NCBI GenBank assembly: GCA_944383895.1
Contig: CALWRH010000002.1
Span: 1-64,000, forward strand
DNA: 64,000 nt
Source of the DNA: an uncultured Christensenellaceae bacterium
Lineage (GTDB): Bacteria > Bacillota > Clostridia > Christensenellales > UBA3700
Direction: 5' to 3'
Shown: positions 1 to 64,000 of the stretch, piece by piece
Layout: every line of letters starts with the position of its first letter
Position numbering within the stretch: the stretch's first letter is position 1
The notes under the pieces: model-generated
The model's input: the letters and a program-made list of their open reading frames with translations, nothing else
Told to the model about the DNA's origin: nothing
Databases searched by the model: none
Position numbers and translations under genes: made by a program

Positions 1-683
1 TTTGCATTTTTGTGGAGGGAATGCAAGAACTCAGTATCAAATCCTTGTTTCTCAACATATTCAAGTTTCTTATCTAACTTTCTATGGGTGTATGGCATTC
101 TGCCAAGTGTACCCAAGAAGAACATAGGGTCTTTTATATCCTTGAAAGACAAGGGATAGTAATACTCGTCACTCTCTGCCAAACTTCTGAAATCGTCCTG
201 ATTGCTGACAAGCTGATGGAGAACAGCACATATCCTATATCTGTTGTGTAATACTGTCTGTTTGTTGATACGGAGATTTTTGGCTATGGTACGGCAACTC
301 TCACCTTGTAAGGTCAACTTGATAAACTCAATCCATTTGCCAATAGACATTTTGGAGCGAAAGGCAACTGTGCCGTTGGTATCTCCAAATGTCTTTTGAC
401 AATCCTTGCAGAAATATCTCTGTCTGCCATTTCTTGTTCCGTTCTTGATAACCTTGACAGAACCACAAATAGGGCAGACAACAGTATCCAAGTCTTGGTT
501 TTGGGCATAACTTCTCCGTTCTCTGCAACATTGATAGAATACCTTTTCTTCCTTTGTCAGTTTGGATTTGGCACTCCGCTTTATTTGCAGAGCGGTGATT
601 AACTCTTGGATTTGCTCGTCTGTAAAATCAGCAATAGCAATTTGTTTATGAATATCTTTGTAATTGGAATGAAAATTAGACAT
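1..683 (-). CDS. IS1595-like transposase, N-terminal part (truncated by window edge)
   Basis: The minus-strand frame stays open from ATG 683 to the window edge, about 227 codons, with no stop. The protein starts MSNFHSNYKDIHKQIAI and has a zinc ribbon at about residues 60-85 (CPICG, then CKDC in an RNGRQRYFCKDCQKTF context). A helix-turn-helix-like stretch follows (SCRTIAKNLRINKQTV). The ribbon plus HTH is typical of IS1595-type transposases; the catalytic DDE domain would lie outside the window. The region is more AT-rich than the housekeeping genes, as expected for an insertion sequence. I could not define the terminal inverted repeat between 690 and 865. Family assignment rests on motif recognition only. 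Confidence 0.72.
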   Translation of the reverse strand, partial: MSNFHSNYKDIHKQIAIADFTDEQIQELITALQIKRSAKSKLTKEEKVFYQCCRERRSYAQNQDLDTVVCPICGSVKVIKNGTRNGRQRYFCKDCQKTFGDTNGTVAFRSKMSIGKWIEFIKLTLQGESCRTIAKNLRINKQTVLHNRYRICAVLHQLVSNQDDFRSLAESDEYYYPLSFKDIKDPMFFLGTLGRMPYTHRKLDKKLEYVEKQGFDTEFLHSLHKNA

Positions 684-865
684 AAAGTACCCCCACAAAA
701 TTGTTTTTGTAAGGGAATATAACTTTTTATGTCAGCTACAATTCTGTTTATGCATAATTTTCTGTGAAAATGTATATTTTTGCTCACCAATACTCATCTC
801 GGACAGAGACTATCGTTATTTCGGCGATCCGAATAGAGTATTTATCGGTTATTAGTTCAGACAGA

Positions 866-1522
866 TCAATGCCTGAAAAGCCTGGGTTTAGAGGTCAGGA
901 TCCTCGGTCTTCTCGTTTCGACGTCGTCGCAGAGAAGGCGGAAGTTTCCTTGCGCGCTTTCTCTTATCGCGCCGTCGGGAGTAAAAGCTGCGGATACGTC
1001 GTAAAAATTGGCAAAAACCGTCATGCCCGTACATACCGAAAAAGAGGAGAGCAGTTTTTCGTCAACGGGAGAGAGCTTGCGCTCGTCAAAAACGATACAG
1101 CGTCTGCAGTCAGATGAAATCAAGGGTTGCCACAGCTGAGGGTATTCGAAATCGCGTCCGATGAGAACTCCCGTTCTTCCGCAAGGAGAATCGTAACATC
1201 TCAGGTTGTTGCCCTCGCAAAAACCTGCCCGCGGAGATATGCGGTCGCTTATGCCGAGCAGTTTGCCGTTTTCAAACACTATCACGCTGTCGTAGCGGTC
1301 GTCGTCGATAACTGCGCGCACGGCGCAGAATACCGCCGAGCGGGTAATGGCAGACAGCCGCATAAGGGAGAGGACGGTTTTTTGTTCGCCGTCAAGTTCT
1401 TTTTTCATGTCAAGCCGTCCGATAACGGAGCGGTGCAGACATATCACGTCGCCGCGTTTTGCCCGAGCGAACGCCAGCCCGAGTGCGTCTTCGGGCGGCA
1501 GGCAGGAAATACATATAAGCAT
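866..1522 (-). CDS. Degenerate nitrilase-superfamily-like protein
   Basis: The protein is about 218 residues. It begins MLICISCLPPEDALGLAFARAKRGDVICL, which fits the first strand-helix-strand of the carbon-nitrogen hydrolase fold. The middle (CGRTGVLIGRDFEYPQLW) matches the nitrilase 'GRxGVxICxDxxFPE' region, but Gly stands where the catalytic Cys should be. The positions for the catalytic Glu and Lys also look replaced (LHRS; SDRI), so it is probably not a hydrolase. The frame is open up to an ATG at 1687, but that ATG lies inside a -10 box and a terminator hairpin lies between. I therefore chose ATG 1522, which has TATAAT 6 nt upstream and no ribosome site (likely leaderless). Function unknown. 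Confidence 0.55.
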   Translation of the reverse strand: MLICISCLPPEDALGLAFARAKRGDVICLHRSVIGRLDMKKELDGEQKTVLSLMRLSAITRSAVFCAVRAVIDDDRYDSVIVFENGKLLGISDRISPRAGFCEGNNLRCYDSPCGRTGVLIGRDFEYPQLWQPLISSDCRRCIVFDERKLSPVDEKLLSSFSVCTGMTVFANFYDVSAAFTPDGAIRESAQGNFRLLCDDVETRRPRILTSKPRLFRH

Positions 1523-1528
1523 GTTTTC

Positions 1529-1534
1529 ATTATA
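1529..1534 (-). promoter_or_regulatory. -10 box of the nitrilase-like gene (leaderless type)
   Basis: TATAAT on the minus strand ends 6 nt before ATG 1522, so transcription would start at or next to the start codon. No clear -35 is visible: the terminator stem of the upstream small RNA occupies that position. Confidence 0.4.
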
Positions 1535-1539
1535 TGCGG

Positions 1540-1572
1540 AAAAAACAAGTTCCGCCCCTTTCGGAGCGGAAC
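1540..1572 (-). terminator. Intrinsic terminator of small RNA 1
   Basis: On the minus strand a GTTCCGC-type stem with a GAAA tetraloop (stem-loop 1549-1572) is followed by TTGTTTTTT. It lies upstream of the nitrilase-like ATG, so it ends a separate short transcript. Confidence 0.75.
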
Positions 1573-1679
1573 GGTTTATTTTACGGAGTCCCGGAGGAGA
1601 GTTTATGATTTCAAACAAAGAAGAAGTGTGTTTTGCGTGAGAGAGAGACTCCGATGTGTGATATATGCTTTGTTTTTGT
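1540..1679 (-). ncRNA. Putative csRNA-like small RNA 1
   Basis: This is an inferred RNA of about 140 nt. It starts about 7 nt after the TATAAT at 1691-1686 and ends at the 1540-1572 terminator. Its 5' part contains CGGAGTC (minus strand, 1653-1647), which pairs perfectly with GACTCCG (1590-1584). The enclosed loop ends in TCTCCTCC (1600-1593), the complement of a GGAGGAGA Shine-Dalgarno sequence. This is the same plan as small RNA 2. Streptococcal csRNAs made under CiaR control likewise expose CUCC-type motifs and end in a terminator. Nothing shows expression; promoter, stem and terminator are read from sequence. Confidence 0.6.
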
Positions 1680-1685
1680 AAGTTC

Positions 1686-1718
1686 ATTATATAGGCGACT
1701 TATTAAAGGAACGTGAAA
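1686..1718 (-). promoter_or_regulatory. CiaR-like box and -10 for small RNA 1
   Basis: On the minus strand TTTCAC-N5-TTTAAT (1718-1702) is followed, after exactly 10 bp, by TATAAT (1691-1686). The first half-site is weaker than in the other two copies. The direct-repeat hexamer spacing fits an OmpR/PhoB-type dimer bound at the -35 position. Confidence 0.6.
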
Positions 1719-1762
1719 GAATTTGAAAAAAATCAGCGTCCTGAGTAATGTTTGTGTAAAGA

Positions 1763-1793
1763 ATAAAAAAGCCGCCCCTTTTACGGGACGGCT
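1763..1793 (-). terminator. Terminator after the acidic membrane protein gene
   Basis: On the minus strand AGCCGTCCC / GGGGCGGCT form a stem (1770-1793) followed by a T-rich tail, 18 bp after the stop codon at 1811. Confidence 0.8.
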
Positions 1794-1810
1794 GACTGAC
1801 ATATTGTTTC

Positions 1811-2968
1811 TCAATATATTCTGACTGTCACTTTGCCTGAATCGCTTATGAAGCTGCAGGTGATTTTTATATAATATGTAGTGCCGTAATCGTAATATGT
1901 CGAAGGCAACGAGATTGCAGCAGAGGAAGAACCGCTCGTATAATTGCTGTAAGAGCTGCTGTTTTCTTCGTACAGATAAAGTCTGATGGTGTTGGTGTTT
2001 TCGCTGTATACGTTTACGCTTGCACTCTCGTAAGAGTTTACGTACACCCTTATCCAAATAGAATCTCCGTCTCTGACGAGGAAGGTATCTCTGTCTGAAG
2101 GACTCATGGACTGAGCGTCGCTTCTCGACGTGTTAGAGGCATAGTCATCATAGTTAGAATAATCATACGAAGAGCCCGATCCTACCGCAGAAACGATAAT
2201 GCCTGTCATATAGCCGACAAGTATGACTATCGCGCATACGAGAGCGACGATATTTTCAGCCATGGTGTAAGGGGTTTTCTTGAATCCTTTATGCTGAGAA
2301 GGGGTGTCGTACAGGAACGCGTGGAAGTGAATACCGCCGAGGCTGTATACATATCCGAAACAGTTGATAAGGAAATTGATAAAGAAAAATCCTATGCCTA
2401 TCAACGCGCCCGCTATTCTGAAAAAAAGAACGACGGGATAACCCATAAGATAAATGATGAGCTGTACCCATATGCTGTCGTGATCGCTCTTCATCGAAGT
2501 TATCATATAATCTGCAGGCGCGATCAGCATTTTGTACGCAAAGAGCAGTACATAGAAAGACGCGGCAAGCATTATGAAAGATATAAGGAACGGGGACAGA
2601 GCTATTCCGAGCAGTATCGCGGGGGCAAGCTTAAGTCTTTTGTAGTGGTGGAAACTGAGCACGTCGGAAATGGTTTCCGCTGTCGTTTCGTAAAACGGGG
2701 TATTGCCGAAAGTCGTGGCAAAAACCGATTTTTTAGCTTTTTTGTCCTCTTTGGACGATTGTTCGTCGCCCGTCTGACTTTCTTCGGGCTGTTCTTCTTC
2801 GTATTCGTAATAAGTATCGTCCGGTTGTCCTTCGTAGAACTCTTCGGGCTGATCGGGATCCGCGGTTTCTTCGTACTCGACGTATTCTTCGTCTGCGTCC
2901 GGAGTAGTTTCGGGATCGGTTTCGTAGACATATTCTTCGTCTACGGTTTCGTCGTGCTTCTTCTTCAT
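1811..2968 (-). CDS. Acidic, multi-pass membrane protein with extracytoplasmic beta-rich tail
   Basis: The protein is 385 residues and I do not recognise a family. Residues 1-75 are extremely Glu/Asp/Tyr-rich (repeats such as EEYVEYEE, YYEYEEEQPEE) and end in a basic patch. Several hydrophobic segments follow between about 115 and 275 (PAILLGIALSPFLISFIML, LIIYLMGYPVVLFFRIAGAL, NIVALVCAIVILVGYMTGIIV). The last 110 residues are Ser/Tyr-rich and alternate polar and beta-branched residues, like a small beta-sandwich (DSIWIRVYVNS; TIRLYLYEE). ATG 2968 has AAGGAG 9 nt upstream; the ATG at 2974 would sit only 3 nt from it. It has its own sigma-A promoter and lies beside the two-component locus. Confidence 0.8.
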   Translation of the reverse strand: MKKKHDETVDEEYVYETDPETTPDADEEYVEYEETADPDQPEEFYEGQPDDTYYEYEEEQPEESQTGDEQSSKEDKKAKKSVFATTFGNTPFYETTAETISDVLSFHHYKRLKLAPAILLGIALSPFLISFIMLAASFYVLLFAYKMLIAPADYMITSMKSDHDSIWVQLIIYLMGYPVVLFFRIAGALIGIGFFFINFLINCFGYVYSLGGIHFHAFLYDTPSQHKGFKKTPYTMAENIVALVCAIVILVGYMTGIIVSAVGSGSSYDYSNYDDYASNTSRSDAQSMSPSDRDTFLVRDGDSIWIRVYVNSYESASVNVYSENTNTIRLYLYEENSSSYSNYTSGSSSAAISLPSTYYDYGTTYYIKITCSFISDSGKVTVRIY

Positions 2969-2997
2969 AAACATCCTCTCCTTGATTTGTTAAGGAA

Positions 2998-3026
2998 ATT
3001 ATAAGCTTTTGCTGTAAAATTGTCAA
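2998..3026 (-). promoter_or_regulatory. Sigma-A promoter of the acidic membrane protein gene
   Basis: On the minus strand TTGACA (3026-3021), a 17-bp spacer and TATAAT (3003-2998). It lies downstream of the small RNA 2 terminator, so the two transcripts are separate. Confidence 0.85.
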
Positions 3027-3035
3027 TTATTAAAA

Positions 3036-3065
3036 TATAAAAAACCCGCCGTTTTCACGGCGGGT
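3036..3065 (-). terminator. Intrinsic terminator of small RNA 2
   Basis: On the minus strand ACCCGCCG-TGAAAA-CGGCGGGT is followed by TTTTTTATATTTT. The strong stem and T-tail face only the minus strand. Confidence 0.85.
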
Positions 3066-3173
3066 GGTAAGTTTACTAGAGGGAGATAAGAGGAGTGTTT
3101 TTTAATAGGTGTTTGGAAGAAGTCTTTTATGTTTTGTGCTCCGGCTCTAGTATGGGGGGGTTAGCTCTTTTGT
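3036..3173 (-). ncRNA. Putative csRNA-like small RNA 2
   Basis: This is an inferred RNA of about 138 nt between a -10 box (3185-3180) and the terminator at 3036-3065. ACTAGAG (3151-3145) pairs perfectly with CTCTAGT (3081-3075). The loop ends in the CU-rich stretch CTCCTCTTATCTCCCTC, which could pair with ribosome-binding sites. A run of seven C's lies near the 5' end. No credible reading frame with a ribosome site occupies the stretch, and the neighbouring membrane-protein gene has its own promoter downstream. The layout matches small RNA 1 and resembles CiaR-dependent csRNAs. Confidence 0.65.
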
Positions 3174-3179
3174 GACTTC

Positions 3180-3212
3180 ATTATATGGCTGCTTGATTAA
3201 AGGAGCATTAAA
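3180..3212 (-). promoter_or_regulatory. CiaR-like box and -10 for small RNA 2
   Basis: On the minus strand TTTAAT-N5-TTTAAT (3212-3196), then exactly 10 bp, then TATAAT (3185-3180). It differs from the box upstream of the regulator gene mainly in the 5-bp spacer. Confidence 0.7.
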
Positions 3213-3311
3213 AACAAAAAAAATTCAGATATTTCTCAAAAATATCGAAAATGAGTATTTGGAAAAGGTAAAATTCAAAAATAAACAAGCATAAGCATCA
3301 AAAAAATATGT

Positions 3312-3344
3312 TTTAATCGTCCTTTAATATAAAAGAAATATATT
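3312..3344 (+). promoter_or_regulatory. CiaR-like box and -10 for the two-component operon
   Basis: TTTAAT-N5-TTTAAT (3312-3328), 10 bp, then TATATT (3339-3344). It lies about 80 bp before the response-regulator gene, suggesting autoregulation. Confidence 0.7.
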
Positions 3345-3423
3345 TTTGTATAGAAAACGTAAAAAAATCCGCTTTTCTATTTCAAAAACGTCGGGTTGTG
3401 ATATAATCGACAGTGAGGTGCTT

Positions 3424-4110
3424 ATGAAAATATTGCTCGTAGAAGACGAAGTTCAGATGTCCGAGGCAATAGCCGGACTTTTGCGAAAAAACAAATATCT
3501 CGTCGAGTGCGCTTTTGACGGAGAAGAAGGCTTGCAGATGGGTATGGTAGGCGACTATGACGTAATAATCATGGATATCATGATGCCCGTTATAGACGGA
3601 TATGAGGTCGTCCGCCTGCTGCGCAAGAGAGGTATCACGACTCCTATCATAATGCTGACGGCATTGTCTTCTGTCGAAGACAAAGTAAAAGGTCTTGACA
3701 TAGGAGCAGACGATTATATGACCAAACCTTTTTCCGTCGACGAGCTGGAGGCACGTCTGCGCGCGATATCGAGAAGAAGAGGACAGGCGGTCGCCGACAA
3801 TAATATAAAGGTTGGCAACGTTACGCTCAATATAAAAGAATTCACGCTTTCCGCAGGCGGAAGGAGCATAGCTCTTTCAGGCAAGGAATACGAGCTTGCT
3901 TTCTGCTTTTTCTCCAATCCGAGCGCGGTCTTCACAAAAGACGAACTTATAAATAAGGTATGGGGTTTCGATTGCGATTTCGAGTCCAACAACCTTGAAG
4001 TCTACATTTCGTTTCTGCGCAAGAAACTCAATTATCTCGATCCCGAAGTCACAATATCGTCTGTCAGAGGCGTAGGATACAAACTCGTTACAAAGGGCAT
4101 CAATGGATAA
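3424..4110 (+). CDS. OmpR/PhoB-family response regulator
   Basis: The protein has 228 residues. Residues 1-115 are a receiver domain: acidic pocket in LLVEDE, phospho-acceptor Asp51 in VIIMDIMMP, and the conserved Lys in MTKPF. Residues 130-225 are a winged-helix DNA-binding domain (SGKEYELAFCFFSNP, LINKVWG, SFLRKKL, SVRGVGYKL). I chose ATG 3424 because the receiver domain begins there and GAGGTG precedes it; an upstream in-frame extension carries no conserved sequence. The kinase gene overlaps the 3' end by 8 bp. The box at 3312 and the two boxes before small RNAs suggest this protein controls itself and both RNAs, as CiaR does; that link is inference. Confidence 0.95.
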   Translation: MKILLVEDEVQMSEAIAGLLRKNKYLVECAFDGEEGLQMGMVGDYDVIIMDIMMPVIDGYEVVRLLRKRGITTPIIMLTALSSVEDKVKGLDIGADDYMTKPFSVDELEARLRAISRRRGQAVADNNIKVGNVTLNIKEFTLSAGGRSIALSGKEYELAFCFFSNPSAVFTKDELINKVWGFDCDFESNNLEVYISFLRKKLNYLDPEVTISSVRGVGYKLVTKGING

Positions 4111-5362
4111 GGTTCTAAATCAGTTAAGACGCAGGTTTATAATAGTCTTCATGATCGTAGGCGGGGCGTTTCTTCTCCTCGCGTACGGCTCCATTTTCGT
4201 GGTCAACGTCACGCAGACGATAGGAGCTATAGACAAGGATCTCAACGACGTGCTGGACAAGACGCCGTCGCCGGTTTTCGACGATAAAGAAGAGTGGCTG
4301 CAGCGATCGAATTGCATTATAATCGTGCGCCAGGGCACAGACGTTTCCGTTTACAATTCGGACAGCGTAGAAAATGACGATATCCCGGGCATAGTAGATA
4401 TGGCCGTTGTGAACGGCGAGGACAATTTTGCGATCCAGGGCAAATATTACAAAGCCACTCAACGCAATATCATAGGCAACGATGTATCCGTTTACGCCGT
4501 ATACGACTGGACGAGCGACAGGGCGGATCTCGTTGAGGCAGGTGTGGTCACGGGGCTTGTCTATTTCTTCTGTCTCGTACTTCTTTTCATTTTCGGCAAT
4601 ATGGTCGCAAAACAGGTAGTCGAACCTGTCAAACGTTCTTACGAACAGCAGAAAAAGCTGGTCGCAGACGCGTCGCACGAACTCAAGACTCCTATAGCGA
4701 TAGTCGGGGCAAATCTTTCGCTTATAGCGAGCGATCCCGATTCTACCGTAGCTCAGAACGAGCATTGGTTCAAAAACATTGAGTCGCAGCTGGGCAGGAT
4801 GAGCGCACTCATTACTGATATGCTCGAGCTGCACCGTGCCGACGACGCGAAAAACAAGCCCGAAACTTATGAAGACATATCCGCTCTTCTTGACGGAGTA
4901 CTGCTGTCTTTCGAGGCGCGTTGTTTCGAAAAGAACGTAAAACTGACAGAAACTCTGCAATCCGACGTTAAAACGCTCTGCATAAAGCAGAACATAGAAA
5001 GACTTTATGCGATAATGATGGACAATGCGTTGAAATACACTCCTCAGGGAGGAAGTATAGACGTCACTCTGAAATGCGATAAAAAGAACGCGGTCATTGA
5101 CTTTACCAATTACGGCGTAGGCATAGCAAAAGAGCATTTGCCTAAATTGTTCGACCGTTTTTACCGCGTTGACAACGCTCGCACGCAGAACAATCAGCAG
5201 GGTAACAGTTTCGGACTCGGACTCAGTCTTGCAAAATCCATAGTGCTCGATCACGACGGTACGATAACGTGCGACAGCGACGGTTCGACTTACGTCGATT
5301 TCAGAATAGAGCTGCCGCTCAAACAGGAAAGAAGAAAACGCACTGAAAAGGCGAAGATTTGA
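4103..5362 (+). CDS. Membrane sensor histidine kinase
   Basis: The protein has 419 residues. A first membrane segment lies near residues 13-38 (IVFMIVGGAFLLLAYGSIFVV) and a second near 150-172 (VVTGLVYFFCLVLLFIFGNMV). They enclose an extracytoplasmic sensor region of about 110 residues with no recognised fold. His192 in DASHELKTPIA is the phosphorylation site. The ATPase domain follows, with N box NALKYTP, G1 box GVGIAKEHLPKLFDRFYR and G2 box FGLGLSLA. It is translationally coupled to the response regulator by an 8-bp overlap. The architecture is like CiaH/PhoR-type kinases. The signal sensed is unknown. Confidence 0.95.
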   Translation: MDKVLNQLRRRFIIVFMIVGGAFLLLAYGSIFVVNVTQTIGAIDKDLNDVLDKTPSPVFDDKEEWLQRSNCIIIVRQGTDVSVYNSDSVENDDIPGIVDMAVVNGEDNFAIQGKYYKATQRNIIGNDVSVYAVYDWTSDRADLVEAGVVTGLVYFFCLVLLFIFGNMVAKQVVEPVKRSYEQQKKLVADASHELKTPIAIVGANLSLIASDPDSTVAQNEHWFKNIESQLGRMSALITDMLELHRADDAKNKPETYEDISALLDGVLLSFEARCFEKNVKLTETLQSDVKTLCIKQNIERLYAIMMDNALKYTPQGGSIDVTLKCDKKNAVIDFTNYGVGIAKEHLPKLFDRFYRVDNARTQNNQQGNSFGLGLSLAKSIVLDHDGTITCDSDGSTYVDFRIELPLKQERRKRTEKAKI

Positions 5363-5392
5363 GAATTTTCAAAGCGTAAAATGGAGGAGAAT

Positions 5393-6562
5393 ATGTTCAA
5401 TTTCAAAATGCCTACGAGATTGATCTTCGGTGCGGGTACGCTCGGAGAACTCAATAAGTGGGTAAACTCAGGCAAAAAAGCTTTGGTCGTAGTAAGCAAC
5501 GGCAAGTCTACAAAAGTAAACGGATATCTCGACAGAACTACCGCTCAGCTTGAAAAAGCAGGCGCGGAGTGGGTGCTTTTTGACGAAATAGAGCCCAATC
5601 CGCTCAAAGCTACCGTAGAGCGCGGCGCGGCTTGCGCGAGAAAGAACGGTTGCGATTTTATCGTAGCTCTCGGCGGTGGCAGCGTTATGGATGCAAGCAA
5701 GGCGATAGCGTCCATGGCAACCAACGACGGAGATCTGTGGGATTACGTCTGCGGAGGAACGGGCAAGGGTAAACCGCTTGCGAAAGCTCCGCTCCCGATA
5801 ATAGCCATAACGACTACCGCGGGCACGGGCTCCGAAGTGGACGAATACGGAGTAATCACCAATCCCGAAACGCACGAGAAGATAGGTTTTGGCGGCGATG
5901 TCAGACTTTTCCCCGTCGTGGCGATCGTCGATCCCGAGCTTATGACGAGCGTACCGCCGAAATATACGGCATATCAGGGATTCGATGCGCTCTTCCACAG
6001 TACGGAAACGTACATCAACAAGATTGCCAACGAGATGAGCGACATGGTGTCTTCTACCGCGATAAAGAACATCGGCACGTATCTCGCGAAGGCGGTGGAA
6101 AACGGCAAAGACATCGAGGCGCGCACCGCTGTCGCGTGGGCAAACACGATGAGCGGTTACGCAATGGTGATAGGCGGCTGCACGAGCGAACACTCTCTCG
6201 AACATGCAATGAGCGCATATCATCAGCAGCTTCCGCACGGCGCTGGTCTTATCATGATAAGCCTTGCGTATTACAAGCACTTTATCGACGCACACGTCTG
6301 CGACGAGCGTTTTGTGGATATGGCTAAATGGCTGGGCAAAGCCGATGCGGAAAAACCCGAGGACTTCCTCACAGCGCTTGCTGACCTGCAAAAGGCGTGC
6401 GGAGTGTACGGACTCAAGATGTCGGATTACGGCGTGACCCCCGACGAATTCCCCGTATGGGCAGACAACGCGCGCTCTGCGATGGGAGGCTTGTTCACGC
6501 GCGACAGAGTGGATCTCAGCAAGGAAGACTGCATAAGGATATACGAAAGGTCTTTTGCCTGA
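5393..6562 (+). CDS. Iron-containing alcohol dehydrogenase (butanol dehydrogenase-like)
   Basis: The protein has 389 residues, normal for group III Fe-ADHs, which reduce aldehydes with NAD(P)H in the cytoplasm. The nucleotide-binding motif is IVALGGGSVMDASKA. Metal ligands are visible in GFDALFHSTE (Asp, His) and in EHAMSAYHQQLPHGAG (two His). ATG 5393 was chosen because GGAGGAG lies 3-9 nt before it; the ATG at 5381 overlaps that ribosome site. It begins 30 bp after the kinase gene with no terminator between, so it may be cotranscribed with the two-component genes. The substrate cannot be told from sequence. Confidence 0.92.
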   Translation: MFNFKMPTRLIFGAGTLGELNKWVNSGKKALVVVSNGKSTKVNGYLDRTTAQLEKAGAEWVLFDEIEPNPLKATVERGAACARKNGCDFIVALGGGSVMDASKAIASMATNDGDLWDYVCGGTGKGKPLAKAPLPIIAITTTAGTGSEVDEYGVITNPETHEKIGFGGDVRLFPVVAIVDPELMTSVPPKYTAYQGFDALFHSTETYINKIANEMSDMVSSTAIKNIGTYLAKAVENGKDIEARTAVAWANTMSGYAMVIGGCTSEHSLEHAMSAYHQQLPHGAGLIMISLAYYKHFIDAHVCDERFVDMAKWLGKADAEKPEDFLTALADLQKACGVYGLKMSDYGVTPDEFPVWADNARSAMGGLFTRDRVDLSKEDCIRIYERSFA

Positions 6563-6602
6563 AAGTTACCAGACGATATAATTACACATCATATTAATGA
6601 TA

Positions 6603-6632
6603 AAAAACGGAAGACGCGTCTTCCGTTTTTTT
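6603..6632. terminator. Bidirectional terminator
   Basis: AAACGGAAGAC and its complement form a perfect stem, with A's on one side and eight T's on the other. It can serve the Fe-ADH gene and the convergent phospholipase-like gene. Confidence 0.85.
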
Positions 6633-6685
6633 TGTACCTGTGTTTATTAGAACGTTTTGTTTACGGTTTTTTACGCAGAAAAATT

Positions 6686-7582
6686 TCAGTCCGCTCTGCC
6701 GCCCGAAAAGTTTATCGTAAAATCGTTTTTGTCGAGAGTGCCGCCGTTCTTGACGTAGAGAAGAAACGTGTCGATAAGTCTTAAAGAAGAGCTTATCGCG
6801 TTGTCTACGATCTGAAAATAATCGCAATTCAGATATTCTTCAGAGCCCGTATAAACGGGATAGGAGCGGTGTGCAAAATTTACGAAATCGTAATCCGGAT
6901 CGTGTTTGTCGGGAGCAAAGAATCCTACGATATACGCGGGATAGTGCAGTTTCTTCGCCGCGAATTTCAGTACTGCGCACGAAACCGAGCGCGGCTTGAG
7001 AAATACGCTTTGATAGCGGTACATACGGGACGGCAGTTTTTTGAGCAGTTTGAAAGGCACTTCGACGCCGAAAACTTTATTGACCGCGTTGCTCCATACG
7101 TCTGCAAGGCTTAACGCGGCGCGCTTTGTAGAGGGTATGACCTCTTTGAGGTTGAGAGTTGTGCCGCGACTTTCCGCACGCTCGCGCATCATAACGTCGA
7201 TGCGTGTTTCGAGCATCATATGCAGACAGCTTTTCAGGTGTTCGGGGTATAATTTCGTCAGCCTTTCCGCCGCCTCGTAAACGACGTAAGGATGTGCCGC
7301 GCTGTCGAGCGCGTAATGACACAGAAGACCGAGAGCATAGGCGACAGAGCTTTCTTTATCCGTCTTGCGGCAATAATCGAGAAGAGAGAGAAAAAGCCCG
7401 TAGGTTTTTTCTTTGTGCGTTCTCGCGCCGTAACCTTTGAATTCTCCGAAAGCGTAAAAGAGCAGATCTCCGCCCTGTGCGCCGAGTATAAAACAATCGG
7501 GGCACTTCTTGATCACCGAGTTTTCGGGACTTTTTTCGATTACCGCCTTTGCGGTGAGATAATGCGATATATAAGATGCCAT
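6686..7582 (-). CDS. Zinc-dependent phospholipase C-like protein
   Basis: The protein has 298 residues. It starts MASYISHYLTAKAV and contains GAQGGDLLFY (residues 34-43) and LLCHYALDSAAHPYVVYE (about 107-124). These His/Asp positions match the zinc-dependent phospholipase C / S1-P1 type fold (PF00882-like). There is no signal peptide, so a cytoplasmic role is likely and the substrate is unknown. Similar proteins are common in Firmicutes without assigned function. The start has no ribosome site; the leader from the TATAAT at 7608-7603 would be about 14 nt. A palindrome fills the space between -10 and start. Confidence 0.78.
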   Translation of the reverse strand: MASYISHYLTAKAVIEKSPENSVIKKCPDCFILGAQGGDLLFYAFGEFKGYGARTHKEKTYGLFLSLLDYCRKTDKESSVAYALGLLCHYALDSAAHPYVVYEAAERLTKLYPEHLKSCLHMMLETRIDVMMRERAESRGTTLNLKEVIPSTKRAALSLADVWSNAVNKVFGVEVPFKLLKKLPSRMYRYQSVFLKPRSVSCAVLKFAAKKLHYPAYIVGFFAPDKHDPDYDFVNFAHRSYPVYTGSEEYLNCDYFQIVDNAISSSLRLIDTFLLYVKNGGTLDKNDFTINFSGGRAD

Positions 7583-7583
7583 A

Positions 7584-7602
7584 GTTTTTATCCGATAAAA
7601 AC
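7584..7602. promoter_or_regulatory. Palindrome between -10 and start codon
   Basis: GTTTTTAT-CCG-ATAAAAAC is an 8-bp inverted repeat directly between the -10 box and ATG of the phospholipase-like gene. It could be an operator or a small leader hairpin. Confidence 0.4.
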
Positions 7603-7632
7603 ATTATAACAGACAAAGCGTCGTAAACGCAA
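7603..7632 (-). promoter_or_regulatory. Promoter of the phospholipase-like gene
   Basis: On the minus strand TTGCGT (7632-7627), 18 bp, TATAAT (7608-7603), with the extended -10 TG. Confidence 0.7.
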
Positions 7633-7696
7633 CTTTACGAACGCGTAGCAAAGGAGCGCAGCGATCCTTTTCGGGACGTATTATAAACACCGGGTA

Positions 7697-7725
7697 TTGA
7701 CGGATTATCAAAGCGGTTATATAAT
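7697..7725 (+). promoter_or_regulatory. Sigma-A promoter of the secreted/membrane protein gene at 7775
   Basis: TTGACG, 17 bp, TATAAT. The leader contains a short hairpin (ATCCGCGTGCGGAT, around 7743-7756). Confidence 0.8.
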
Positions 7726-7774
7726 TATATAAAGGAGCTGTATCCGCGTGCGGATGCGGTCTGAGGGGGAGAGT

Positions 7775-9241
7775 ATGGCGAGAAAGAACAAGTTTTTGAT
7801 AATTTTCCTGTCCGTGTCTATAATATGCATTATATTTGCATGCGCTCCCGCAGCTTTCGCGCATCCTGATCGCGATACTTATCACGAAGGAACTGTAGCG
7901 TGCGAGTCAGTCGTAAAAGGCGGAGAGAATATCGTACTCGAAAAACTCGACGTTGAGTTTTCTTATCCGACGATCCTGAAGAAGTGGAATAAAGCCAATG
8001 CCGAAGGATACAACGGCAGCGTTAAGTCAGAATATCTTCTTTATAATCCTTCGCAAAGCGACGACAGCGCAAGACTCTGGCTCAGGTACGGCGACGTCCC
8101 TCCGTACTTCTACGGCGAGCCGCAGTTTTCAAAAGTTTACGTCGACGGCGCCGAGCTTTCGGGAAAGACGAGGTACGGTATATCGTATTCTGACGACGAG
8201 GGCAGAAGAAGGGCTGCCGACGTGTTCGACGGCACTTTCGCCCCCGACGACTTCGTAGATCCCGACGATACGGTTTACCTTCAGACTTTCGTTATCGTGG
8301 CTAACGGCGGACATGATTACGCAAGCTGCATAGCAGAGATAAGCGGTTATGACGGCAATCTGCCTCTTATCGGAGATTCTCTTTTCGTAAGCGTGTCCGA
8401 AAAAAGAAATCGGATATACTATTCTGTGAAAAACAGCTTGTTCACTGTTGCTACGGTAGGTTCTCCTCTGGGCAGAGGAGTTTCGTGGCGTGTCGCAGAG
8501 GATACGTCTGATATGTTTTCTGAATATTACGATGACAAAAAGGCCGTGCATCTGATAGATACGCAGACTATGACTTACGAGGAATATATCAGGCAAAATC
8601 TCGGAGAGTATGCGGACGAAGAATATTTTTCCGACTTGTACGCCTCGGTAACATGCAGGATCTACGACAAGGATCTGCGGGCATTCAGAAACTCGTGGTT
8701 GTTCGATAAAGAGATTATTATAACGTGGAAGGAATACGAGATCGCAGTTCCCGCAGGGGAGAGAGTCTCGCTCGGCATTGAGGAATCCTTCTTTCCTGAC
8801 ATAAACGAGAACATGAGTCCAGACGTCTATAACGCAGAATACCGCATTTTAGAATTCAGGCGCGCAGCAGAGTTCGGCGTCAACGCAAAAGCATACACGC
8901 CTTATTACGTCCTGGACAGGGATAATTGTTATTTTACAAAGGCGGACGACGGCGGCTATGTTTTCATCGCAAGGGATTACGGCGAAGACATGCTAAAGTT
9001 CGGCATTTCGATTTCGGAAAATCCGAAACGTGCAAACACTGTCGATCTGAGCATTCTGGTCGGGATACTGATGTGTATTTTCTTGCCGATAATTTTCATT
9101 TTAATGGTGATGCTGGGGCTTATAACGATATTGCTGATCCCCGTGGGCATAGTGTTCGGGATAATCGTCCTGATAAAATCAGTAGTCAGGATAATAAGAA
9201 AGAGAAGAGATAAGAACGACGATATTTTCAAAGGATACTGA
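7775..9241 (+). CDS. Secreted, membrane-anchored protein of unknown function
   Basis: The protein has 488 residues. An N-terminal signal peptide (residues 7-32, IIFLSVSIICIIFACAPAAFAHP) is followed by an extracytoplasmic region of about 390 residues rich in Tyr, Asp and beta-type segments. Near the C-terminus are hydrophobic stretches (LSILVGILMCIFLPIIFILMVMLGLITILLIPVGIVFGIIVLI) and a basic tail (RIIRKRRDKN), giving one hairpin or two membrane passes with a cytoplasmic end. No catalytic motif is recognised. ATG 7775 has GAGGGGGAG 5 nt upstream; an in-frame ATG at 7748 has none. It is transcribed alone, with promoter and terminator on either side. Confidence 0.82.
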   Translation: MARKNKFLIIFLSVSIICIIFACAPAAFAHPDRDTYHEGTVACESVVKGGENIVLEKLDVEFSYPTILKKWNKANAEGYNGSVKSEYLLYNPSQSDDSARLWLRYGDVPPYFYGEPQFSKVYVDGAELSGKTRYGISYSDDEGRRRAADVFDGTFAPDDFVDPDDTVYLQTFVIVANGGHDYASCIAEISGYDGNLPLIGDSLFVSVSEKRNRIYYSVKNSLFTVATVGSPLGRGVSWRVAEDTSDMFSEYYDDKKAVHLIDTQTMTYEEYIRQNLGEYADEEYFSDLYASVTCRIYDKDLRAFRNSWLFDKEIIITWKEYEIAVPAGERVSLGIEESFFPDINENMSPDVYNAEYRILEFRRAAEFGVNAKAYTPYYVLDRDNCYFTKADDGGYVFIARDYGEDMLKFGISISENPKRANTVDLSILVGILMCIFLPIIFILMVMLGLITILLIPVGIVFGIIVLIKSVVRIIRKRRDKNDDIFKGY

Positions 9242-9248
9242 TCGTCAG

Positions 9249-9293
9249 AGGAGGACGGACTGCGGCAAAGGATCTGCAGCCGTCTCCTTTTTT
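9249..9293 (+). terminator. Terminator after the 7775 gene
   Basis: GGAGGACGG-A-CTGC pairs imperfectly with GCAG-C-CGTCTCC and is followed by TTTTTTAT. Confidence 0.75.
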
Positions 9294-9329
9294 ATATAAT
9301 TTTTGCGGTCGGGCGCGCGTTTATCCCGC

Positions 9330-9358
9330 TTGCGGTTTTAGTTGATATAGTATATAAT
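9330..9358 (+). promoter_or_regulatory. Promoter of tilS (leaderless)
   Basis: TTGCGG, 17 bp, TATAAT ending at 9358. The ATG is at 9365, where the first transcribed base is expected. Confidence 0.75.
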
Positions 9359-9364
9359 AGAGCT

Positions 9365-10663
9365 ATGTGCGAAAAACTTATCGGCGCAGATGGCATTGAG
9401 CTTATTTCGCGTTTTGACAAACTTGCATTGGCTGTAAGCGGAGGCAGAGACAGCATGGCTCTGCTGGATTGGTTTTTTTCTTCGGGCGAATACCCGGGAG
9501 AGTTTTTCGTCGTGCACGTCAATCACAACCTTAGAGGCGACAATTCGGACGCTGACTGCGCTCTCGTAAAGAATTATTGCGACGAGAGGGGCATAAAGCT
9601 CAGGATATACAGCGAAGACGTAAAGGGCTTTTGCGAAAGAGGCGGCTACGGCACCGAGCAGGGCGCGAGGCTGATAAGACGGCGCATTTTCAGAGAGATA
9701 ACAGAAAGCAAAGAGGCGCAGAGAGTGGTTACCGCGCATCATTTGCAGGACTTTGCAGAGAGCGTGCTGATGCACGTTTTCAGGGGCAGCGGCATAGACG
9801 GGCTTTGCGGCATAAGCAAGGACGACGGCATGATGATAAGGCCTCTTTTGTCGACGGACAGAAAGACGATAGAAGAATATATCGCGAAGAATAAAGTTCC
9901 ATATCGCGATGACGAGAGCAATTTCGACGATTCGTACACGCGCAATTATCTCAGGAACTCCGCGTTTCCTGTTCTGAAAAAAGTATATCCGAACATAGAG
10001 AGATCGCTTGCCATGCTTGCAAAACAGGCTTTTTACGCAAAGAGCTATATATCGGGCAACAGCATGGCGCCCGTGTCCGAAGACGGAGAGGCGGTGCTCG
10101 ACGTATCCGCCCTGGATCAGCCGTCCGCGCTTCAGTCGGACAGCATTTTCAAAGCGCTCGAACTTATCGGCGCGAGAGTGGACTGCGAAAGCGTGCATAT
10201 AGAATCCGTCAAATCGTTAAAAGACAAGAAAAACGGCACCCGTGTCTGTCTTCCGCACAATGTTGAAGTGGAAAAGAGCAAAGGAAGGCTTTGGTTCTAT
10301 CGCAAAGAAGAAAAGGATATGTCCGAGACACCCTTTGTCGGAGAGAGCTTTTATGTAGGCGGATACGAGATAAATGTCGGAGATACGGGCAGGCTGAAGT
10401 ATGACCCCGACAAGATACCCGACGGGGCGGTCGTCCGCACGCGCAGAGAGGGCGACAGGTTCAAGAGATTCAGAGGAGGAGAAAAATCCTTCGGGGACTA
10501 TCTGACGGATATCGGATACCCTCCGCACAAGAGGGACAATATTCCCGTGGTCGCTTTCGGCAGCGAGATACTTATCGCGGCGGGGATAGAAATATCCGAC
10601 CGCGTGGCCGTGGACGAGAGCACGAAAACAATAAAACGCATTGATACGAAACGCCGCGTATGA
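9365..10663 (+). CDS. tilS: tRNA(Ile)-lysidine synthase
   Basis: This enzyme makes lysidine at the wobble C of tRNA-Ile(CAU) using ATP and lysine, in the cytoplasm. The PP-loop is VSGGRDSMALL (residues 25-35), followed by VNHNLRGDNSDAD and VVTAHHLQDFAES, typical of TilS. The C-terminal part (VRTRREGDRFKRFRG) is the TilS tRNA-binding domain. At 432 residues it has the usual length. The ATG has no ribosome site and lies 6 nt after a perfect -10, so the mRNA is probably leaderless. hpt follows at 24 bp, the usual tilS-hpt order in Firmicutes; the ftsH that often follows is replaced here by cca. Confidence 0.95.
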   Translation: MCEKLIGADGIELISRFDKLALAVSGGRDSMALLDWFFSSGEYPGEFFVVHVNHNLRGDNSDADCALVKNYCDERGIKLRIYSEDVKGFCERGGYGTEQGARLIRRRIFREITESKEAQRVVTAHHLQDFAESVLMHVFRGSGIDGLCGISKDDGMMIRPLLSTDRKTIEEYIAKNKVPYRDDESNFDDSYTRNYLRNSAFPVLKKVYPNIERSLAMLAKQAFYAKSYISGNSMAPVSEDGEAVLDVSALDQPSALQSDSIFKALELIGARVDCESVHIESVKSLKDKKNGTRVCLPHNVEVEKSKGRLWFYRKEEKDMSETPFVGESFYVGGYEINVGDTGRLKYDPDKIPDGAVVRTRREGDRFKRFRGGEKSFGDYLTDIGYPPHKRDNIPVVAFGSEILIAAGIEISDRVAVDESTKTIKRIDTKRRV

Positions 10664-10687
10664 CGGCGCATATACAACGGAGAGAAT

Positions 10688-11224
10688 ATGTACGACAAAA
10701 ACATTGAAAAAGTATTGATCACAAAAGAGGAGATCGAAAAGAGAACTTCGGAGCTTGCCGCGGAGATAAGCCGCGATTACAAAGGCAAAAAGCTTATCAT
10801 GATATGCGTGCTTACAGGCGCGATGGTGTTCTTTGCCGACCTTATCAGAAAGATAGAAATTCCGCTCGAAGTGGACACTATCGTCGCGTCGAGCTACGGC
10901 GCAGGCATGACGACAAGCGGCAGCGTGCGCATTTCTAAGGACATAAAGTACGATATATCGGGCAAATCCGTTATACTCGTAGAAGATATAATAGATACGG
11001 GCGTAACGCTCAAGACTCTTACTCAGATGCTCGCGACCCGTGCGCCCGAGAGTCTGAAAGTCTGCTCTCTGCTCGACAAGCCGTCAAGGAGAAGAGTGGA
11101 TTTCGAGGGAGATTACGTCGGCTTTAAGATACCCGACGAATTCGTAGTCGGTTACGGTCTTGACTATGCCGAGCAGTACCGCAATCTGCCCGAGGTCTGC
11201 ACGCTTAATCCCGAGGGGATCTGA
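10688..11224 (+). CDS. hpt: Hypoxanthine phosphoribosyltransferase
   Basis: A purine-salvage enzyme converting hypoxanthine/guanine and PRPP to IMP/GMP. At 178 residues it is full length. The PRPP-binding signature is VILVEDIIDTGVTL (about residues 97-110), and VGFKIPDEFVVGYGLDY is the base-binding C-terminal motif. The ribosome site GGAGAG lies 5 nt before ATG 10688. It sits in the tilS-hpt-cca-rmuC-PHP operon; cca starts 1 bp after its stop. Confidence 0.96.
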   Translation: MYDKNIEKVLITKEEIEKRTSELAAEISRDYKGKKLIMICVLTGAMVFFADLIRKIEIPLEVDTIVASSYGAGMTTSGSVRISKDIKYDISGKSVILVEDIIDTGVTLKTLTQMLATRAPESLKVCSLLDKPSRRRVDFEGDYVGFKIPDEFVVGYGLDYAEQYRNLPEVCTLNPEGI

Positions 11225-11225
11225 T

Positions 11226-12566
11226 ATGCAGTTGCCGTTTTCGCTCGAAAAACTTGCCGAGATCTTTCCCGAGAGACTTTATCTTGTCGGAGGCGCGGTG
11301 CGCGACCATATCAGGGGCGTGCCTACGGAAGATTTCGACCTTGCGAGCGCAGCGGAGCCCAAGGCGGTAAAAGACGCGCTCGCCGGCAGCGGTTTCAAAG
11401 TCTGCGACAGTTCGCCAAAGCTTGGCACGCTTATCATTTCGGGCGGCGGAGTGCGTTTCGAGCATACGACTTTCCGCACGGACAGCTATCCTGAAGGCAG
11501 CGGCGTGCACAAGCCCGATCAGGTGATATTCACTACGGACATAGAGAAAGATTGCAGGCGTCGCGATTTCTGTTGCAACGCGATATATTACGACGTAAAG
11601 GGTAAAAGGCTCGTCGATCCGCTCGGCGGTATCGCAGACGTAGAGCACGGCATATTGAGGACAACGCGTGCGGCTAAAGAGGTGTTCTGCGAGGACGGGC
11701 TGAGGATAATGAGGCTTATACGCTTTGTTTCCACGCTCGGTTTCGCTCCCGATTACGAGGCGGCTCAGGCGGCGAAGGAGTTAGTCGGAAGACTTGCTGA
11801 CGTATCTAAAGAGCGTATACGCGACGAGCTGGACAAGACTCTCGCGGGCGGCAATCTCTGCAACGCAATGGAACTTGCTCTCGATACGGGAGTGCTCGGA
11901 GAGATACTGCCCGAACTTGCGGAGAACGAAAGCGTTCTGCAGCCTAAACAATTTCACGCATACGACGCGTTGAGGCACGCTTTTCACACGGCAGCGGCGG
12001 CGCGCGCAGACATAAAACTCGCCGCGCTTTTGCACGACGTAGGAAAGGCTGAGGCGATAAAGAAAGACGGCAACATGCACCGTCATGCAGAATACGGCGC
12101 AATCACCGCAAAAGAGATAACAAAAAGACTCAAATATCCCAACGCCGTGATTACGGAAACCGAAATACTCGTCAGAGAGCACATGTACGACATCAACGCC
12201 AACGCGAGGGAGAGCAAGCTGCGCAAATTCGTCGCGCGCAATTATGCGGTGATAGACAAGCTTATCGCGCTCGTCAGGGCGGACAGCGCGGGTACGGGCG
12301 TATTCGACGATTGTCCGAGGGCGGACAGATTCGAGGCGACGCTCGATAAGATGAAAAAGGAAGGAGTACCGTTTACGCTTAAACAGCTCAAGGTAAACGG
12401 CGACGATATAAAATCGCTCGGGCTGAAAGGCGAGAGCATAGGCAGAGTTCTCGGAGAACTTCTGGACGGTTGCGTAGAAGGAAGATTCGGAAACTCGAGA
12501 GAAGAACTGCTTGCGGCGGCAAAGAGATCGCTGAAAAACGGAGCAGGCACAGGAGGCACGAAATGA
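11226..12566 (+). CDS. cca: CCA-adding tRNA nucleotidyltransferase with HD domain
   Basis: The protein has 446 residues. The class II nucleotidyltransferase head shows LYLVGGAVRDHIRG and the catalytic DFDLAS pair. CRRRDFCCNAIYYD and EDGLRIMRLIRF are the usual base-selection and ribose regions. A C-terminal HD domain (ALLHDVGKAEA, HAEYGAITAKEI) is present, as in many bacterial Cca enzymes. It builds or repairs the CCA end of tRNAs. ATG 11226 follows the hpt stop by 1 bp, with GAGGGG upstream; a longer in-frame reading into hpt has no support. The role as CCA enzyme rather than poly(A) polymerase fits a Firmicute but is not proved by sequence alone. Confidence 0.93.
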   Translation: MQLPFSLEKLAEIFPERLYLVGGAVRDHIRGVPTEDFDLASAAEPKAVKDALAGSGFKVCDSSPKLGTLIISGGGVRFEHTTFRTDSYPEGSGVHKPDQVIFTTDIEKDCRRRDFCCNAIYYDVKGKRLVDPLGGIADVEHGILRTTRAAKEVFCEDGLRIMRLIRFVSTLGFAPDYEAAQAAKELVGRLADVSKERIRDELDKTLAGGNLCNAMELALDTGVLGEILPELAENESVLQPKQFHAYDALRHAFHTAAAARADIKLAALLHDVGKAEAIKKDGNMHRHAEYGAITAKEITKRLKYPNAVITETEILVREHMYDINANARESKLRKFVARNYAVIDKLIALVRADSAGTGVFDDCPRADRFEATLDKMKKEGVPFTLKQLKVNGDDIKSLGLKGESIGRVLGELLDGCVEGRFGNSREELLAAAKRSLKNGAGTGGTK

Positions 12567-13945
12567 CTTTACCCGAAATACTTACGATAGCTTTTTCCGC
12601 GCTGGCTTGCGTGCTCGCGCTTGCCGCGCTGATCGCGGTCGTTATAAAGAAAAAGGACGGCTCAGCTGCTGACAGCGAGGAGATAGTAAACAATATCGGC
12701 GACGCGGTCAATCTTATAAACGACAACACGAGGAAGGAAACTTCCGCCGCAAAAGAAATAGTAGTTACGGCATTTTCTGCGGCAAATACCGCGACAGTAA
12801 CCTCTCTCGACACTCAGCTCAAGGGGTTCGGCGACAAGATAAGAGAGTTCAGAGAAGACGTCGGCCGCAGTCTTGACGAGATGAGAAGACTGCTTAGAGA
12901 AAACGAAGACGCGACGCGCACGACTTTCAACAACAATCTCGAGCAGGTGCGCAAAGAATTCAAGACGAGCGTCGACGATATGAGAAAGTCCGTAGCGGAC
13001 GATCTCAAGAGCGTCAGAGAGGACAACGAAAAACAGCTGACCGAAATGCGCAGGACAGTAGAGGAAAAGCTTGCGGAAACGCTGGACACCCGCGTCAAAA
13101 ACGCTTTCGAACAGGTCAACAAGAGCCTCGAGTCCGTGCAGCGCAGTTTCGGAGAGATGAAGGAACTGACAGGCAGCGTAAACAACCTTACGCGAGTATT
13201 CGCCAACGTAAAGGCGAGAGGCAATTGGGGAGAAGTTTCGCTGGAGAGCCTGCTCGATCAGATACTCACGCCCGAGCAGTACGAAAAGCAGTTCATGATA
13301 TCGCGTTCAGAGAATACGAGGGTAGACTTTGCGATCATCATGCCGGGACAGGGCGGGGAAAAGGTGTATCTGCCCATAGACGCCAAATTCCCGATAACGG
13401 ATTACGAAAACCTTATCAATGCGAGCGAAAAAGGCGACGCGGCGGGAGTGAACGCGGCGAGAAAGCTGCTGCTCGAAAGGGTAAGACAAGAGGCGCAGAG
13501 CATCAACAACAAATACGTCAAACCGCCCAAGACCACCAATTTCGCACTGCTTTACGTCCCCAACGAAGGACTGTTTGCTGAAATAATAAGGGACGGCGTG
13601 CTCGTAGCGGATCTTCAGACGAAATACAGGGTGAGCGTGTGCGGACCTACAACGGTGACGGCTCTTCTCAATAGTTTGCAGATGGGATTTACATCGCTCA
13701 AGATACAGAAAAAGAGCGCGGAGATAATCAAGCAGATGTCGGGCATAAGAGCGGATTTCGCCAAGTTTACCGAGCTGCTTTCCACCGTGCGCAGCCGTGC
13801 GGAAAAAGTCATCGGCGCGATAGACGATCTCGACAAACGCAACGACATGATAGGCAAGAGGCTAAAGAAAGTCGGAGAGATAGACGGCGGAGAAGTCGCT
13901 TTGCTTGAGGTAGCCGCAGACAAAGACGGGGAGGACGGACAATGA
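12563..13945 (+). CDS. rmuC: RmuC-family DNA recombination protein
   Basis: The protein has 460 residues. It starts with a membrane segment (residues 5-28, ILTIAFSALACVLALAALIAVVI), followed by a long coiled coil rich in Glu/Arg/Lys to about residue 200. The RmuC core then follows: NVKARGNWGEVSLESLLDQIL, LPIDAKFPITDYENL and VCGPTTVTALLNSLQMGF. RmuC proteins have a nuclease-like fold and limit recombination at inverted repeats. ATG 12563 overlaps the cca stop (ATGA) and has AGGAGG 7 nt upstream. Confidence 0.94.
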   Translation: MTLPEILTIAFSALACVLALAALIAVVIKKKDGSAADSEEIVNNIGDAVNLINDNTRKETSAAKEIVVTAFSAANTATVTSLDTQLKGFGDKIREFREDVGRSLDEMRRLLRENEDATRTTFNNNLEQVRKEFKTSVDDMRKSVADDLKSVREDNEKQLTEMRRTVEEKLAETLDTRVKNAFEQVNKSLESVQRSFGEMKELTGSVNNLTRVFANVKARGNWGEVSLESLLDQILTPEQYEKQFMISRSENTRVDFAIIMPGQGGEKVYLPIDAKFPITDYENLINASEKGDAAGVNAARKLLLERVRQEAQSINNKYVKPPKTTNFALLYVPNEGLFAEIIRDGVLVADLQTKYRVSVCGPTTVTALLNSLQMGFTSLKIQKKSAEIIKQMSGIRADFAKFTELLSTVRSRAEKVIGAIDDLDKRNDMIGKRLKKVGEIDGGEVALLEVAADKDGEDGQ

Positions 13946-14787
13946 GAGCGGATCTGCACATACACAGCGAATATTCGGACGGTACCGACGACGTAAAGAC
14001 GATAGTTTCCAAGGCGAAAGCCGCCGGACTCGGCTGTATCGCTCTCACCGATCACGACACCGTGAAAGGAGTCGCAAAAGCTGTCGAAGAGGGAGAAAAA
14101 CAGGGTGTAAAGGTGCTTGAAGGCATAGAGATGAGCACATACGCCATATGCGAGGTGCATATCCTCGGCTACAATATCGACTGCGACAACGACGCGCTCT
14201 CGACGCGTCTTGCAGAGATAGACAGACAGCGTAGCGACAGGATAAAGGCGATACTCGCAAATCTCGGCAAATACAATATAAAACTCGACGAAGAAAAGAT
14301 ATTCGATCGCATAGGAACTGTCGGACGCATGCATATCGCCAAGCAGCTGCTCGCAAAGGGTTACTGTCAGACGATCACCGAGGCTTTCGACCGTTATCTC
14401 GGGGAGAGAGGGCTTGCATACGTTCCGTCAAAGAGGATAACTCCGCTCGAGGGCGTAAAACTCATAAAAGCCGCGCACGGCAGAGCGGTGATAGCGCATC
14501 CTCTCGTATTCTGTCAGAAAGGCAGGCTGAACGATCTTATCGAGGGGCTCAAGACGTACGGGCTTGACGGGCTCGAGGTTTATTATCCTACGCATACGCT
14601 CGACGACACCGCGCGCCTTTACGAGCTTGCAAAACGCTACGGACTTTTCGCGAGCGGAGGAACGGACTATCACGGCGCGAACAAGAAAGGCGTGGAGATA
14701 GGCGACGTCAATTATATCCCCGACGTATACGCGATGAAAAAACTCGGGCTTGCAGCAGGCGGGCACGCAAAATACGGCAGACGGTAA
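13942..14787 (+). CDS. PHP-domain phosphoesterase
   Basis: The protein has 281 residues. Metal-binding motifs of the PHP family appear in order: DLHIHSEYSDG (residues 4-14), ALTDHDT, EGIEMST, VIAHPLV and GGTDYHG. The arrangement and length match RNase AM / 3',5'-nucleoside bisphosphate phosphatase proteins (YciV/TrpH type), which trim RNA 5' ends or hydrolyse pAp; other PHP activities are possible. ATG overlaps the rmuC stop (ATGA), so it is the last coupled gene of the operon. Confidence 0.92.
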   Translation: MRADLHIHSEYSDGTDDVKTIVSKAKAAGLGCIALTDHDTVKGVAKAVEEGEKQGVKVLEGIEMSTYAICEVHILGYNIDCDNDALSTRLAEIDRQRSDRIKAILANLGKYNIKLDEEKIFDRIGTVGRMHIAKQLLAKGYCQTITEAFDRYLGERGLAYVPSKRITPLEGVKLIKAAHGRAVIAHPLVFCQKGRLNDLIEGLKTYGLDGLEVYYPTHTLDDTARLYELAKRYGLFASGGTDYHGANKKGVEIGDVNYIPDVYAMKKLGLAAGGHAKYGRR

Positions 14788-14808
14788 AATGCTTATGTTA
14801 CGACTGAA

Positions 14809-14832
14809 AAGCGGCGCAGACGCGCCGCTTTG
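14809..14832 (+). terminator. Terminator of the tilS-PHP operon
   Basis: AAGCGGCGC-AGA-CGCGCCGCTT is a strong hairpin, but only a short T tail (TTTGAGTTT) follows. Confidence 0.6.
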
Positions 14833-14911
14833 AGTTTGCCCGATCCGACAGGAAATAAATGTCAGTATAAAAAAGGCAAAACATATCGCGTAAAGCACAA
14901 ACTACGATTGT

Positions 14912-15781
14912 ATGAAAAGAGCAGTTTTGTTTTACGTTTTGATAATATCTTTAGCGACGCTTTGCCTGACTGCGTCGGGATTTTGCCGGGGAACGGCAGA
15001 CGGGGTGTGCGAAACGGTAAATTGTGCTGAAAAAGACGCTTTTACGCATGCCGACATACAGTCGCAGAAAACAGAAAAAAACGCGTCTGCGCTGATGTCG
15101 AGTTTTTCGACTACGTTCAACAGAAACGTCTACGCGAGGAGTTACAACATCGCGCTTGCCTGCAAGAATTTCTGCTATCTGAGAGTAAAGAGCGGAGAAG
15201 TGCTTTCATTTAATCAGACGGTAGGAAAGCGGACGGTAGAAAGGGGATACAAAGAGGCGAAAGTCATCGAGAACGGAGAATACGTCAACGGCGTTGGCGG
15301 CGGGGTGTGTCAGGTTTCCACTACGCTGTACAACGCGTGGATAACCGCGGGACTAGGCGTGCAGAGCGTGAGAGCGCACTCGCTGCCCTCGTCTTATTGC
15401 GCCATGTCGAGAGACGCTACCGTATCGGATTGGATAGATCTTCTTCTCGTGAACGACAGCGGACAAGACGTCGTGGTCAACGCTACGGTGAAAGGCAATA
15501 AAGTGACTTTTGACGTGTACGGACAACCCGACGGCAACGAATACCGCTTCGAAACCCGCATAATCAGAAAGACGGATCCGCCCGAACCCGTGCTCGAATA
15601 CGTTCCTTATATCGAAGGCGGACTCGAGAGCAGACAGATATCTCCGCCTAAATGCGGCTACGTTACGGAGCTTGTCCGCTATGTCTATAAGAACGGAGAA
15701 AGAACAGAGGTAACGACCGTACGCAGGGACGTCTACCGAGGGGTTGCGGCAAAGGTCCAGGTCAAAGAAAGTATGGATTGA
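14912..15781 (+). CDS. VanW-family protein
   Basis: The protein has 289 residues. A signal peptide or membrane anchor (residues 4-24, AVLFYVLIISLATLCLTASGF) places it outside the membrane. The VanW signature is clear: SGEVLSFNQTVGKRT, GYKEAKVIENGEYVNGVGGGVCQVSTTLYNA. A C-terminal stretch (CGYVTELVRYVYKNGERTEVTTVRRDVYRG) resembles a G5-like domain. VanW proteins are widespread in Firmicutes cell-envelope contexts and are not by themselves glycopeptide-resistance determinants. No strong ribosome site precedes ATG 14912. It is a single gene between two transcription units. Confidence 0.88.
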   Translation: MKRAVLFYVLIISLATLCLTASGFCRGTADGVCETVNCAEKDAFTHADIQSQKTEKNASALMSSFSTTFNRNVYARSYNIALACKNFCYLRVKSGEVLSFNQTVGKRTVERGYKEAKVIENGEYVNGVGGGVCQVSTTLYNAWITAGLGVQSVRAHSLPSSYCAMSRDATVSDWIDLLLVNDSGQDVVVNATVKGNKVTFDVYGQPDGNEYRFETRIIRKTDPPEPVLEYVPYIEGGLESRQISPPKCGYVTELVRYVYKNGERTEVTTVRRDVYRGVAAKVQVKESMD

Positions 15782-15806
15782 CATGTTGAATATACAATGG
15801 TGTAAT
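15778..15806 (+). promoter_or_regulatory. Sigma-A promoter of the exchanger gene
   Basis: TTGACA, 17 bp, TGTAAT. The -35 overlaps the stop codon of the VanW gene. Confidence 0.8.
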
Positions 15807-15831
15807 CTACACGGATAAAGAAATTTCGATA

Positions 15832-15859
15832 AAGCGCGGAATAATGTCGCACCGCGCTT
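15832..15859 (+). other. Stem-loop in the exchanger leader
   Basis: AAGCGCGG pairs perfectly with CCGCGCTT across a 12-nt loop, inside the leader of about 80 nt. There is no T tail, so it could be a processing signal or control element, or a poor terminator for the VanW gene. Confidence 0.4.
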
Positions 15860-15893
15860 ATTACAATATAGATATAAAAATCGGAGATAGGTT

Positions 15894-16967
15894 ATGAATT
15901 TGTCCATGGAAGCAAACGGCGCGTTCGGCGTCATAGTCGATATACTTCTTCTCGCAGTAGGATTCGTCCTTATAATCAAGGGCGGAGATTTTTTAGTTGA
16001 CGCAAGTATCTGGATGGCAAGGGCTCTCAAGGTGCCCGAAATAATTATCGGCGCGACGATCGTGTCGATAGGCACGACGCTGCCCGAACTCATTACGTCG
16101 ACGACGTCCGTCATCAAAGGCATGACAGAGGGCAACGCCGCGCTCGTAGAGGGTTACAACGCGATAGCCGTAGGCAATGCCGTCGGATCCATGATGTGCA
16201 ATATAGGTCTGATACTCGGCATCGTAATGCTGATAAGACCGCCTAAGACTGAAGGTAAAAGTTTTGCGATAAAGGGGATTTACCTGCTTTGCGTATCCGT
16301 CGTACTTTGCATATTCGCTCTCACTAACGGTGCGATAGAGCTGTGGGAAGGTATAGTCCTGCTCGTGTTCTTCGTGCTTTTCATAGGTATAAATCTGTAC
16401 GAGGCTGCCGTTTCGGCAAAAAGCGCGCCCGCATTGCCTGAGCAAAGCGGTGCGGGGCAAGGATCTGCAAGCGCAGCAGCGGAAACCGTTGCGAAAGACG
16501 CAAAGACGGTTGCAAAACGCGTATTGCAGTTTGTGATAGGCGCGGCGGCGACAGCACTTGGCGCAATGCTGCTTGTGGACAATGCGCAAAGCCTTTGCGT
16601 AGGCATAGGCATACCGCAGCAGATAGTCGGCATCACCGTAGTCGCGATCGGTACGTCTCTGCCCGAACTCGTTACGTCGCTCACATCTCTTAAAAAGGGC
16701 ACATCGGATATAGGGCTCGGAAATATAATCGGCGCGAATATCATAAACGCGACTTTGCTGCTCGGACTCATTTCGTGCATTACGGGTCAGGGGCTGACTA
16801 TCGACGCCATTACAAAAAACGTTGCGGTATGGGTAATGCTCGGTATAAGCGCGCTGCTAATCGTGCCGTCCGTGATAGGCAAAAAGACTTACAGGTGGCA
16901 GGGCGCGGCGATGCTTGCGTTATATTTGGGATTTATAGTGTACAATATAATAGCCGTTGTGATATAA
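15894..16967 (+). CDS. CaCA-family Na+/Ca2+ exchanger (YrbG-like)
   Basis: The protein has 357 residues and about ten membrane segments in two halves. The two alpha-repeats are visible: SIGTTLPELITSTTSV with GNAVGSMMCNIGLILG (about residues 55-110), and AIGTSLPELVTSLTSL with GNIIGANIINATLLLG (about 255-295). They carry the acidic ion-binding Glu residues. A central Ala/Ser-rich loop (about 175-205) separates the halves. It would move Ca2+ or another cation against Na+ or H+; the ion is not certain. ATG 15894 has GGAGATAGG upstream. Confidence 0.92.
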   Translation: MNLSMEANGAFGVIVDILLLAVGFVLIIKGGDFLVDASIWMARALKVPEIIIGATIVSIGTTLPELITSTTSVIKGMTEGNAALVEGYNAIAVGNAVGSMMCNIGLILGIVMLIRPPKTEGKSFAIKGIYLLCVSVVLCIFALTNGAIELWEGIVLLVFFVLFIGINLYEAAVSAKSAPALPEQSGAGQGSASAAAETVAKDAKTVAKRVLQFVIGAAATALGAMLLVDNAQSLCVGIGIPQQIVGITVVAIGTSLPELVTSLTSLKKGTSDIGLGNIIGANIINATLLLGLISCITGQGLTIDAITKNVAVWVMLGISALLIVPSVIGKKTYRWQGAAMLALYLGFIVYNIIAVVI

Positions 16968-17016
16968 TATACACAATAAAAGTTTTCTGACGGGGGTTCC
17001 CCGCGACGGAGGAAAT

Positions 17017-18762
17017 ATGGATTATAAAGAAAATTACGAGAAATGGCTCGGCAGCTGTACGGAAGAAGAGAAAAAGCAGCTTCTTGCGATAGCGGACGAT
17101 GACAAGGAGATAAGAGAGAGATTTACGTTGCCGCTCGCTTTCGGCACGGCGGGTATGAGAGGTACGATAGCTCTCGGCATATCCAATATGAACGTATACA
17201 CCGTGGCGCGCGCGACCAAAGGTCTTGCCGATTACGTCAACGGACTCGGCAAAGAGCAGGCGGAAAGGGGCGTCGTCGTATCTTACGATACGCGTCGTAT
17301 GTCTTTTGAGTTTGCACTGATAACCGCGAGAGTTCTTGCGGCAAACAAAATAAAAGTCAGACTTTTTGAAGACGTAAGACCCGTGCCTATGTGCAGTTAT
17401 GCGGTCAGACATACAAACGCGATCGCGGGCGTAATGATAACCGCAAGCCACAATCCCAAAGAATACAACGGCTACAAGGTTTACGGCGAAGACGGCGCGC
17501 AGATGTCGCCCGAGGCTACGGCGGTAGTCGTCGATTTTATCGATAAGACGGATTATTTCGGCATCGCGCTTGCGGACGTAAAGACTTGTGAAAGAAATGA
17601 GATAAAGGGCAAAGACAACTTCGCGCTCAACGATTATATCACTGTGATAGGAAAGAGCCTCGACGAGGATTATTATGCGGAAATTTCCAAGTTGTCGTTG
17701 TCGCCTGAGGCGGTGAAAGCAGAGGGCGCGAAAATGAAACTCGTTTACAGCCCGATACACGGCTCGGGTTACGTCCCCGTCACGACCATGCTTTCGCGCA
17801 TGGGCATAAAGGCGGAAGTCGTCGAGGAACAGAAAGATCCCGACACCGAGTTTTCCACCGTGCAGATGCCCAATCCCGAACAGCCCGACGCGCTCGCGCT
17901 CGGCATAAAGCTTGCGGATAAGATCAGCGCAGACGTAGTTATCGGCACCGACCCGGACTGCGACCGTATGGGCGTTGCGGTAAGAGACGACAAGGGAGAG
18001 TTCGTCTTGCTGACGGGCAACCAGATAGGCGCGTTGCTGCTCGACTATATACTTCTCAGACATAAAGAGAGAGGTGATCTGCCTGCCAACGGCGCGGTGG
18101 TAAAGACGATCGTTACGACGAATCTTGCCGACAAGATAGCTAAAAGTTATGGCATGACGGTTTACGACGTGCTGACGGGATTCAAGTTTATCGGCGAAAA
18201 GATAAAGGAGTGGGAAGGCAGCGGCAAACATACCTTCATGTTCGGTTACGAAGAGAGTTACGGCTATCTCTCGGGCACTCACGCGAGAGACAAGGACGCC
18301 GTAGTTGCGAGCATGCTGTTCTCCGAAATGGTTTGCTATTATCAGTATATCGGCAAAAAACTCTATGACAGATTGCAGGAAATATTCGAGAAATACGGAT
18401 ATTTCGCTGAAACCAGCAAGTCGTTTGCTTTCAAAGGACTGGACGGCATGCAGAAAATGGCATATATCATGGAAAAGGCGCGCAAAGAATACTTTGACGA
18501 GTTCGCAGGTATAAAGACGGTTTCAAAGCTCGACTTCAAAAAGAGAGTAGAAGTGTTCGCGGACGGAAAGACCGCTCCTATAACTCTTCCCGAAACCAAC
18601 GTGATAAAATACACTCTCGGCAACGACGAGTGGGTATGCATAAGACCGAGCGGAACAGAGCCCAAACTCAAAGTTTACGTATCTGTCAACGCAAAGAGCG
18701 CGAAAGAGGCGGACGAGAGAAGAAAAGCGGTGCTCGCGGCTGCGGAGAGCAAGTTGCTGTAA
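17017..18762 (+). CDS. Phosphoglucomutase/phosphomannomutase
   Basis: The protein has 581 residues, the long PgcA-like form of the alpha-D-phosphohexomutase family. It interconverts hexose 1- and 6-phosphates. The catalytic phosphoserine loop is ITASHNPKEYNGYKVYG (about residues 141-157), the metal loop TDPDCDRMG, the sugar loop GYEESYGY, and the phosphate-binding C-terminal loop RPSGTEPKLKVY. The N-terminal FGTAGMRG is also conserved. GGAGG lies 5 nt before ATG 17017, and a TATAAT lies near 16963 in the 50-bp gap after the exchanger gene. Confidence 0.93.
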   Translation: MDYKENYEKWLGSCTEEEKKQLLAIADDDKEIRERFTLPLAFGTAGMRGTIALGISNMNVYTVARATKGLADYVNGLGKEQAERGVVVSYDTRRMSFEFALITARVLAANKIKVRLFEDVRPVPMCSYAVRHTNAIAGVMITASHNPKEYNGYKVYGEDGAQMSPEATAVVVDFIDKTDYFGIALADVKTCERNEIKGKDNFALNDYITVIGKSLDEDYYAEISKLSLSPEAVKAEGAKMKLVYSPIHGSGYVPVTTMLSRMGIKAEVVEEQKDPDTEFSTVQMPNPEQPDALALGIKLADKISADVVIGTDPDCDRMGVAVRDDKGEFVLLTGNQIGALLLDYILLRHKERGDLPANGAVVKTIVTTNLADKIAKSYGMTVYDVLTGFKFIGEKIKEWEGSGKHTFMFGYEESYGYLSGTHARDKDAVVASMLFSEMVCYYQYIGKKLYDRLQEIFEKYGYFAETSKSFAFKGLDGMQKMAYIMEKARKEYFDEFAGIKTVSKLDFKKRVEVFADGKTAPITLPETNVIKYTLGNDEWVCIRPSGTEPKLKVYVSVNAKSAKEADERRKAVLAAAESKLL

Positions 18763-18812
18763 AAAAGCGCGTTCGAAACAGCATAAGAATTCATCCGTTA
18801 TGCGGATAAAAG

Positions 18813-18841
18813 AAACAGGCGTCGTTCTGACGCCTGTTTTT
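18813..18841. terminator. Terminator between convergent genes
   Basis: AAACAGGCGTC-GTTCT-GACGCCTGTTT with T's to the right and A-rich sequence to the left. It can end the mutase gene and the convergent XRE gene, whose stop it touches. Confidence 0.85.
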
Positions 18842-19052
18842 ATATGTCCTTGTATCTTTGCGGATTGTTGGTCCTTTCGAGCAGATAGTCGAGCGACACG
18901 TCGAAATAATCTGCAATTTTTATCAGCGTTTCATAGTCCGCCTGCCTCTTGCCCGATTCGTATCGGCTTACCGTGTTCTGGTTCATGTCCAGATCTATCG
19001 CAAGCCGTTGCTGAGTTATATGTTTTTTTTCGCGTAAAAATCTGAGTCTCAT
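18840..19052 (-). CDS. XRE-family transcriptional repressor
   Basis: The protein has 70 residues and is a single Cro/C1-type helix-turn-helix: ITQQRLAIDLDMNQNTVSRYESGKRQADYETLIKIADYFDVSLDYLL. It is divergent from a PH-domain membrane protein gene. Its -10 (TATAAT, 19069-19064) overlaps one arm of the palindrome TATACCACTTTGGTATA, which also covers the spacer and -10 of the divergent promoter. The protein probably represses itself and that gene. Only about 5 nt separate the predicted transcription start from the ATG, and no ribosome site is present. Confidence 0.9.
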   Translation of the reverse strand: MRLRFLREKKHITQQRLAIDLDMNQNTVSRYESGKRQADYETLIKIADYFDVSLDYLLERTNNPQRYKDI

Positions 19053-19055
19053 ATA

Positions 19056-19105
19056 TTGACATGATTATACCACTTTGGTATACTTATTATATCCCGATAC
19101 GGGAT
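19056..19105. promoter_or_regulatory. Divergent promoters with two palindromic operator candidates
   Basis: On the plus strand TTGACA (19056-19061), 17 bp, TATACT (19079-19084). The minus-strand -10 TATAAT is at 19069-19064. The palindrome TATACC-ACTTT-GGTATA (19066-19082) overlaps both. A second palindrome, ATCCCG-ATA-CGGGAT, lies at 19091-19105 between the plus -10 and the ribosome site. Confidence 0.7.
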
Positions 19106-19117
19106 AAGGAGGATTTT

Positions 19118-19354
19118 ATGGAAAATAATTCGTCGGGTAACAAGTTGTTATACGTTGCCAAGAAATCGGCTTGGGAGCACCGTTTCAGGATGATTCTGAG
19201 CATTGTTCTGACAGCATTTTTCGCTTTGATGGGGGTGGTTTTCGTTACCGATCCCGAGGCTACGGGACTTGCTGTCGTTTCTTTCGTTATAGCTTTGATT
19301 TTTTTGCTTGTTGTCGTCTGCACCGTTATCGAAGCGTCTAAGTCGGAGATGTGA
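19118..19354 (+). pseudogene. 5' half of an interrupted PH-domain membrane protein gene
   Basis: The fragment has 78 residues with two membrane segments (ILSIVLTAFFALMGVVFV and GLAVVSFVIALIFLLVVVCTVI) and ends EASKSEM. AAGGAGG lies 5 nt before ATG 19118. If 19351-20492 is removed, the frame runs on without a break: EASKSE is joined to IRIYEKSITTRRG, giving a protein of about 167 residues with the layout of bacterial PH-domain (YdbS-like) proteins, two membrane helices followed by a PH domain. The stop after SEM comes from inserted DNA. The short two-helix product may still be made under XRE control. Confidence 0.75.
19345..19350 (+). repeat. Left copy of a GGAGAT direct repeat flanking the insertion
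   Basis: GGAGAT occurs here and at 20493-20498. One copy is what the uninterrupted gene would contain, as expected of a 6-bp target-site duplication. Confidence 0.6.
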
Positions 19355-19371
19355 TAACCTAAAACGAATAA

Positions 19372-19800
19372 TTACAGCCGATTAAAATCATGTATTGCAT
19401 TTAATCTTACCTTTTCTAATGCTTTATATACCAATGATAACTTTTTATTATCGCGTTGTAGTTTTTGACACTCTTTTTCGTATTCTTTACTGTTCAAAAA
19501 TGATTGATTGTATATAAATTGTATGTATGCTTTATGACACCAATAATCGCGTTTATATGCCATTTGAGAAAGAAAATTATAATCGTCGGTAGATATATAA
19601 GGCTTTTTATCGCTAAAATCAAGTTTTTTAAGTTCTTTTACTGAATGTCCTAAAGTCCATTTATTTTTGTCTATCATTGCAAGCGTATCGTACATATCGC
19701 CTTTACACATTGCGGCATAAATCATTTTAACGTCGTGCTCAATAATTTGACAATACATTATTGTTTGCCCAAGTATTAAATGAAAATTTTCTAATGTCAT
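19372..19800 (-). CDS. HEPN-like protein, candidate RNase toxin or cargo gene
   Basis: The protein has 142 residues and is predicted mostly helical. It contains AYKRDYWCHKAY, in which Arg84 and His89 form the Rx4H motif of HEPN ribonucleases. No related family is recognised with certainty, and no obvious antitoxin (MNT nucleotidyltransferase) is adjacent. ATG 19800 was chosen because GGAG lies 6 nt upstream; an in-frame extension to 19824 has no ribosome site and would overlap the lipoprotein gene more. It lies downstream of the lipoprotein gene in the same short operon. Strong AT bias suggests recent acquisition. Confidence 0.6.
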   Translation of the reverse strand: MTLENFHLILGQTIMYCQIIEHDVKMIYAAMCKGDMYDTLAMIDKNKWTLGHSVKELKKLDFSDKKPYISTDDYNFLSQMAYKRDYWCHKAYIQFIYNQSFLNSKEYEKECQKLQRDNKKLSLVYKALEKVRLNAIHDFNRL

Positions 19801-19814
19801 TTTGTACTCCATTA

Positions 19815-20234
19815 TTAAATCCAATATGTTATTGTACCTGTAACATTCACAATTTCATAACTTGAACTGCCGTATCTTGAACTACTTGTTGTAATTGTGC
19901 CACAACCTCCCGCATTTAAATATAACGTTTTTTCTGTTATCGTACTATTAGATATGTAATTATATGTAACAATAACATTATCATAGTACGCATAAGATAG
20001 TGCTCCACGAAAATAGTGGTAAGATGTTGAATAATTGCTTCCCACAACAGATAATTTCTCAATAGTAATAAATTTTTGATAGTTTTCTTTTGTAATATTT
20101 ACGACATGCTTTTCCATTACTGATACTTCGGTTGATGGTGTATTGGTATTTTGCTCTTTCCCATTGTTTGAATTACAACCGACAAAACATAATATACAAA
20201 TCAATAAAAGTATGGAAATAGTAATTTTTTTCAT
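19815..20234 (-). CDS. Small lipoprotein of unknown function
   Basis: The protein has 139 residues. Lysines followed by a hydrophobic stretch and the lipobox CFVGC (Cys20) mark it for lipid attachment and export. The mature part is Ser/Thr/Tyr-rich with short beta-type segments (KTLYLNAGGCGTITTSS, EIVNVTGTITYWI). I do not recognise the family. It is the first gene of the insertion's operon, with a clear promoter upstream, and the HEPN-like gene follows within 14 bp. Codons are AT-rich, unlike the flanking genes. Confidence 0.7.
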   Translation of the reverse strand: MKKITISILLLICILCFVGCNSNNGKEQNTNTPSTEVSVMEKHVVNITKENYQKFITIEKLSVVGSNYSTSYHYFRGALSYAYYDNVIVTYNYISNSTITEKTLYLNAGGCGTITTSSSRYGSSSYEIVNVTGTITYWI

Positions 20235-20258
20235 TTGGGGAACCTTGAATTTTTTATT

Positions 20259-20288
20259 ATTATATCACAAAAAACACTATTTTTGCAA
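20259..20288 (-). promoter_or_regulatory. Promoter of the insertion's two-gene operon
   Basis: On the minus strand TTGCAA (20288-20283), 18 bp, TATAAT (20264-20259) with an extended -10 TG. Confidence 0.7.
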
Positions 20289-20451
20289 CTACATAACAGG
20301 GTGAAAAAGTAAAAAGGCACTGTGGCAGGTATTTGACAAAACGAACGTGGTAAACGCGATATTTTTAGTCAAAGCAATCCAATCGGTTGTTACAAAAAGG
20401 TTCGGATTATTTTGACTTGGTAGAGTAAATGCACACAAATTCGAATAAAAC

Positions 20452-20486
20452 AAAAACCTAAACCGATTTATTCGATTTAGGTTTTT
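20452..20486. terminator. Hairpin at the right end of the insertion
   Basis: AAAAACCTAAA and TTTAGGTTTTT form a near-perfect stem with A/T tails on both sides. It looks like a bidirectional terminator, and its arm is related to the sequence at the left end of the insertion. Confidence 0.6.
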
Positions 20487-20492
20487 ACTGGT

Positions 20493-20498
20493 GGAGAT
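20493..20498 (+). repeat. Right copy of the GGAGAT direct repeat
   Basis: It matches 19345-19350 and begins the resumed PH-domain coding frame. Confidence 0.6.
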
Positions 20499-20769
20499 AA
20501 GGATATACGAAAAGAGCATCACGACGAGAAGAGGCATATTCAACGTCAAAGAGACGCGTTCTGTGATGACTCCCGTCATCGGCGTGTCGGTAGAACAGTC
20601 TTTCAACGGCAAGTTGTTCAATTACGGCAACGTAGTTATCGACAAGATGGGAAAAGGCTGGGATATTGACTGCACTTATATAAAGAAACCCAAAGAATTC
20701 AAAGAATTTCTTCAGTCGCTCATGGATAACAACGACATGAGCAACGTTACCATGGTAATGGGCAACTGA
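20494..20769 (+). pseudogene. 3' half of the interrupted PH-domain membrane protein gene
   Basis: The fragment codes for about 91 residues: IRIYEKSITTRRGIFNVKE, then VIGVSVEQSFNGKLFNYGNVVI and KKPKEFKEFLQSLM. This is the pattern of bacterial PH domains (PF03703-like), in which 'tRRGxx' and 'gyGxVxi' are typical. It has no promoter or ribosome site of its own; the only near start is a GTG at 20491 inside the insertion. It is in frame with the 19118 fragment once the insertion is removed. Confidence 0.75.
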
Positions 20770-20817
20770 AATACGGGGTAAAAAATTATTCTCTGCGATA
20801 AGAGATAAATTTTGTTA

Positions 20818-20853
20818 AACGGCAAAGCGGCAAAACAAGCCGCTTTTGCCGTT
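20818..20853. terminator. Terminator between the PH fragment and the ferritin-like gene
   Basis: AACGGCAAA-GCGGC pairs with GCCGC-TTTTGCCGTT (one bulge). It is convergent and could serve both sides. Confidence 0.7.
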
Positions 20854-20900
20854 ATATGTACAAATACGCCTGTATAAGACGGCATTTTATCGGTGCGGGT

Positions 20901-21404
20901 TTAGCAACAACCGTATTCTTCTATGAGTTTTTCGAGTATTCTGACGTGTTCTTCTTCGTCGAGGATTATCCGCTCGATAAGGGCGATTATGGATTTGTTG
21001 GTGAGCGCGGTTATCGTGCGTTTGTAATTGGCTATCGCTCCTAGTTCGCCTGCAAGATCGATTTTGAGTATCGCGCACACGCCCTGAGAGTAGTCCACCG
21101 TGCTGCCCGACCAGAAACAGTGTCTGCCCGCGATTATCGGATCGCCGCCGCTTGCGACGATCGCCTCTGCGAGCAATTCGTGATGCAGCATTTCGACTTT
21201 GGCTATGTTTTCGAGTACATAGGAGAGATCGGGATATTTTTCTTTGAGTATGTAACTCTGATACGCATATTGCATTATCGCCGTGGTTTCGCTTTCTCTG
21301 CCTGCGTAGTCGTCTGTCAGAGCGAGTACGTCGCGGCGCGATACAGAGTAGACTGCAAGCTCGGGATAGGGTGCGTCGCTTGCAAAAATCTGAAATTTTG
21401 TCAT
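20901..21404 (-). CDS. Ferritin-like diiron/dimanganese protein
   Basis: The protein has 167 residues in a four-helix pattern. Glu and His ligands typical of the ferritin-like fold appear as GRESETTAIMQYAY (about residues 35-48), VEMLHHELLAEAI (about 70-82), DLAGELGAIANYKR and ILDEEEHVRILEKL. The family includes rubrerythrin-type and CotJC/manganese-catalase-like proteins; the exact activity (peroxide removal or metal storage) is not clear. CGGAGGAA lies just before ATG 21404. It is a single gene. Confidence 0.85.
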   Translation of the reverse strand: MTKFQIFASDAPYPELAVYSVSRRDVLALTDDYAGRESETTAIMQYAYQSYILKEKYPDLSYVLENIAKVEMLHHELLAEAIVASGGDPIIAGRHCFWSGSTVDYSQGVCAILKIDLAGELGAIANYKRTITALTNKSIIALIERIILDEEEHVRILEKLIEEYGCC

Positions 21405-21576
21405 TTTATTCCTCCGTTTGTCAATAATTATGATAATGCGCGATCAGCGCGCCATACGCATAATATGCAGTTTCGGTAAAACAACGTGCAAAGTTCTGAA
21501 GGGGCGTAAAAAGGCGAAAAATTGTAATTTCGCGCTTTTTCGGGCTCGGCGTAGCAAAAAAACAAGCAAAAAACGC

Positions 21577-21605
21577 TTGATAAATCTCGGATAGTGTGCT
21601 ATTAT
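21577..21605 (+). promoter_or_regulatory. Promoter of secG
   Basis: TTGATA, 17 bp, TATTAT, with a leader of about 30 nt to the ATG at 21641. Confidence 0.75.
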
Positions 21606-21640
21606 GTTTTAGCAATCATAAAATCGGAGGAATATTCTCA

Positions 21641-21934
21641 ATGAATATCGGATATATGCTCGGAGCGATCGCTAACGTTGATTACGAGATTACAAGATGG
21701 CTTTCGCCGCTGTTGATGATACTGATGGCAGTTATCGGCATTGCCGCTGTCGTCTGTATACTGATGCAAAAGGGTACCAACGACAATATCGGCAGTCTGG
21801 GCGGTAGCGAAACAGATACTTACGCCGGCAAGAACAAGTCGAGGAGCAAAGAGAGCGTTCTCAAAAAGCTCACCGTAGTGTTCGGCGTGCTGATGATGGT
21901 ACTTTCCGTAGTTTTCTTCATCATCAAGCAGTAA
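21641..21934 (+). CDS. secG: Preprotein translocase subunit SecG
   Basis: The protein has 97 residues and two membrane helices (SPLLMILMAVIGIAAVVCILMQ and KLTVVFGVLMMVLSVVFFII). They flank the conserved Gln-Lys-Gly and Gly-rich loop (MQKGTNDNIGSLGGSETDTY), the SecG signature. It assists SecYE during protein export. ATG 21641 has CGGAGG 10 nt upstream; a longer in-frame start at 21596 lies inside the promoter. In many Firmicutes secG is followed by rnr and smpB; here repeats replace rnr. Confidence 0.94.
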   Translation: MNIGYMLGAIANVDYEITRWLSPLLMILMAVIGIAAVVCILMQKGTNDNIGSLGGSETDTYAGKNKSRSKESVLKKLTVVFGVLMMVLSVVFFIIKQ

Positions 21935-21953
21935 AAGCGTAAACAGAGGATAA

Positions 21954-21989
21954 GGCTCCGTTCCTGGACAAGGGACGGAGTTTTTTATT
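21954..21989 (+). terminator. Terminator of secG
   Basis: CTCCGT-TCC pairs with GGG-ACGGAG, followed by TTTTTTATTT. Confidence 0.85.
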
Positions 21990-21992
21990 TAT

Positions 21993-22010
21993 GTACCGCT
22001 GAGGAGAGAT
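21993..22010 (-). repeat. Inverted copy of part of the tandem repeat
   Basis: GTACCGCTGAGGAGAGAT is the exact reverse complement of a segment present in each downstream repeat unit (ATCTCTCCTCAGCGGTAC). Confidence 0.8.
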
Positions 22011-22025
22011 AGGGACCTGATTTTA

Positions 22026-22800
22026 AGAGTGCCTGCCGTGCTTTTACTTTGTCGCGCCGCTTGACAATACGGGGGAGTATTGCCTGCGCGCCGCTCCTCG
22101 TAAAAATCAAGGCAAGCGCACTTAAAATTGCTAGCGCACCCTCTTCGAGGGCAGGTACAATCTCTCCTCAGCGGTACGGAGCGAGAGATAGTTCTAAATT
22201 AACGAGAGTGCCTGCCGTGCTTTTACTTTGTCGCGCCGCTTGACAATACGTGGGAGTATTGCCTGCGCGCCGCTCCTTGTAAAATCAAGGCAAGCGCACT
22301 TAAAATTGCTAGCGCACCCTCTTCGAGGGCAGGTGCAATCTCTCCTCAGCGGTACGGAGCGAGAGATAGTGCTAAAATAAAGAGAGTGCCTGCCGCGCCT
22401 TTACTTTGTCGCGCCGCTTGACAATACAAAGAAGTATTGCCTGCGCGCCGCTCCTTGTAAAAATCAAGGCAAGCGCACTTAAAATTGCTAGCGCACCCCC
22501 TTCGAGGGCAGGTGCAATCTCTCCTCAGCGGTACGGAGCGAGAGATAGTGCTAAAATAAAGAGAGTGCCTGCCGTGCTTTTACTTTGTCGCGCCGCTTGA
22601 CAATACGGGGGAGTATTGCCTGCGCGCCGCTCCTTGTAAAAATCAAGGCAAGCGCACTTAAAATTGCTAGCGCACCCTCTTCGAGGGCAGGTACAATCTC
22701 TCCTCAGCGGTACGGAGCGAGAGATAGTTCTAAATTAACGAGAGTGCCTGCCGCGCCTTTACTTTGTCGGGGCGCTTGACAATACGGGGAAGTATTGCTG
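22026..22800. repeat. Tandem array of 178/179-bp structured repeats (4 full, 1 partial)
   Basis: Units begin with AGAGTGCCTGCCG at 22026, 22205, 22383, 22562 and 22741, giving periods of 179, 178, 179 and 179 bp; the fifth stops near 22800. Each full unit contains CAATAC-N6-GTATTG, CCC(T/C)C-TTC-GAGGG and ATCTCTC...GAGAGAT hairpins, and an outer GTGCCTGCC/GGCAGGT pairing. The N6 loop differs between copies while its stem is unchanged. Units 1 and 4 differ by about one base. The period is not a multiple of three, so the similar short reading frames in the units are not genes. The array lies between secG and smpB. Confidence 0.9.
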
Positions 22801-22886
22801 TTGAATTATATCGTGTATTGTTACAGGCAGACTCATAAGAAAAGAAATGAGCATAACCTATAAAAGTGCATAACGGGCAAAAAAGA

Positions 22887-22915
22887 TTGCAGACGGTGTG
22901 CGCGTGTGTTAAAAT
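22887..22915 (+). promoter_or_regulatory. Promoter of smpB
   Basis: TTGCAG, 17 bp, TAAAAT, about 28 nt before the start codon. Confidence 0.65.
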
Positions 22916-22942
22916 AATTAATAATCGGCAGAATATACAGAG

Positions 22943-23410
22943 ATGGAATCGATAAAGATTATAACAGCCAACAAAAAGGCGTATCACGAATATTTTATAG
23001 ACGAAACCTACGAGGCGGGCATAGTTCTTGCAGGCAGCGAGGTCAAGTCTGTCAGGCTCGGGCACATCAACCTCAAGGACGCGTTCTGTCTAGTCCGCGA
23101 CGGAGAGATGTGGCTTGTCAACTGTCATATCACGCCTTACGAAAAAGGCAGCTATTTCAATACAGAGGCAACGCGCACGAGAAAACTTCTTCTGCGCCGT
23201 CACGAGATAGACAGGCTGCGCGGCAAGGTAGAGCAGAAGGGCTTTACGCTCGTGCCGACCAAGGCGTATTTCAAACAAGGGCTCGTCAAGATAGAGGTAG
23301 GGCTTGCACGAGGCAAAGAACTGCACGACAAGCGTGCGACCGAGGCAAAGAAGACGGCAAAGCGTGACATCGAAAGAGCTATAAAAGAACACAATCAAAA
23401 ACAATATTGA
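22943..23410 (+). CDS. smpB: SsrA-binding protein SmpB
   Basis: The protein has 155 residues, the usual length. Family motifs are [26 protein letters not shown] at the start, [12 protein letters not shown], and the C-terminal basic tail [26 protein letters not shown] that enters the decoding site. It brings tmRNA to stalled ribosomes. The ribosome site is weak (CAGAG). No tmRNA gene was recognised in the window. metY starts 36 bp downstream with a strong ribosome site, so the two are probably cotranscribed. Confidence 0.96.
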
Positions 23411-23446
23411 CATCGGCGCGGGCAGCCGCGGCGAAAGGAGAAATAT

Positions 23447-24730
23447 ATGAAAAAAATAGAAACCACTTGCGTACACGGGGGCTACGTCCCCGGGAACGGC
23501 GAACCCAGACAGACGCCTATTATACAGAGCACGACTTTCAAATACAACACCAGCGAGGATATGGCAAAGTTGTTCGACCTCGAGGCGTCGGGATATTTTT
23601 ACAGCAGACTTCAGAACCCGACCTGCGATAACGTCGCGGCAAAGATAGCTCAGCTCGAGGGAGGCAGCGCGGCAATGCTGACTTCGTCGGGACAGGCTGC
23701 CAACTTCTTTGCGGTATTCAATATCGCCACCTGCGGAGATCACGTCGTGGCAAGTTCCACCATATACGGCGGCACTTACAATCTGTTTGCAGTCACGATG
23801 AAGAAGATGGGCGTAGAGTTCACCTTCGTTGCTCCCGACTGCACAGAAAAAGAGCTCAACGCGGCTTTCAGACCCAATACCAAGGCGGTATTCGGCGAAA
23901 CCATCGCAAACCCCGCTGTAGTAGTGCTCGATATAGAGAAGTTTGCCAAGGCGGCGCACGCTCACGGCGTACCGCTCATTATAGACAACACGTTTGCTAC
24001 GCCTATCAACTGCCGTCCGATAGAGTGGGGCGCGGATATAGTTACGCACTCTACGACCAAGTACATGGACGGACACGGCGCAGCGGTAGGCGGCGCGATA
24101 GTCGACAGCGGCAAATTCGATTGGATGGCTCATGCGGACAAGTTCCCCGGGCTGTGCGAGCCCGACGACAGCTATCACGGCATCGTATACGCTAAGAAAT
24201 TCGGCAAAGAGGGCGCGTTTATCACCAAGGCGACCGCGCAGCTCATGAGAGATTTCGGTGCGGTACAGTCGCCGCAAAGCGCGTTTATCCTCAATCTCGG
24301 ACTCGAAAGCCTGCACGTCAGGATGCAAAGACATTGCGAAAACGCGCAGAAGATGGCAGAATTTTTGCAGTCGCACCCCAACGTAGAGTGGGTAACCTAT
24401 TGCGGACTCAAGAGCGATAAGTGTTACGATCTCGGTCAGAAATATCTCAAGAACGGTTCTTGCGGAGTACTCAGTTTCGGCGTAAAGGGCGGCAGAAAGG
24501 CTGCAGAAGAAGTCATGAAACATTTCAGTCTTATCCCGATAGAAACACACGTTGCGGATGCGCGCAGCTGCTGTCTGCACCCCGCAAGCGCGACACACCG
24601 CCAGATGAACGACGAAGAACTCGTCAGAGCAGGAGTAAGACCCGAGCTGATAAGATTGTCCGTAGGCATCGAGAATATCGACGATCTGATAGCTGACGTA
24701 AAACAGGCACTCGACGCGCTCGGAAAGTAA
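23447..24730 (+). CDS. metY: O-acetylhomoserine sulfhydrylase
   Basis: The protein has 427 residues. It is a Cys/Met-metabolism PLP enzyme: QSTTFKYNTSEDMAKLF, SRLQNPTCDNVAAKIAQLEGG, and the PLP lysine in THSTTKYMDGHGAAVGGAI. The length and the long N-terminal region fit MetY (O-acetylhomoserine plus sulfide gives homocysteine) rather than MetB/MetC of about 380 residues. AAGGAG precedes ATG 23447. metA follows 30 bp later, and residue 111 of MetA predicts acetyl transfer, so both genes form a direct-sulfhydrylation route to homocysteine. No SAM riboswitch or T-box is visible upstream. Confidence 0.95.
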   Translation: MKKIETTCVHGGYVPGNGEPRQTPIIQSTTFKYNTSEDMAKLFDLEASGYFYSRLQNPTCDNVAAKIAQLEGGSAAMLTSSGQAANFFAVFNIATCGDHVVASSTIYGGTYNLFAVTMKKMGVEFTFVAPDCTEKELNAAFRPNTKAVFGETIANPAVVVLDIEKFAKAAHAHGVPLIIDNTFATPINCRPIEWGADIVTHSTTKYMDGHGAAVGGAIVDSGKFDWMAHADKFPGLCEPDDSYHGIVYAKKFGKEGAFITKATAQLMRDFGAVQSPQSAFILNLGLESLHVRMQRHCENAQKMAEFLQSHPNVEWVTYCGLKSDKCYDLGQKYLKNGSCGVLSFGVKGGRKAAEEVMKHFSLIPIETHVADARSCCLHPASATHRQMNDEELVRAGVRPELIRLSVGIENIDDLIADVKQALDALGK

Positions 24731-24760
24731 AAAACAAACCCTTAAGGGTAGGAGAAAAGC

Positions 24761-25687
24761 ATGCCCATAGTAATACCAAAGAGTCTTCCGGCTTTCGATA
24801 TACTCAAAAAAGAAAACGTCTTCGTCATGCCCAAGCTTCGCGCGATGACGCAGGATATACGTCCGATAGAGATAGCGATAGTCAATCTTATGCCTACGAA
24901 AATAGAGACCGAAACGCAGCTCATGCGCCTTCTCGGCAATTCTTCGCTGCAGGTAAACGTTACGTTAATCAACACGGACACCTATAAAAGCAAGAATACT
25001 CCGCTTGCGCATATGCAGAAGTTCTACAAGACTTTCGACGAGATAAAGCAGCTGCATTTCGACGGTATGATCATCACGGGAGCACCCGTGGAAACCATGC
25101 CTTTCGAGCAAGTGGCTTATTGGGAAGAACTCGAAAAAATAATGGATTACGCCGACAAGAACGTGACCTCGACGATATACATCTGCTGGGGCGCGCAGGC
25201 AGGACTCAAATACCATTACGGAATAGACAAGTTCGAACTGCCTAAAAAGCTTTTCGGAGTATATGCGGCAAAGCCGTGCGACGATACCGAGCCGTTGCTC
25301 AAGGGTATGGACGACACGATCTACATACCTATGTCCCGTCATACAGACATAGACTGCAATGCGGTCATGAAAGACGACAGGCTTAAAGTGCTCGCATACG
25401 GCGACGACTGCAAGATAGCGATAATAAAGAGCCTCGACAACAAAAAATTCTTCTTCCTCGGACACAGCGAGTACGATCGCGATACGCTCAAGAACGAGTA
25501 TCTGCGCGATCTCGACAAAGGGCTCAACATAGATCCTCCGCGCGACTATTTCGTTGACGGCGACGTGAACAGGATAGAAGTCAAGTGGAGAAGTACGGCA
25601 AACCTCATCTACTACAATTGGCTCAACTATTACGTCTATCAGGTGACCCCTTACGATCCATACGCTCAGGAGGGCAAGGACGAATGA
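24761..25687 (+). CDS. metA: Homoserine O-acetyltransferase (MetA family)
   Basis: The protein has 308 residues with the MetA motifs IEIAIVNLMPTKIETETQL, ITGAPVETMPFEQVAYW, YICWGAQAGL (catalytic Cys142), and FFLGHSEYDRDTL with the His and Glu. Residue 111 is Glu (GAPVE). In this family Glu111 marks acetyl-CoA use and Gly111 succinyl-CoA use, so it should make O-acetylhomoserine, the substrate of the adjacent MetY. AGGAG lies upstream of ATG 24761. It is the last gene of the unit. Confidence 0.95.
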   Translation: MPIVIPKSLPAFDILKKENVFVMPKLRAMTQDIRPIEIAIVNLMPTKIETETQLMRLLGNSSLQVNVTLINTDTYKSKNTPLAHMQKFYKTFDEIKQLHFDGMIITGAPVETMPFEQVAYWEELEKIMDYADKNVTSTIYICWGAQAGLKYHYGIDKFELPKKLFGVYAAKPCDDTEPLLKGMDDTIYIPMSRHTDIDCNAVMKDDRLKVLAYGDDCKIAIIKSLDNKKFFFLGHSEYDRDTLKNEYLRDLDKGLNIDPPRDYFVDGDVNRIEVKWRSTANLIYYNWLNYYVYQVTPYDPYAQEGKDE

Positions 25688-25713
25688 GAAACTCATCTAA
25701 ATAAACAGATTTC

Positions 25714-25747
25714 AGCGCGTCTTTACCAGGGCGCGTTTTGTTTGCAA
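25714..25747 (+). terminator. Terminator of the smpB-metY-metA unit
   Basis: An 8-bp stem with G-T pairs (AGCGCGTC / GGCGCGTT) followed by TTGTTT. Moderate strength. Confidence 0.55.
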
Positions 25748-26006
25748 CGAAAAATCTATCGAACAAAGCACGCGTAAAAATTTCCTGACAGATTTGTATC
25801 CAAGATAAAAAGACGTTTTATATGCTTTTGGGTATGACGTAAAAAGCGTAAAACTTTATTTAAGCTGATAAGCAGCGTCGGGACATTTTATATATATTAT
25901 ACTTTTAGACTTGAGTTTTAAGAGGCTGCAGAGTGTGATTAGACGAAACGACGATTGCGTTACTTTGTTTTTTGCATATTCATTTTGAAAACATTTGTCG
26001 TTATAG
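25748..26006. other. Intergenic stretch without recognised features
   Basis: AT-rich DNA between the metA terminator and the pgk promoter. I see no reading frame with a ribosome site, no convincing RNA structure and no repeat. Confidence 0.5.
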
Positions 26007-26036
26007 TTGTAAAATTCTTGCGCACAATGATATAAT
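26007..26036 (+). promoter_or_regulatory. Promoter of pgk-tpiA
   Basis: TTGTAA, 18 bp, TATAAT with an extended -10 TG. The leader holds a small hairpin (CAGGCGCG...CGCGTCTG) before the ribosome site. Confidence 0.7.
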
Positions 26037-26093
26037 ATCAACGTGAAAAATTTATCATAACAGGCGCGAAAAACGCGTCTGAAGGAGATTTTT

Positions 26094-27413
26094 ATGAATA
26101 AGATGTCCATTAAAGACGTTGACGTAAAAGGCAAGCGTTGTCTTGTCAGAGTAGATTTCAACGTACCTATGAAAGACGGCGTGATAACCGACGACACCCG
26201 TATCATAGGCGCGCTGCCCACCATCAAATACCTGATGGATAACGGCGCTAAAGTAATTCTTTGCTCTCACATGGGCAAGCCTCACAGCATTTTCAGCGCG
26301 ACCGTTTCTCTCAACAAGAAAGAGAAAAAGGCGGTAGAGGCTCTTCCCGAAGAAGAAAGAGCTGCTGCTAAGCAGGCTTATATCGACAAGGCTCTCGCAA
26401 GCGAACCCAAGAAACTCACCCTCAAGCCCGTTGCTGACAAGCTCAACGAGCTGCTCGGCGGAAAGGTTACGTTCGCTAAAGACGTTGTCGGTCCCGACGC
26501 TCAGGCAAAAGTCGCTGCTTGCAAAGAAGGCGAGTGCGTGCTGCTCGAAAACCTGCGTTTCCACGCTGAAGAAGAGGGCAGAGATCTCGAGTTCTGCAAA
26601 AAGCTCGCAAGCTACTGCGACATCTATGTAAACGACGCTTTCGGTACCGCTCACCGCTCTCACGCGTCCACGGCGGCTATCGCTGAATACGGACTCGTAA
26701 AAGTCGCTGTATGCGGTTTCCTTATCGAAAAAGAGCTCAACGTCATGGCTAAAGCTCTCGAGGCTCCCGTTCGTCCGTTCGTAGCGGTACTCGGCGGAGC
26801 TAAAGTTGCCGACAAACTCAAGGTTATCGAGAACCTTCTCGAGAAATGCGACAGCCTTATCATCGGCGGCGGCATGGCTTACACCTTTGCGGTAGCGCAG
26901 GGTAAAGAAGTCGGCACTTCGCTCGTTGACAACGAAAAGATCGATTACTGCAAGAGCATGCTCGAAAAGGCAGAAAAGCTCGGCAAGAAGATCTATCTCC
27001 CTGTTGACGCTGTCGTTGCTAAAGCGTTCCCCGATCCTATCGACGCGGCTATCGAAGTCAAAGAGGTTTCTATCGACGCTATCCCCGCAGATGAAATGGG
27101 ACTTGACATCGGCAGCAATACGAGAGAACTTTTCGCAAGCGTTATCAAGGGCGCAAAGACCGTTATCTGGAACGGACCTATGGGCGTATTCGAAAATCCG
27201 ACCCTCGCTAAAGGTACCATCGCGGTCGCAAAGGCTATGGCAGAGGCTGAAGACGCTATCACCATCATCGGCGGCGGCGACAGTGCTGCTGCAGTCAAGA
27301 CTCTCGGCTTTGCAGACAAGATGACGCACATCTCCACAGGCGGCGGCGCATCTCTCGAGCTGTTCGAAGGCAAGATCCTCCCCGGTATCGCTTGCCTCAA
27401 CGATAAGAAATAA
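26094..27413 (+). CDS. pgk: Phosphoglycerate kinase with an insertion
   Basis: The protein has 439 residues; most bacterial Pgk proteins have about 395. Typical motifs are [45 protein letters not shown] and [11 protein letters not shown]. The extra length lies directly after LCSHMGKP (about residues 65-110), where a Lys/Glu/Ala-rich helix-like segment ([18 protein letters not shown]...) precedes [15 protein letters not shown]. It makes ATP and 3-phosphoglycerate in glycolysis. AAGGAG precedes ATG 26094; tpiA follows 19 bp later. Codon use is more C-ending than in neighbours, as expected for a highly expressed gene. Confidence 0.97.
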
Positions 27414-27432
27414 TTATTACGGAGATATAAAA

Positions 27433-28188
27433 ATGAGAAGACCTATTATTGCAGGCAACTGGAAAATGAACAACACCAAAGCGCAGACTTACGCACTCCT
27501 TAACGACCTCGTTCCGCTCGTTGCGGATGCAGAGGCAGAAGTCGTCATCTGCGTGCCCTACACCAGCATCTGGGCAGCTGGCGAAGCTATCAAAGGCACC
27601 AACATCCACCTCGGCGCAGAAAACGTGCATTGGGCAGAAAAAGGCGCTTTCACCGGCGAGATCAGTGCAGACATGCTGCTCGAACAGGGCGTTGAATACG
27701 TTATCATCGGACACAGCGAACGCCGTCAGTATTTCGGCGAAACCGACGAAACCGTCAACAAGCGCGTGCTTACCGCTCTCGCTAAGGGACTCAAGCCCAT
27801 TATCTGCGTAGGCGAGACCCTCGAGGAGAGAGAAGGCGGAAAGGTCGAAGAAGTACTCGTAAGACAGACCACCGAGGCGCTCAAGGGCGTTGACAAGGAT
27901 CAGCTCGACAAGATCGTCATTGCGTACGAACCCGTATGGGCTATCGGCACCGGCAAGACCGCTACTGCTCAGGACGCTAACGACACCATCGCTATCATCC
28001 GCAACACGATCGCGAAACTCTATTGCCCCAAGTGTGCAGAAGAGAAAGTCCGTATCCAGTACGGCGGCTCGATGAACCCGAAGAACGCTAAAGAGCTCAT
28101 GGCAATGCCTCAGATCGACGGCGGTCTCATCGGCGGTGCATCTCTTAAGGCAGTCGATTTCTCTCAGGTAGTCAAATACAACGGCTGA
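27433..28188 (+). CDS. tpiA: Triosephosphate isomerase
   Basis: The protein has 251 residues, full length. It shows NWKMNNTK (catalytic Lys), YVIIGHSERRQYFGE (catalytic His), IAYEPVWAIGTGKTA (catalytic Glu and phosphate loop), IQYGGSMNPKNA and GLIGGASL. It interconverts DHAP and glyceraldehyde-3-phosphate. ACGGAG lies before ATG 27433, and it is cotranscribed with pgk. No gapA is adjacent, unlike many Firmicutes. Confidence 0.98.
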   Translation: MRRPIIAGNWKMNNTKAQTYALLNDLVPLVADAEAEVVICVPYTSIWAAGEAIKGTNIHLGAENVHWAEKGAFTGEISADMLLEQGVEYVIIGHSERRQYFGETDETVNKRVLTALAKGLKPIICVGETLEEREGGKVEEVLVRQTTEALKGVDKDQLDKIVIAYEPVWAIGTGKTATAQDANDTIAIIRNTIAKLYCPKCAEEKVRIQYGGSMNPKNAKELMAMPQIDGGLIGGASLKAVDFSQVVKYNG

Positions 28189-28201
28189 AACAAAGCAAAA
28201 T

Positions 28202-28235
28202 AAAAACGCGCTCCGCAAGGAGCGCTTTTTTATTT
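28202..28235 (+). terminator. Terminator of pgk-tpiA
   Basis: GCGCTCC-GCAA-GGAGCGC followed by TTTTTTATTT. Confidence 0.9.
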
Positions 28236-28382
28236 CATAACCGCCTGACGGATGAAAACACAGCATGTCGTTTACATAAAAACTCAGGTGAAAAAACAAG
28301 CTCCTCTCGGTGTATTTCGCTATAAAATAAAAAATTTGATTTTATTCAATAAGCGGGGATAAAATCGCTTAGTTTTTTTAGC

Positions 28383-28589
28383 TTAAAAAGGTCTGCCCAC
28401 CAACTCGTCTATACTTACGTCGAAAAATTCCGCTATGGATATAAGAGTATCGAGGTCGGGTTCTATTTTTCCCGACTCCCAATACGATACCTTTCTCTGG
28501 GTCGTTTTGAGTTTTTCTGCAACTTGAGTCTGAGTCATATTGTTGGTCAGTCTCAGTTCCTTCAGATTTTTAGGAAAGGAATTTTTCAT
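28383..28589 (-). CDS. XRE-family transcriptional regulator
   Basis: The protein has 68 residues and is a single Cro/C1-type helix-turn-helix (NNMTQTQVAEKLKTTQRKVSYWESGKIEPDLDTLISIAEFFDVSIDEL). ATG 28589 is preceded by CATAAT 6 nt upstream and has no ribosome site, so a leaderless mRNA is likely; an in-frame extension to 28637 would begin inside the divergent promoter. It faces a membrane protein gene, as the XRE gene at 18840 does. Confidence 0.88.
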   Translation of the reverse strand: MKNSFPKNLKELRLTNNMTQTQVAEKLKTTQRKVSYWESGKIEPDLDTLISIAEFFDVSIDELVGRPF

Positions 28590-28624
28590 ATATTTATTAT
28601 GCAACAATTTCGGAATGGAAAAAG

Positions 28625-28680
28625 TTGACACAAACAAAAGTTGTATGTATAATAAAGTTATATAATAGATAATTATTATC
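28625..28680 (+). promoter_or_regulatory. Consensus promoter and operator candidates for the 28709 gene
   Basis: TTGACA (28625-28630), 17 bp, TATAAT (28648-28653) matches the sigma-A consensus perfectly. The direct repeat AAAAGTTG flanks the -35, and the palindrome GATAATTATTATC lies at 28668-28680. These are likely sites for the divergent XRE protein. Confidence 0.75.
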
Positions 28681-28708
28681 TAAAGTTAGTTTTGCGGGGA
28701 GATATTTT

Positions 28709-29728
28709 ATGTCAAAAAATAGTATTGTAAGAGAAATTGAAGAGCAAAATGCACAAGACGAAAAATGGAAGGATTACATATTGCCCGAAGGGTTTGTCCC
28801 CAATAAAACCTTGTTGTATTCGTTCAGAATATTCTACGGTTTGTTTCCTCTTATTTCCGCGGTAGTCATGCTTGTCATGATGATAATGCCTTTATGTGCG
28901 GGACAGAGCGTAACGTCATTTATTGCGGATATCATATCGGGTTCTTCCAACTATATTGTGAGAGGAGTTGCGTCGTTGCTTATAGTTATCGGCGTAGTAT
29001 CTGTGATTTTTAATGCTGCTGAAAGAGTTTCAGAATCTCTGACGCTCGATTTTGCCGGCGTAAAAAAGAGAGCCATAAGAGGCGCGGTTTTTTCTTTTAT
29101 ATTGGCAGGAGTAGTGCCTGTGGTAGTGTATGTTATACAGAGAAACGTTCTTAAAGCAGGAGGTTTTACTCTCGCATGGGCGGCGACCATGGCTTTAATG
29201 GCTTTGTTGAATTTGGGGTCAGTGATTGCTGAAAGCTTAATAAAGAGAGACGTTGATACGGGAAGAGGAGAAGAACCGTCTGTATTGTATAAAAGCTTTA
29301 TAAGCGTATACGGACAAGCGTCAGAGTCTAAACAGAAAAAGATCAACATAGTAAGAGAATTAGTTACGGCAGTAATAGCATTGGCTATGCTTGCAGGTCT
29401 TTTTGCAGTGCCATTCACCGTAGAGGAAGATTATCTTACTGAAGAAAGAGTTGCTGAGATTATGGAAATGGAAGACCCGACTTACGATGACGTTCTAGAC
29501 GTGCTCGGCACTGCAGCATACGGCATGAAGTTGCCAGGAGATACAACAGAAACCTACATCTTTTACGGTAAAGAAATGGATTGTTCTTTATTTACGGGAC
29601 AAGCAGACCTTTCTTTACTCTCCGTAGAAAAATATGCGAAAGATAAAGGAAAGACTATATCTGCGTGCATAGTTACCATAGAAGAAGGCAAGGTTATAGA
29701 TATAGAGTATTATGAGGATATATCTTGA
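28709..29728 (+). CDS. Multi-pass membrane protein of unknown function
   Basis: The protein has 339 residues. A charged N-terminus (EIEEQNAQDEKWKDYILPEG) is followed by about five membrane segments (LISAVVMLVMMIMPLC, GVASLLIVIGVVSVIF, GAVFSFILAGVVPVVVYVI, LAWAATMALMALLNL, VTAVIALAMLAGLFAVPF). The C-terminal domain of about 95 residues is acidic and begins EEDYLTEERVAEIMEMEDPTYDDVLDVLG. It may be extracytoplasmic and resembles small SmpA/OmlA-type domains only vaguely. GGGGAG precedes ATG 28709. It is controlled from a perfect promoter facing the XRE gene. Confidence 0.82.
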   Translation: MSKNSIVREIEEQNAQDEKWKDYILPEGFVPNKTLLYSFRIFYGLFPLISAVVMLVMMIMPLCAGQSVTSFIADIISGSSNYIVRGVASLLIVIGVVSVIFNAAERVSESLTLDFAGVKKRAIRGAVFSFILAGVVPVVVYVIQRNVLKAGGFTLAWAATMALMALLNLGSVIAESLIKRDVDTGRGEEPSVLYKSFISVYGQASESKQKKINIVRELVTAVIALAMLAGLFAVPFTVEEDYLTEERVAEIMEMEDPTYDDVLDVLGTAAYGMKLPGDTTETYIFYGKEMDCSLFTGQADLSLLSVEKYAKDKGKTISACIVTIEEGKVIDIEYYEDIS

Positions 29729-29808
29729 TAGATCGGTGTTTCTGATAACAGAAATGCATTTACTCCAGCATAGAAATGGCATGTGGGAGATAAACTGATA
29801 TAAATACA

Positions 29809-29840
29809 AAAAAAGCGCTCCGAAAGGGGCGCTTTTTTGA
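29809..29840 (+). terminator. Terminator after the 28709 gene
   Basis: AAGCGCTCC-GAAA-GGGGCGCTT with A's before and TTTTTT after. Confidence 0.85.
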
Positions 29841-29935
29841 TTTTGTGCAAAATATTATACGGTTTTGCCATAGACACGAGTGAGGTTCGGCATTAAAATA
29901 GAATTACAGAGTTTTTATTTTTGATGAGGGAAATT

Positions 29936-31471
29936 ATGCAGGCTGTAACGAAAAAAAGACTTATCATATCGCTGATAGCGATAGCGTCGGTGATCGTGTT
30001 CGTCGGAGTTTTCCTCGGCGTTTACGCGCTCGCGGTAGCGTTCTGCGAAACGACGATCACACTGGATACGACAAAGAAATATCAGACTTTCGAAGGATTC
30101 GGTGCGTCGTCTGCGTGGATATACCAGGATATGGACAGACTTGACGCGAGCGAGCAGGACGAGGTGTCAGAGCTGCTTTACGGCGACAGCGGACTTATGC
30201 TCAACACGTTCAGGTACAATATCGGCGGCGGCAGCAACGAGATCGGAGGCTACGGAGAGGGATCGCTCAACGGTACGAACAGCTACTTTATTGCCGAAAG
30301 ATTTACGGGCGACTATTCGGTGTTTGCCGACGAAAGCAATTACGATTTCACGAAATGCGCGGTAGTGGACTCTATGTTCGAGCAGGCGCTTGCAAAAGGC
30401 AATATAGAAAGCGTAGTGTTTTTTGCCAATTCTCCGCATTATCTGATGACGAAAAACGGCAAGACGCACGGCGAGGTCGAGTATGACAACAATCTGAAAG
30501 AAGAGGCTTACGGCGCGTTTTCCGATTATCTTCTCGTTTCTGTCAACTATCTTTACGAAAACATAATCTGCAAATACGATCCCGACATAAAAGTTTACAT
30601 AAGCCCCGTCAACGAACCGCAGTGGAAGTGGGGAGGAGCGAGCGCGTCGCAGGAGGGCTGTCATTACGATCCCGAACCGCTCGGCAAGTTCTACGACGTA
30701 TTTTACGACAGACTGACTGAGTATAATGCAGAAAACGGTACGGATTACATAATGGATATATTCGAGTGCGGCAAGTACCAGATGATATTCTCGTCCGCCA
30801 ACGTAAAAGAATATATGAACGAACTGTCGAAGTACGATTGGTTTGAAAACGTCGACAACATATCCGTCCACTCTTACGGAGCAGACAATTCGAAATTCGA
30901 CAAGTCGGTATTTTTCGACTATATGAGCAAAGATTTTGCAGACAAAACGATAAGCGTTACTGAATACTGCGTACTCGAGTTCGGCGTGGACAAGACTATG
31001 GACATGGGCGTATACAACGCGCAAACCATACTCAGGGATCTCAAATACCTTAACGCGGTCAGCTGGAGCTGGTGGCTCGGCGTGTCGCAGGGAGATTACG
31101 AGGACGGACTCGTGTATTGGAATACGACAGAGGACGGCGGCAACGTGATAAACAAATACAAGAGATATTACGTTCTCGGGCAGTTTTCGAGATACATACC
31201 CTCGGGCAGCGTCAGGATAGAGGCTGGTTACAGCGACTTTATGAGCTTTAACGGCGTGGAGTGCGTAGCTTTTCAAAGACCGGACGGCAGTATCGCGCTC
31301 GTAGTCATAAACGACAGCGGTTTGTCGCACGACATAAAGATAAAAGGAGATTTCGACAACGTTACGCAGATAGTTACTGACGAAAACGTCAATTGGGACA
31401 GCAAAGAATTCGCATATTCTGGCAAGGTCAGCGTTTCTCCGATGTCTGTAACGACATTTATCCTTTCCTGA
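29936..31471 (+). CDS. GH30-like glycoside hydrolase, membrane-anchored
   Basis: The protein has 511 residues. An N-terminal signal anchor (LIISLIAIASVIVFVGVFLGVYALAVAF) places the enzyme outside the cell. The domain begins QTFEGFGASSAW, typical of GH30 and related (beta/alpha)8 enzymes. The likely acid/base Glu227 is in ISPVNEPQWKW and the likely nucleophile Glu343 in VTEYCVLEFG. A C-terminal beta domain (SVRIEAGYSDFMSFNGVECVAFQRPDGSIALVVINDS) is also characteristic. The substrate (xylan, beta-1,6-glucan or other) cannot be told. ATG 29936 has GAGGGA 5 nt upstream, better than the ATG at 29924. It is a single gene with its own terminator. Confidence 0.85.
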   Translation: MQAVTKKRLIISLIAIASVIVFVGVFLGVYALAVAFCETTITLDTTKKYQTFEGFGASSAWIYQDMDRLDASEQDEVSELLYGDSGLMLNTFRYNIGGGSNEIGGYGEGSLNGTNSYFIAERFTGDYSVFADESNYDFTKCAVVDSMFEQALAKGNIESVVFFANSPHYLMTKNGKTHGEVEYDNNLKEEAYGAFSDYLLVSVNYLYENIICKYDPDIKVYISPVNEPQWKWGGASASQEGCHYDPEPLGKFYDVFYDRLTEYNAENGTDYIMDIFECGKYQMIFSSANVKEYMNELSKYDWFENVDNISVHSYGADNSKFDKSVFFDYMSKDFADKTISVTEYCVLEFGVDKTMDMGVYNAQTILRDLKYLNAVSWSWWLGVSQGDYEDGLVYWNTTEDGGNVINKYKRYYVLGQFSRYIPSGSVRIEAGYSDFMSFNGVECVAFQRPDGSIALVVINDSGLSHDIKIKGDFDNVTQIVTDENVNWDSKEFAYSGKVSVSPMSVTTFILS

Positions 31472-31514
31472 CAGCAGCGCAGTAAAAACAAGAAAAATAG
31501 TGTTTACGATACCG

Positions 31515-31547
31515 ATATCCCTTTCTTAACGGAAAGGGATATTTTTG
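31515..31547 (+). terminator. Terminator after the GH30-like gene
   Basis: ATATCCCTTTC / GAAAGGGATAT stem followed by TTTTTG. Confidence 0.85.
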
Positions 31548-31673
31548 TCGGAGAAGGATATTCTTTTGTAAAATTTTTAAGGGACACTGTGGGGCATAAT
31601 CGTCATACATATCGGTAAATCAGCCGCGAAAACGAATAAAATCCGAAAATAAGGTAAAAATTTACAATATTTA

Positions 31674-31691
31674 TTGTTAAAATTTTAACAT
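31674..31691. promoter_or_regulatory. Rex-like operator
   Basis: TTGTTAAAATTTTAACAT fits the clostridial Rex site TTGTTAA-N4-TTAACAA at all but the last position. It contains a perfect 14-bp palindrome and ends 5 bp before the -35 of an Fe-ADH gene, a usual Rex target controlled by the NADH/NAD ratio. Confidence 0.75.
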
Positions 31692-31696
31692 CGCTA

Positions 31697-31725
31697 TTTA
31701 CAAAAAATAAATAATGTTATACAAT
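31697..31725 (+). promoter_or_regulatory. Promoter of the Fe-ADH gene at 31781
   Basis: TTTACA, 17 bp, TACAAT, directly downstream of the Rex-like palindrome. Confidence 0.7.
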
Positions 31726-31780
31726 AACAAATGGCAGACAACAGAGTTTTACTCGGAATAAATTAAAAAGGAGATAGAAC

Positions 31781-32962
31781 ATGTCAAGATTCACTTTGCC
31801 CAGAGACCTTTATTTCGGAAAGGGTAGTCTGGAAGAACTCAAAAACCTTAAAGGCAAAAAAGCGATCCTCGTCCTCGGCGGCGGATCTATGAAAAAATTC
31901 GGATTTGTCGACAAAGCTCTCGACTATCTCAAGCAGGCAGGTATGGAAACTATACTGTTCGAAGGCGTAGAGCCCGATCCGTCTGTAGAAACAGTAATGA
32001 AAGGCGCGGCAATGATGAGAGAGTTCGAGCCCGATTGGATCGTTGCAATGGGCGGCGGTTCGCCTATCGATGCTGCAAAAGCCATGTGGGTGTTCTACGA
32101 ATATCCCAAGACTTCTTTCAAGAAGATACTCACTCCGTTCTCGTTCCCGACTCTCAGGACAAAGGCTAAATTCTGCGCTATCCCGTCCACTTCGGGTACG
32201 GCTACAGAAGTTACCGCGTTCTCGGTTATCACAGACTACGCTAAGGGCGTAAAATATCCGCTTGCTGACTTCAATATTACTCCCGACGTCGCTATCGTCG
32301 ATCCCGAACTCGCAGAAACGATGCCCAAAAAGCTCGTAGCTCATACGGGGATGGACGCGCTTACGCACGCTATCGAGGCATACGTTTCCACCGTTGCTCA
32401 GCCGTTTACAGATCCTCTCGCTATGGAGGCGATAAAGATCATCGACAAGGATCTCAGGGCAAGCTACGACGGCGATATGAAGGCGAGAGAGAATATGCAC
32501 TATGCGCAGTGCATGGCGGGCATGGCGTTCTCCAACGCGCTGCTCGGCATCACTCACTCTATGGCGCACAAGACGGGCGCGGCGTTCGAAACGGGACATA
32601 TCCCGCACGGCTGCGCAAACGCGATATATCTGCCTTACGTCATACAGTATAACGCGGTCAATAAGAGAGCTAAAGAACGTTATTGCGAGATCGCTAAAGC
32701 ACTCGGACTAAGAGGAAAGAGCGGCACCGCGCTTGTCAACGCATTGTGCGACAAAATAAGAGAAATGAACGCATATTTCGGCATACCAGCATCTCTTAAA
32801 GATTACGGTATAAACGAGCAGGAATTCCTCGCAAAGATAGACGGAATAGCTAAACTCGCTGTCGGAGACGCTTGCACGGGCTCAAATCCGAGAGCGGTTA
32901 CCCCCGCCAAGATGAAGGCGTTGTTTACTCATGTATATTACGGTACGACTGTAAAAGTCTGA
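31781..32962 (+). CDS. Iron-containing alcohol dehydrogenase
   Basis: The protein has 393 residues, related to the alcohol-dehydrogenase half of AdhE. The coenzyme motif is IVAMGGGSPIDAAKAMWVFYE. Ligands lie in GMDALTHAIEAYVS (Asp, His) and GITHSMAHKTGAAFETGHIPHG (two His), and STSGTATEVTAFSVITD is also conserved. It would reduce acetaldehyde or another aldehyde with NADH during fermentation. AAGGAGATAG precedes ATG 31781. The Rex-like operator and solitary transcription unit support redox control. It differs clearly from the Fe-ADH at 5393. Confidence 0.94.
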   Translation: MSRFTLPRDLYFGKGSLEELKNLKGKKAILVLGGGSMKKFGFVDKALDYLKQAGMETILFEGVEPDPSVETVMKGAAMMREFEPDWIVAMGGGSPIDAAKAMWVFYEYPKTSFKKILTPFSFPTLRTKAKFCAIPSTSGTATEVTAFSVITDYAKGVKYPLADFNITPDVAIVDPELAETMPKKLVAHTGMDALTHAIEAYVSTVAQPFTDPLAMEAIKIIDKDLRASYDGDMKARENMHYAQCMAGMAFSNALLGITHSMAHKTGAAFETGHIPHGCANAIYLPYVIQYNAVNKRAKERYCEIAKALGLRGKSGTALVNALCDKIREMNAYFGIPASLKDYGINEQEFLAKIDGIAKLAVGDACTGSNPRAVTPAKMKALFTHVYYGTTVKV

Positions 32963-33000
32963 AAATTCAACCTCTTTTATAATAACCTCTTAATTTAGCG

Positions 33001-33027
33001 AAAAGGAGTTCTTCGGGACTCCTTTTT
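33001..33027 (+). terminator. Terminator after the Fe-ADH gene
   Basis: AAAAGGAGT-TCTTCGGG-ACTCCTTTTT. Confidence 0.85.
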
Positions 33028-33172
33028 GCTTTGTAAAAAAGACGTATGGCAGCGCGGATTGCCGTTTAAGCGAGAAAGCGATATTATAAACACGGGTGCG
33101 CAAATTTATATTATTTTATCTGAAGAACAGAGGCGATTTGTGCTCGCTTTCATTTTATTGAAAAGCGAGGCA

Positions 33173-33178
33173 TATAAT
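33173..33178 (+). promoter_or_regulatory. -10 of the alanine racemase gene (leaderless type)
   Basis: TATAAT ends 5 nt before ATG 33184; no ribosome site is present. The -35 is weak. Confidence 0.5.
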
Positions 33179-33183
33179 TTTGT

Positions 33184-34269
33184 ATGGACTTCGACGGTTT
33201 GAATATAAGCGGATATACGGGGGAGAGATGCGTGCTTGCCGTAGATGGCGACGCGCTGTTGCATAACGCAGAGTATATCGTAAAAAAAACGGGCAAGAAA
33301 CTCATTGCGGTAGTCAAGGCAAACGCATACGGACACGGTATCAGGGAGTGCGTAAAGACGCTTTCGGGCATAGCGCGTCTTTTTGCCGTAGCCACGTCAG
33401 ACGAGGCGGGAGAAGTTATCGCCTGCGGCGCAAGACCGCTCGTACTTTCTCCTCTTTCGGGAGCCGAAATGCAAAAGCTCGAAGGCACGCATGCCGCTGT
33501 TGCGGTAAGCGGCGAGGCAGAGGCAAAAGAGGCGGTAAAGCACGGACTTTCGGTCCACGTTGCGGTAGATACGGGCATGCACAGGTACGGCGCGGATTGG
33601 CACGACGTAGGACTGTTGCTCAGGATATGCGATACGCAAGGCATAAAAACAGAGGGGCTTTTTACGCATTTCGCATGTGCAGATTGTGAGGATACCGACC
33701 TGACGTATACTCAGATGCAAAGGTTTGACAGAGTAGCGGGGGTGCTCGGCAAGAGGCGGTTTGAATATATCCACTGCGCAAACAGCGCGGCGGCGCTCAG
33801 GTTTGTGCCTTCGGGAAACGCGATAAGAACGGGGCTTGCTCTTTACGGAGTCAACCCCGATTTCTGCGGCGCGCCGCTCAAAGAGGTGTCGAGGCTTTAC
33901 GCTAAGGTGCTTTGTATCAGACTTTTGCAGGACGGGGAGAGTATCGGCTACGGCGGAGCTTATACGGCAAGCGGTATAAAACGCATTGCAGTTATAGGCG
34001 CGGGATACGGCGACGGTGTACCGTATCAATACAAAAAATGCGGCTCCGTGTCTGTAAACGGGTTTATTTGTCCTTTAGTCGGCAATGTGTGCATGGATTG
34101 CGCTTTTGCCGACGTCACTCATGCAAGAGTGCAGGAGGGGGATTACGTCTGCGTGATAGGCGGAGAGGGGGAGTGCGGATACCGCGCCGCGGCAAGAAAG
34201 ACGGGTAACATCCCCTACGGGATTATGACGGGCATATCCGCACGCGTGAAACGTCTGTATCTCAGTTGA
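33184..34269 (+). CDS. alr: Alanine racemase
   Basis: The protein has 361 residues and is a fold-type III PLP enzyme making D-alanine for peptidoglycan. Lys45 in AVVKANAYGHG binds PLP. VHVAVDTGMHRYG, FTHFACADCED, YIHCANSAAAL and the catalytic Tyr region SIGYGGAY are all present. The N-terminus (residues 1-20) is short and unlike the usual start, and the mRNA appears to lack a leader. The sulfatase gene lies 64 bp downstream with its own TATAAT near 34301. Confidence 0.93.
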   Translation: MDFDGLNISGYTGERCVLAVDGDALLHNAEYIVKKTGKKLIAVVKANAYGHGIRECVKTLSGIARLFAVATSDEAGEVIACGARPLVLSPLSGAEMQKLEGTHAAVAVSGEAEAKEAVKHGLSVHVAVDTGMHRYGADWHDVGLLLRICDTQGIKTEGLFTHFACADCEDTDLTYTQMQRFDRVAGVLGKRRFEYIHCANSAAALRFVPSGNAIRTGLALYGVNPDFCGAPLKEVSRLYAKVLCIRLLQDGESIGYGGAYTASGIKRIAVIGAGYGDGVPYQYKKCGSVSVNGFICPLVGNVCMDCAFADVTHARVQEGDYVCVIGGEGECGYRAAARKTGNIPYGIMTGISARVKRLYLS

Positions 34270-34333
34270 ATTTTCTGCTTGTCTTGATTTTTGCCGTGTA
34301 GTATAATGTAACCGTAATGTCAAGGGGACGGTT

Positions 34334-36391
34334 ATGGAGAAGAACGTAAGATTAGATCTCAAAAGCAAATTTTTACCTGACGCGGTACTCGTCCTGGGTA
34401 TTGCGATAACGCTTGCGCTGTGGACGGGCGGACTGAACATAATCGCAGTCATAGGCGCGGCTTTTTGTTGCATAGCGGCGGTGCTCGTCGCTTTAGGCAT
34501 TTTCGTAAAGAAAAGAATATACGTCCTGATGCTTATCGGATACGTCGTCTGCGCTTTCGGCATAGCTACGTATTACATATTCAACGGTGCGGACGCGGGC
34601 TGGGGTGCGATCACGACTGCGCTCAAAGGTTTTTCCAGCGCGGATAACGCGCTCTGGCAGGGAGAAGGAAATTTCGGCACCCGTCTTGCGGGCAACGTTA
34701 TCATTTCCGCTCCCGCGTTTCTCGTCATCGTCGCGCTCGTTGCGGCGGCATGGTACCTCAAAGACAAGGGCAGACTTCAGCGCATATTGACGGGATGTAT
34801 AAGCATTGTGCTTATCGTTGCGTCGGTCGTGTTCGTGCTGACCATGAATCTCAGGAGCAAGCCCAACGTCGAGCGCATGTGGGAAGGTCACGACGAATAT
34901 CTCGCGGGCATCAAGGGAGGCAAGACCAAGGCGGACAGCCCCAACGTGCTTTTCATACTTATGGATGACCTCGGGTACGGCGACGTATCGCTGAACGGTT
35001 CGGTCATAGATACCCCTAATATAGACTCTATCGGAGAAAACGGACTCAATTTCGAGAATTTCTATTCTGCTTATTCAGTGTGTTCGCCCGCGCGTTTTGC
35101 CGCGATGACGGGCAGATATCCTTACCGCGGTTATGCCGACAACGTGGTATATCCGACGGTTGCGAGTTTTTCGCCTTTTGCGTCCACGAGACTTTTCAAC
35201 AGTTTCGAAATGGGCGCGAACTGCGACGGTATGCTCGGCGACGAGATAACCATAGCCGAAACTCTCAAAGCCGCGGGATACAATACGGGCTTATTCGGCA
35301 AATGGCACCTCGGAGATTACGGCGAATATCTGCCGACAAATCAGGGGTTCGATTATTTCTACGGCTCTCACCACGTCAACGATATGAATCCTTTCTATCA
35401 CGTCAGGGAGAGCGGCGGCGAATACGAAATAGCGGTAGGAGCGGACGAGCTCAGGGATCAGTCGGACGCGACAAAACTCATCCACAACGAGATATCGTCC
35501 TGGATAACCGAACAGGCGCAGAAAGACGAGCCGTTTTTTGCGTGCTATACCACGCCGTGGCCGCATGCACCCGTTTACGTCGGCAGCGAATTCGACGGCG
35601 CGACGGGTATGGGCGTTTACGCTGACTGCGTCACGGAATTCGACTATTACCTCGGACAGCTTTTCGATACGATGAAAGAGCTGGACGTTTTCGACAATAC
35701 GATAATCGTGTTTACGTCGGACAACGGACCCGCGCTGCAGGGCTCTACGGGAGAACTGCGCGGCGGCAAATATCTCGCTTACGAAGGCGGACAGAAAGTG
35801 CCGTTCATGATAGAGTGGAACGACGGCGGAGCGGAGTGGAAAGCTGACAAGACCGTGCTGACAGAAGACGGAAGAGCGGTTGAAACGGTAACGAGCCAGG
35901 CGACGCTGACCGACCTTTTCCCGACGCTCGTCGATCTTTGCGGAGTCGAGAGCAAAGACGGAAAGACAGGATACCTGCCTTCTGACCGAGTAATAGACGG
36001 CGTTTCTATGGTTCCGCTGCTCGACGGCACGACCGACGTCATACACGGTATAGAAAACCCGATACTCTATATGAAGAGAGAAGAGATAAAGTCGGTGTCT
36101 TTCAGCATATCCACAGAGGAGCTCAAGGCGATGCCCGAATATGCCGACTACGATTATCCCGTGCTCGAAGAGAACGGATTCGTCGCTTTCAAATACTTCC
36201 GCAATATGCAGAACGACAATCCCGCTTTCTTCAACATGACGCGCAAAAATTGGCTTATCCTGCTCACCGACGATGCGGGAGAGAACTACAACCGTGCCGA
36301 AGTCTATCCGACTATCGCAGAGAGGATGAACGACCTTATCTCGGAAAAGACACGCGAATTTTCAGACAACAGACGCGGAATAGTGCGCTGA
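34334..36391 (+). CDS. Membrane-anchored Cys-type sulfatase
   Basis: The protein has 685 residues. Residues 15-175 hold four to five membrane segments (AVLVLGIAITLALWTGGL, IIAVIGAAFCCIAAVLVALGIFV, IYVLMLIGYVVCAFGIATYYI, FLVIVALVAAAWYL, ISIVLIVASVVFVLTM). A type I sulfatase domain follows from NVLFILMDDLGYGD. The formylglycine precursor is Cys250 in YSVCSPARFAAMTGR, and FGKWHLGDYG and VFTSDNGPALQG carry further metal and substrate residues. Because the residue is Cys, an anSME or FGE enzyme is needed, and the next gene encodes one. The active site should face outside. Substrate unknown (mucin or other sulfated glycans are possible). AAGGGGACGG precedes the ATG. Confidence 0.93.
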   Translation: MEKNVRLDLKSKFLPDAVLVLGIAITLALWTGGLNIIAVIGAAFCCIAAVLVALGIFVKKRIYVLMLIGYVVCAFGIATYYIFNGADAGWGAITTALKGFSSADNALWQGEGNFGTRLAGNVIISAPAFLVIVALVAAAWYLKDKGRLQRILTGCISIVLIVASVVFVLTMNLRSKPNVERMWEGHDEYLAGIKGGKTKADSPNVLFILMDDLGYGDVSLNGSVIDTPNIDSIGENGLNFENFYSAYSVCSPARFAAMTGRYPYRGYADNVVYPTVASFSPFASTRLFNSFEMGANCDGMLGDEITIAETLKAAGYNTGLFGKWHLGDYGEYLPTNQGFDYFYGSHHVNDMNPFYHVRESGGEYEIAVGADELRDQSDATKLIHNEISSWITEQAQKDEPFFACYTTPWPHAPVYVGSEFDGATGMGVYADCVTEFDYYLGQLFDTMKELDVFDNTIIVFTSDNGPALQGSTGELRGGKYLAYEGGQKVPFMIEWNDGGAEWKADKTVLTEDGRAVETVTSQATLTDLFPTLVDLCGVESKDGKTGYLPSDRVIDGVSMVPLLDGTTDVIHGIENPILYMKREEIKSVSFSISTEELKAMPEYADYDYPVLEENGFVAFKYFRNMQNDNPAFFNMTRKNWLILLTDDAGENYNRAEVYPTIAERMNDLISEKTREFSDNRRGIVR

Positions 36392-36406
36392 ATAAAGGAG
36401 AAAAAA

Positions 36407-37486
36407 ATGCCCGATCTGTCCGTAATGATAAAACCCGCGTCGGGGCTATGCAACCTCAGATGCAGATATTGTTTTTATCACGACGTTACCGCAAGGCGCG
36501 AAACGTCGGATTTCGGCATGATGGACGTGAGGACGGCGCGCGTCCTTATAAGTAAAGTTCTCGACTTTGCGGACGGACACAGCGTGTATTTCGCTTTTCA
36601 GGGCGGAGAGCCTACGCTTGCGGGACTTGATTTTTTCAAAAACTTCGTCGCTGCTACGGAAGAACTCAATGAGAAAGGCAGCGAGATATTCTATTCGTTG
36701 CAGACCAACGGCACGCTTATCGACGAGAGCTGGTGCGAATTTCTGAAAGAGAAGAATTTTCTTGTAGGATTGAGCTTAGACGGTAATCAGGACGGCAACA
36801 GATACAGAGTGGACGCGGACGGCAATTATTCCTTTCCCAAAGTGATTCACGCGACTGATCTGATGACCGAGTACGGAGTGCAGTTCAATATACTTTCGGT
36901 GGTTACGGGTTGGCTTGCAGAGCATATAGAAGAGCAGTACGACTTTCTGACGTCAAAAGGCTACAAGTATATTCAATACATACCGTGCCTGCGCCCCTTC
37001 GGCGACAGATCGGACAATCCTCTTTACCTTACGCCGCAGCAGTATGCTCGTTTCCTCATTGTCGCTTTTAACCGTTACGTCAGAGATTATATCAAGGGCG
37101 ATTACACGAGCGTCCGAGGCTTTGACAATTGGGTGCAGATGGCAAAGGGCAACAGACCCGAGCAATGCGGATTCTGCGGGCATTGCTCTCACCAATTTGT
37201 CGTAGAGGCGAACGGCAACGTCTATCCGTGCGACTTTTACTGTCTGGACGAATACAGGCTCGGCAATATAAATCTGATGTCGCTCGAGGCAATGGCAAAC
37301 GGCAGAAAAGCAGAAGAGTTTCTGAAAGAGAGCCTTTACGTTCCTGACAAATGCAGACATTGCAGGTTTTACGGATTATGCCGTGCTGGAGGCTGCAGAC
37401 GTCAGAGGGAGAGCGAAGATTACTGTTTGTCTTATAAAGAATTCTTTTCTGCGTGTCTTCCGCTGTTCAGAGTGTTTACAAAATAG
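36407..37486 (+). CDS. Anaerobic sulfatase-maturating radical SAM enzyme (anSME)
   Basis: The protein has 359 residues. The radical SAM cluster is Cys15, Cys19 and Cys22 in CNLRCRYC, with the SAM-binding FQGGEPTLAG and YSLQTNGTLI. The C-terminal SPASM cysteines are in CGFCGHCSHQFVVEANGNVYPCDFYC and CRHCRFYGLCRAGGCRR. The order and spacing match anSMEs, which oxidise the active-site Cys or Ser of sulfatases to formylglycine without oxygen. It lies 15 bp after the sulfatase with its own AAGGAG, so one operon makes enzyme and activator. Confidence 0.94.
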   Translation: MPDLSVMIKPASGLCNLRCRYCFYHDVTARRETSDFGMMDVRTARVLISKVLDFADGHSVYFAFQGGEPTLAGLDFFKNFVAATEELNEKGSEIFYSLQTNGTLIDESWCEFLKEKNFLVGLSLDGNQDGNRYRVDADGNYSFPKVIHATDLMTEYGVQFNILSVVTGWLAEHIEEQYDFLTSKGYKYIQYIPCLRPFGDRSDNPLYLTPQQYARFLIVAFNRYVRDYIKGDYTSVRGFDNWVQMAKGNRPEQCGFCGHCSHQFVVEANGNVYPCDFYCLDEYRLGNINLMSLEAMANGRKAEEFLKESLYVPDKCRHCRFYGLCRAGGCRRQRESEDYCLSYKEFFSACLPLFRVFTK

Positions 37487-37643
37487 CCTGATTTTGTCAT
37501 TTTTTAACGAATCGGCTTATTTGAGAACGATATTTTGCAGACGTATATACGTTTTATCCATATTTTCAGTCGTATATTGTCAAAATTTTCCATTTTTCGC
37601 GTTGTACAAAATGTAAAATTTATATTGACAGGCAACTTGTTAA

Positions 37644-37672
37644 TTGACATTTAGTTTATTTTAATCTATATT
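37644..37672 (+). promoter_or_regulatory. Sigma-A promoter of the first giant surface protein gene
   Basis: TTGACA (37644-37649), 17 bp, TATATT (37667-37672). The leader is about 35 nt, ending in AGGGGA before the ATG. Confidence 0.8.
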
Positions 37673-37713
37673 TAAGGTGTATGACTAAAAAATAAATTTT
37701 TCAGGGGAAATTT

Positions 37714-40700
37714 ATGATTACTAAAAGATTCTCTAAATTTTTGATTCTTACGGTATGTATAATTCTCGTCTTTGCGGTTGCGGCGGCGTTGTTGTTTGAC
37801 GGCAGCGGCAATGCTAACCTGAACGGAAATTCCGTTGCGGACGCAGGTGAACGTGCTGACGAGGTTTCGGGGGCGTCTTATCCCGTATCGGCTGACGGCT
37901 ATACGCACGGCAGCAATGTGAAAAACAATACGACTGCTCAACCGGTCAACACTGCAAGCGGTTTAATCAGCGCGATACAAAACAATACGACGATTAGGCT
38001 GACGGGACTTATTACTTTGAGTGCTGACGACGTTAAAAAAATATGGAATTACACTTATAGCGGTACGATATACGGCAACGGGCAGACGATAGAAGCGACT
38101 TTTCCGTCAAGCGAAAATGCGTCGTCCGTTGATCCAAGTTCGCATGTTTCAGCATACGGCGGACTTTGCGGAAAACTGACAGGCAACATATACGACCTCA
38201 CTTATGTGCATACCGGCGGTCAGCTCAACGTGCGTATGTCAGGCAACAACAGCGGCTTTGCAGGCGGACTTGTAGGCTCTGTCGATGGCGGCACTATCGA
38301 AAACGTAAGACTTGAACTGTCATACGACGACGGTGGCAGAGTGGGCTTTGTGAAAACCAGCAGCGGCTCAGGATGGGGATCGACAAATTATTACGTTGCG
38401 GCAGGTGCATTGGCGGGAAGAATTTCTGCAGGAAACATAAAGAACGTAACCATTGTCAACAACGCATGGATAGAGGCAGGCGTTACAAACGGCACCACCA
38501 ACGTATCAACGAGAGCACCCGGACACGTCGGTAACGTTGCGGGTATAATAGGTCCGGTACAGGATGATATTGTTACTACAGGAAGCATTTATATAGACAA
38601 CGTAATAGTTGAAGGGTATGATAGTCGGTCACCTAAAATGTATGGTGATTATGTTGCAAACATCGGCACGGTTACAACTTCCAGTCTCGAAATAACGGTA
38701 ACTAACTTTTATAATGGATACAAAAATTTATACGATGGCAACGCATCTACTCCGACCTTCCTCAAAGAAGGCACCAGCCCTACGCTGGCGATAACAAATA
38801 TGTACAACGCAAGAGAAGTCACCAGCGGCACCAGGAACGATTGTAATATTTCAAGCAGTATTACTGTCGATCCTTCAAATGCTACTTCGGGTTATTCTAC
38901 GGGCTATACCGTCGGTTTCGACCCCAAGGCAAGCAGTATTGCAAGTTCTCTCGTAGTAGTCAAAACAGGCGTTACGGGCGGCGAAGGATATTCAGCGACT
39001 ATCGCCAATGTAAAGTCAACGCCTTTCGTATATACCAACAATTACGCGTTCAGCGCGGACGGCAGAACGGTAATATTCCGCAATCTTTCTACGACCACTT
39101 CCGACTGGAGCAGCGGCGGCAAGTTTGCCTGCACGATAAATATCACGCAGGACGCGATACAGGTTGACGAGCTCGACCCTGTCAACAAATGGGAGAGCAG
39201 TTATACGACGATGACTTCTTCTACGGGCACGGCTGTGGACGACGGCTCAAAGCTGACTACGGCTATCAATAACAATCAGAACATATACCTGACGGCGGAC
39301 ATCACCGATTTCAAGGGATTTACGCATACGGGCGAATACACGGGCACTCTGGACGGCAACGGACACACGATATATATAGTGAGCGGCACTGCAAATTCTA
39401 GCGCCACCGTCGGCGGTCTGTTCAAGAGGTTGTCGGGCACGATCAAGAACGTGCGCATAGTGCTTTACAACAGCTATAACAGGACGATAAGCGCAGGCAG
39501 CATAGGCACGGGTATAGTTGCAGGCAACCTTTGCGGCGGTACTGTGGACAACGTGTACGTCTATGTGCCGAGCGATGTAACGTTCGGAGCGAACGGCGGC
39601 AGTAGTTACGAATCTTACGTTGGTGCTATCGCAGGACTTTCGGATGCAGGATACACCATATCGAATACGACGGTAGACGTGGACGGCAAAATGTATCTTG
39701 ACGGCACATACGTCTACATGGCAGGTTTTGTCGGTAAGAGCGCCACTGGAGACACGGCGTTGACTGCAAAAATCCAAAACAGCATATTCAAAGGGAACGG
39801 CAGTTTTGCCAGTACCAGGAGCAATTCTGCAGAGCCGATATATCTTGCCGCAACGACGGTACTTTTCCAGAAAGCCGCAAGCAATCCCAAATCATCGATG
39901 ATCATAAACGGATTTATCCATGCGTTCAAGGGCGGAGAAAACAATCTGACCGGCGGCTATTCGATGTACGGCGTGTTGACAAAGAACGACAACGGCGGCA
40001 CGATGAGTCAGTGGGATTACAGCAACACAGACGGCAGTGTGAACATTTCTAATATTTATTATTATAACGAGCCTATGGGCGACGCTCACAAGGTCTCGGG
40101 CTCGGGTAATAATTTTATTGACATAAGCTCAAGCAAATCCACCGTCTCGACTACGGTAGACGGCTCGTCGATAAAGGTCACGCCGTATTTCCCCGCGGGA
40201 GATACGACCAATCTCGTGCTTGTCGCGGGCGACGGGTCTCAGAGTGTGCCTGACCTTGCGTACGGCAATTATAAGAGTACGACGGACGGAAGTTATAAAG
40301 TCGTAACCGTACCCAAGAGCGCGATAAGCGCAGGCAGCACGGTAACGCTTGCAGAACCTGTTACACCGGCAACTCCTATAGCGGATATGAACAAGTGGGA
40401 GAACGGCTACACGACCGAAAGCAGTACGACAGGCACGGCGGTATCGGACGGAGCAGAACTCAAAAAGGCGATCAACGACGGCGGGGACATATATCTGACA
40501 GGCGATATTCGCGACTTTGTCGGCTTCAGCCATACGGCAACTTACAGCGGTACTCTTGACGGCAACGGACATACGATTTATATCGTCAAGGCAAATGCTG
40601 CAAGCGGAAGCAATGTCGGCGGACTTTTCAGCACCTTTACGGGTACGATCAAGAACGTCAGGATAGTAGTTATGGCGAGTGTGGATCTGTCTTCTACGGC

Positions 40701-43700
40701 ATACATCGGAGCTGTGGCAGGAGCGTTGAGCGGCAATGCCAACGTAAGCAACGTCAACGTAATAATCAACAGCGGTGTGAATCTGGTCATCTCGGGTTCA
40801 AGCTCTAATGTCGGAGGCGCAGGCGGTATAGCGGGCGGACTGACGAGCGGTTCCGGAGAAACGGTTACGATAAGCAATTCGACGGTAGCGCTGAACGGTA
40901 CGCTGAAGGCTACGGCGCAATATACGTTTATCGCGGGCTTTGTCGGACATCTGAACGGCGGAAGCGTCAATTATACCGATCTTACGTTCAAAGGCAACGG
41001 AATGCTGGACGGCGTAGCTAATGCCGGCGAGGGCGTACATACGGCAGGCGCAGGCATTGTCGGCGGAGGCGTAAGCGCGGTGAACGTCAACGGCTTTATC
41101 AATTCTTTCAACGGCTCTCTGTCCAATGGCAGAAGCGCGTACGAAGTAGTGGTGCGCAACAGCCAGTCCACGAGCATTTCGGTCAACGTATCCAACGTAT
41201 ATACATACGGAACGGTTACGACCTACGACGGGTCGATGAAATACGGCACACCCGTTGCCTGCGACAAATCCACGATAGCAACCACGGTCGCGGACAGCGA
41301 TATCCCCGTGACCCCGTATTTCCCCGTAACTAACAACGGCGAACTCGTGCTTGTTGCAGGAGACGGTAAAAACGAATGTCCGTTCGTGACTTACGAGAGT
41401 TACGAAGGAATGCAGGACGGTAAATATATGGTCGTCAGCGTGCCTAAGACAGAGATAACCGCGCCGAGCACGGTGCAACTTACGCAGGGAAAATCGCCCG
41501 TAAACGAACCGACTCTCGCTACGACGGAAGAAGAGCTTGTTTATAAGGGCGGAGAGATAACAATTGCGATAAATCAGCTTATGTCGGGCACGACCGCTCT
41601 CGGAGAAAGCGACTATACGGTTGTTATCACGGCAAACGGCGGCAACGCTCTCGTTCAGAACGGCAAACCCGTGAATGCAGGCGAATATACTCTCACCGTA
41701 ACTCTGCTTAACGGCTACGAGATTGAGGGCGGCACGACGGAAAAGACGATAAAGTTTACCGTTGCGAAAAAATCGGTAACTATAGAGGGTATGACCGCAA
41801 CCGAACGTCCTTACGACGGTACGACTGACGTAACGCTGACGGGCGGTACGCTTACAGGCGTCGCATCTGCAGACGATGGTATTGTAGGCTTTGACGCGAC
41901 GGGCGTTCTTTCCGACGCAAGCGCGGGCGAAAACAAACAGGTAAACGTTACGGCAGTCCTCAACGGAGAAAAAGCGGGCAACTATCAGCTTTCCGCTCAG
42001 CCTTCGGTAACGGTTACAATAGCAAAAGCGAGCGTTGAAGTAAGCTGGGGAGAAACGACTTCTTTCGTATACAGCGGCTTGGCGCAGGCACCCACGGCAA
42101 CGGCAACGGGCGTCGGACAGGAAAGCGTCAATATTATATTGACTATTAAAAACGCGCAGAGCGAAGTTGTGCCGGAAGGCGCGGTAAATGCAGGAAATTA
42201 TACCGCAGAGGCGACCACGGACAACGGCAACTATACTCTGACAAACGCAACGAAAGAATTTGAGATAACCAAAAAAGCGATAACGGTAGGCGTAACCGTT
42301 GAAGACTGGACTTACGGCGAAACCGCATCCGTTCCTTCCGTCAGCGGCAACGACGGACAAGGCGAGGTGACTTATCTTTATGTCGGACAGACCAATGCAG
42401 GAACGGAATACAGTTCAGCGACCGCTCCGACAGATGCGGGAACTTACACCTTGACTGTCAGCATTGCCCAAACGCAGAATTATCAGGCGGGAGAGGCAAC
42501 GAGCGCGCAGTTCACGGTAAACAAAAAACAGGTTGAAAGACCGCAGGCGGACGGCACGTCGTTTACGTATAACGGTTTGCAGCAGACTTATAATCCCGTC
42601 GGTTACGACGCGGATACGATGACTGTAGCGAACAATCAACAGACGAACGCAGATACGTATCAGGTCGAGGTATCGCTTAAAGACACTTATAACTGCGAGT
42701 GGGCGACAGAGGGCGAACAGACTGAAACCTTTGAATTCACGATTGCAAAGAAGACCTTGACGGACAACACGGCGGACGTAACAGGCACATACAATGCGAC
42801 CGGATATTCGCTTGAGATTGCACTCAACGGTTTTGAAAACGGCGAAAATCTGTCCACCGCGGGCGGCGTCGTAAAATACGGTACCGAAGAGGGCGTCTAC
42901 ACGCTTGACAGTTACAGCGTCAAAGACGCGACAACTGCGGTAACCGTTTATTATCAGATTGTTTTTGCAAACTATGTTACCGTTGTAGGTAGCGGTACGA
43001 TTACCGTAAACGCAAAGCCGATTGAAGTAACGTGGGGCGATTTGTCGCAGTCTTATACGGGAGAGGCACTCAAACCGACCGCAACCGTATCTCAGGACGA
43101 CATAGAAGGCGATGACGTGGTTACCGTGAGCGTAAAGACGGTGTCGGACGACGAAGAGGTACAGGCGATTGACGTCGGTACTTATAATGCGGTTGCAACC
43201 ACACAAAATGCAAACTATGAACTGACAAACGCAACGGCAGACAATTTCGTGATAACGGCGGCTGATTTTGAGAGCGCGGTAAACATCGCGGGCTGGACTT
43301 ACGGCGGTAACGCAAACCTGCCGACAGTAACGTACAATCCCGGTAACGGAGCGGTGGTTTACGTCTACAACGGCACGGCAAACGACGGAACTCAGCTTTC
43401 GGATTCTCCGAGCGCGCCTGAAAAGGCAGGCTCTTACACCGTAACCGCGACAATAGCGGCAAACGGCAATTATGCAGAGAAAGTTGTCAGCGCATACTTC
43501 ACGATAGCTAAGAAAACCGTTGATGTTCCCGCCGTTGAGGATAAGCAGTATGACGGAACTTTGCAGAATTCCGGCATTGTCGAAAACGAGTATTATACTG
43601 TAAGCGACGCGGGCGGAAAAGATATAGGACCTTATACCGCAACTCTTACGCTCAAAGACAAAGACAATTATGCATGGAAGAGCGGCGACGAAGACAATGA

Positions 43701-46700
43701 CGGCATTGTAGAAGTCGGATACGAAATCGTCGCGCAGGACGTGAATATCAACTCGTGGACGACGCAACCGTCGATAACGGGCTGGACTTACGGCGGATAT
43801 ACTGACGAAAACGCGCCCGTATACGAGGCGGCTTACGGCAACGACACCGCTAAAGTCGAGTTCAGACTCAAGTCGGGCAGCGATTCTGATTATGATAAAG
43901 TAGCAAATCTCTCCACTCTCGGCGCAGGGGTATATCTGATGAGAGTAAGCATTGAGGCTTACATCAGTCCGGAAGGCGGAGAGAGTTATACCGGACTTTC
44001 CAAGGTCGTCGAATTTACCGTTGAAAAAGCGTCGATAAGCGTAGGCGTCGCTATCGACGGCTGGACTTACGGCGACGAGGCTAAGACTCCGTCAGTCAGC
44101 GGAAATCCTGCAAGCGGAGCAGAAACCCGTTCTTACGAAGGTATCGACGATACGGTATACGCGGCAAGCGAAGAAGTTCCCGTCAATGCGGGTACTTACA
44201 GGGTTACCGTTACCGTTGCGGCTACCGATAACTACCTCGGCGGCAGCGCGTACTGCGATTTCACGATAGCTAAAAGGGACGTTACGGCAACGGTTTCCGC
44301 TGCTCCGGCAACGTACGACGGCATGCCGCACGCGGCAAACGTAGCGTTTGAAGGAAATCTCGCAAGCGACGTGCTTACCGCAACGCTTTTGTATAACGAA
44401 AGCGATACCGTTCCCGTAAACGCAGGCAGTTATACCGTTACCGTAAGTTCTTACGGCGGCGAGGCGGTGAACAATTACAAAATAAAACTTGCTGAAGGCG
44501 AGGTGAAACTCGTTATTTCAGCAAAAGAAATCTCTGCTGAAGACATTGAGCTTGCTCCCGCTGACGAAAACGACGACGGCGTGTACGACGGCGAGGCTCA
44601 CGCAGTCATAGCAAGCGTCAGTGCCGCAGCTTTGTGCGGAAAAGACGTCGTTACTCTCAAGGTGCTGTACAACGGCAGTGAAGACTCACCTGTCTATGCG
44701 GGAACGTATGTTCTCACTTTTGAGATAACCGACAACGGCAATTACGTCATAAAAGAAAACACGTCCGTAAAAAGGAGCGTTGCACAGGCGACGGTGAGCA
44801 TAAGCGGCAACAATGCGACTGCGGTTTATAAGGGCGTGGCATTTACCAAAGAAGAGATTGTGGCGGCGGTATTCGGCGGCGCAGACTTGTCCAAGGTAGA
44901 CGTAAGCGTAACTTACAGACAGGGCGAAGGCGCAGTCAATGCCGACGATATTGCAGACATCGTGATTTCGCTCGTTGACGCGCAGAACTATAAGTTTGAG
45001 GAAGAAACGGTTACATCGTATACGTTTACCGTAACTGCCGGCACGGTAAGCCTTGAAGGCGAAGACAAGATTGTCGAGTATAAGGGCAAGGCTTATACTG
45101 AGGACGAAATAAAGAACGCGGTATTCGGCGGCGCAGACTTGGAGAACTTTACGATAGACATATTCTACAACAAAACCCAGGCTCTCAATGCGGGCGATGT
45201 GGCGACGTTGACCGTTACCGGCTACAGCGACCCCAACTATGCGCTTGACCCTGAAATGACAAAGACGTACACCTTTACGGTAACGACCCTCAAAGTCGAC
45301 GCTCCCGCGCTTGCACAAGATTCCTTCGTCTACAACGGCGGCGAACAGAGCGTAAGTCTTGCAGACGGCACGTATGTCGCAATAAGCGAAAACGCAAAGA
45401 CGGACAAGGGCGATTACAAGGCAGTCGCGACGCTCAAGGATAAGAACAATTACGAGTGGACGACGGGCGGCAATGAAGACGTCGAACTGCCGTGGAGCAT
45501 TTCCGCAAAAGAGATAACTCTTAAGGCAGAAACGAGCGTGAACAAGACGTACGACGGCGAGGCTTACGACTTCGGCAAATACGTCGTGACAGGCGCAGAA
45601 GGCTTCTATGCACGTGACAACGTGATAGTTACGGTCAGCGCGGGCGACGTCTATACGCCCGGCAGTTACGGCATCACGGTAACGTACGACGCGAACGCGA
45701 ACTATAACGTTACCGTAGAGCCTACTGAAGCGAAACTTATTATAAACAAAGCAATGCTTACGATAGGCGCAAAAACCGCGGAGATAGAATATACGGGCAA
45801 AGTCATTGAATTTGAATTCGATATCACGGGCGGCAAGGTAGGTGAGGACGACGTTCAGATAGACGGCATCACTTACAGACAGAACGGCGTTGCGATTTCT
45901 CCGATCGAGGCGGGCACTTACGACGTAGAGTTTACGCTCAAAGGCGCTCAGGCAGGATACTACAATGCAGGTACCGCGCAGGTAAAGATAACTCCGCAGA
46001 CGGCGACTGCTCCCGATGATATGAAAGAGGACAGCATCATCCTTCCCGAGGGAGATATGATCTATAACGGAGAGGCGCATGTCGCAACGCTTAATTACGA
46101 GGCTACAGACGGCAACGTTTACGGCATCGTATATCACAACGGCACGAGCTATGTCGATGAGGCGGTAAACGCAGGCGAATACACCGTGCATGTATACAAG
46201 AATACAAAGACCAACATCGTCGAGGGCATAAGCAAGACGATGACGGTCGAAAAGAGAGTGATTACGGCAGCGGATATTTCCGTGGGCGGTCTCGAATTTA
46301 CGTACAGCGGCGGTGCTAACAAAGTAACCGCGACGGGCAGAGGCGTAAAAGGCGAGGACGTGACGCTCAAGACCTTCTACAACGGCGAGGAGACCGCTCC
46401 CGTAAACGCAGGAACTTATACCGTGACCTTCAGATCTGCAGACGGCAATTACACCGTTGCCGCCGACGTGAGCTACGAGATGTCAGTCGCAAGGGCGAGC
46501 GTAGTCACTCCTGTGGCGAAGAATCTGACTTATAACGGAGAAGAACAGATCGCGTTTGAGAACGACGCGGCAAACAGATATACGGTAGGCGGAGTGTTCA
46601 AGGCTACCGACGTTTCGGCAGGCGGATATACCGCTACGTTCACTCTCGTCAGCGACAACTATAAGTGGGCGGATCACGAGCAGGAAAAGACCATAAACGT

Positions 46701-48732
46701 TGTCTGGAACATTGCTCCGTACGGCGTTACGATAGAGATAAGCGAAGCGGCGAAAACAAAGGTCTACGACGGTGTCGCGCTGACGGAAGAAAAACTCAAA
46801 GCGCTGTTTAACGCTCCCGATAAGATAGGCGGCGGCAAAGTGGATATCGCGGTATCCGTGAATAACGGCGGAAAAGTGCTCGATGCGGGAGTTTATACCG
46901 TAACGGCTGAAATAAACGATATCAATTATACCGCGGCGACGGCAGAAGTAACGTTTACCGTTACTCAGGCGACCCCCGTTGCAGAACCCGATGTGGACGA
47001 CGTTATCCTGCAGGAAGGTTACAAGCTCGGCAACGTCGGAATATCCGTCAAAGAGGGAGGCACGGCAGGCGTTATCGTCTGGGACGAACCCGAAACGCTG
47101 CTCGTAAAGGGCGACAACGAGGTGACCTGGACGTTCACTCCCGAAGATACCGTCAATTACACGACCCTGAGAGGTACGGTGACACTTACTGTAGGCGACG
47201 ACGTGCTTGACGAACTCGTACTTGTCAGCGGACCCGACAAGACGGATTACGTAGCTTTTGAAGAATTCGACGGTACGGGCATGTTGCTCAAGGCGGTATT
47301 CAACGGCGGACTCAAGGATCAGACTTTCGGCGTAGATAAGTGCAGAGTCGTCATTGAAAACGATGTCGACGGCAAGATGAGCGCAGCTACGACAAAGGTG
47401 ACAGTTTACTACGGAGAGAAATTCGTAGAGATAGAGGTCAATGTTTCTAAAATAACGGTAACAGAACCCGTACTCGAAGTTACCGAGCTCGAGTACAACG
47501 CGCAAATACAGACTCTGCCTTTCGAAGTCGGAGCTGACGAGAAGTATTACGTCAAGGGCGGCAATACAGCTACGGACGTAGGCAACTACAACTTAGAGAT
47601 AGAGCTCAGCGATAAAGTCAACTATGTATGGAGCAGCGGTTCTTCCGAAAACCTTACTATCGGTTGGAAGATAACTCCCGTTTCTCTCGGCGTTGAGATA
47701 GACGTCCCCGAAGATCTCGTATACGACGGTTACGGCAAAGAGGCTACGTTCAGACTTGTACAGGGTACTCTGTACGGCGGAGCACAGCTGACGATCGTTT
47801 ACGAACAGAACGGCAAAGTCATAGACGGCTTGCCCGTAAACGCGGGAGAATACGACGTTGTAGTCAAGCTGCCCGATGTAAAAAATTACCGCTTTGCGAG
47901 CAGCTATACCGCGGACATGACTATCGCAAAGAAAGTCGTTACGATAAAGACCAACGGCGACAGAGAAAAGTATTACGACGGAAAAGAGGTGACTCTCGAA
48001 GAGCTTGCAGGCAACTTTACGGTAAGCGACGGGCTCAAGGTAAAAGTTACCGTCAGCGGCACCGTTCTCAACGCAGGTTCTTATAAGGTAACGGCAGTGC
48101 TCGATACCGCAAATTCCAATTATACGTCCAACGAGGTAAGTTACGTCTATACCGTAAGAAAGGCTGACAGGACTGTAAACGCGACGATGAGCGTCGGATA
48201 CAGGTTCGTTACGGTAAGCGTAGAGGGAGGCAACGAAGGAGTCGAGTATTCTCTCGACGGTTTCGATTGGCAGCCGCTTGACGGAAATATAGCCGTAGAA
48301 CTCGCGGCGCAGTATAAAGTTTACGTCAGATATGCAGAAAGCGAAAACTTCAATGTAAGCGCTGCGGCGGAGCTTAACGCAAACATTACGAAAGACGCGC
48401 TTATGGCATACGTTGAAGAACGCTTCGAAGGAGAGATAACTCTCGCTGACGCAAAAGACGTCGCTTATCTCGAAACGCTCGCTGAGGCGGCTACGGGAGA
48501 AAACGAAGAATTCGACGCGAAACTCGCAGAACTTTCCGCTAAGAGGGCAGAGCTTGTAAACGGCGCGACAAACGTCGTAGAGAAGGCTCTCAAAGCAGGC
48601 GGCGCGCTCAAGGGTTACGCGGAGGCGGCAGTAGCAGTGGCGGCAACGCTCGGCGGAATATCGCTGATAGGCGCGGCAGTCGGACTGTGCGTTAAGACTC
48701 GCAAGGGAGGAAAGAAAAATGAAGAGAAGTAA
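37714..48732 (+). CDS. Giant cell-surface protein (3672 residues) with beta-helix-like and MBG/YDG repeats
   Basis: An N-terminal signal peptide (residues 9-29) is followed by three related beta-helix-like blocks at about 90-340, 483-890 and 891-1260. The last two contain GxLDGNGHTIYIV...VGGLF...GTIKNVRIV. From about 1265 to 3480 there is a long tandem of MBG/YDG-type domains, marked by repeated INAGxY, PYDGTTDVTLTGG and four GWTYG/DWTYG blocks. A C-terminal module (3484-3672) has a VEYSLDGFDW Ig-like part, a helical part, one membrane helix (AAVAVAATLGGISLIGAAVGLCV) and the basic tail KTRKGGKKNEEK. There is no LPXTG motif. It probably acts in adhesion or forms a surface layer. A small lipoprotein gene overlaps its end by 14 bp. 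Exact domain limits need profile searches. Confidence 0.9.
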   Translation: MITKRFSKFLILTVCIILVFAVAAALLFDGSGNANLNGNSVADAGERADEVSGASYPVSADGYTHGSNVKNNTTAQPVNTASGLISAIQNNTTIRLTGLITLSADDVKKIWNYTYSGTIYGNGQTIEATFPSSENASSVDPSSHVSAYGGLCGKLTGNIYDLTYVHTGGQLNVRMSGNNSGFAGGLVGSVDGGTIENVRLELSYDDGGRVGFVKTSSGSGWGSTNYYVAAGALAGRISAGNIKNVTIVNNAWIEAGVTNGTTNVSTRAPGHVGNVAGIIGPVQDDIVTTGSIYIDNVIVEGYDSRSPKMYGDYVANIGTVTTSSLEITVTNFYNGYKNLYDGNASTPTFLKEGTSPTLAITNMYNAREVTSGTRNDCNISSSITVDPSNATSGYSTGYTVGFDPKASSIASSLVVVKTGVTGGEGYSATIANVKSTPFVYTNNYAFSADGRTVIFRNLSTTTSDWSSGGKFACTINITQDAIQVDELDPVNKWESSYTTMTSSTGTAVDDGSKLTTAINNNQNIYLTADITDFKGFTHTGEYTGTLDGNGHTIYIVSGTANSSATVGGLFKRLSGTIKNVRIVLYNSYNRTISAGSIGTGIVAGNLCGGTVDNVYVYVPSDVTFGANGGSSYESYVGAIAGLSDAGYTISNTTVDVDGKMYLDGTYVYMAGFVGKSATGDTALTAKIQNSIFKGNGSFASTRSNSAEPIYLAATTVLFQKAASNPKSSMIINGFIHAFKGGENNLTGGYSMYGVLTKNDNGGTMSQWDYSNTDGSVNISNIYYYNEPMGDAHKVSGSGNNFIDISSSKSTVSTTVDGSSIKVTPYFPAGDTTNLVLVAGDGSQSVPDLAYGNYKSTTDGSYKVVTVPKSAISAGSTVTLAEPVTPATPIADMNKWENGYTTESSTTGTAVSDGAELKKAINDGGDIYLTGDIRDFVGFSHTATYSGTLDGNGHTIYIVKANAASGSNVGGLFSTFTGTIKNVRIVVMASVDLSSTAYIGAVAGALSGNANVSNVNVIINSGVNLVISGSSSNVGGAGGIAGGLTSGSGETVTISNSTVALNGTLKATAQYTFIAGFVGHLNGGSVNYTDLTFKGNGMLDGVANAGEGVHTAGAGIVGGGVSAVNVNGFINSFNGSLSNGRSAYEVVVRNSQSTSISVNVSNVYTYGTVTTYDGSMKYGTPVACDKSTIATTVADSDIPVTPYFPVTNNGELVLVAGDGKNECPFVTYESYEGMQDGKYMVVSVPKTEITAPSTVQLTQGKSPVNEPTLATTEEELVYKGGEITIAINQLMSGTTALGESDYTVVITANGGNALVQNGKPVNAGEYTLTVTLLNGYEIEGGTTEKTIKFTVAKKSVTIEGMTATERPYDGTTDVTLTGGTLTGVASADDGIVGFDATGVLSDASAGENKQVNVTAVLNGEKAGNYQLSAQPSVTVTIAKASVEVSWGETTSFVYSGLAQAPTATATGVGQESVNIILTIKNAQSEVVPEGAVNAGNYTAEATTDNGNYTLTNATKEFEITKKAITVGVTVEDWTYGETASVPSVSGNDGQGEVTYLYVGQTNAGTEYSSATAPTDAGTYTLTVSIAQTQNYQAGEATSAQFTVNKKQVERPQADGTSFTYNGLQQTYNPVGYDADTMTVANNQQTNADTYQVEVSLKDTYNCEWATEGEQTETFEFTIAKKTLTDNTADVTGTYNATGYSLEIALNGFENGENLSTAGGVVKYGTEEGVYTLDSYSVKDATTAVTVYYQIVFANYVTVVGSGTITVNAKPIEVTWGDLSQSYTGEALKPTATVSQDDIEGDDVVTVSVKTVSDDEEVQAIDVGTYNAVATTQNANYELTNATADNFVITAADFESAVNIAGWTYGGNANLPTVTYNPGNGAVVYVYNGTANDGTQLSDSPSAPEKAGSYTVTATIAANGNYAEKVVSAYFTIAKKTVDVPAVEDKQYDGTLQNSGIVENEYYTVSDAGGKDIGPYTATLTLKDKDNYAWKSGDEDNDGIVEVGYEIVAQDVNINSWTTQPSITGWTYGGYTDENAPVYEAAYGNDTAKVEFRLKSGSDSDYDKVANLSTLGAGVYLMRVSIEAYISPEGGESYTGLSKVVEFTVEKASISVGVAIDGWTYGDEAKTPSVSGNPASGAETRSYEGIDDTVYAASEEVPVNAGTYRVTVTVAATDNYLGGSAYCDFTIAKRDVTATVSAAPATYDGMPHAANVAFEGNLASDVLTATLLYNESDTVPVNAGSYTVTVSSYGGEAVNNYKIKLAEGEVKLVISAKEISAEDIELAPADENDDGVYDGEAHAVIASVSAAALCGKDVVTLKVLYNGSEDSPVYAGTYVLTFEITDNGNYVIKENTSVKRSVAQATVSISGNNATAVYKGVAFTKEEIVAAVFGGADLSKVDVSVTYRQGEGAVNADDIADIVISLVDAQNYKFEEETVTSYTFTVTAGTVSLEGEDKIVEYKGKAYTEDEIKNAVFGGADLENFTIDIFYNKTQALNAGDVATLTVTGYSDPNYALDPEMTKTYTFTVTTLKVDAPALAQDSFVYNGGEQSVSLADGTYVAISENAKTDKGDYKAVATLKDKNNYEWTTGGNEDVELPWSISAKEITLKAETSVNKTYDGEAYDFGKYVVTGAEGFYARDNVIVTVSAGDVYTPGSYGITVTYDANANYNVTVEPTEAKLIINKAMLTIGAKTAEIEYTGKVIEFEFDITGGKVGEDDVQIDGITYRQNGVAISPIEAGTYDVEFTLKGAQAGYYNAGTAQVKITPQTATAPDDMKEDSIILPEGDMIYNGEAHVATLNYEATDGNVYGIVYHNGTSYVDEAVNAGEYTVHVYKNTKTNIVEGISKTMTVEKRVITAADISVGGLEFTYSGGANKVTATGRGVKGEDVTLKTFYNGEETAPVNAGTYTVTFRSADGNYTVAADVSYEMSVARASVVTPVAKNLTYNGEEQIAFENDAANRYTVGGVFKATDVSAGGYTATFTLVSDNYKWADHEQEKTINVVWNIAPYGVTIEISEAAKTKVYDGVALTEEKLKALFNAPDKIGGGKVDIAVSVNNGGKVLDAGVYTVTAEINDINYTAATAEVTFTVTQATPVAEPDVDDVILQEGYKLGNVGISVKEGGTAGVIVWDEPETLLVKGDNEVTWTFTPEDTVNYTTLRGTVTLTVGDDVLDELVLVSGPDKTDYVAFEEFDGTGMLLKAVFNGGLKDQTFGVDKCRVVIENDVDGKMSAATTKVTVYYGEKFVEIEVNVSKITVTEPVLEVTELEYNAQIQTLPFEVGADEKYYVKGGNTATDVGNYNLEIELSDKVNYVWSSGSSENLTIGWKITPVSLGVEIDVPEDLVYDGYGKEATFRLVQGTLYGGAQLTIVYEQNGKVIDGLPVNAGEYDVVVKLPDVKNYRFASSYTADMTIAKKVVTIKTNGDREKYYDGKEVTLEELAGNFTVSDGLKVKVTVSGTVLNAGSYKVTAVLDTANSNYTSNEVSYVYTVRKADRTVNATMSVGYRFVTVSVEGGNEGVEYSLDGFDWQPLDGNIAVELAAQYKVYVRYAESENFNVSAAAELNANITKDALMAYVEERFEGEITLADAKDVAYLETLAEAATGENEEFDAKLAELSAKRAELVNGATNVVEKALKAGGALKGYAEAAVAVAATLGGISLIGAAVGLCVKTRKGGKKNEEK

Positions 48733-49201
48733 AAAATTTACGGCGGCGATCGCCTTAGTAATAGCTCTGGCGGCGGCAATATGTCTTTCCGCTTGTGACA
48801 AGACCGTGCAGGATACGCAGATCAACGACGCGTTCGCGCTCGTAGCAGAAAGCGATTATCTCAAAGTCGAAGTGTCCGACAACAGCGGAGTGGTTTATAT
48901 TTACGACAACGGCAAAGTGACCGATCCTTACGATCTCGGCATAAAATTCGAAGACGTTGTCGGAGAAAAAGGCGATGCGGTAAAACTTACGACAGATAAT
49001 CTCAAAGAGGGATACAAATGCGATAAAGACGCAGAGTCCGGCAAGGTTTCTCTGACGGCGGAACTCGTGAATACAAGCTCTCTCGGCAACATAGACGGCG
49101 CAACTATTTCCCTCAAGGCTAATACCGTTGAAAAAACGGTAGAAAGCTGTGTAATCACCTATAGCGAAAATGGTTACAGGGTAAGTATATATCTCGCATA
49201 A
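48719..49201 (+). CDS. Small lipoprotein paired with the first giant surface protein
   Basis: The protein has 160 residues. The signal peptide ends in the lipobox CLSAC (Cys26). The mature part has beta strands with a 'VVYIYDNGKV' hairpin and ends VESCVITYSENGYRVSIYLA, resembling a LolA/LppX-type single domain; that fold call is inference. It overlaps the giant gene by 14 bp. Its ribosome site GGGAGG lies in the codons for the giant protein's Lys-Gly-Gly tail, so the two are translationally coupled. It is a paralog of the lipoprotein at 63321, with the same length, layout and position after a giant protein. Confidence 0.85.
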   Translation: MKRSKKFTAAIALVIALAAAICLSACDKTVQDTQINDAFALVAESDYLKVEVSDNSGVVYIYDNGKVTDPYDLGIKFEDVVGEKGDAVKLTTDNLKEGYKCDKDAESGKVSLTAELVNTSSLGNIDGATISLKANTVEKTVESCVITYSENGYRVSIYLA

Positions 49202-49225
49202 AGATAACATCGCAAAATATTCTTT

Positions 49226-49257
49226 CGGACCCTGCAATTGACGCAGGGTCCGTTTTT
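49226..49257 (+). terminator. Terminator of the first giant protein-lipoprotein operon
   Basis: CGGACCCTGC / GCAGGGTCCG stem followed by TTTTTAT. Confidence 0.9.
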
Positions 49258-49308
49258 ATACACATTATGTAACATTGCAAAAGCCGTTTTTAGGCTTTCA
49301 AGACGTTT

Positions 49309-49590
49309 TTATACGCTTGACGGTCTGGTTGTCGATCTGTTGATAAACGTGATGAATTTGACAGAATAGATGTCGCATACGGTGTACGTATTGTTGTTGG
49401 GGTGATAGAGCACGAAGTATTTATCGGCTACGGCGTACAGTGTGCCTGATTTTGTCACGAGATTGGACGAACCTATCAGGAATTCGCAGATAACGGCTTC
49501 GCCTTTGTTCATGAAAAGAACTTGCTGAATAGAACCGATATAGGGATTTTTGTTGAAGTCTTCTTTATTGTCGGGATTGAAATCTATCAT
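49309..49590 (-). CDS. gerQ: GerQ-like spore coat protein
   Basis: The protein has 93 residues. The block PYIGSIQQVLFMNKGEAVICEFLIGSSNLVTKSGTL...YFVLYHPNNNTYTVCDIYSVKFITFI can be aligned by eye with GerQ (SYIENILRLNRGK...ITF) of Bacillus. GerQ is a spore coat protein needed to hold the cortex hydrolase CwlJ. The Gln/Lys-rich N-terminus of Bacillus GerQ is missing. AGGAG precedes ATG 49590. It lies 43 bp downstream of a cell-wall hydrolase gene of the SleB/CwlJ type, which strongly supports the assignment. A weak hairpin at 49279-49298 may end the transcript. Confidence 0.7.
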   Translation of the reverse strand: MIDFNPDNKEDFNKNPYIGSIQQVLFMNKGEAVICEFLIGSSNLVTKSGTLYAVADKYFVLYHPNNNTYTVCDIYSVKFITFINRSTTRPSSV

Positions 49591-49633
49591 GTTATACTCC
49601 TATAAATTTATTTACCCGTGAGATTAACGGGAC

Positions 49634-50062
49634 TTATGTCAGATAATAATCCTGCGTGGGCGTATAAAAACAGTGTTTTCCTATTCTCGTAGAAAAAGTG
49701 CCTGACGAATTTGGAAAGTTTTGTCTGCACTCGGGAGAAAAGGGGTCGTAATACCACAGCGCATTGCCTACCGCGCCGAGTTTGCCGCCTCCGATCGCCC
49801 AATTGGCTATGTCGTAATGTTCGTCGGTCGGGTTCATGTTGTACAGGTTCTGCAGGTTTTCCTTGCCGCCTATAGTGGTCATAGCGCAATCGAATTGAGA
49901 GGGCGCGAAAATGACGTCGCGCAGAGTAGGGTATCTGCCGTATTCGCCTTGCAGAGTTTCGACTCTGTTCATGATCACGGTGGCAACGGCACGCATACCC
50001 GTATCTCCTTCGCCTCCGGCTTCGCACTGAATAATTCTTGCAAGCAGCTCTGAATCCGTCAT
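49634..50062 (-). CDS. cwlJ: CwlJ/SleB-type spore cortex hydrolase
   Basis: The protein has 142 residues and is a single Hydrolase_2-type domain. IIQCEAGGEGDTGMRAVATVIMNRV carries the catalytic Glu region, and FDCAMTTIGG, NALWYYDPF and GKHCFYTP follow. As in CwlJ there is no signal peptide and no separate peptidoglycan-binding domain, so it would reach the cortex from the coat side during spore formation. It is paired with the gerQ-like gene. The start lacks a ribosome site, and CATACTAT ends 6 nt before the ATG, which fits sporulation sigma-E/K -10 sequences. Confidence 0.82.
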   Translation of the reverse strand: MTDSELLARIIQCEAGGEGDTGMRAVATVIMNRVETLQGEYGRYPTLRDVIFAPSQFDCAMTTIGGKENLQNLYNMNPTDEHYDIANWAIGGGKLGAVGNALWYYDPFSPECRQNFPNSSGTFSTRIGKHCFYTPTQDYYLT

Positions 50063-50068
50063 GCTGTC

Positions 50069-50076
50069 ATAGTATG
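50069..50076 (-). promoter_or_regulatory. Possible sporulation-type -10 of the cwlJ-gerQ operon
   Basis: CATACTAT on the minus strand resembles sigma-E (CATACAAT) or sigma-K -10 sequences. No firm -35 is seen. Confidence 0.4.
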
Positions 50077-50077
50077 T

Positions 50078-50652
50078 CGGAGCGCGGTTTTTTGTGAAAA
50101 CGAAGTTTTGTTGTCAGAGCGTAAAGACGGTGAGAGGTCTTTCAAAAGGTAAAAAGCATACACAAATAATGTAAAAACGAGTAAAAAAACAAAAAATATC
50201 ATTAAATGCATGTATAAAAACGGATATATCGGTAAATAATTTTCAACGCTCGGTATTTTTTGTGCTAAAATACCGTTTTTTTGTCTGAATTTTACAAAAC
50301 TCAACTGATTTCGATAAATTTTTCACAACACATAATTGTATCGTTAGATAGCTTTTTACTGCGAGAGCTGTTAAATACAGAGTAAAATGCAATCAAATTT
50401 CAAGTTGCGTTTTTTACGCAATTGCAATAAAAAGACAGGTGCGTTTTCGCTGTTTTGCGTTGGTCTGAAATTGCCGCGTGAAAAGACGTAAAACAAAAAA
50501 ATCCCCTTTTTTTTCGGACGAAAACGCATTTGAAACGGTATTTTAATTTCCGATACGGGTATTTGCTGAAAATGCGTTTTTTACTCATATCGGCAGTTTT
50601 ATAAGAAGGTGAAAATTCCTTTAAGTTTGTTTTAACAAATCTATTAAAATAT
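50078..50652. other. AT-rich intergenic region with hairpins
   Basis: No convincing gene lies between cwlJ and the second giant gene. Seen here are TTGCGT-TTTTT-ACGCAA (about 50404-50420) and an 11-bp inverted repeat, AAAACGCATTT (about 50518-50530) with AAATGCGTTTT (about 50569-50580), the right arm running into T's like a terminator with a long loop. A possible -10 TATATT lies at 50653-50658 with a weak -35. Confidence 0.5.
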
Positions 50653-50693
50653 TATATTGCAAAAATAACCGCAGATAAAAAGGAGGAAGGACG

Positions 50694-53600
50694 ATGAGAA
50701 AAAAGCCGATGTTTATAGCCGCTATCGTGCTTACGGTGTTGATATCCGTATTCGTCTTTGCCGCATGCGACGAGAAGATCACAACGACATACAATGTGAA
50801 ACTCGACACAGGCGGAGAAGAATTGCAGACGATAAGCGGCGTTACGGTTCTCGACAAAGCTCCCGATACGCCTACGAAAGAAGGTTACCGTTTCGAAGGC
50901 TGGTATCTGGATGCGGCTTACACGCAAGAGCCGTCGTATCCTTTGACATTGACATCCGACATTACGCTATACGCTAAATGGACGCGTCTTTATTCCGTCA
51001 GTTTTCAAGTAAACGGAGGCAGCGAGATAGAAACTCTGACTACGGACGTTATAGAGAGTTCGCCCCGCACGTACAAGGACGGTTTCGTGTTCGCAGGATG
51101 GTATACCAACCCGAGGCTGACAGGTTCTCAGGTCAAATTTCCGTATACACCGACAAAGGACGTGACTCTTTACGCTAAATGGACGGAGGACGCTGCGTCT
51201 GAAGAATTTGTCGAAGAGAGCACCTATATGTCCACTTCGCTTGCGATAAAGCAGATCAAGCAATATTTTGCCGCAATGAACGGTACGGCTCTCGATTTCG
51301 ACAGCCTTATGACGACGAGTGCGGGAACCGCGCGTATACAGATACAGGCAAATACTGCTGAAGGCGAAAGCGTCGAATTTATGTTCAGGATATCCATGCA
51401 GGAAGACGAGAAGGTCGCGTTTGCGGTGTATGCTGTAAACGGTGAAGTTTATCTCGATTTCGGCAACGGCGAGGCTTACGTCCGTCTTGACGATTTCAGG
51501 GCGGATTATCTGTACGCTATATTGCAGAAGGCGGGTGCGGAGATAGATCTCGAAGATCTTCTCAGCAATCTCGGCGGCATAAACGTATACGAAATGCTGC
51601 TCAGCATGATATTCACGACACCTTCGTATACCACCGTTACGCGCGTGGCTACGGGAGAAGTGGTCAGCGAAAGTTTCCTTTCAGAGATAAACGTCAACAG
51701 CATGATATCGGGTATAAAAGGTATACTCGATCTGTTCGACGTAGGTTCGCTCATTGGCATAGATATCAATCTCAATTCGCTTTTCAATTGGCTTGATTCG
51801 GCAATACCGCAGATCAGGATGTATATGCAGGTGGATTGCGAAAACGGAGTCGTCACAAACATGAGCGTCAGCGTTGCCGACAATGCGGGCGGAACAGAGG
51901 GGGACGAACTTCTCGATTGGAAGGTCACTAAAATAGGTTATTATAACTATCCTATTTATATAGACATGCCGACAGATCTCGAGGGCAAATCCAAAGAATT
52001 CTCTTTCAGCAATATCGCGTTCGACATCGATCTCGACATCGACGCTCCCGAGCAGGGACTCGACGTGGCAAAGCTTATAAGCTTGTTTACCGATAAGCAG
52101 ATCATACCCGAGAATACGCTTATCGTAGAAGGACAGTTCGGATTCAGACTCAAGGCGAGAGTGGATCTCGATCTCAATTACAAAAACGCGTCGGTAGACA
52201 ACAATCTGATCGCACTCGATCTTTACGTTCTCGGCGCGGACGGCAATCCTGCAAGCGACACGCCCGTGCTCGGCATTTATTACAGGGACGGAGCGTTCTA
52301 TTTCTCGCTTTCCGACATGATACCCGATTATTGGAAGGCGGACAATATTAAGATAGAGGCAAATCTCGATGCGCTTATAAGCGATATCGTAAAACTTATC
52401 ACGACGGCTATTGACGACGCGCTCGGTACGGATTTCGACGAGGCTCAATCGCTTTCGCTGTCAGTCGGCAACGTTTACAATGCGACTCTGCTCGATGACG
52501 GCGGAGAAGTAAAGGCGATCATAAGCCCGACGATAAGAGGACTTATCACGGCTGTCGCAGGCGTTATCGGATTGCAGGAGAACGTATACGTCGACGCTGA
52601 CGGCGACAGCATAATCATCGACGTCAACCAGAAGTTCTTCGATGCAATCAACGGTTTTATGCCCGACAACGCAATAGTACTGCCCGAGGGACTCAGCAAT
52701 ATGAGCCTATCGGTCAACTTTGCGGATTACGGGGTCAAAGATATAGTCGCATCCGTCGATCTCGGCGATAAGAACGCGCCTCTCGAGGCACGACTCCGCG
52801 CGCACAATTTCAGGATAGGTTATCTCGAAGGAGAGCTCGAAAATCTCGAAGATTATATCCTCTCCCGCACGGAGCAGGGAAATTATACGTCCAATCTCGG
52901 AGAGCTTATCTATTCCGTTCTTTCGGGCGTTGAGATCAACGCTCACGGCAGCGTTGCGATAGACGAGGGCGATTACGCTTTCGGCAAGGTGCTCAAAGGA
53001 TTCGGGCTCGATACGGGCAAAGACAATCCGATAATAGGAATAAAGGGCAACTTTACCGACGGCGACGGCAATAACGTATACAAACTCGATATAGATATGC
53101 TTGCGGCGTTCGCTATCGACAGAGATAATCCCGAGGCGAGCAAAATAGCGATAGAACTCAATGCGAACGGCAATACGCTGCTTGCGGTATACGGCTATTA
53201 CGAAAACGGTATATCTACGGTCCTTCTCGATCTCAGCGGAATTAAAACGGATTATATCGGTCTGCCGATATACAAATTCGAGTTCGATTTCGCAAATCTC
53301 ATCGTAGAACTTATCGATAATATCAATATAGACGGCACGAAACTCACCGATTTCGATCTTGCGTTCGATCTCGGCGGGCTTATCGGAGGTAGTGAAAACG
53401 CTGAGTCGCTTATACTTGCTGAAAGCGACGGCAAGGCGGGAGGCACAGAACTTACCGAGGCGGGACAGATAATCTTAGGACTCAGCGCAGACAAGATCAC
53501 CGCGAGCGTAGCTTTTGCGGCTATCGTAAAGATACTCGAAAGCGCGGGCGTAGATACGGGTATAAGCACCGACGCTCTCGACCTTACGGCAGATCTTTCT

Positions 53601-56600
53601 CTGAGCACGAGCGGCGTAAGCTTAGGCGTAAAAGGCACGTTGCCCAAGACGACAACTTACGATTCTCAGAACGGAGCGCAGCTGCCTAACGAATACGGCG
53701 ACTACTCGATAACGCTCGAAACGGGTACGGAGCAATATCCTCTGACCGTCGGAGAAACCTCTAACCTCGATGCGGCGGTAGAGCGCGGCAAACAGAAGGC
53801 GGCAGACGCTGAAGACAATCTTTTCGACGTCGTGTTCGGTCTTGCCAATTCGATGCAGGCGAGCATTACGCTCAATCTGTCCAACGAAAAGGGAGAGATC
53901 GACGTTGCGTCAATAATCAACAATATTCTCGCAAAAGAGGGCAATTATATCGGATTTCCGATAAATCTCACTTTTGACAAGAACGACGCCGATCTTTATC
54001 TTGACATGATGTGGGATATAAATACCACGGACTTTACAGAAACCAAGATATATCTCGAACTGCGCTACGAGCAGAAGAAAATCATGTCTTTCGGTATTCA
54101 GGGCGGAGTTCTTTACGTCGACCTCGAAGGAGTGGGTCTGTTTGAGTTCTACGTTAAGAACAGTCAGCTCGCGACGAGCCTGTTCTCGATGATAGAAGAG
54201 AAAGTCAGCGCTCTCAAGGATATCGATATCGGGGCTTTGCTTACACAGCTGATCACGGGTGCGAGCGGCGCATCCGAAGACGGAGCGACGGGAGATAACA
54301 GCGGTTCCGACGGTTCGTCCGACGGCACCATGGCTATTCTTGCCGCAGTACTCGGAGATATCTCGATATACGACGGCGTTATAAAGGCGAATATCGCCGC
54401 ATCCACTTTCGAAACCATATTCAAGGAGTTGCTCGGCAGTTCTCTCGGCGTAGATATCGAAGTCAACAACGGAGAGATAGATATAGAAAGCGGCATCATA
54501 AATCTGCCGATAACCGTCAACGACGTGTTCTCGCTCAACGCGAAGCTCGAACTCAAGCCGAGTTCAGAGTTCGAAGTAACAAACGATTCGGGCAAAGACC
54601 TTGACGCTACGGACGGAGAGGCGATGGCTCGCAGTCTTCTCAAGCATCTTAACATGGACTTCAACCTCGACATCAAAAACAATAACGTCGAGGGACTCAG
54701 CTATCTGAGAGTGAGGATAAAGAACGTTGTCGAAGGAACTCATGCGATAGAGGGCGACAGCACGGTAATAAATCCCGAGACTCTTGTCATATCCGTTTAT
54801 CTTATCGACAACGAAGATATATTCAACAATACTCTCAGCGGAAACGGAGAGGCTATCCTGCACGTTACGCTCGATTACTCCGATGACGCGCTCGGTGCAG
54901 ACGGCACGGGCAAGAACATGAAGATCATACTTGCGGACGGCAAGTTCGAGATCCTCAACGTAGTAGACCTCAAGAGCATTGTGGGCAGCATGCTCGAATT
55001 CCGGATGGATATCGTCGGTATGCTTTCGGGAGCGATGCAAAGCATTATAGATGCTCTCGTATTTACCGAAGACGGAGTAGAAGTCGATATACCGTCCCTT
55101 GATGTTTCCGCAGAAGAAAGCGGCGAAGGCACGGGCGAAAGTACGGATGAGAGCACGGATCCGTTCAGCGATCTCGATATCAACGAGTTGCTCAGCGGAG
55201 GTATAAACATTTCGTTGCTTTCGACGGGTACGTTCAATATAAACGCGGGACTCGACCCGTATGCGTTCAACAAGCTGATCGACGATATCCTCGGAGGCAT
55301 GGTTTTCGGTGAAAACTCTATCCTCGATCTGAGCGAAATGAACCCCGACATGTTTACCGATCATTATCTCAGCCATGTAACATGGGACAGAGTGAATCCG
55401 CAGGTATTCTGGCAGTCGCTCAAAACGCAGCTCGTGAACCTGATACACGCAGTAGCTGCAGATTATTCGTTCCTTCTCAACATGTTCTCGGGAGAAGTGG
55501 ATAAATTGCTTGAAGGAGCGGTATTCGATGTCGTATCGGCGTTGCTGCCTCTGCCGATTTACAATGAGGTGAACGTGGGTCTGAACATAGTGGACGGCAC
55601 GCTTGCCAACATATACGTGAACGGTTACGACAGAAACGAAGCTGTAGTTAACGAAGACGGAGAGGTGCTGACTTACACGTACGGCAGTACTACGTTGACG
55701 TACGGGGCAAACATGCGCAGAAACACCTATCTGACGGAGATAAATCTGTACGACTGTTTCGATTCGGTAGGCGACCCCGACAACACGGTTGACGGCAGCG
55801 GAAATGCAGGCGTTGTCAACTGGGGAAGCATGGAATTCGATATGACTTTCGAACCTCTTGCGTTCGAAGACGACGTGATAACGAGCGATTACGAATTTAT
55901 TCAGGAATATTTCATCGGCAAGACTGCTGTATATCAGCAGGGCACGACGGTAATGAAAGCTCCCGTCAGGTTCTATCTGTGGAACGAAGAAACGCAGAGT
56001 TACGGCGAAGAAATAACACTCGACACGTCGCTCGGGCTGCTTGATTACGCAAACAACGAAAACTTTGAATCTGTAACGCTTACGGGCAAAGCCGAAGTTA
56101 CGTTCCCCAACGAAGTAAAACGCGAAAGAACGTTTACGATAACCGTACAGCCCAATCTCGATCCTGCGCTTATAGATACCGTGACGATGCACGCTTACGA
56201 TAATGCACCGAACGTTCTGTCCGTTTACTTTGCAAACAGGACGTACCGCATAGTGGAAGTTGCTGCAATAAAATCCATGGACCTGCCTTCTCCGACGATA
56301 GAGGGAGGGACTTACGAGGTGCAGATAACTTTCAGAAACGGAAAGACGGCTACGCTCAATATCGAGTACCTCGACAGCACTATAACCACGCTTGGCAGCA
56401 ACGGTGAGAGCGGAATTTACGAACTCGATCTTTACGCGTTCGACGAAACGCTCGATATCATGTCGCAGCTCCCGACGCAACTCTTCTTCTCGTACAGCGA
56501 CGGCAAGTACGGCGCGATAGACGTTGAAAGCTGGGCAGTCGATGCAGAAGTATTGCAGGCGTTCGCAAGCAGAAAACCTGACGATCTGTCGGGATTCGAA

Positions 56601-57968
56601 TTCAAGGCGATAGCTACCGTAGGAAAGGGTGATCTCGTTCAGAATCTCGAACTTACGGTACGCATCAAAGGCAAAGAGGTAACCTCGCTCACGATTGACG
56701 GCAACGAAAATACCGTAGAGGTGAACCCCTACGATTATTATCTCTATGCTATAGCAGCGGCTGAAGGAACGACCTTCTCGCCGTGGCCGACCACAGTCGA
56801 CGCAAACTACATGTATAACGGTAGTACATGGTCCGAAGAGGTCAAAGTCGCGTTCTCGACGCAGTTCGACTTCTCTACGATGAGCTTTAACGCTCCCGGG
56901 CAGTACGGCGCGACGGCAACGCTTGCTGGATCCGAATATTTCACCTGGAGCCGAGAAGTAACTCTCGATATTCAGAGCAACGTCATAGAAGGCGTTTACT
57001 TCGACAGAGCGCTCAGAAGAAATACGATCACGGTAGATCCTCTCGCGTTCAACAATATGACGGCAGAAGAAAAGGCAGCTTTGTTCCCGTCCACGGCATG
57101 GGTAAAATTCAAGAACGGGTACGTCAGGGCTCTGCCGATACGCTGGACGGACAGAAACGGCTACGCGATCAGCTTCGATACTCTGACTTTCGACGTAAGC
57201 AATTACAACGTAACTATGTATGCAGAGATAGGTTATTCAGACGATGCGGCTCTGAATAAAGCGTTCTATCAGAGATGCGCTATGACCGTAAAAGTCAACG
57301 GAGCGATAGATTATATCGGCGAAGGCGTAACCGTGGATCCGTTCGGAGAGGAGGGCGCGGCTCAGTTCCCCGCGACGATAACGGTCGGCAACGGCACGAC
57401 GAGTTTCGAGGCTAACGTTTCGGATTGGAACGTCAGCGGAGTCGACTTCTCCGCAAAGGGAGGCGAATATCTCGCAGCGGCAAGCTTTGTATACAACAAT
57501 AAGACTTACACCGTTACGGTACCCGTTACCGTAACGGCGAAAGAGCCGACAGGTTTTGCCGAGATCGAGGGAGACGTTTATGCGACTTACGACGAAACGG
57601 CAAATACCGTCACCGTAGAAATAAACGGTACGGGTTACGAAGTCGTCGCGACCCCGACGGCAAACGCGACGCTGACGGTCAAGTTTAGCGACGGCTCTTC
57701 GGCATCGCTTGAAACCGCGCTCGATTTCAGTGCGGTCGGACCCGATGCGGATACCGTATATTACGACTCTTCTCTCGGCACTTCCGCCGAAGAGCAGGGT
57801 GCGACGGCGTTTAGCGCTACGGCAACCGTTTACGACGCGGCAGGCAACGCTTATACTATAGAAATCAGAATATATATGAGCATTATCAACAGAATTCAGA
57901 CCGAACCCCCTGTTGAACCCGAGATCCCCGAAACGGACGAAACCCCGTCTGACGGAGAAAACGCGTGA
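50694..57968 (+). CDS. Giant lipoprotein (2424 residues) with InlB-type, LolA/LppX-like and Ig-like repeats
   Basis: The signal peptide ends in the lipobox VFAAC (Cys25). Residues 33-100 and 100-168 are two InlB B-repeat (Listeria-Bacteroides) units, each ending in TLYAKWT. From about 175 to 1560 there are about five related units of roughly 280-305 residues. Each contains a hairpin of the type GEVYLDF, GAFYFSL, GISTVLLDL, GVLYVDLEG or GKFEILNVVDL (near 252, 533, 838, 1139, 1415), then helices such as INSLFNWLDS; this recalls LolA/LppX lipid-binding domains. Ig-like repeats with VDP...FNG...W motifs follow to about 2400, then an acidic Pro-rich tail. There is no C-terminal anchor. AAGGAGG precedes ATG 50694. 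The third giant gene starts 20 bp after it. Confidence 0.88.
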   Translation: MRKKPMFIAAIVLTVLISVFVFAACDEKITTTYNVKLDTGGEELQTISGVTVLDKAPDTPTKEGYRFEGWYLDAAYTQEPSYPLTLTSDITLYAKWTRLYSVSFQVNGGSEIETLTTDVIESSPRTYKDGFVFAGWYTNPRLTGSQVKFPYTPTKDVTLYAKWTEDAASEEFVEESTYMSTSLAIKQIKQYFAAMNGTALDFDSLMTTSAGTARIQIQANTAEGESVEFMFRISMQEDEKVAFAVYAVNGEVYLDFGNGEAYVRLDDFRADYLYAILQKAGAEIDLEDLLSNLGGINVYEMLLSMIFTTPSYTTVTRVATGEVVSESFLSEINVNSMISGIKGILDLFDVGSLIGIDINLNSLFNWLDSAIPQIRMYMQVDCENGVVTNMSVSVADNAGGTEGDELLDWKVTKIGYYNYPIYIDMPTDLEGKSKEFSFSNIAFDIDLDIDAPEQGLDVAKLISLFTDKQIIPENTLIVEGQFGFRLKARVDLDLNYKNASVDNNLIALDLYVLGADGNPASDTPVLGIYYRDGAFYFSLSDMIPDYWKADNIKIEANLDALISDIVKLITTAIDDALGTDFDEAQSLSLSVGNVYNATLLDDGGEVKAIISPTIRGLITAVAGVIGLQENVYVDADGDSIIIDVNQKFFDAINGFMPDNAIVLPEGLSNMSLSVNFADYGVKDIVASVDLGDKNAPLEARLRAHNFRIGYLEGELENLEDYILSRTEQGNYTSNLGELIYSVLSGVEINAHGSVAIDEGDYAFGKVLKGFGLDTGKDNPIIGIKGNFTDGDGNNVYKLDIDMLAAFAIDRDNPEASKIAIELNANGNTLLAVYGYYENGISTVLLDLSGIKTDYIGLPIYKFEFDFANLIVELIDNINIDGTKLTDFDLAFDLGGLIGGSENAESLILAESDGKAGGTELTEAGQIILGLSADKITASVAFAAIVKILESAGVDTGISTDALDLTADLSLSTSGVSLGVKGTLPKTTTYDSQNGAQLPNEYGDYSITLETGTEQYPLTVGETSNLDAAVERGKQKAADAEDNLFDVVFGLANSMQASITLNLSNEKGEIDVASIINNILAKEGNYIGFPINLTFDKNDADLYLDMMWDINTTDFTETKIYLELRYEQKKIMSFGIQGGVLYVDLEGVGLFEFYVKNSQLATSLFSMIEEKVSALKDIDIGALLTQLITGASGASEDGATGDNSGSDGSSDGTMAILAAVLGDISIYDGVIKANIAASTFETIFKELLGSSLGVDIEVNNGEIDIESGIINLPITVNDVFSLNAKLELKPSSEFEVTNDSGKDLDATDGEAMARSLLKHLNMDFNLDIKNNNVEGLSYLRVRIKNVVEGTHAIEGDSTVINPETLVISVYLIDNEDIFNNTLSGNGEAILHVTLDYSDDALGADGTGKNMKIILADGKFEILNVVDLKSIVGSMLEFRMDIVGMLSGAMQSIIDALVFTEDGVEVDIPSLDVSAEESGEGTGESTDESTDPFSDLDINELLSGGINISLLSTGTFNINAGLDPYAFNKLIDDILGGMVFGENSILDLSEMNPDMFTDHYLSHVTWDRVNPQVFWQSLKTQLVNLIHAVAADYSFLLNMFSGEVDKLLEGAVFDVVSALLPLPIYNEVNVGLNIVDGTLANIYVNGYDRNEAVVNEDGEVLTYTYGSTTLTYGANMRRNTYLTEINLYDCFDSVGDPDNTVDGSGNAGVVNWGSMEFDMTFEPLAFEDDVITSDYEFIQEYFIGKTAVYQQGTTVMKAPVRFYLWNEETQSYGEEITLDTSLGLLDYANNENFESVTLTGKAEVTFPNEVKRERTFTITVQPNLDPALIDTVTMHAYDNAPNVLSVYFANRTYRIVEVAAIKSMDLPSPTIEGGTYEVQITFRNGKTATLNIEYLDSTITTLGSNGESGIYELDLYAFDETLDIMSQLPTQLFFSYSDGKYGAIDVESWAVDAEVLQAFASRKPDDLSGFEFKAIATVGKGDLVQNLELTVRIKGKEVTSLTIDGNENTVEVNPYDYYLYAIAAAEGTTFSPWPTTVDANYMYNGSTWSEEVKVAFSTQFDFSTMSFNAPGQYGATATLAGSEYFTWSREVTLDIQSNVIEGVYFDRALRRNTITVDPLAFNNMTAEEKAALFPSTAWVKFKNGYVRALPIRWTDRNGYAISFDTLTFDVSNYNVTMYAEIGYSDDAALNKAFYQRCAMTVKVNGAIDYIGEGVTVDPFGEEGAAQFPATITVGNGTTSFEANVSDWNVSGVDFSAKGGEYLAAASFVYNNKTYTVTVPVTVTAKEPTGFAEIEGDVYATYDETANTVTVEINGTGYEVVATPTANATLTVKFSDGSSASLETALDFSAVGPDADTVYYDSSLGTSAEEQGATAFSATATVYDAAGNAYTIEIRIYMSIINRIQTEPPVEPEIPETDETPSDGENA

Positions 57969-57988
57969 AAGGGAAAGGAGGCATGAAT

Positions 57989-60900
57989 ATGATCAGAAAA
58001 AAATACGGTTTAGCGGCGATTACGACGGCGGTCCTTATGATCGTCATAGTCGCGCTCACGCTCGTTCTCGGAGATACGGTAGGGAATATCGTGAGCGGAG
58101 GCAACGGACAAGCCGTGTACGCTGCTGAAATATCCGTCGACGAAGGCTACGTCGCAAACGGCAACGTAGCGCAAGGTTACGACCCTCTCGCCAACGTGCC
58201 CGAAGGATATACGGCTCAGGCGATATCGTCCGTTACGGGCTGGAATGCTTATATTGCAGGCAAAGAAACCGTAAACAAATATTTTTACCTGACAGATGAC
58301 ATTACCATTGAAAATCTCGACAAGGTGACGGAATTCAAAGGTATACTCGACGGCAACGGACATACTGTCGAGGTCAAAGTCGAAGCAACGCTGACTACGG
58401 CGGACGGTGCAGATCAGACCGTAGGCGGTCTGTTCAAGCTTATTGACGGCGGTACTGTCAAGAACGTCAGGATAAAAGTCACCAAGTATGCCGTAGGCGC
58501 CGATCAGGTCGGCACTCTGGCGGGTATCATAGCGGGACAGTCCAAGAATAACGCTAAGATAGAAAACGTGCGTATAGATCTCGATTACGGATCTGCAGAG
58601 AGTATGGATAAGGCCGATAGTAACAACAGAAACGTTACTTATCTTTACGATTACAACTCAAGGTCGAGCGGAGCTCCCAATTATCTTATACTCGGCGGCG
58701 TAGTGGGAGATATAGCAGGTGACACTGCAATAGACGAAACCACGGTTTCCGTAAATTCCAATGCGGGCAACGAAAATCTGTCCGCAACTACCACTGCAGG
58801 CTTCGGAATAAGCGGTTGGAGAGGAAAGGACGACGCTGACAGATATTATATCTTAGGCGGTTTCGTAGGCAGAGTCAACAGCGGATTTCTCACCATGACA
58901 AACGTCAACCTGGAAGGTTCAGGCAAGATATATAATTTCAACGAGTCTGCCGACGGAGGAGGATGGTTTGAAAAATCCAGAAACAATTACGGCTATGCAG
59001 GCGGTTTTGTCGGAGAAGTAGGGGGCAACGGCGGCAAGCTTTCTATAAACGGGCTCAACTATCTGTTTACGGGAGTGCTCGAAAAGACGAATATGAATAA
59101 GTCCAACGCGACCGGAGCCATTGTCGGAACGGGCGGTACGGATTCTTCCAAAACGACTGTTCAAAACGTCTATTACGCTTCCTCGAGCACTCAGAGAGAA
59201 AAGTGGGTCATGGGCGACAACGAAACGTATAACGGCGGTATCGTATACGATATTTCCGCGCCCGTGTATGTAAGCGGCGGTAAGCTCGTTATTCCTGCGC
59301 AGCAGTCCACCGTATGGACAGAAGGAAAAGACGCTCTCTATTCCGTAACCGACAGAGATGACAACGTCTACAACGTAGAGAACTATATGATAGTCGCGGA
59401 CGGCTCTCAGACGAGATCTGTATATCTGTCTATGGACATGTTCGAAAACGTCGGATTTACCGCTGAAGGCAATCAGCAGGACTACGGAAAGCTCTATACG
59501 CTCAACTGCTACACTATGGGCAGCGCGGATATTGCGGACGGCTTTGAATATAACGCGGAGAGCAACACATATACCTATTCTAAGACTTACGACGGCATAG
59601 ACAATAAAAAGGATATAAGCGTCTATATGACTGCGGGAGAAAAAGTCAAAGCCGTAAACGCGTTCAGCGGAGAAAAAGCAAACAGCGGAGCGGCGGGCGA
59701 TTACTCGTTCACTCTGAATAAGGAATTGTACGCGGCTTCGGGAGTAACGGAAGTCGATCTCACCAATGCTGAAGGCAAGTATCTCGTCGACGCTGCAAGC
59801 GGCATGATATGCAGTATGAACGTTGCCGACGGTGCGAAAATCGATATAAGTATCGCGAAACTCGCCGTTTCCATATCGTTTGACAATGCGGGAAATATCA
59901 CTTACGGCGACAGCTCCGACACGGTAAAGACGAATAATCCCGTCAGCATAATTTCGGCAGGAGGCGTCGAAGGCGGCGTTACGCCCGACGAGTTCACGGG
60001 ATATACCCTGACGGGTTATACCGAAAAGACCGCTGCGGGCACCGAGGTAACGCTCGGTATTTCCGAAGTTGTCATGAACGGAGCCGAATCCAACTACGAA
60101 TTCACGCTCGGAGAAGTGACCGCGACCGTAAAGAAATACGAGATTACGGGCGCGCTCGACAAAGACAAATTCACTACGACAGAAGTCGAAGAGGGCGCGA
60201 CGGCGGTGTTCGTCCCCGATACGGAACTGCCTGACGAGCTCGTGTTCGTATACGAGTATTCGTTGAGCGCCGAAGGCGACGATTGGACTACGGAAATGCC
60301 CGTTGAATCCGACAGATATTATGTCAGAGTCAGTTTCGATAACGGCAACTATAATCTCGCTACTAACGTCTATACGTTTACGATAACGGCTGTCGTAAAG
60401 GCGGTAACTACCGACAAAGTGGTGGACGGAGTGTTTACGACAGAGTATTTCAACACGGCGGCGGGACTTGTGAACGCATTGCGCGACGCGGTGGATTACG
60501 AGGCAGAAGTAAAGGAAGAAACCGATTATTTCGTATTCACGATAGACGGTGCGGAGATACAAAACGCGCTTGACGTCAGCGAAACCGAATACAACGTGAC
60601 CGCTACGCTCAAGAGCCAGCGTTACGAAGACGCGAGCGTGGAGTTCAAAGTAAAGGTCGTTACGCGCAAGATAAGCGTTTCGGGAGAAGTCACCAATGCA
60701 AGCTGGTCAGAACTCGCAAACGGAGTTTACGACGGACAGAATAAAGAGTTTTCGCTCGTTACCGAAGACGCTTTCGACAAGACTTATACGATAACGTACA
60801 GCGCGACAGAGGACGGAGAATATACTGCCGCCGATGCGTTGAAAAACGCAGGTTATTATAAGGTCACGGCAGTATCTGCCGATGCCAATTACGAGATAAC

Positions 60901-63331
60901 GGACGGAAACGGAACGTATTTTGTAGAAAAGGCGACGCCTAAGGTTGACTTCAGCGGACTCGACCTCACTATCTCTTACGGAGCGGTTGCCGTTACGGGA
61001 GATACGACGCCCGTGATCAGCGGCGTTTACGACGCAAATACCTATACAGTATCCGTGTTGACCGAAGGCGGAGAGGCTTACGTTGCGGCTGCGGTAAACG
61101 CAGGCGGAAAGGTGATAATCACGACGTCGGATTTCGTCATCAACGAAAACGCGCAGAATTACAACGAGCCCGAGATCACGGCTAAAGAAGTTATAGTTGA
61201 CAAAGCGGCGATATCCGTCGCAACCGTCGACAAGAATATCACTTACGGCGACGAGATCGGTTATGTCGCAACGGATTTTTACGGCGAGATAATCGGACTT
61301 GTAGGAGAAGATTCTCTGACTGCCGAGTATATGACGGATTACGTCGTAAAGACGCCCGCTGGCACGACGTGCGAAGTCGTACTGACCTTCACGTTCGCCA
61401 ACGGCAACGCGGACAATTATATCATCAATAACGGAGAACCCGTGACCGCGGGACTTACCGTGACCAAAAGGCTTATCAACGGCACTATGGTCGCGCCCGA
61501 TTCGGTGTACGACGGCAAGCCGTACGATCAGGCGTACATCGACAGCGAGAGCATAATCGAAGGCGACGTAGTCAACTGCACCGTGCAGTATTCTCTCGAC
61601 AACGTGAGCTACGTCCCCAACGCGCCTGTAGATGCAGGCACATACTACGTCGGCATCACCTCTGTGGACAACCCCAATTACGAGATGGGAACTATCGCGG
61701 GCGGCGTTCAGTTCACGATAGGAAAGGCGGCTGCACCCGTTATAAATCTTTCGCTCAGAGAAGGGCTTGTTTATGACGGCAACGTCAAGAATATATCCGA
61801 CGTTATCGACGTTACGGTAAGCGGACTGTTTGAGGGCGACGAATCGCTCGCGGGACATGTACAGACGGTATGTCTTTCAAAAATGCTCGATGCGGGCGAT
61901 TATACCGTCAGCGCATACCTGAGAGGACTTGCGAATTACGAAGATGCGGCGGACGCTGAAATCACGGTAACCATCGCGAAGGCGGACGTAGAGGTCGAAC
62001 TCAAGGACAACAGCGTGATATACGGCGATCCTCTCAGCGGAAACGAAGTGTATTTCGTATCGGCAAGCGGTCTTATCGGCAGCGATAAGTTCACGATGAC
62101 GGGCTACGAATATCTCTCAGAATACGTCCCCGGACAGACTGCCGCGGGTGCTTCGATAGAAGTAGAGATCCTCTATACTCTCGACAACGAGGCAAATTAT
62201 AACGTGAACGGCGGAGAGAAGCTTGTTGCCCGTCTTAACGTGCAGAAACGCGTTCTTGAAGGCACGATCGGCGCGGCAGACAAGAAGTATGACGGGACCG
62301 CATACAACGGTGTGACCGCAGAGTGGAACAATCTCGTAGGAGAGGATACAGTGTCCGTAACTTTCGAGTATTCTTCCGACGGCAGGAATTTCACGGCAGA
62401 GGCTCCCGTACATGCAGGCACATATTACGTCAGAGCGGCGGCAACCGAGGATAACGCCAATTACTCCGTAAATCCGCTCGAAACCGCAAAGTTCACGATA
62501 ACGAAAGCTGACGCTCCCGTCATTAACGCAACGGTAAAAGACGTCGTATACAGCGGTCAGATAATCAATCCTGCGGATACGGTCGAATATACGGTGAACG
62601 GACTTGTCGGGGCTGACGCTCAGCTTGCGGCAAACGTCAGAATATACTGCACCGAAACTATACTCGGCGCCGGCGAATATACCGTAGGACTTGTGCTTAA
62701 CGGACTCAAGGACTACGAGGACGCAGAAACGGTTACCGTAGTATTGACCGTGGCTCGCGCTGACAGAGAGATTTCCGCTACCGCGCGTATGGGTTACGGC
62801 TATGTCGACGTCAATGTCAATGAAAGAAATACGGTAGAATATTCTCTTGACAACGTTAGCTGGAACGCTTTGCCTTCCGACGGCAGAATAAGCGTAGAAG
62901 TCAGCGGCATAGTCAGCGTATATCTGCGCTATAAGCAGACCGACAACTACAATCAGAGCGAGGCGGTAAAAGTCGACGCCAACATCACCTACGACGTGCT
63001 CGAAGAATACGTCGGCAGAAATTATGCGGATACAGAAGTCAGCTTTGCAAACGCAAAAGAGATAGCTACCGTGCTCGGCTGGCAGGAAAGCGCGACGGGC
63101 GAGAAGAGCGACACCTACGAAGTTGTAGTAGGGGGCTTGCAGGGAAAATACGACAGCCTTATGAGTTCTGCAAAAGATACGGTAGTCGCGGCTCTTAACG
63201 CCGGTGCGAATATGTCGGGTTATCAGAAACTCGCCGCAACGGTCATTTCTGTATCCGTAGGAGGGCTTTCTCTCGCGGTAGGCGCGCTGGCTATAAAAAG
63301 GCGTAAGGGAGGATATAAAAATGAAAAATAA
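57989..63331 (+). CDS. Giant cell-surface protein (1780 residues), paralog of the 37714 protein
   Basis: A signal peptide is followed by a beta-helix-like block (FKGILDGNGHTVEV...VGGLFKLIDGGTVKNVRI, about residues 100-470). MBG/YDG-type repeats run to about 1590, including NITYGDEIGYVATDFYG and repeated VDAGTYYV. The C-terminal module parallels the 37714 protein: VEYSLDNVSW, a helical part beginning DVLEEYVGRNY, one membrane helix (AATVISVSVGGLSLAVGALAI) and the tail KRRKGGYKNEK. ATG 57989 has AAAGGAGG 7 nt upstream; the ATG at 57983 is too close to it. It is cotranscribed with the giant lipoprotein before it and overlaps the next lipoprotein gene by 11 bp. Confidence 0.9.
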   Translation: MIRKKYGLAAITTAVLMIVIVALTLVLGDTVGNIVSGGNGQAVYAAEISVDEGYVANGNVAQGYDPLANVPEGYTAQAISSVTGWNAYIAGKETVNKYFYLTDDITIENLDKVTEFKGILDGNGHTVEVKVEATLTTADGADQTVGGLFKLIDGGTVKNVRIKVTKYAVGADQVGTLAGIIAGQSKNNAKIENVRIDLDYGSAESMDKADSNNRNVTYLYDYNSRSSGAPNYLILGGVVGDIAGDTAIDETTVSVNSNAGNENLSATTTAGFGISGWRGKDDADRYYILGGFVGRVNSGFLTMTNVNLEGSGKIYNFNESADGGGWFEKSRNNYGYAGGFVGEVGGNGGKLSINGLNYLFTGVLEKTNMNKSNATGAIVGTGGTDSSKTTVQNVYYASSSTQREKWVMGDNETYNGGIVYDISAPVYVSGGKLVIPAQQSTVWTEGKDALYSVTDRDDNVYNVENYMIVADGSQTRSVYLSMDMFENVGFTAEGNQQDYGKLYTLNCYTMGSADIADGFEYNAESNTYTYSKTYDGIDNKKDISVYMTAGEKVKAVNAFSGEKANSGAAGDYSFTLNKELYAASGVTEVDLTNAEGKYLVDAASGMICSMNVADGAKIDISIAKLAVSISFDNAGNITYGDSSDTVKTNNPVSIISAGGVEGGVTPDEFTGYTLTGYTEKTAAGTEVTLGISEVVMNGAESNYEFTLGEVTATVKKYEITGALDKDKFTTTEVEEGATAVFVPDTELPDELVFVYEYSLSAEGDDWTTEMPVESDRYYVRVSFDNGNYNLATNVYTFTITAVVKAVTTDKVVDGVFTTEYFNTAAGLVNALRDAVDYEAEVKEETDYFVFTIDGAEIQNALDVSETEYNVTATLKSQRYEDASVEFKVKVVTRKISVSGEVTNASWSELANGVYDGQNKEFSLVTEDAFDKTYTITYSATEDGEYTAADALKNAGYYKVTAVSADANYEITDGNGTYFVEKATPKVDFSGLDLTISYGAVAVTGDTTPVISGVYDANTYTVSVLTEGGEAYVAAAVNAGGKVIITTSDFVINENAQNYNEPEITAKEVIVDKAAISVATVDKNITYGDEIGYVATDFYGEIIGLVGEDSLTAEYMTDYVVKTPAGTTCEVVLTFTFANGNADNYIINNGEPVTAGLTVTKRLINGTMVAPDSVYDGKPYDQAYIDSESIIEGDVVNCTVQYSLDNVSYVPNAPVDAGTYYVGITSVDNPNYEMGTIAGGVQFTIGKAAAPVINLSLREGLVYDGNVKNISDVIDVTVSGLFEGDESLAGHVQTVCLSKMLDAGDYTVSAYLRGLANYEDAADAEITVTIAKADVEVELKDNSVIYGDPLSGNEVYFVSASGLIGSDKFTMTGYEYLSEYVPGQTAAGASIEVEILYTLDNEANYNVNGGEKLVARLNVQKRVLEGTIGAADKKYDGTAYNGVTAEWNNLVGEDTVSVTFEYSSDGRNFTAEAPVHAGTYYVRAAATEDNANYSVNPLETAKFTITKADAPVINATVKDVVYSGQIINPADTVEYTVNGLVGADAQLAANVRIYCTETILGAGEYTVGLVLNGLKDYEDAETVTVVLTVARADREISATARMGYGYVDVNVNERNTVEYSLDNVSWNALPSDGRISVEVSGIVSVYLRYKQTDNYNQSEAVKVDANITYDVLEEYVGRNYADTEVSFANAKEIATVLGWQESATGEKSDTYEVVVGGLQGKYDSLMSSAKDTVVAALNAGANMSGYQKLAATVISVSVGGLSLAVGALAIKRRKGGYKNEK

Positions 63332-63806
63332 GAAAAGACTTGTAATTGTCGCGCTTGCGCTTATTATTGCGGTTTCGGCAGTGTTGCTAACGGCATGTAA
63401 CAGCGAAGAAAAAGTCTATGAAAGCATCTTTACGCTTTGCTCGAAACAGAACAATCTGCAGATCACGGTAAAGCAGGGAGATATAACCGTCTATACCTAT
63501 AAGGACGGAGCAGGCAGCAGCGATTTCGAAGATCTTCAAATAGACGCGTCCGCTTATATACAGGCTGGCACGAACGCAGGCAAGAAACTCGCTCTCACAG
63601 ACTTTGCATCGGACGTACAAAAGACGTACAGCGACGTGTCCGGAGACTTCGAGATAAAGGGCAAGCTCGCAGATGCCAAGAGCGTTCTCGGCATAGACGT
63701 AAGCGCGAGCATACACCTCAAAGGCAACTATCTCAACAGCAAGGTAGAGATCTATCAGATAGCCTATCAACACAACGGTTTTGACGTTACGATATCTCTC
63801 GTATGA
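63321..63806 (+). CDS. Small lipoprotein paired with the second giant surface protein
   Basis: The protein has 161 residues with the lipobox LLTAC (Cys26). The mature part shows LQITVKQGDITVYTYKDG and ends VEIYQIAYQHNGFDVTISLV, parallel to the lipoprotein at 48719 (same Cys position, length, strand order and last residues). Its ribosome site GGGAGG lies inside the Lys-Gly-Gly codons of the giant protein's tail, and the genes overlap by 11 bp. The conserved pairing suggests the lipoprotein helps export, folding or anchoring of the giant protein, or forms a complex with it; this is inference. Confidence 0.85.
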   Translation: MKNKKRLVIVALALIIAVSAVLLTACNSEEKVYESIFTLCSKQNNLQITVKQGDITVYTYKDGAGSSDFEDLQIDASAYIQAGTNAGKKLALTDFASDVQKTYSDVSGDFEIKGKLADAKSVLGIDVSASIHLKGNYLNSKVEIYQIAYQHNGFDVTISLV

Positions 63807-63828
63807 GATATCGGGTCAACCGTTCATC

Positions 63829-63853
63829 GGCGACGCACAGCGTCGCCTTTTTT
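63829..63853 (+). terminator. Terminator of the second giant operon
   Basis: GGCGACGC-ACA-GCGTCGCC followed by TTTTTTAT. Confidence 0.9.
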
Positions 63854-64000
63854 ATGCCTTTCTGCCAATAAAGGCAATGCTTTTGACCTTTGATCGGGGA
63901 AACGGCTTTTGCCGCGGAATCAGCCGTATTTCGCGGCTTAAAACGTTGCTGCGCTTTGTTTACGGTAACGACAAAACAGAGCATAACTTTTTAATTGGAG
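63854..64000. other. Intergenic end of the window
   Basis: No gene is recognised. CGGCTTTTGCCG and GCCGCG...CGCGGC form possible hairpins around 63910-63938. Confidence 0.3.

Follow-up and report, generated by a model that had tools for sequence, protein, structure and literature searches.

Probable self-control of a two-component system and two related small RNAs through CiaR-type promoters in an uncultured Christensenellaceae bacterium

Introduction

Could one response regulator control both its own gene and a pair of neighboring small RNAs in a Clostridia-type genome, in the manner of streptococcal CiaRH? The question is raised by the first kilobases of the window analyzed here, a 64,000-nucleotide stretch of contig CALWRH010000002.1 (positions 1 to 64,000, forward strand; GenBank assembly GCA_944383895.1) from an uncultured Christensenellaceae bacterium. 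A sequence-only reading had proposed that three identically built TTTAAT-N5-TTTAAT promoters surround a two-component system and that its regulator controls itself and two RNAs, forming a CiaRH-like circuit. CiaR sites have the form NTTAAG-N5-TTTAAG, and the -10 box lies 10 nt away; in streptococci, the final G of each hexamer does not vary and is essential, being described as "extremely important" (PMC3091779). The csRNAs carry anti-Shine-Dalgarno (anti-SD) and anti-AUG sequences in unpaired regions, which in Streptococcus pneumoniae lie between two stem-loops (PMC3091779). Here, we ask how far the locus shares this architecture and what its parts may do.

Results

Features of the locus (positions of the window; RNA ends are predicted from -10 box and terminator)
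Feature	Position	Strand	Description
Site A	1702..1718	-	TTTCAC-N5-TTTAAT; predicted operator of RNA A
-10 box of RNA A	1686..1691	-	TATAAT, 10 bp from site A
RNA A	1540..1679	-	~140 nt
RNA A core	1584..1653	-	helix CGGAGUC..GACUCCG, closes 52-nt CU-rich loop
RNA A loop segment	1593..1607	-	CAUAAACUCUCCUCC; complement is GGAGGAGAGUUUAUG (SD, spacer, AUG)
RNA A Rho-independent terminator	1549..1572	-	10 pairs, 7 G-C, T-run
Site B	3196..3212	-	exact TTTAAT-N5-TTTAAT; predicted operator of RNA B
-10 box of RNA B	3180..3185	-	TATAAT, 10 bp from site B
RNA B	3035..3173	-	~140 nt
RNA B core	3074..3152	-	helix 3152-3139 with 3085-3074, closes 53-nt CU-rich loop
RNA B loop segment	3115..3131	-	CAUAAAAGACUUCUUCC; complement is a purine-rich SD-like stretch plus start codon
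RNA B Rho-independent terminator	3044..3065	-	9 pairs, 7 G-C, T-run
Site C	3312..3328	+	exact TTTAAT-N5-TTTAAT; predicted operator of regulator gene
-10 box of regulator promoter	3339..3344	+	TATATT, 10 bp after site C
OmpR/PhoB-family response regulator	3424..4110	+	Pfam Response_reg 1.4e-28, Trans_reg_C 3.2e-19
Regulator recognition helix			SNNLEVYISFLRKKL; preserved in orthologs
Membrane sensor histidine kinase	4103..5362	+	Pfam HisKA, HATPase_c; start overlaps regulator stop

Read directly, the B promoter (3212-3180, minus strand) is an exact TTTAAT-gctcc-TTTAAT-N10-TATAAT, and the C promoter (3312-3344, plus strand), TTTAAT-cgtcc-TTTAAT-N10-TATATT, has a single mismatch, in the -10 box. 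The A promoter (1718-1686, minus strand) reads TTTCAC-gttcc-TTTAAT-N10-TATAAT, and because of its first hexamer the three promoters are not strictly identically built, as the sequence-only reading had it; the exact repeat belongs to B and C. That reading was right that exactly 10 bp separate repeat from TATAAT or TATATT at all three sites, and that one site (C) precedes the response-regulator gene and two (A and B) precede short terminated transcripts. Allowing up to three mismatches to the full pattern, the 1.85-Mb genome holds 19 matches, of which B, C, and A rank at the top with 0, 1, and 2 mismatches, all inside 1.7 kb; four more matches, scattered elsewhere, also have 2 mismatches. Since the reversed-pattern control gave a similar total (21), the weaker matches are background. 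A 40-nt profile of 35 sites returned E values of 5.5e-8 (B), 1.3e-7 (A), and 2.5e-5 (C), with nothing else below E = 0.4 in this genome, where no site beyond these three stands out. The profile uses sequence only, was trained on these very sites, and scored 150 first-look candidates per genome, so conservation is the stronger, independent argument.

Conservation was assessed in the regions around kinase orthologs, which are present in each of the 13 genus genomes; nine kinases, including that of the window's genome, are close (77-100% identity) and four are divergent (56-57%). Sites B and C are each present in 13/13 genomes and site A in nine, namely, those with close kinases. The resulting 35 sites align without gaps; neither the N5 spacer of the hexamers nor the N10 distance to the -10 box varies. 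The first hexamer of site A is TTTCAC in all nine genomes that carry it, that of site B is TTTAAT or TTTAAC across the genus, and that of site C has decayed to ATTCAT in G008 and ATTAAT in G004. The second hexamer is TTTAAT except in site B of the four divergent species, where it is TTTAAG or TTTAAC; a final G occurs only there, in G008 and G004, and elsewhere the final base is T or C. In G004, the two-component locus and RNA B are present twice in apparently identical form (L139 on C11, L140 on C18); either the assembly duplicated the region, or a true duplication took place recently.

Additional, weaker sites with identical spacing occur in some genus members: before trpS in G004, G006, and G008 (weaker still in G010), before an ABC exporter in G001 and G004, and before a PDZ-domain S41 protease in G007. 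At trpS in G006, G008, and G004 (L173, L175, and L176, respectively), the sequence is TTTAAC-N5-TTTAA(C/G)-N10-TATAAT, with a second -10-like box nearer the gene.

Both RNAs are predicted to fold as one long helix with a 52- to 53-nt open loop, followed by the terminator; in the minimum-energy fold of RNA A, a small weak hairpin sits inside the loop. Fold energies lie well below those of shuffled sequence (z = -6.0 for RNA A, -4.8 for RNA B). Over 12 sequences that include divergent species, mean column identity in the RNA B core is 93%, and the core is near-invariant in species whose kinases are merely 56-82% identical to that of the window, the range found in the 12 other genomes of the genus; RNA A has 85% column identity. 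Within the RNA B helix, 98.6% of cells are paired, compared to 43-64% when the helix is slid, and there is one compensatory C-G/G-C change, a single event. A model of the RNA B core finds 13/13 genus genomes at E <= 2e-18. Under stricter filters, it found nothing convincing in 33 further members of the family or, genus members aside, in a 297-genome sample of the order; matches in G021 and G188 were chance-like on reading, and none occurred in viral contigs. RNA A is strong in 9/13 genus genomes, and a further match in G034 is mainly terminator similarity. Neither RNA had an Rfam match at gathering score, and at E <= 1 only unrelated weak matches appeared. RNA B was ruled out as a coding gene: its core contains no start codon, and in some copies the only one lies near the terminator.

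Judged by their sequences, the two RNAs are related to each other: in several genomes, the RNA A covariance model also recognizes RNA B, with E values of 1.4e-8 to 3.8e-4. The same model found, by RNA sequence, a third copy in G003 (E = 9.4e-10), which also lies 3' of a TTTCAT-N5-TTTAAC-N10-GATAAT promoter.

The loops of RNAs A and B expose unpaired anti-SD and anti-start stretches, according to sequence and predicted fold. RNA A carries CAU-(2-4 nt)-CUCUCCUCC in 9/9 species, and RNA B has CAU or CAC shortly 5' of ACUUCUUCC in 13/13 genomes, so that the anti-start triplet is preserved in every copy of either RNA. In RNA A, the spacer between CAU and anti-SD varies in length while CAU stays, and this constancy points to pairing with regions where translation starts. 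When the genome was searched with the complements of A and B, no targets were identified. The RNA A complement occurred about threefold more often than the reversed control, an excess that any SD-like pattern would give; the RNA B anti-start complement showed no excess over its control. Lipoprotein-like and membrane-protein genes recur among RNA A matches with one or two mismatches and are a lead only.

The RNA A transcript would end inside a mechanically called open reading frame (866-1687, minus strand). A start for this frame within the -10 box of site A was rejected, as RNA A indels between species are not divisible by three; together with a conserved start after the terminator, this indicates that the gene probably begins at ATG 1522. 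A TATAAT box just 6 nt ahead of that start codon is conserved in most relatives, and the mRNA of 866-1522 is likely leaderless; its product has no Pfam match. The DNA following RNA B varies between genomes while RNA B stays constant. In the window, this DNA holds a perfect TTGACA-N17-TATAAT promoter (2998-3026, minus strand) before the gene of a 387-amino-acid membrane protein (1811-2974), which has an acidic N terminus and no Pfam match.

The regulator comprises a receiver and a winged-helix output domain (Pfam), the domain pair that defines the OmpR/PhoB family. No NCBIfam equivalog (RppA, PhoB, and others) scored above its cutoff, the best reaching 193.5 bits against a cutoff of 250. Its recognition helix, SNNLEVY(I/M)SFLRKKL, varies within the genus at the I/M position alone and is nearly invariant in family orthologs (SNSLEVFISFLRKKL and close variants). 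An iron-containing alcohol dehydrogenase gene (5381-6562, plus strand) starts 19 nt after the kinase stop and is possibly part of the same operon.

Helices of the N(N/S)VE-x-(Y/H)-(I/V)-SF type are found in 14 more distantly related regulators (43-49% identity) from Clostridia and Coriobacteria. The 350 bp upstream of their genes, 4.9 kb in total, contain seven TTTAA-x repeats followed by N10 and a hexamer resembling a -10 box, compared to one in the remaining 132 kb of locus DNA, a local enrichment of ~190-fold. This concentration is the best evidence that regulators of this type read the motif and control their own genes. Four of the seven repeats face away from the regulator gene and precede protein genes. 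At L053, L058, L055, and L063, TTTAAG-type repeats are divergent to genes that we named by eye from sequence as VTC-like or lipoprotein-like, which suggests an uncharacterized Clostridia/Coriobacteria regulon.

In other genera, the site profile is weak, genus g3 being the exception; there, the divergent strand carries the repeats at positions -48/-51 relative to the regulator, with a terminator-like hairpin ~100 nt beyond them. In genus g5, 4/9 regions have a TTTAAC-N5-TTTAAT site ahead of a different conserved short RNA, 130 to 890 bp upstream of the regulator ortholog (L233, L229, L231, L232); the other five g5 regions and all three g6 regions examined showed no such site beside the regulator. 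The g5 RNA is unrelated to RNAs A and B, has no Rfam match, and carries CAUAAGCAUCUCCU, comprising an anti-AUG CAU and an anti-SD, followed by a strong terminator; it was also noted as carrying CAUAAGCAUCUCCUAAGG. In two predicted folds, the anti-SD is open, and CAU is partly paired in one of them.

Discussion

We consider it likely that the locus encodes a two-component system that regulates itself and drives a pair of repressor sRNAs, similar to CiaRH and the csRNAs. In this arrangement, the kinase would phosphorylate the regulator, which we infer to bind as a tandem dimer to TTTMAY-N5-TTTAAY repeats. These would replace the -35 element 10 bp upstream of the three -10 boxes, so that binding would activate the regulator's own operon from site C and the two related ~140-nt RNAs from sites B and A. 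Once made, each RNA would consist of a single helix, which presents a large unpaired CU-rich loop, and of the terminator that follows. The loops contain several anti-SD stretches, of which one in each RNA adjoins an anti-start-codon triplet. Through these, the RNAs could pair in trans with the ribosome-binding sites of mRNAs, perhaps from envelope or stress genes, and repress translation of these targets.

The resemblance to CiaRH extends to an OmpR-type regulator, tandem hexamers with N5 and 10 nt to TATAAT, strong sRNA promoters, and short RNAs with unpaired anti-SD and anti-AUG sequences in several copies (PMC3091779, PMC8186281). All 35 sites show the direct repeat, its halves 5 bp apart and its end 10 nt from the -10 box; the anti-SD/anti-start stretches of the RNAs are unpaired and followed by a terminator, as judged by sequence and predicted fold. 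In contrast, the sixth base is T or C in nearly all present sites rather than the invariant G, and the recognition helix is NLEVYISFLRKKL here and VVEVYVSKVRKKL in CiaR (8/13 identical, with a central K changed to F), the CiaR protein being compared by its published helix alone, VVEVYVSK(V/I)RKKL. Where csRNAs have an unpaired region flanked by two stem-loops, the present RNAs have a ~52-nt loop on a single long helix; they are also linked to the regulator, and few sites per genome are recognizable, compared to 15 promoters for CiaRH. The proposal of a CiaRH-like circuit is thus borne out in the predicted self-regulation plus two RNAs, the CiaR promoter geometry (PMC3091779), the conserved RNAs with anti-initiation stretches, and the repeats at relatives' own genes, but not in identity with CiaR. 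As it departs from CiaRH in the final G, the recognition helix, and the RNA fold, we do not file the circuit as CiaRH; it would work like CiaRH/csRNA while apparently being built from different parts.

The motif alone would not single out CiaR, since other OmpR-family regulators, e.g., PmrA, also read TTAA-type tandem repeats. We know of no sRNA pair controlled by PmrA, and the genes differ from those here. BasR structures are among the PDB matches of the regulator, though better ones exist (response regulator D, 1kgs). PmrA (BasR) of enterobacteria is an OmpR-family protein that recognizes tandem imperfect repeats (PMC3973317). In Listeria, the two-component system LisRK likewise controls related sRNAs, LhrC1-5, whose redundant CU-rich motifs block the SD; in contrast to the present RNAs, LhrC consists of two stem-loops with CUCCC plus a U-run, differing in both sequence and structure, and no LisR consensus was known (PMC4132741). 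RNAs A and B had no Rfam match that would place them in the LhrC family. The regulators at L050-L063 (Clostridia/Coriobacteria; NNVExYISFxRKKL helices; 43-49% identity), found beside VTC-like or lipoprotein-like genes, have repeats of the TTTAAG-N5-TTTAAG-N10 type at the regulator or a divergent gene; unlike here, their divergent sites precede protein genes, not sRNAs.

The repeats might instead be operators of another OmpR-type regulator, the adjoining two-component system being just one of its targets. Many OmpR-family members bind 11-bp tandem repeats, and G000 encodes five Trans_reg_C proteins. We regard this as improbable: all three strong sites of the genome fall within 1.7 kb around the regulator-kinase pair, two other regulators of the same genome have unrelated recognition helices, and wider relatives of the present regulator have TTTAAG-N5-TTTAAG at their own genes. 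That the repeats are ordinary AT-rich promoter sequence, regular by chance, is hardly credible and already contradicted by conservation, with invariant spacing in 35 sites from 13 genomes and the ~190-fold enrichment at relatives' regulator genes, even though TTTAAT is common in AT-rich intergenic DNA and the weaker genome matches equal the control.

Other explanations concern the RNAs. The loop is long and open, with redundant CU-rich stretches, and RNA B has no clear genomic partner; both features would also fit RNAs that mimic the 16S 3' end and so compete globally for SD sequences, or RNAs that titrate a protein, e.g., a GGA binder of the CsrA type or some other protein that binds C/U. This is unlikely in our view, as the GGA motifs are located in helices and anti-start triplets accompany the anti-SD in every copy despite spacer changes, as in csRNAs (PMC3091779). 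Alternatively, RNAs A and B could be leaders or attenuators of downstream genes rather than free trans-acting RNAs, given that each has a terminator and is followed by a gene in the same orientation. We find this quite improbable, because the DNA after RNA B changes between genomes and the RNA does not, the next gene has its own promoter after B and a conserved TATAAT-like box ~6 nt before its start codon after A, and the conserved part is a CU-rich loop, not a switch between alternative helices.

The preferred reading, a self-regulated two-component system with two repressor RNAs, makes sharp predictions: three promoters, one regulator, and two RNAs. It would give two strongly conserved sRNAs that lack an Rfam match a predicted regulator, promoter, and mode of action. 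More tentatively, and with somewhat more doubt than confidence, we propose that the CiaR-type operator code (TTTAA-x, N5, N10) is not confined to streptococci and belongs to a broad Clostridia/Coriobacteria clade of ISF-helix regulators. In one family, this clade may have at least twice placed unrelated anti-ribosome-binding-site RNAs beside itself, making the two-component system plus anti-initiation sRNAs a recurrent module. The present locus suggests that the logic of streptococcal CiaRH and its csRNAs is not a private invention.
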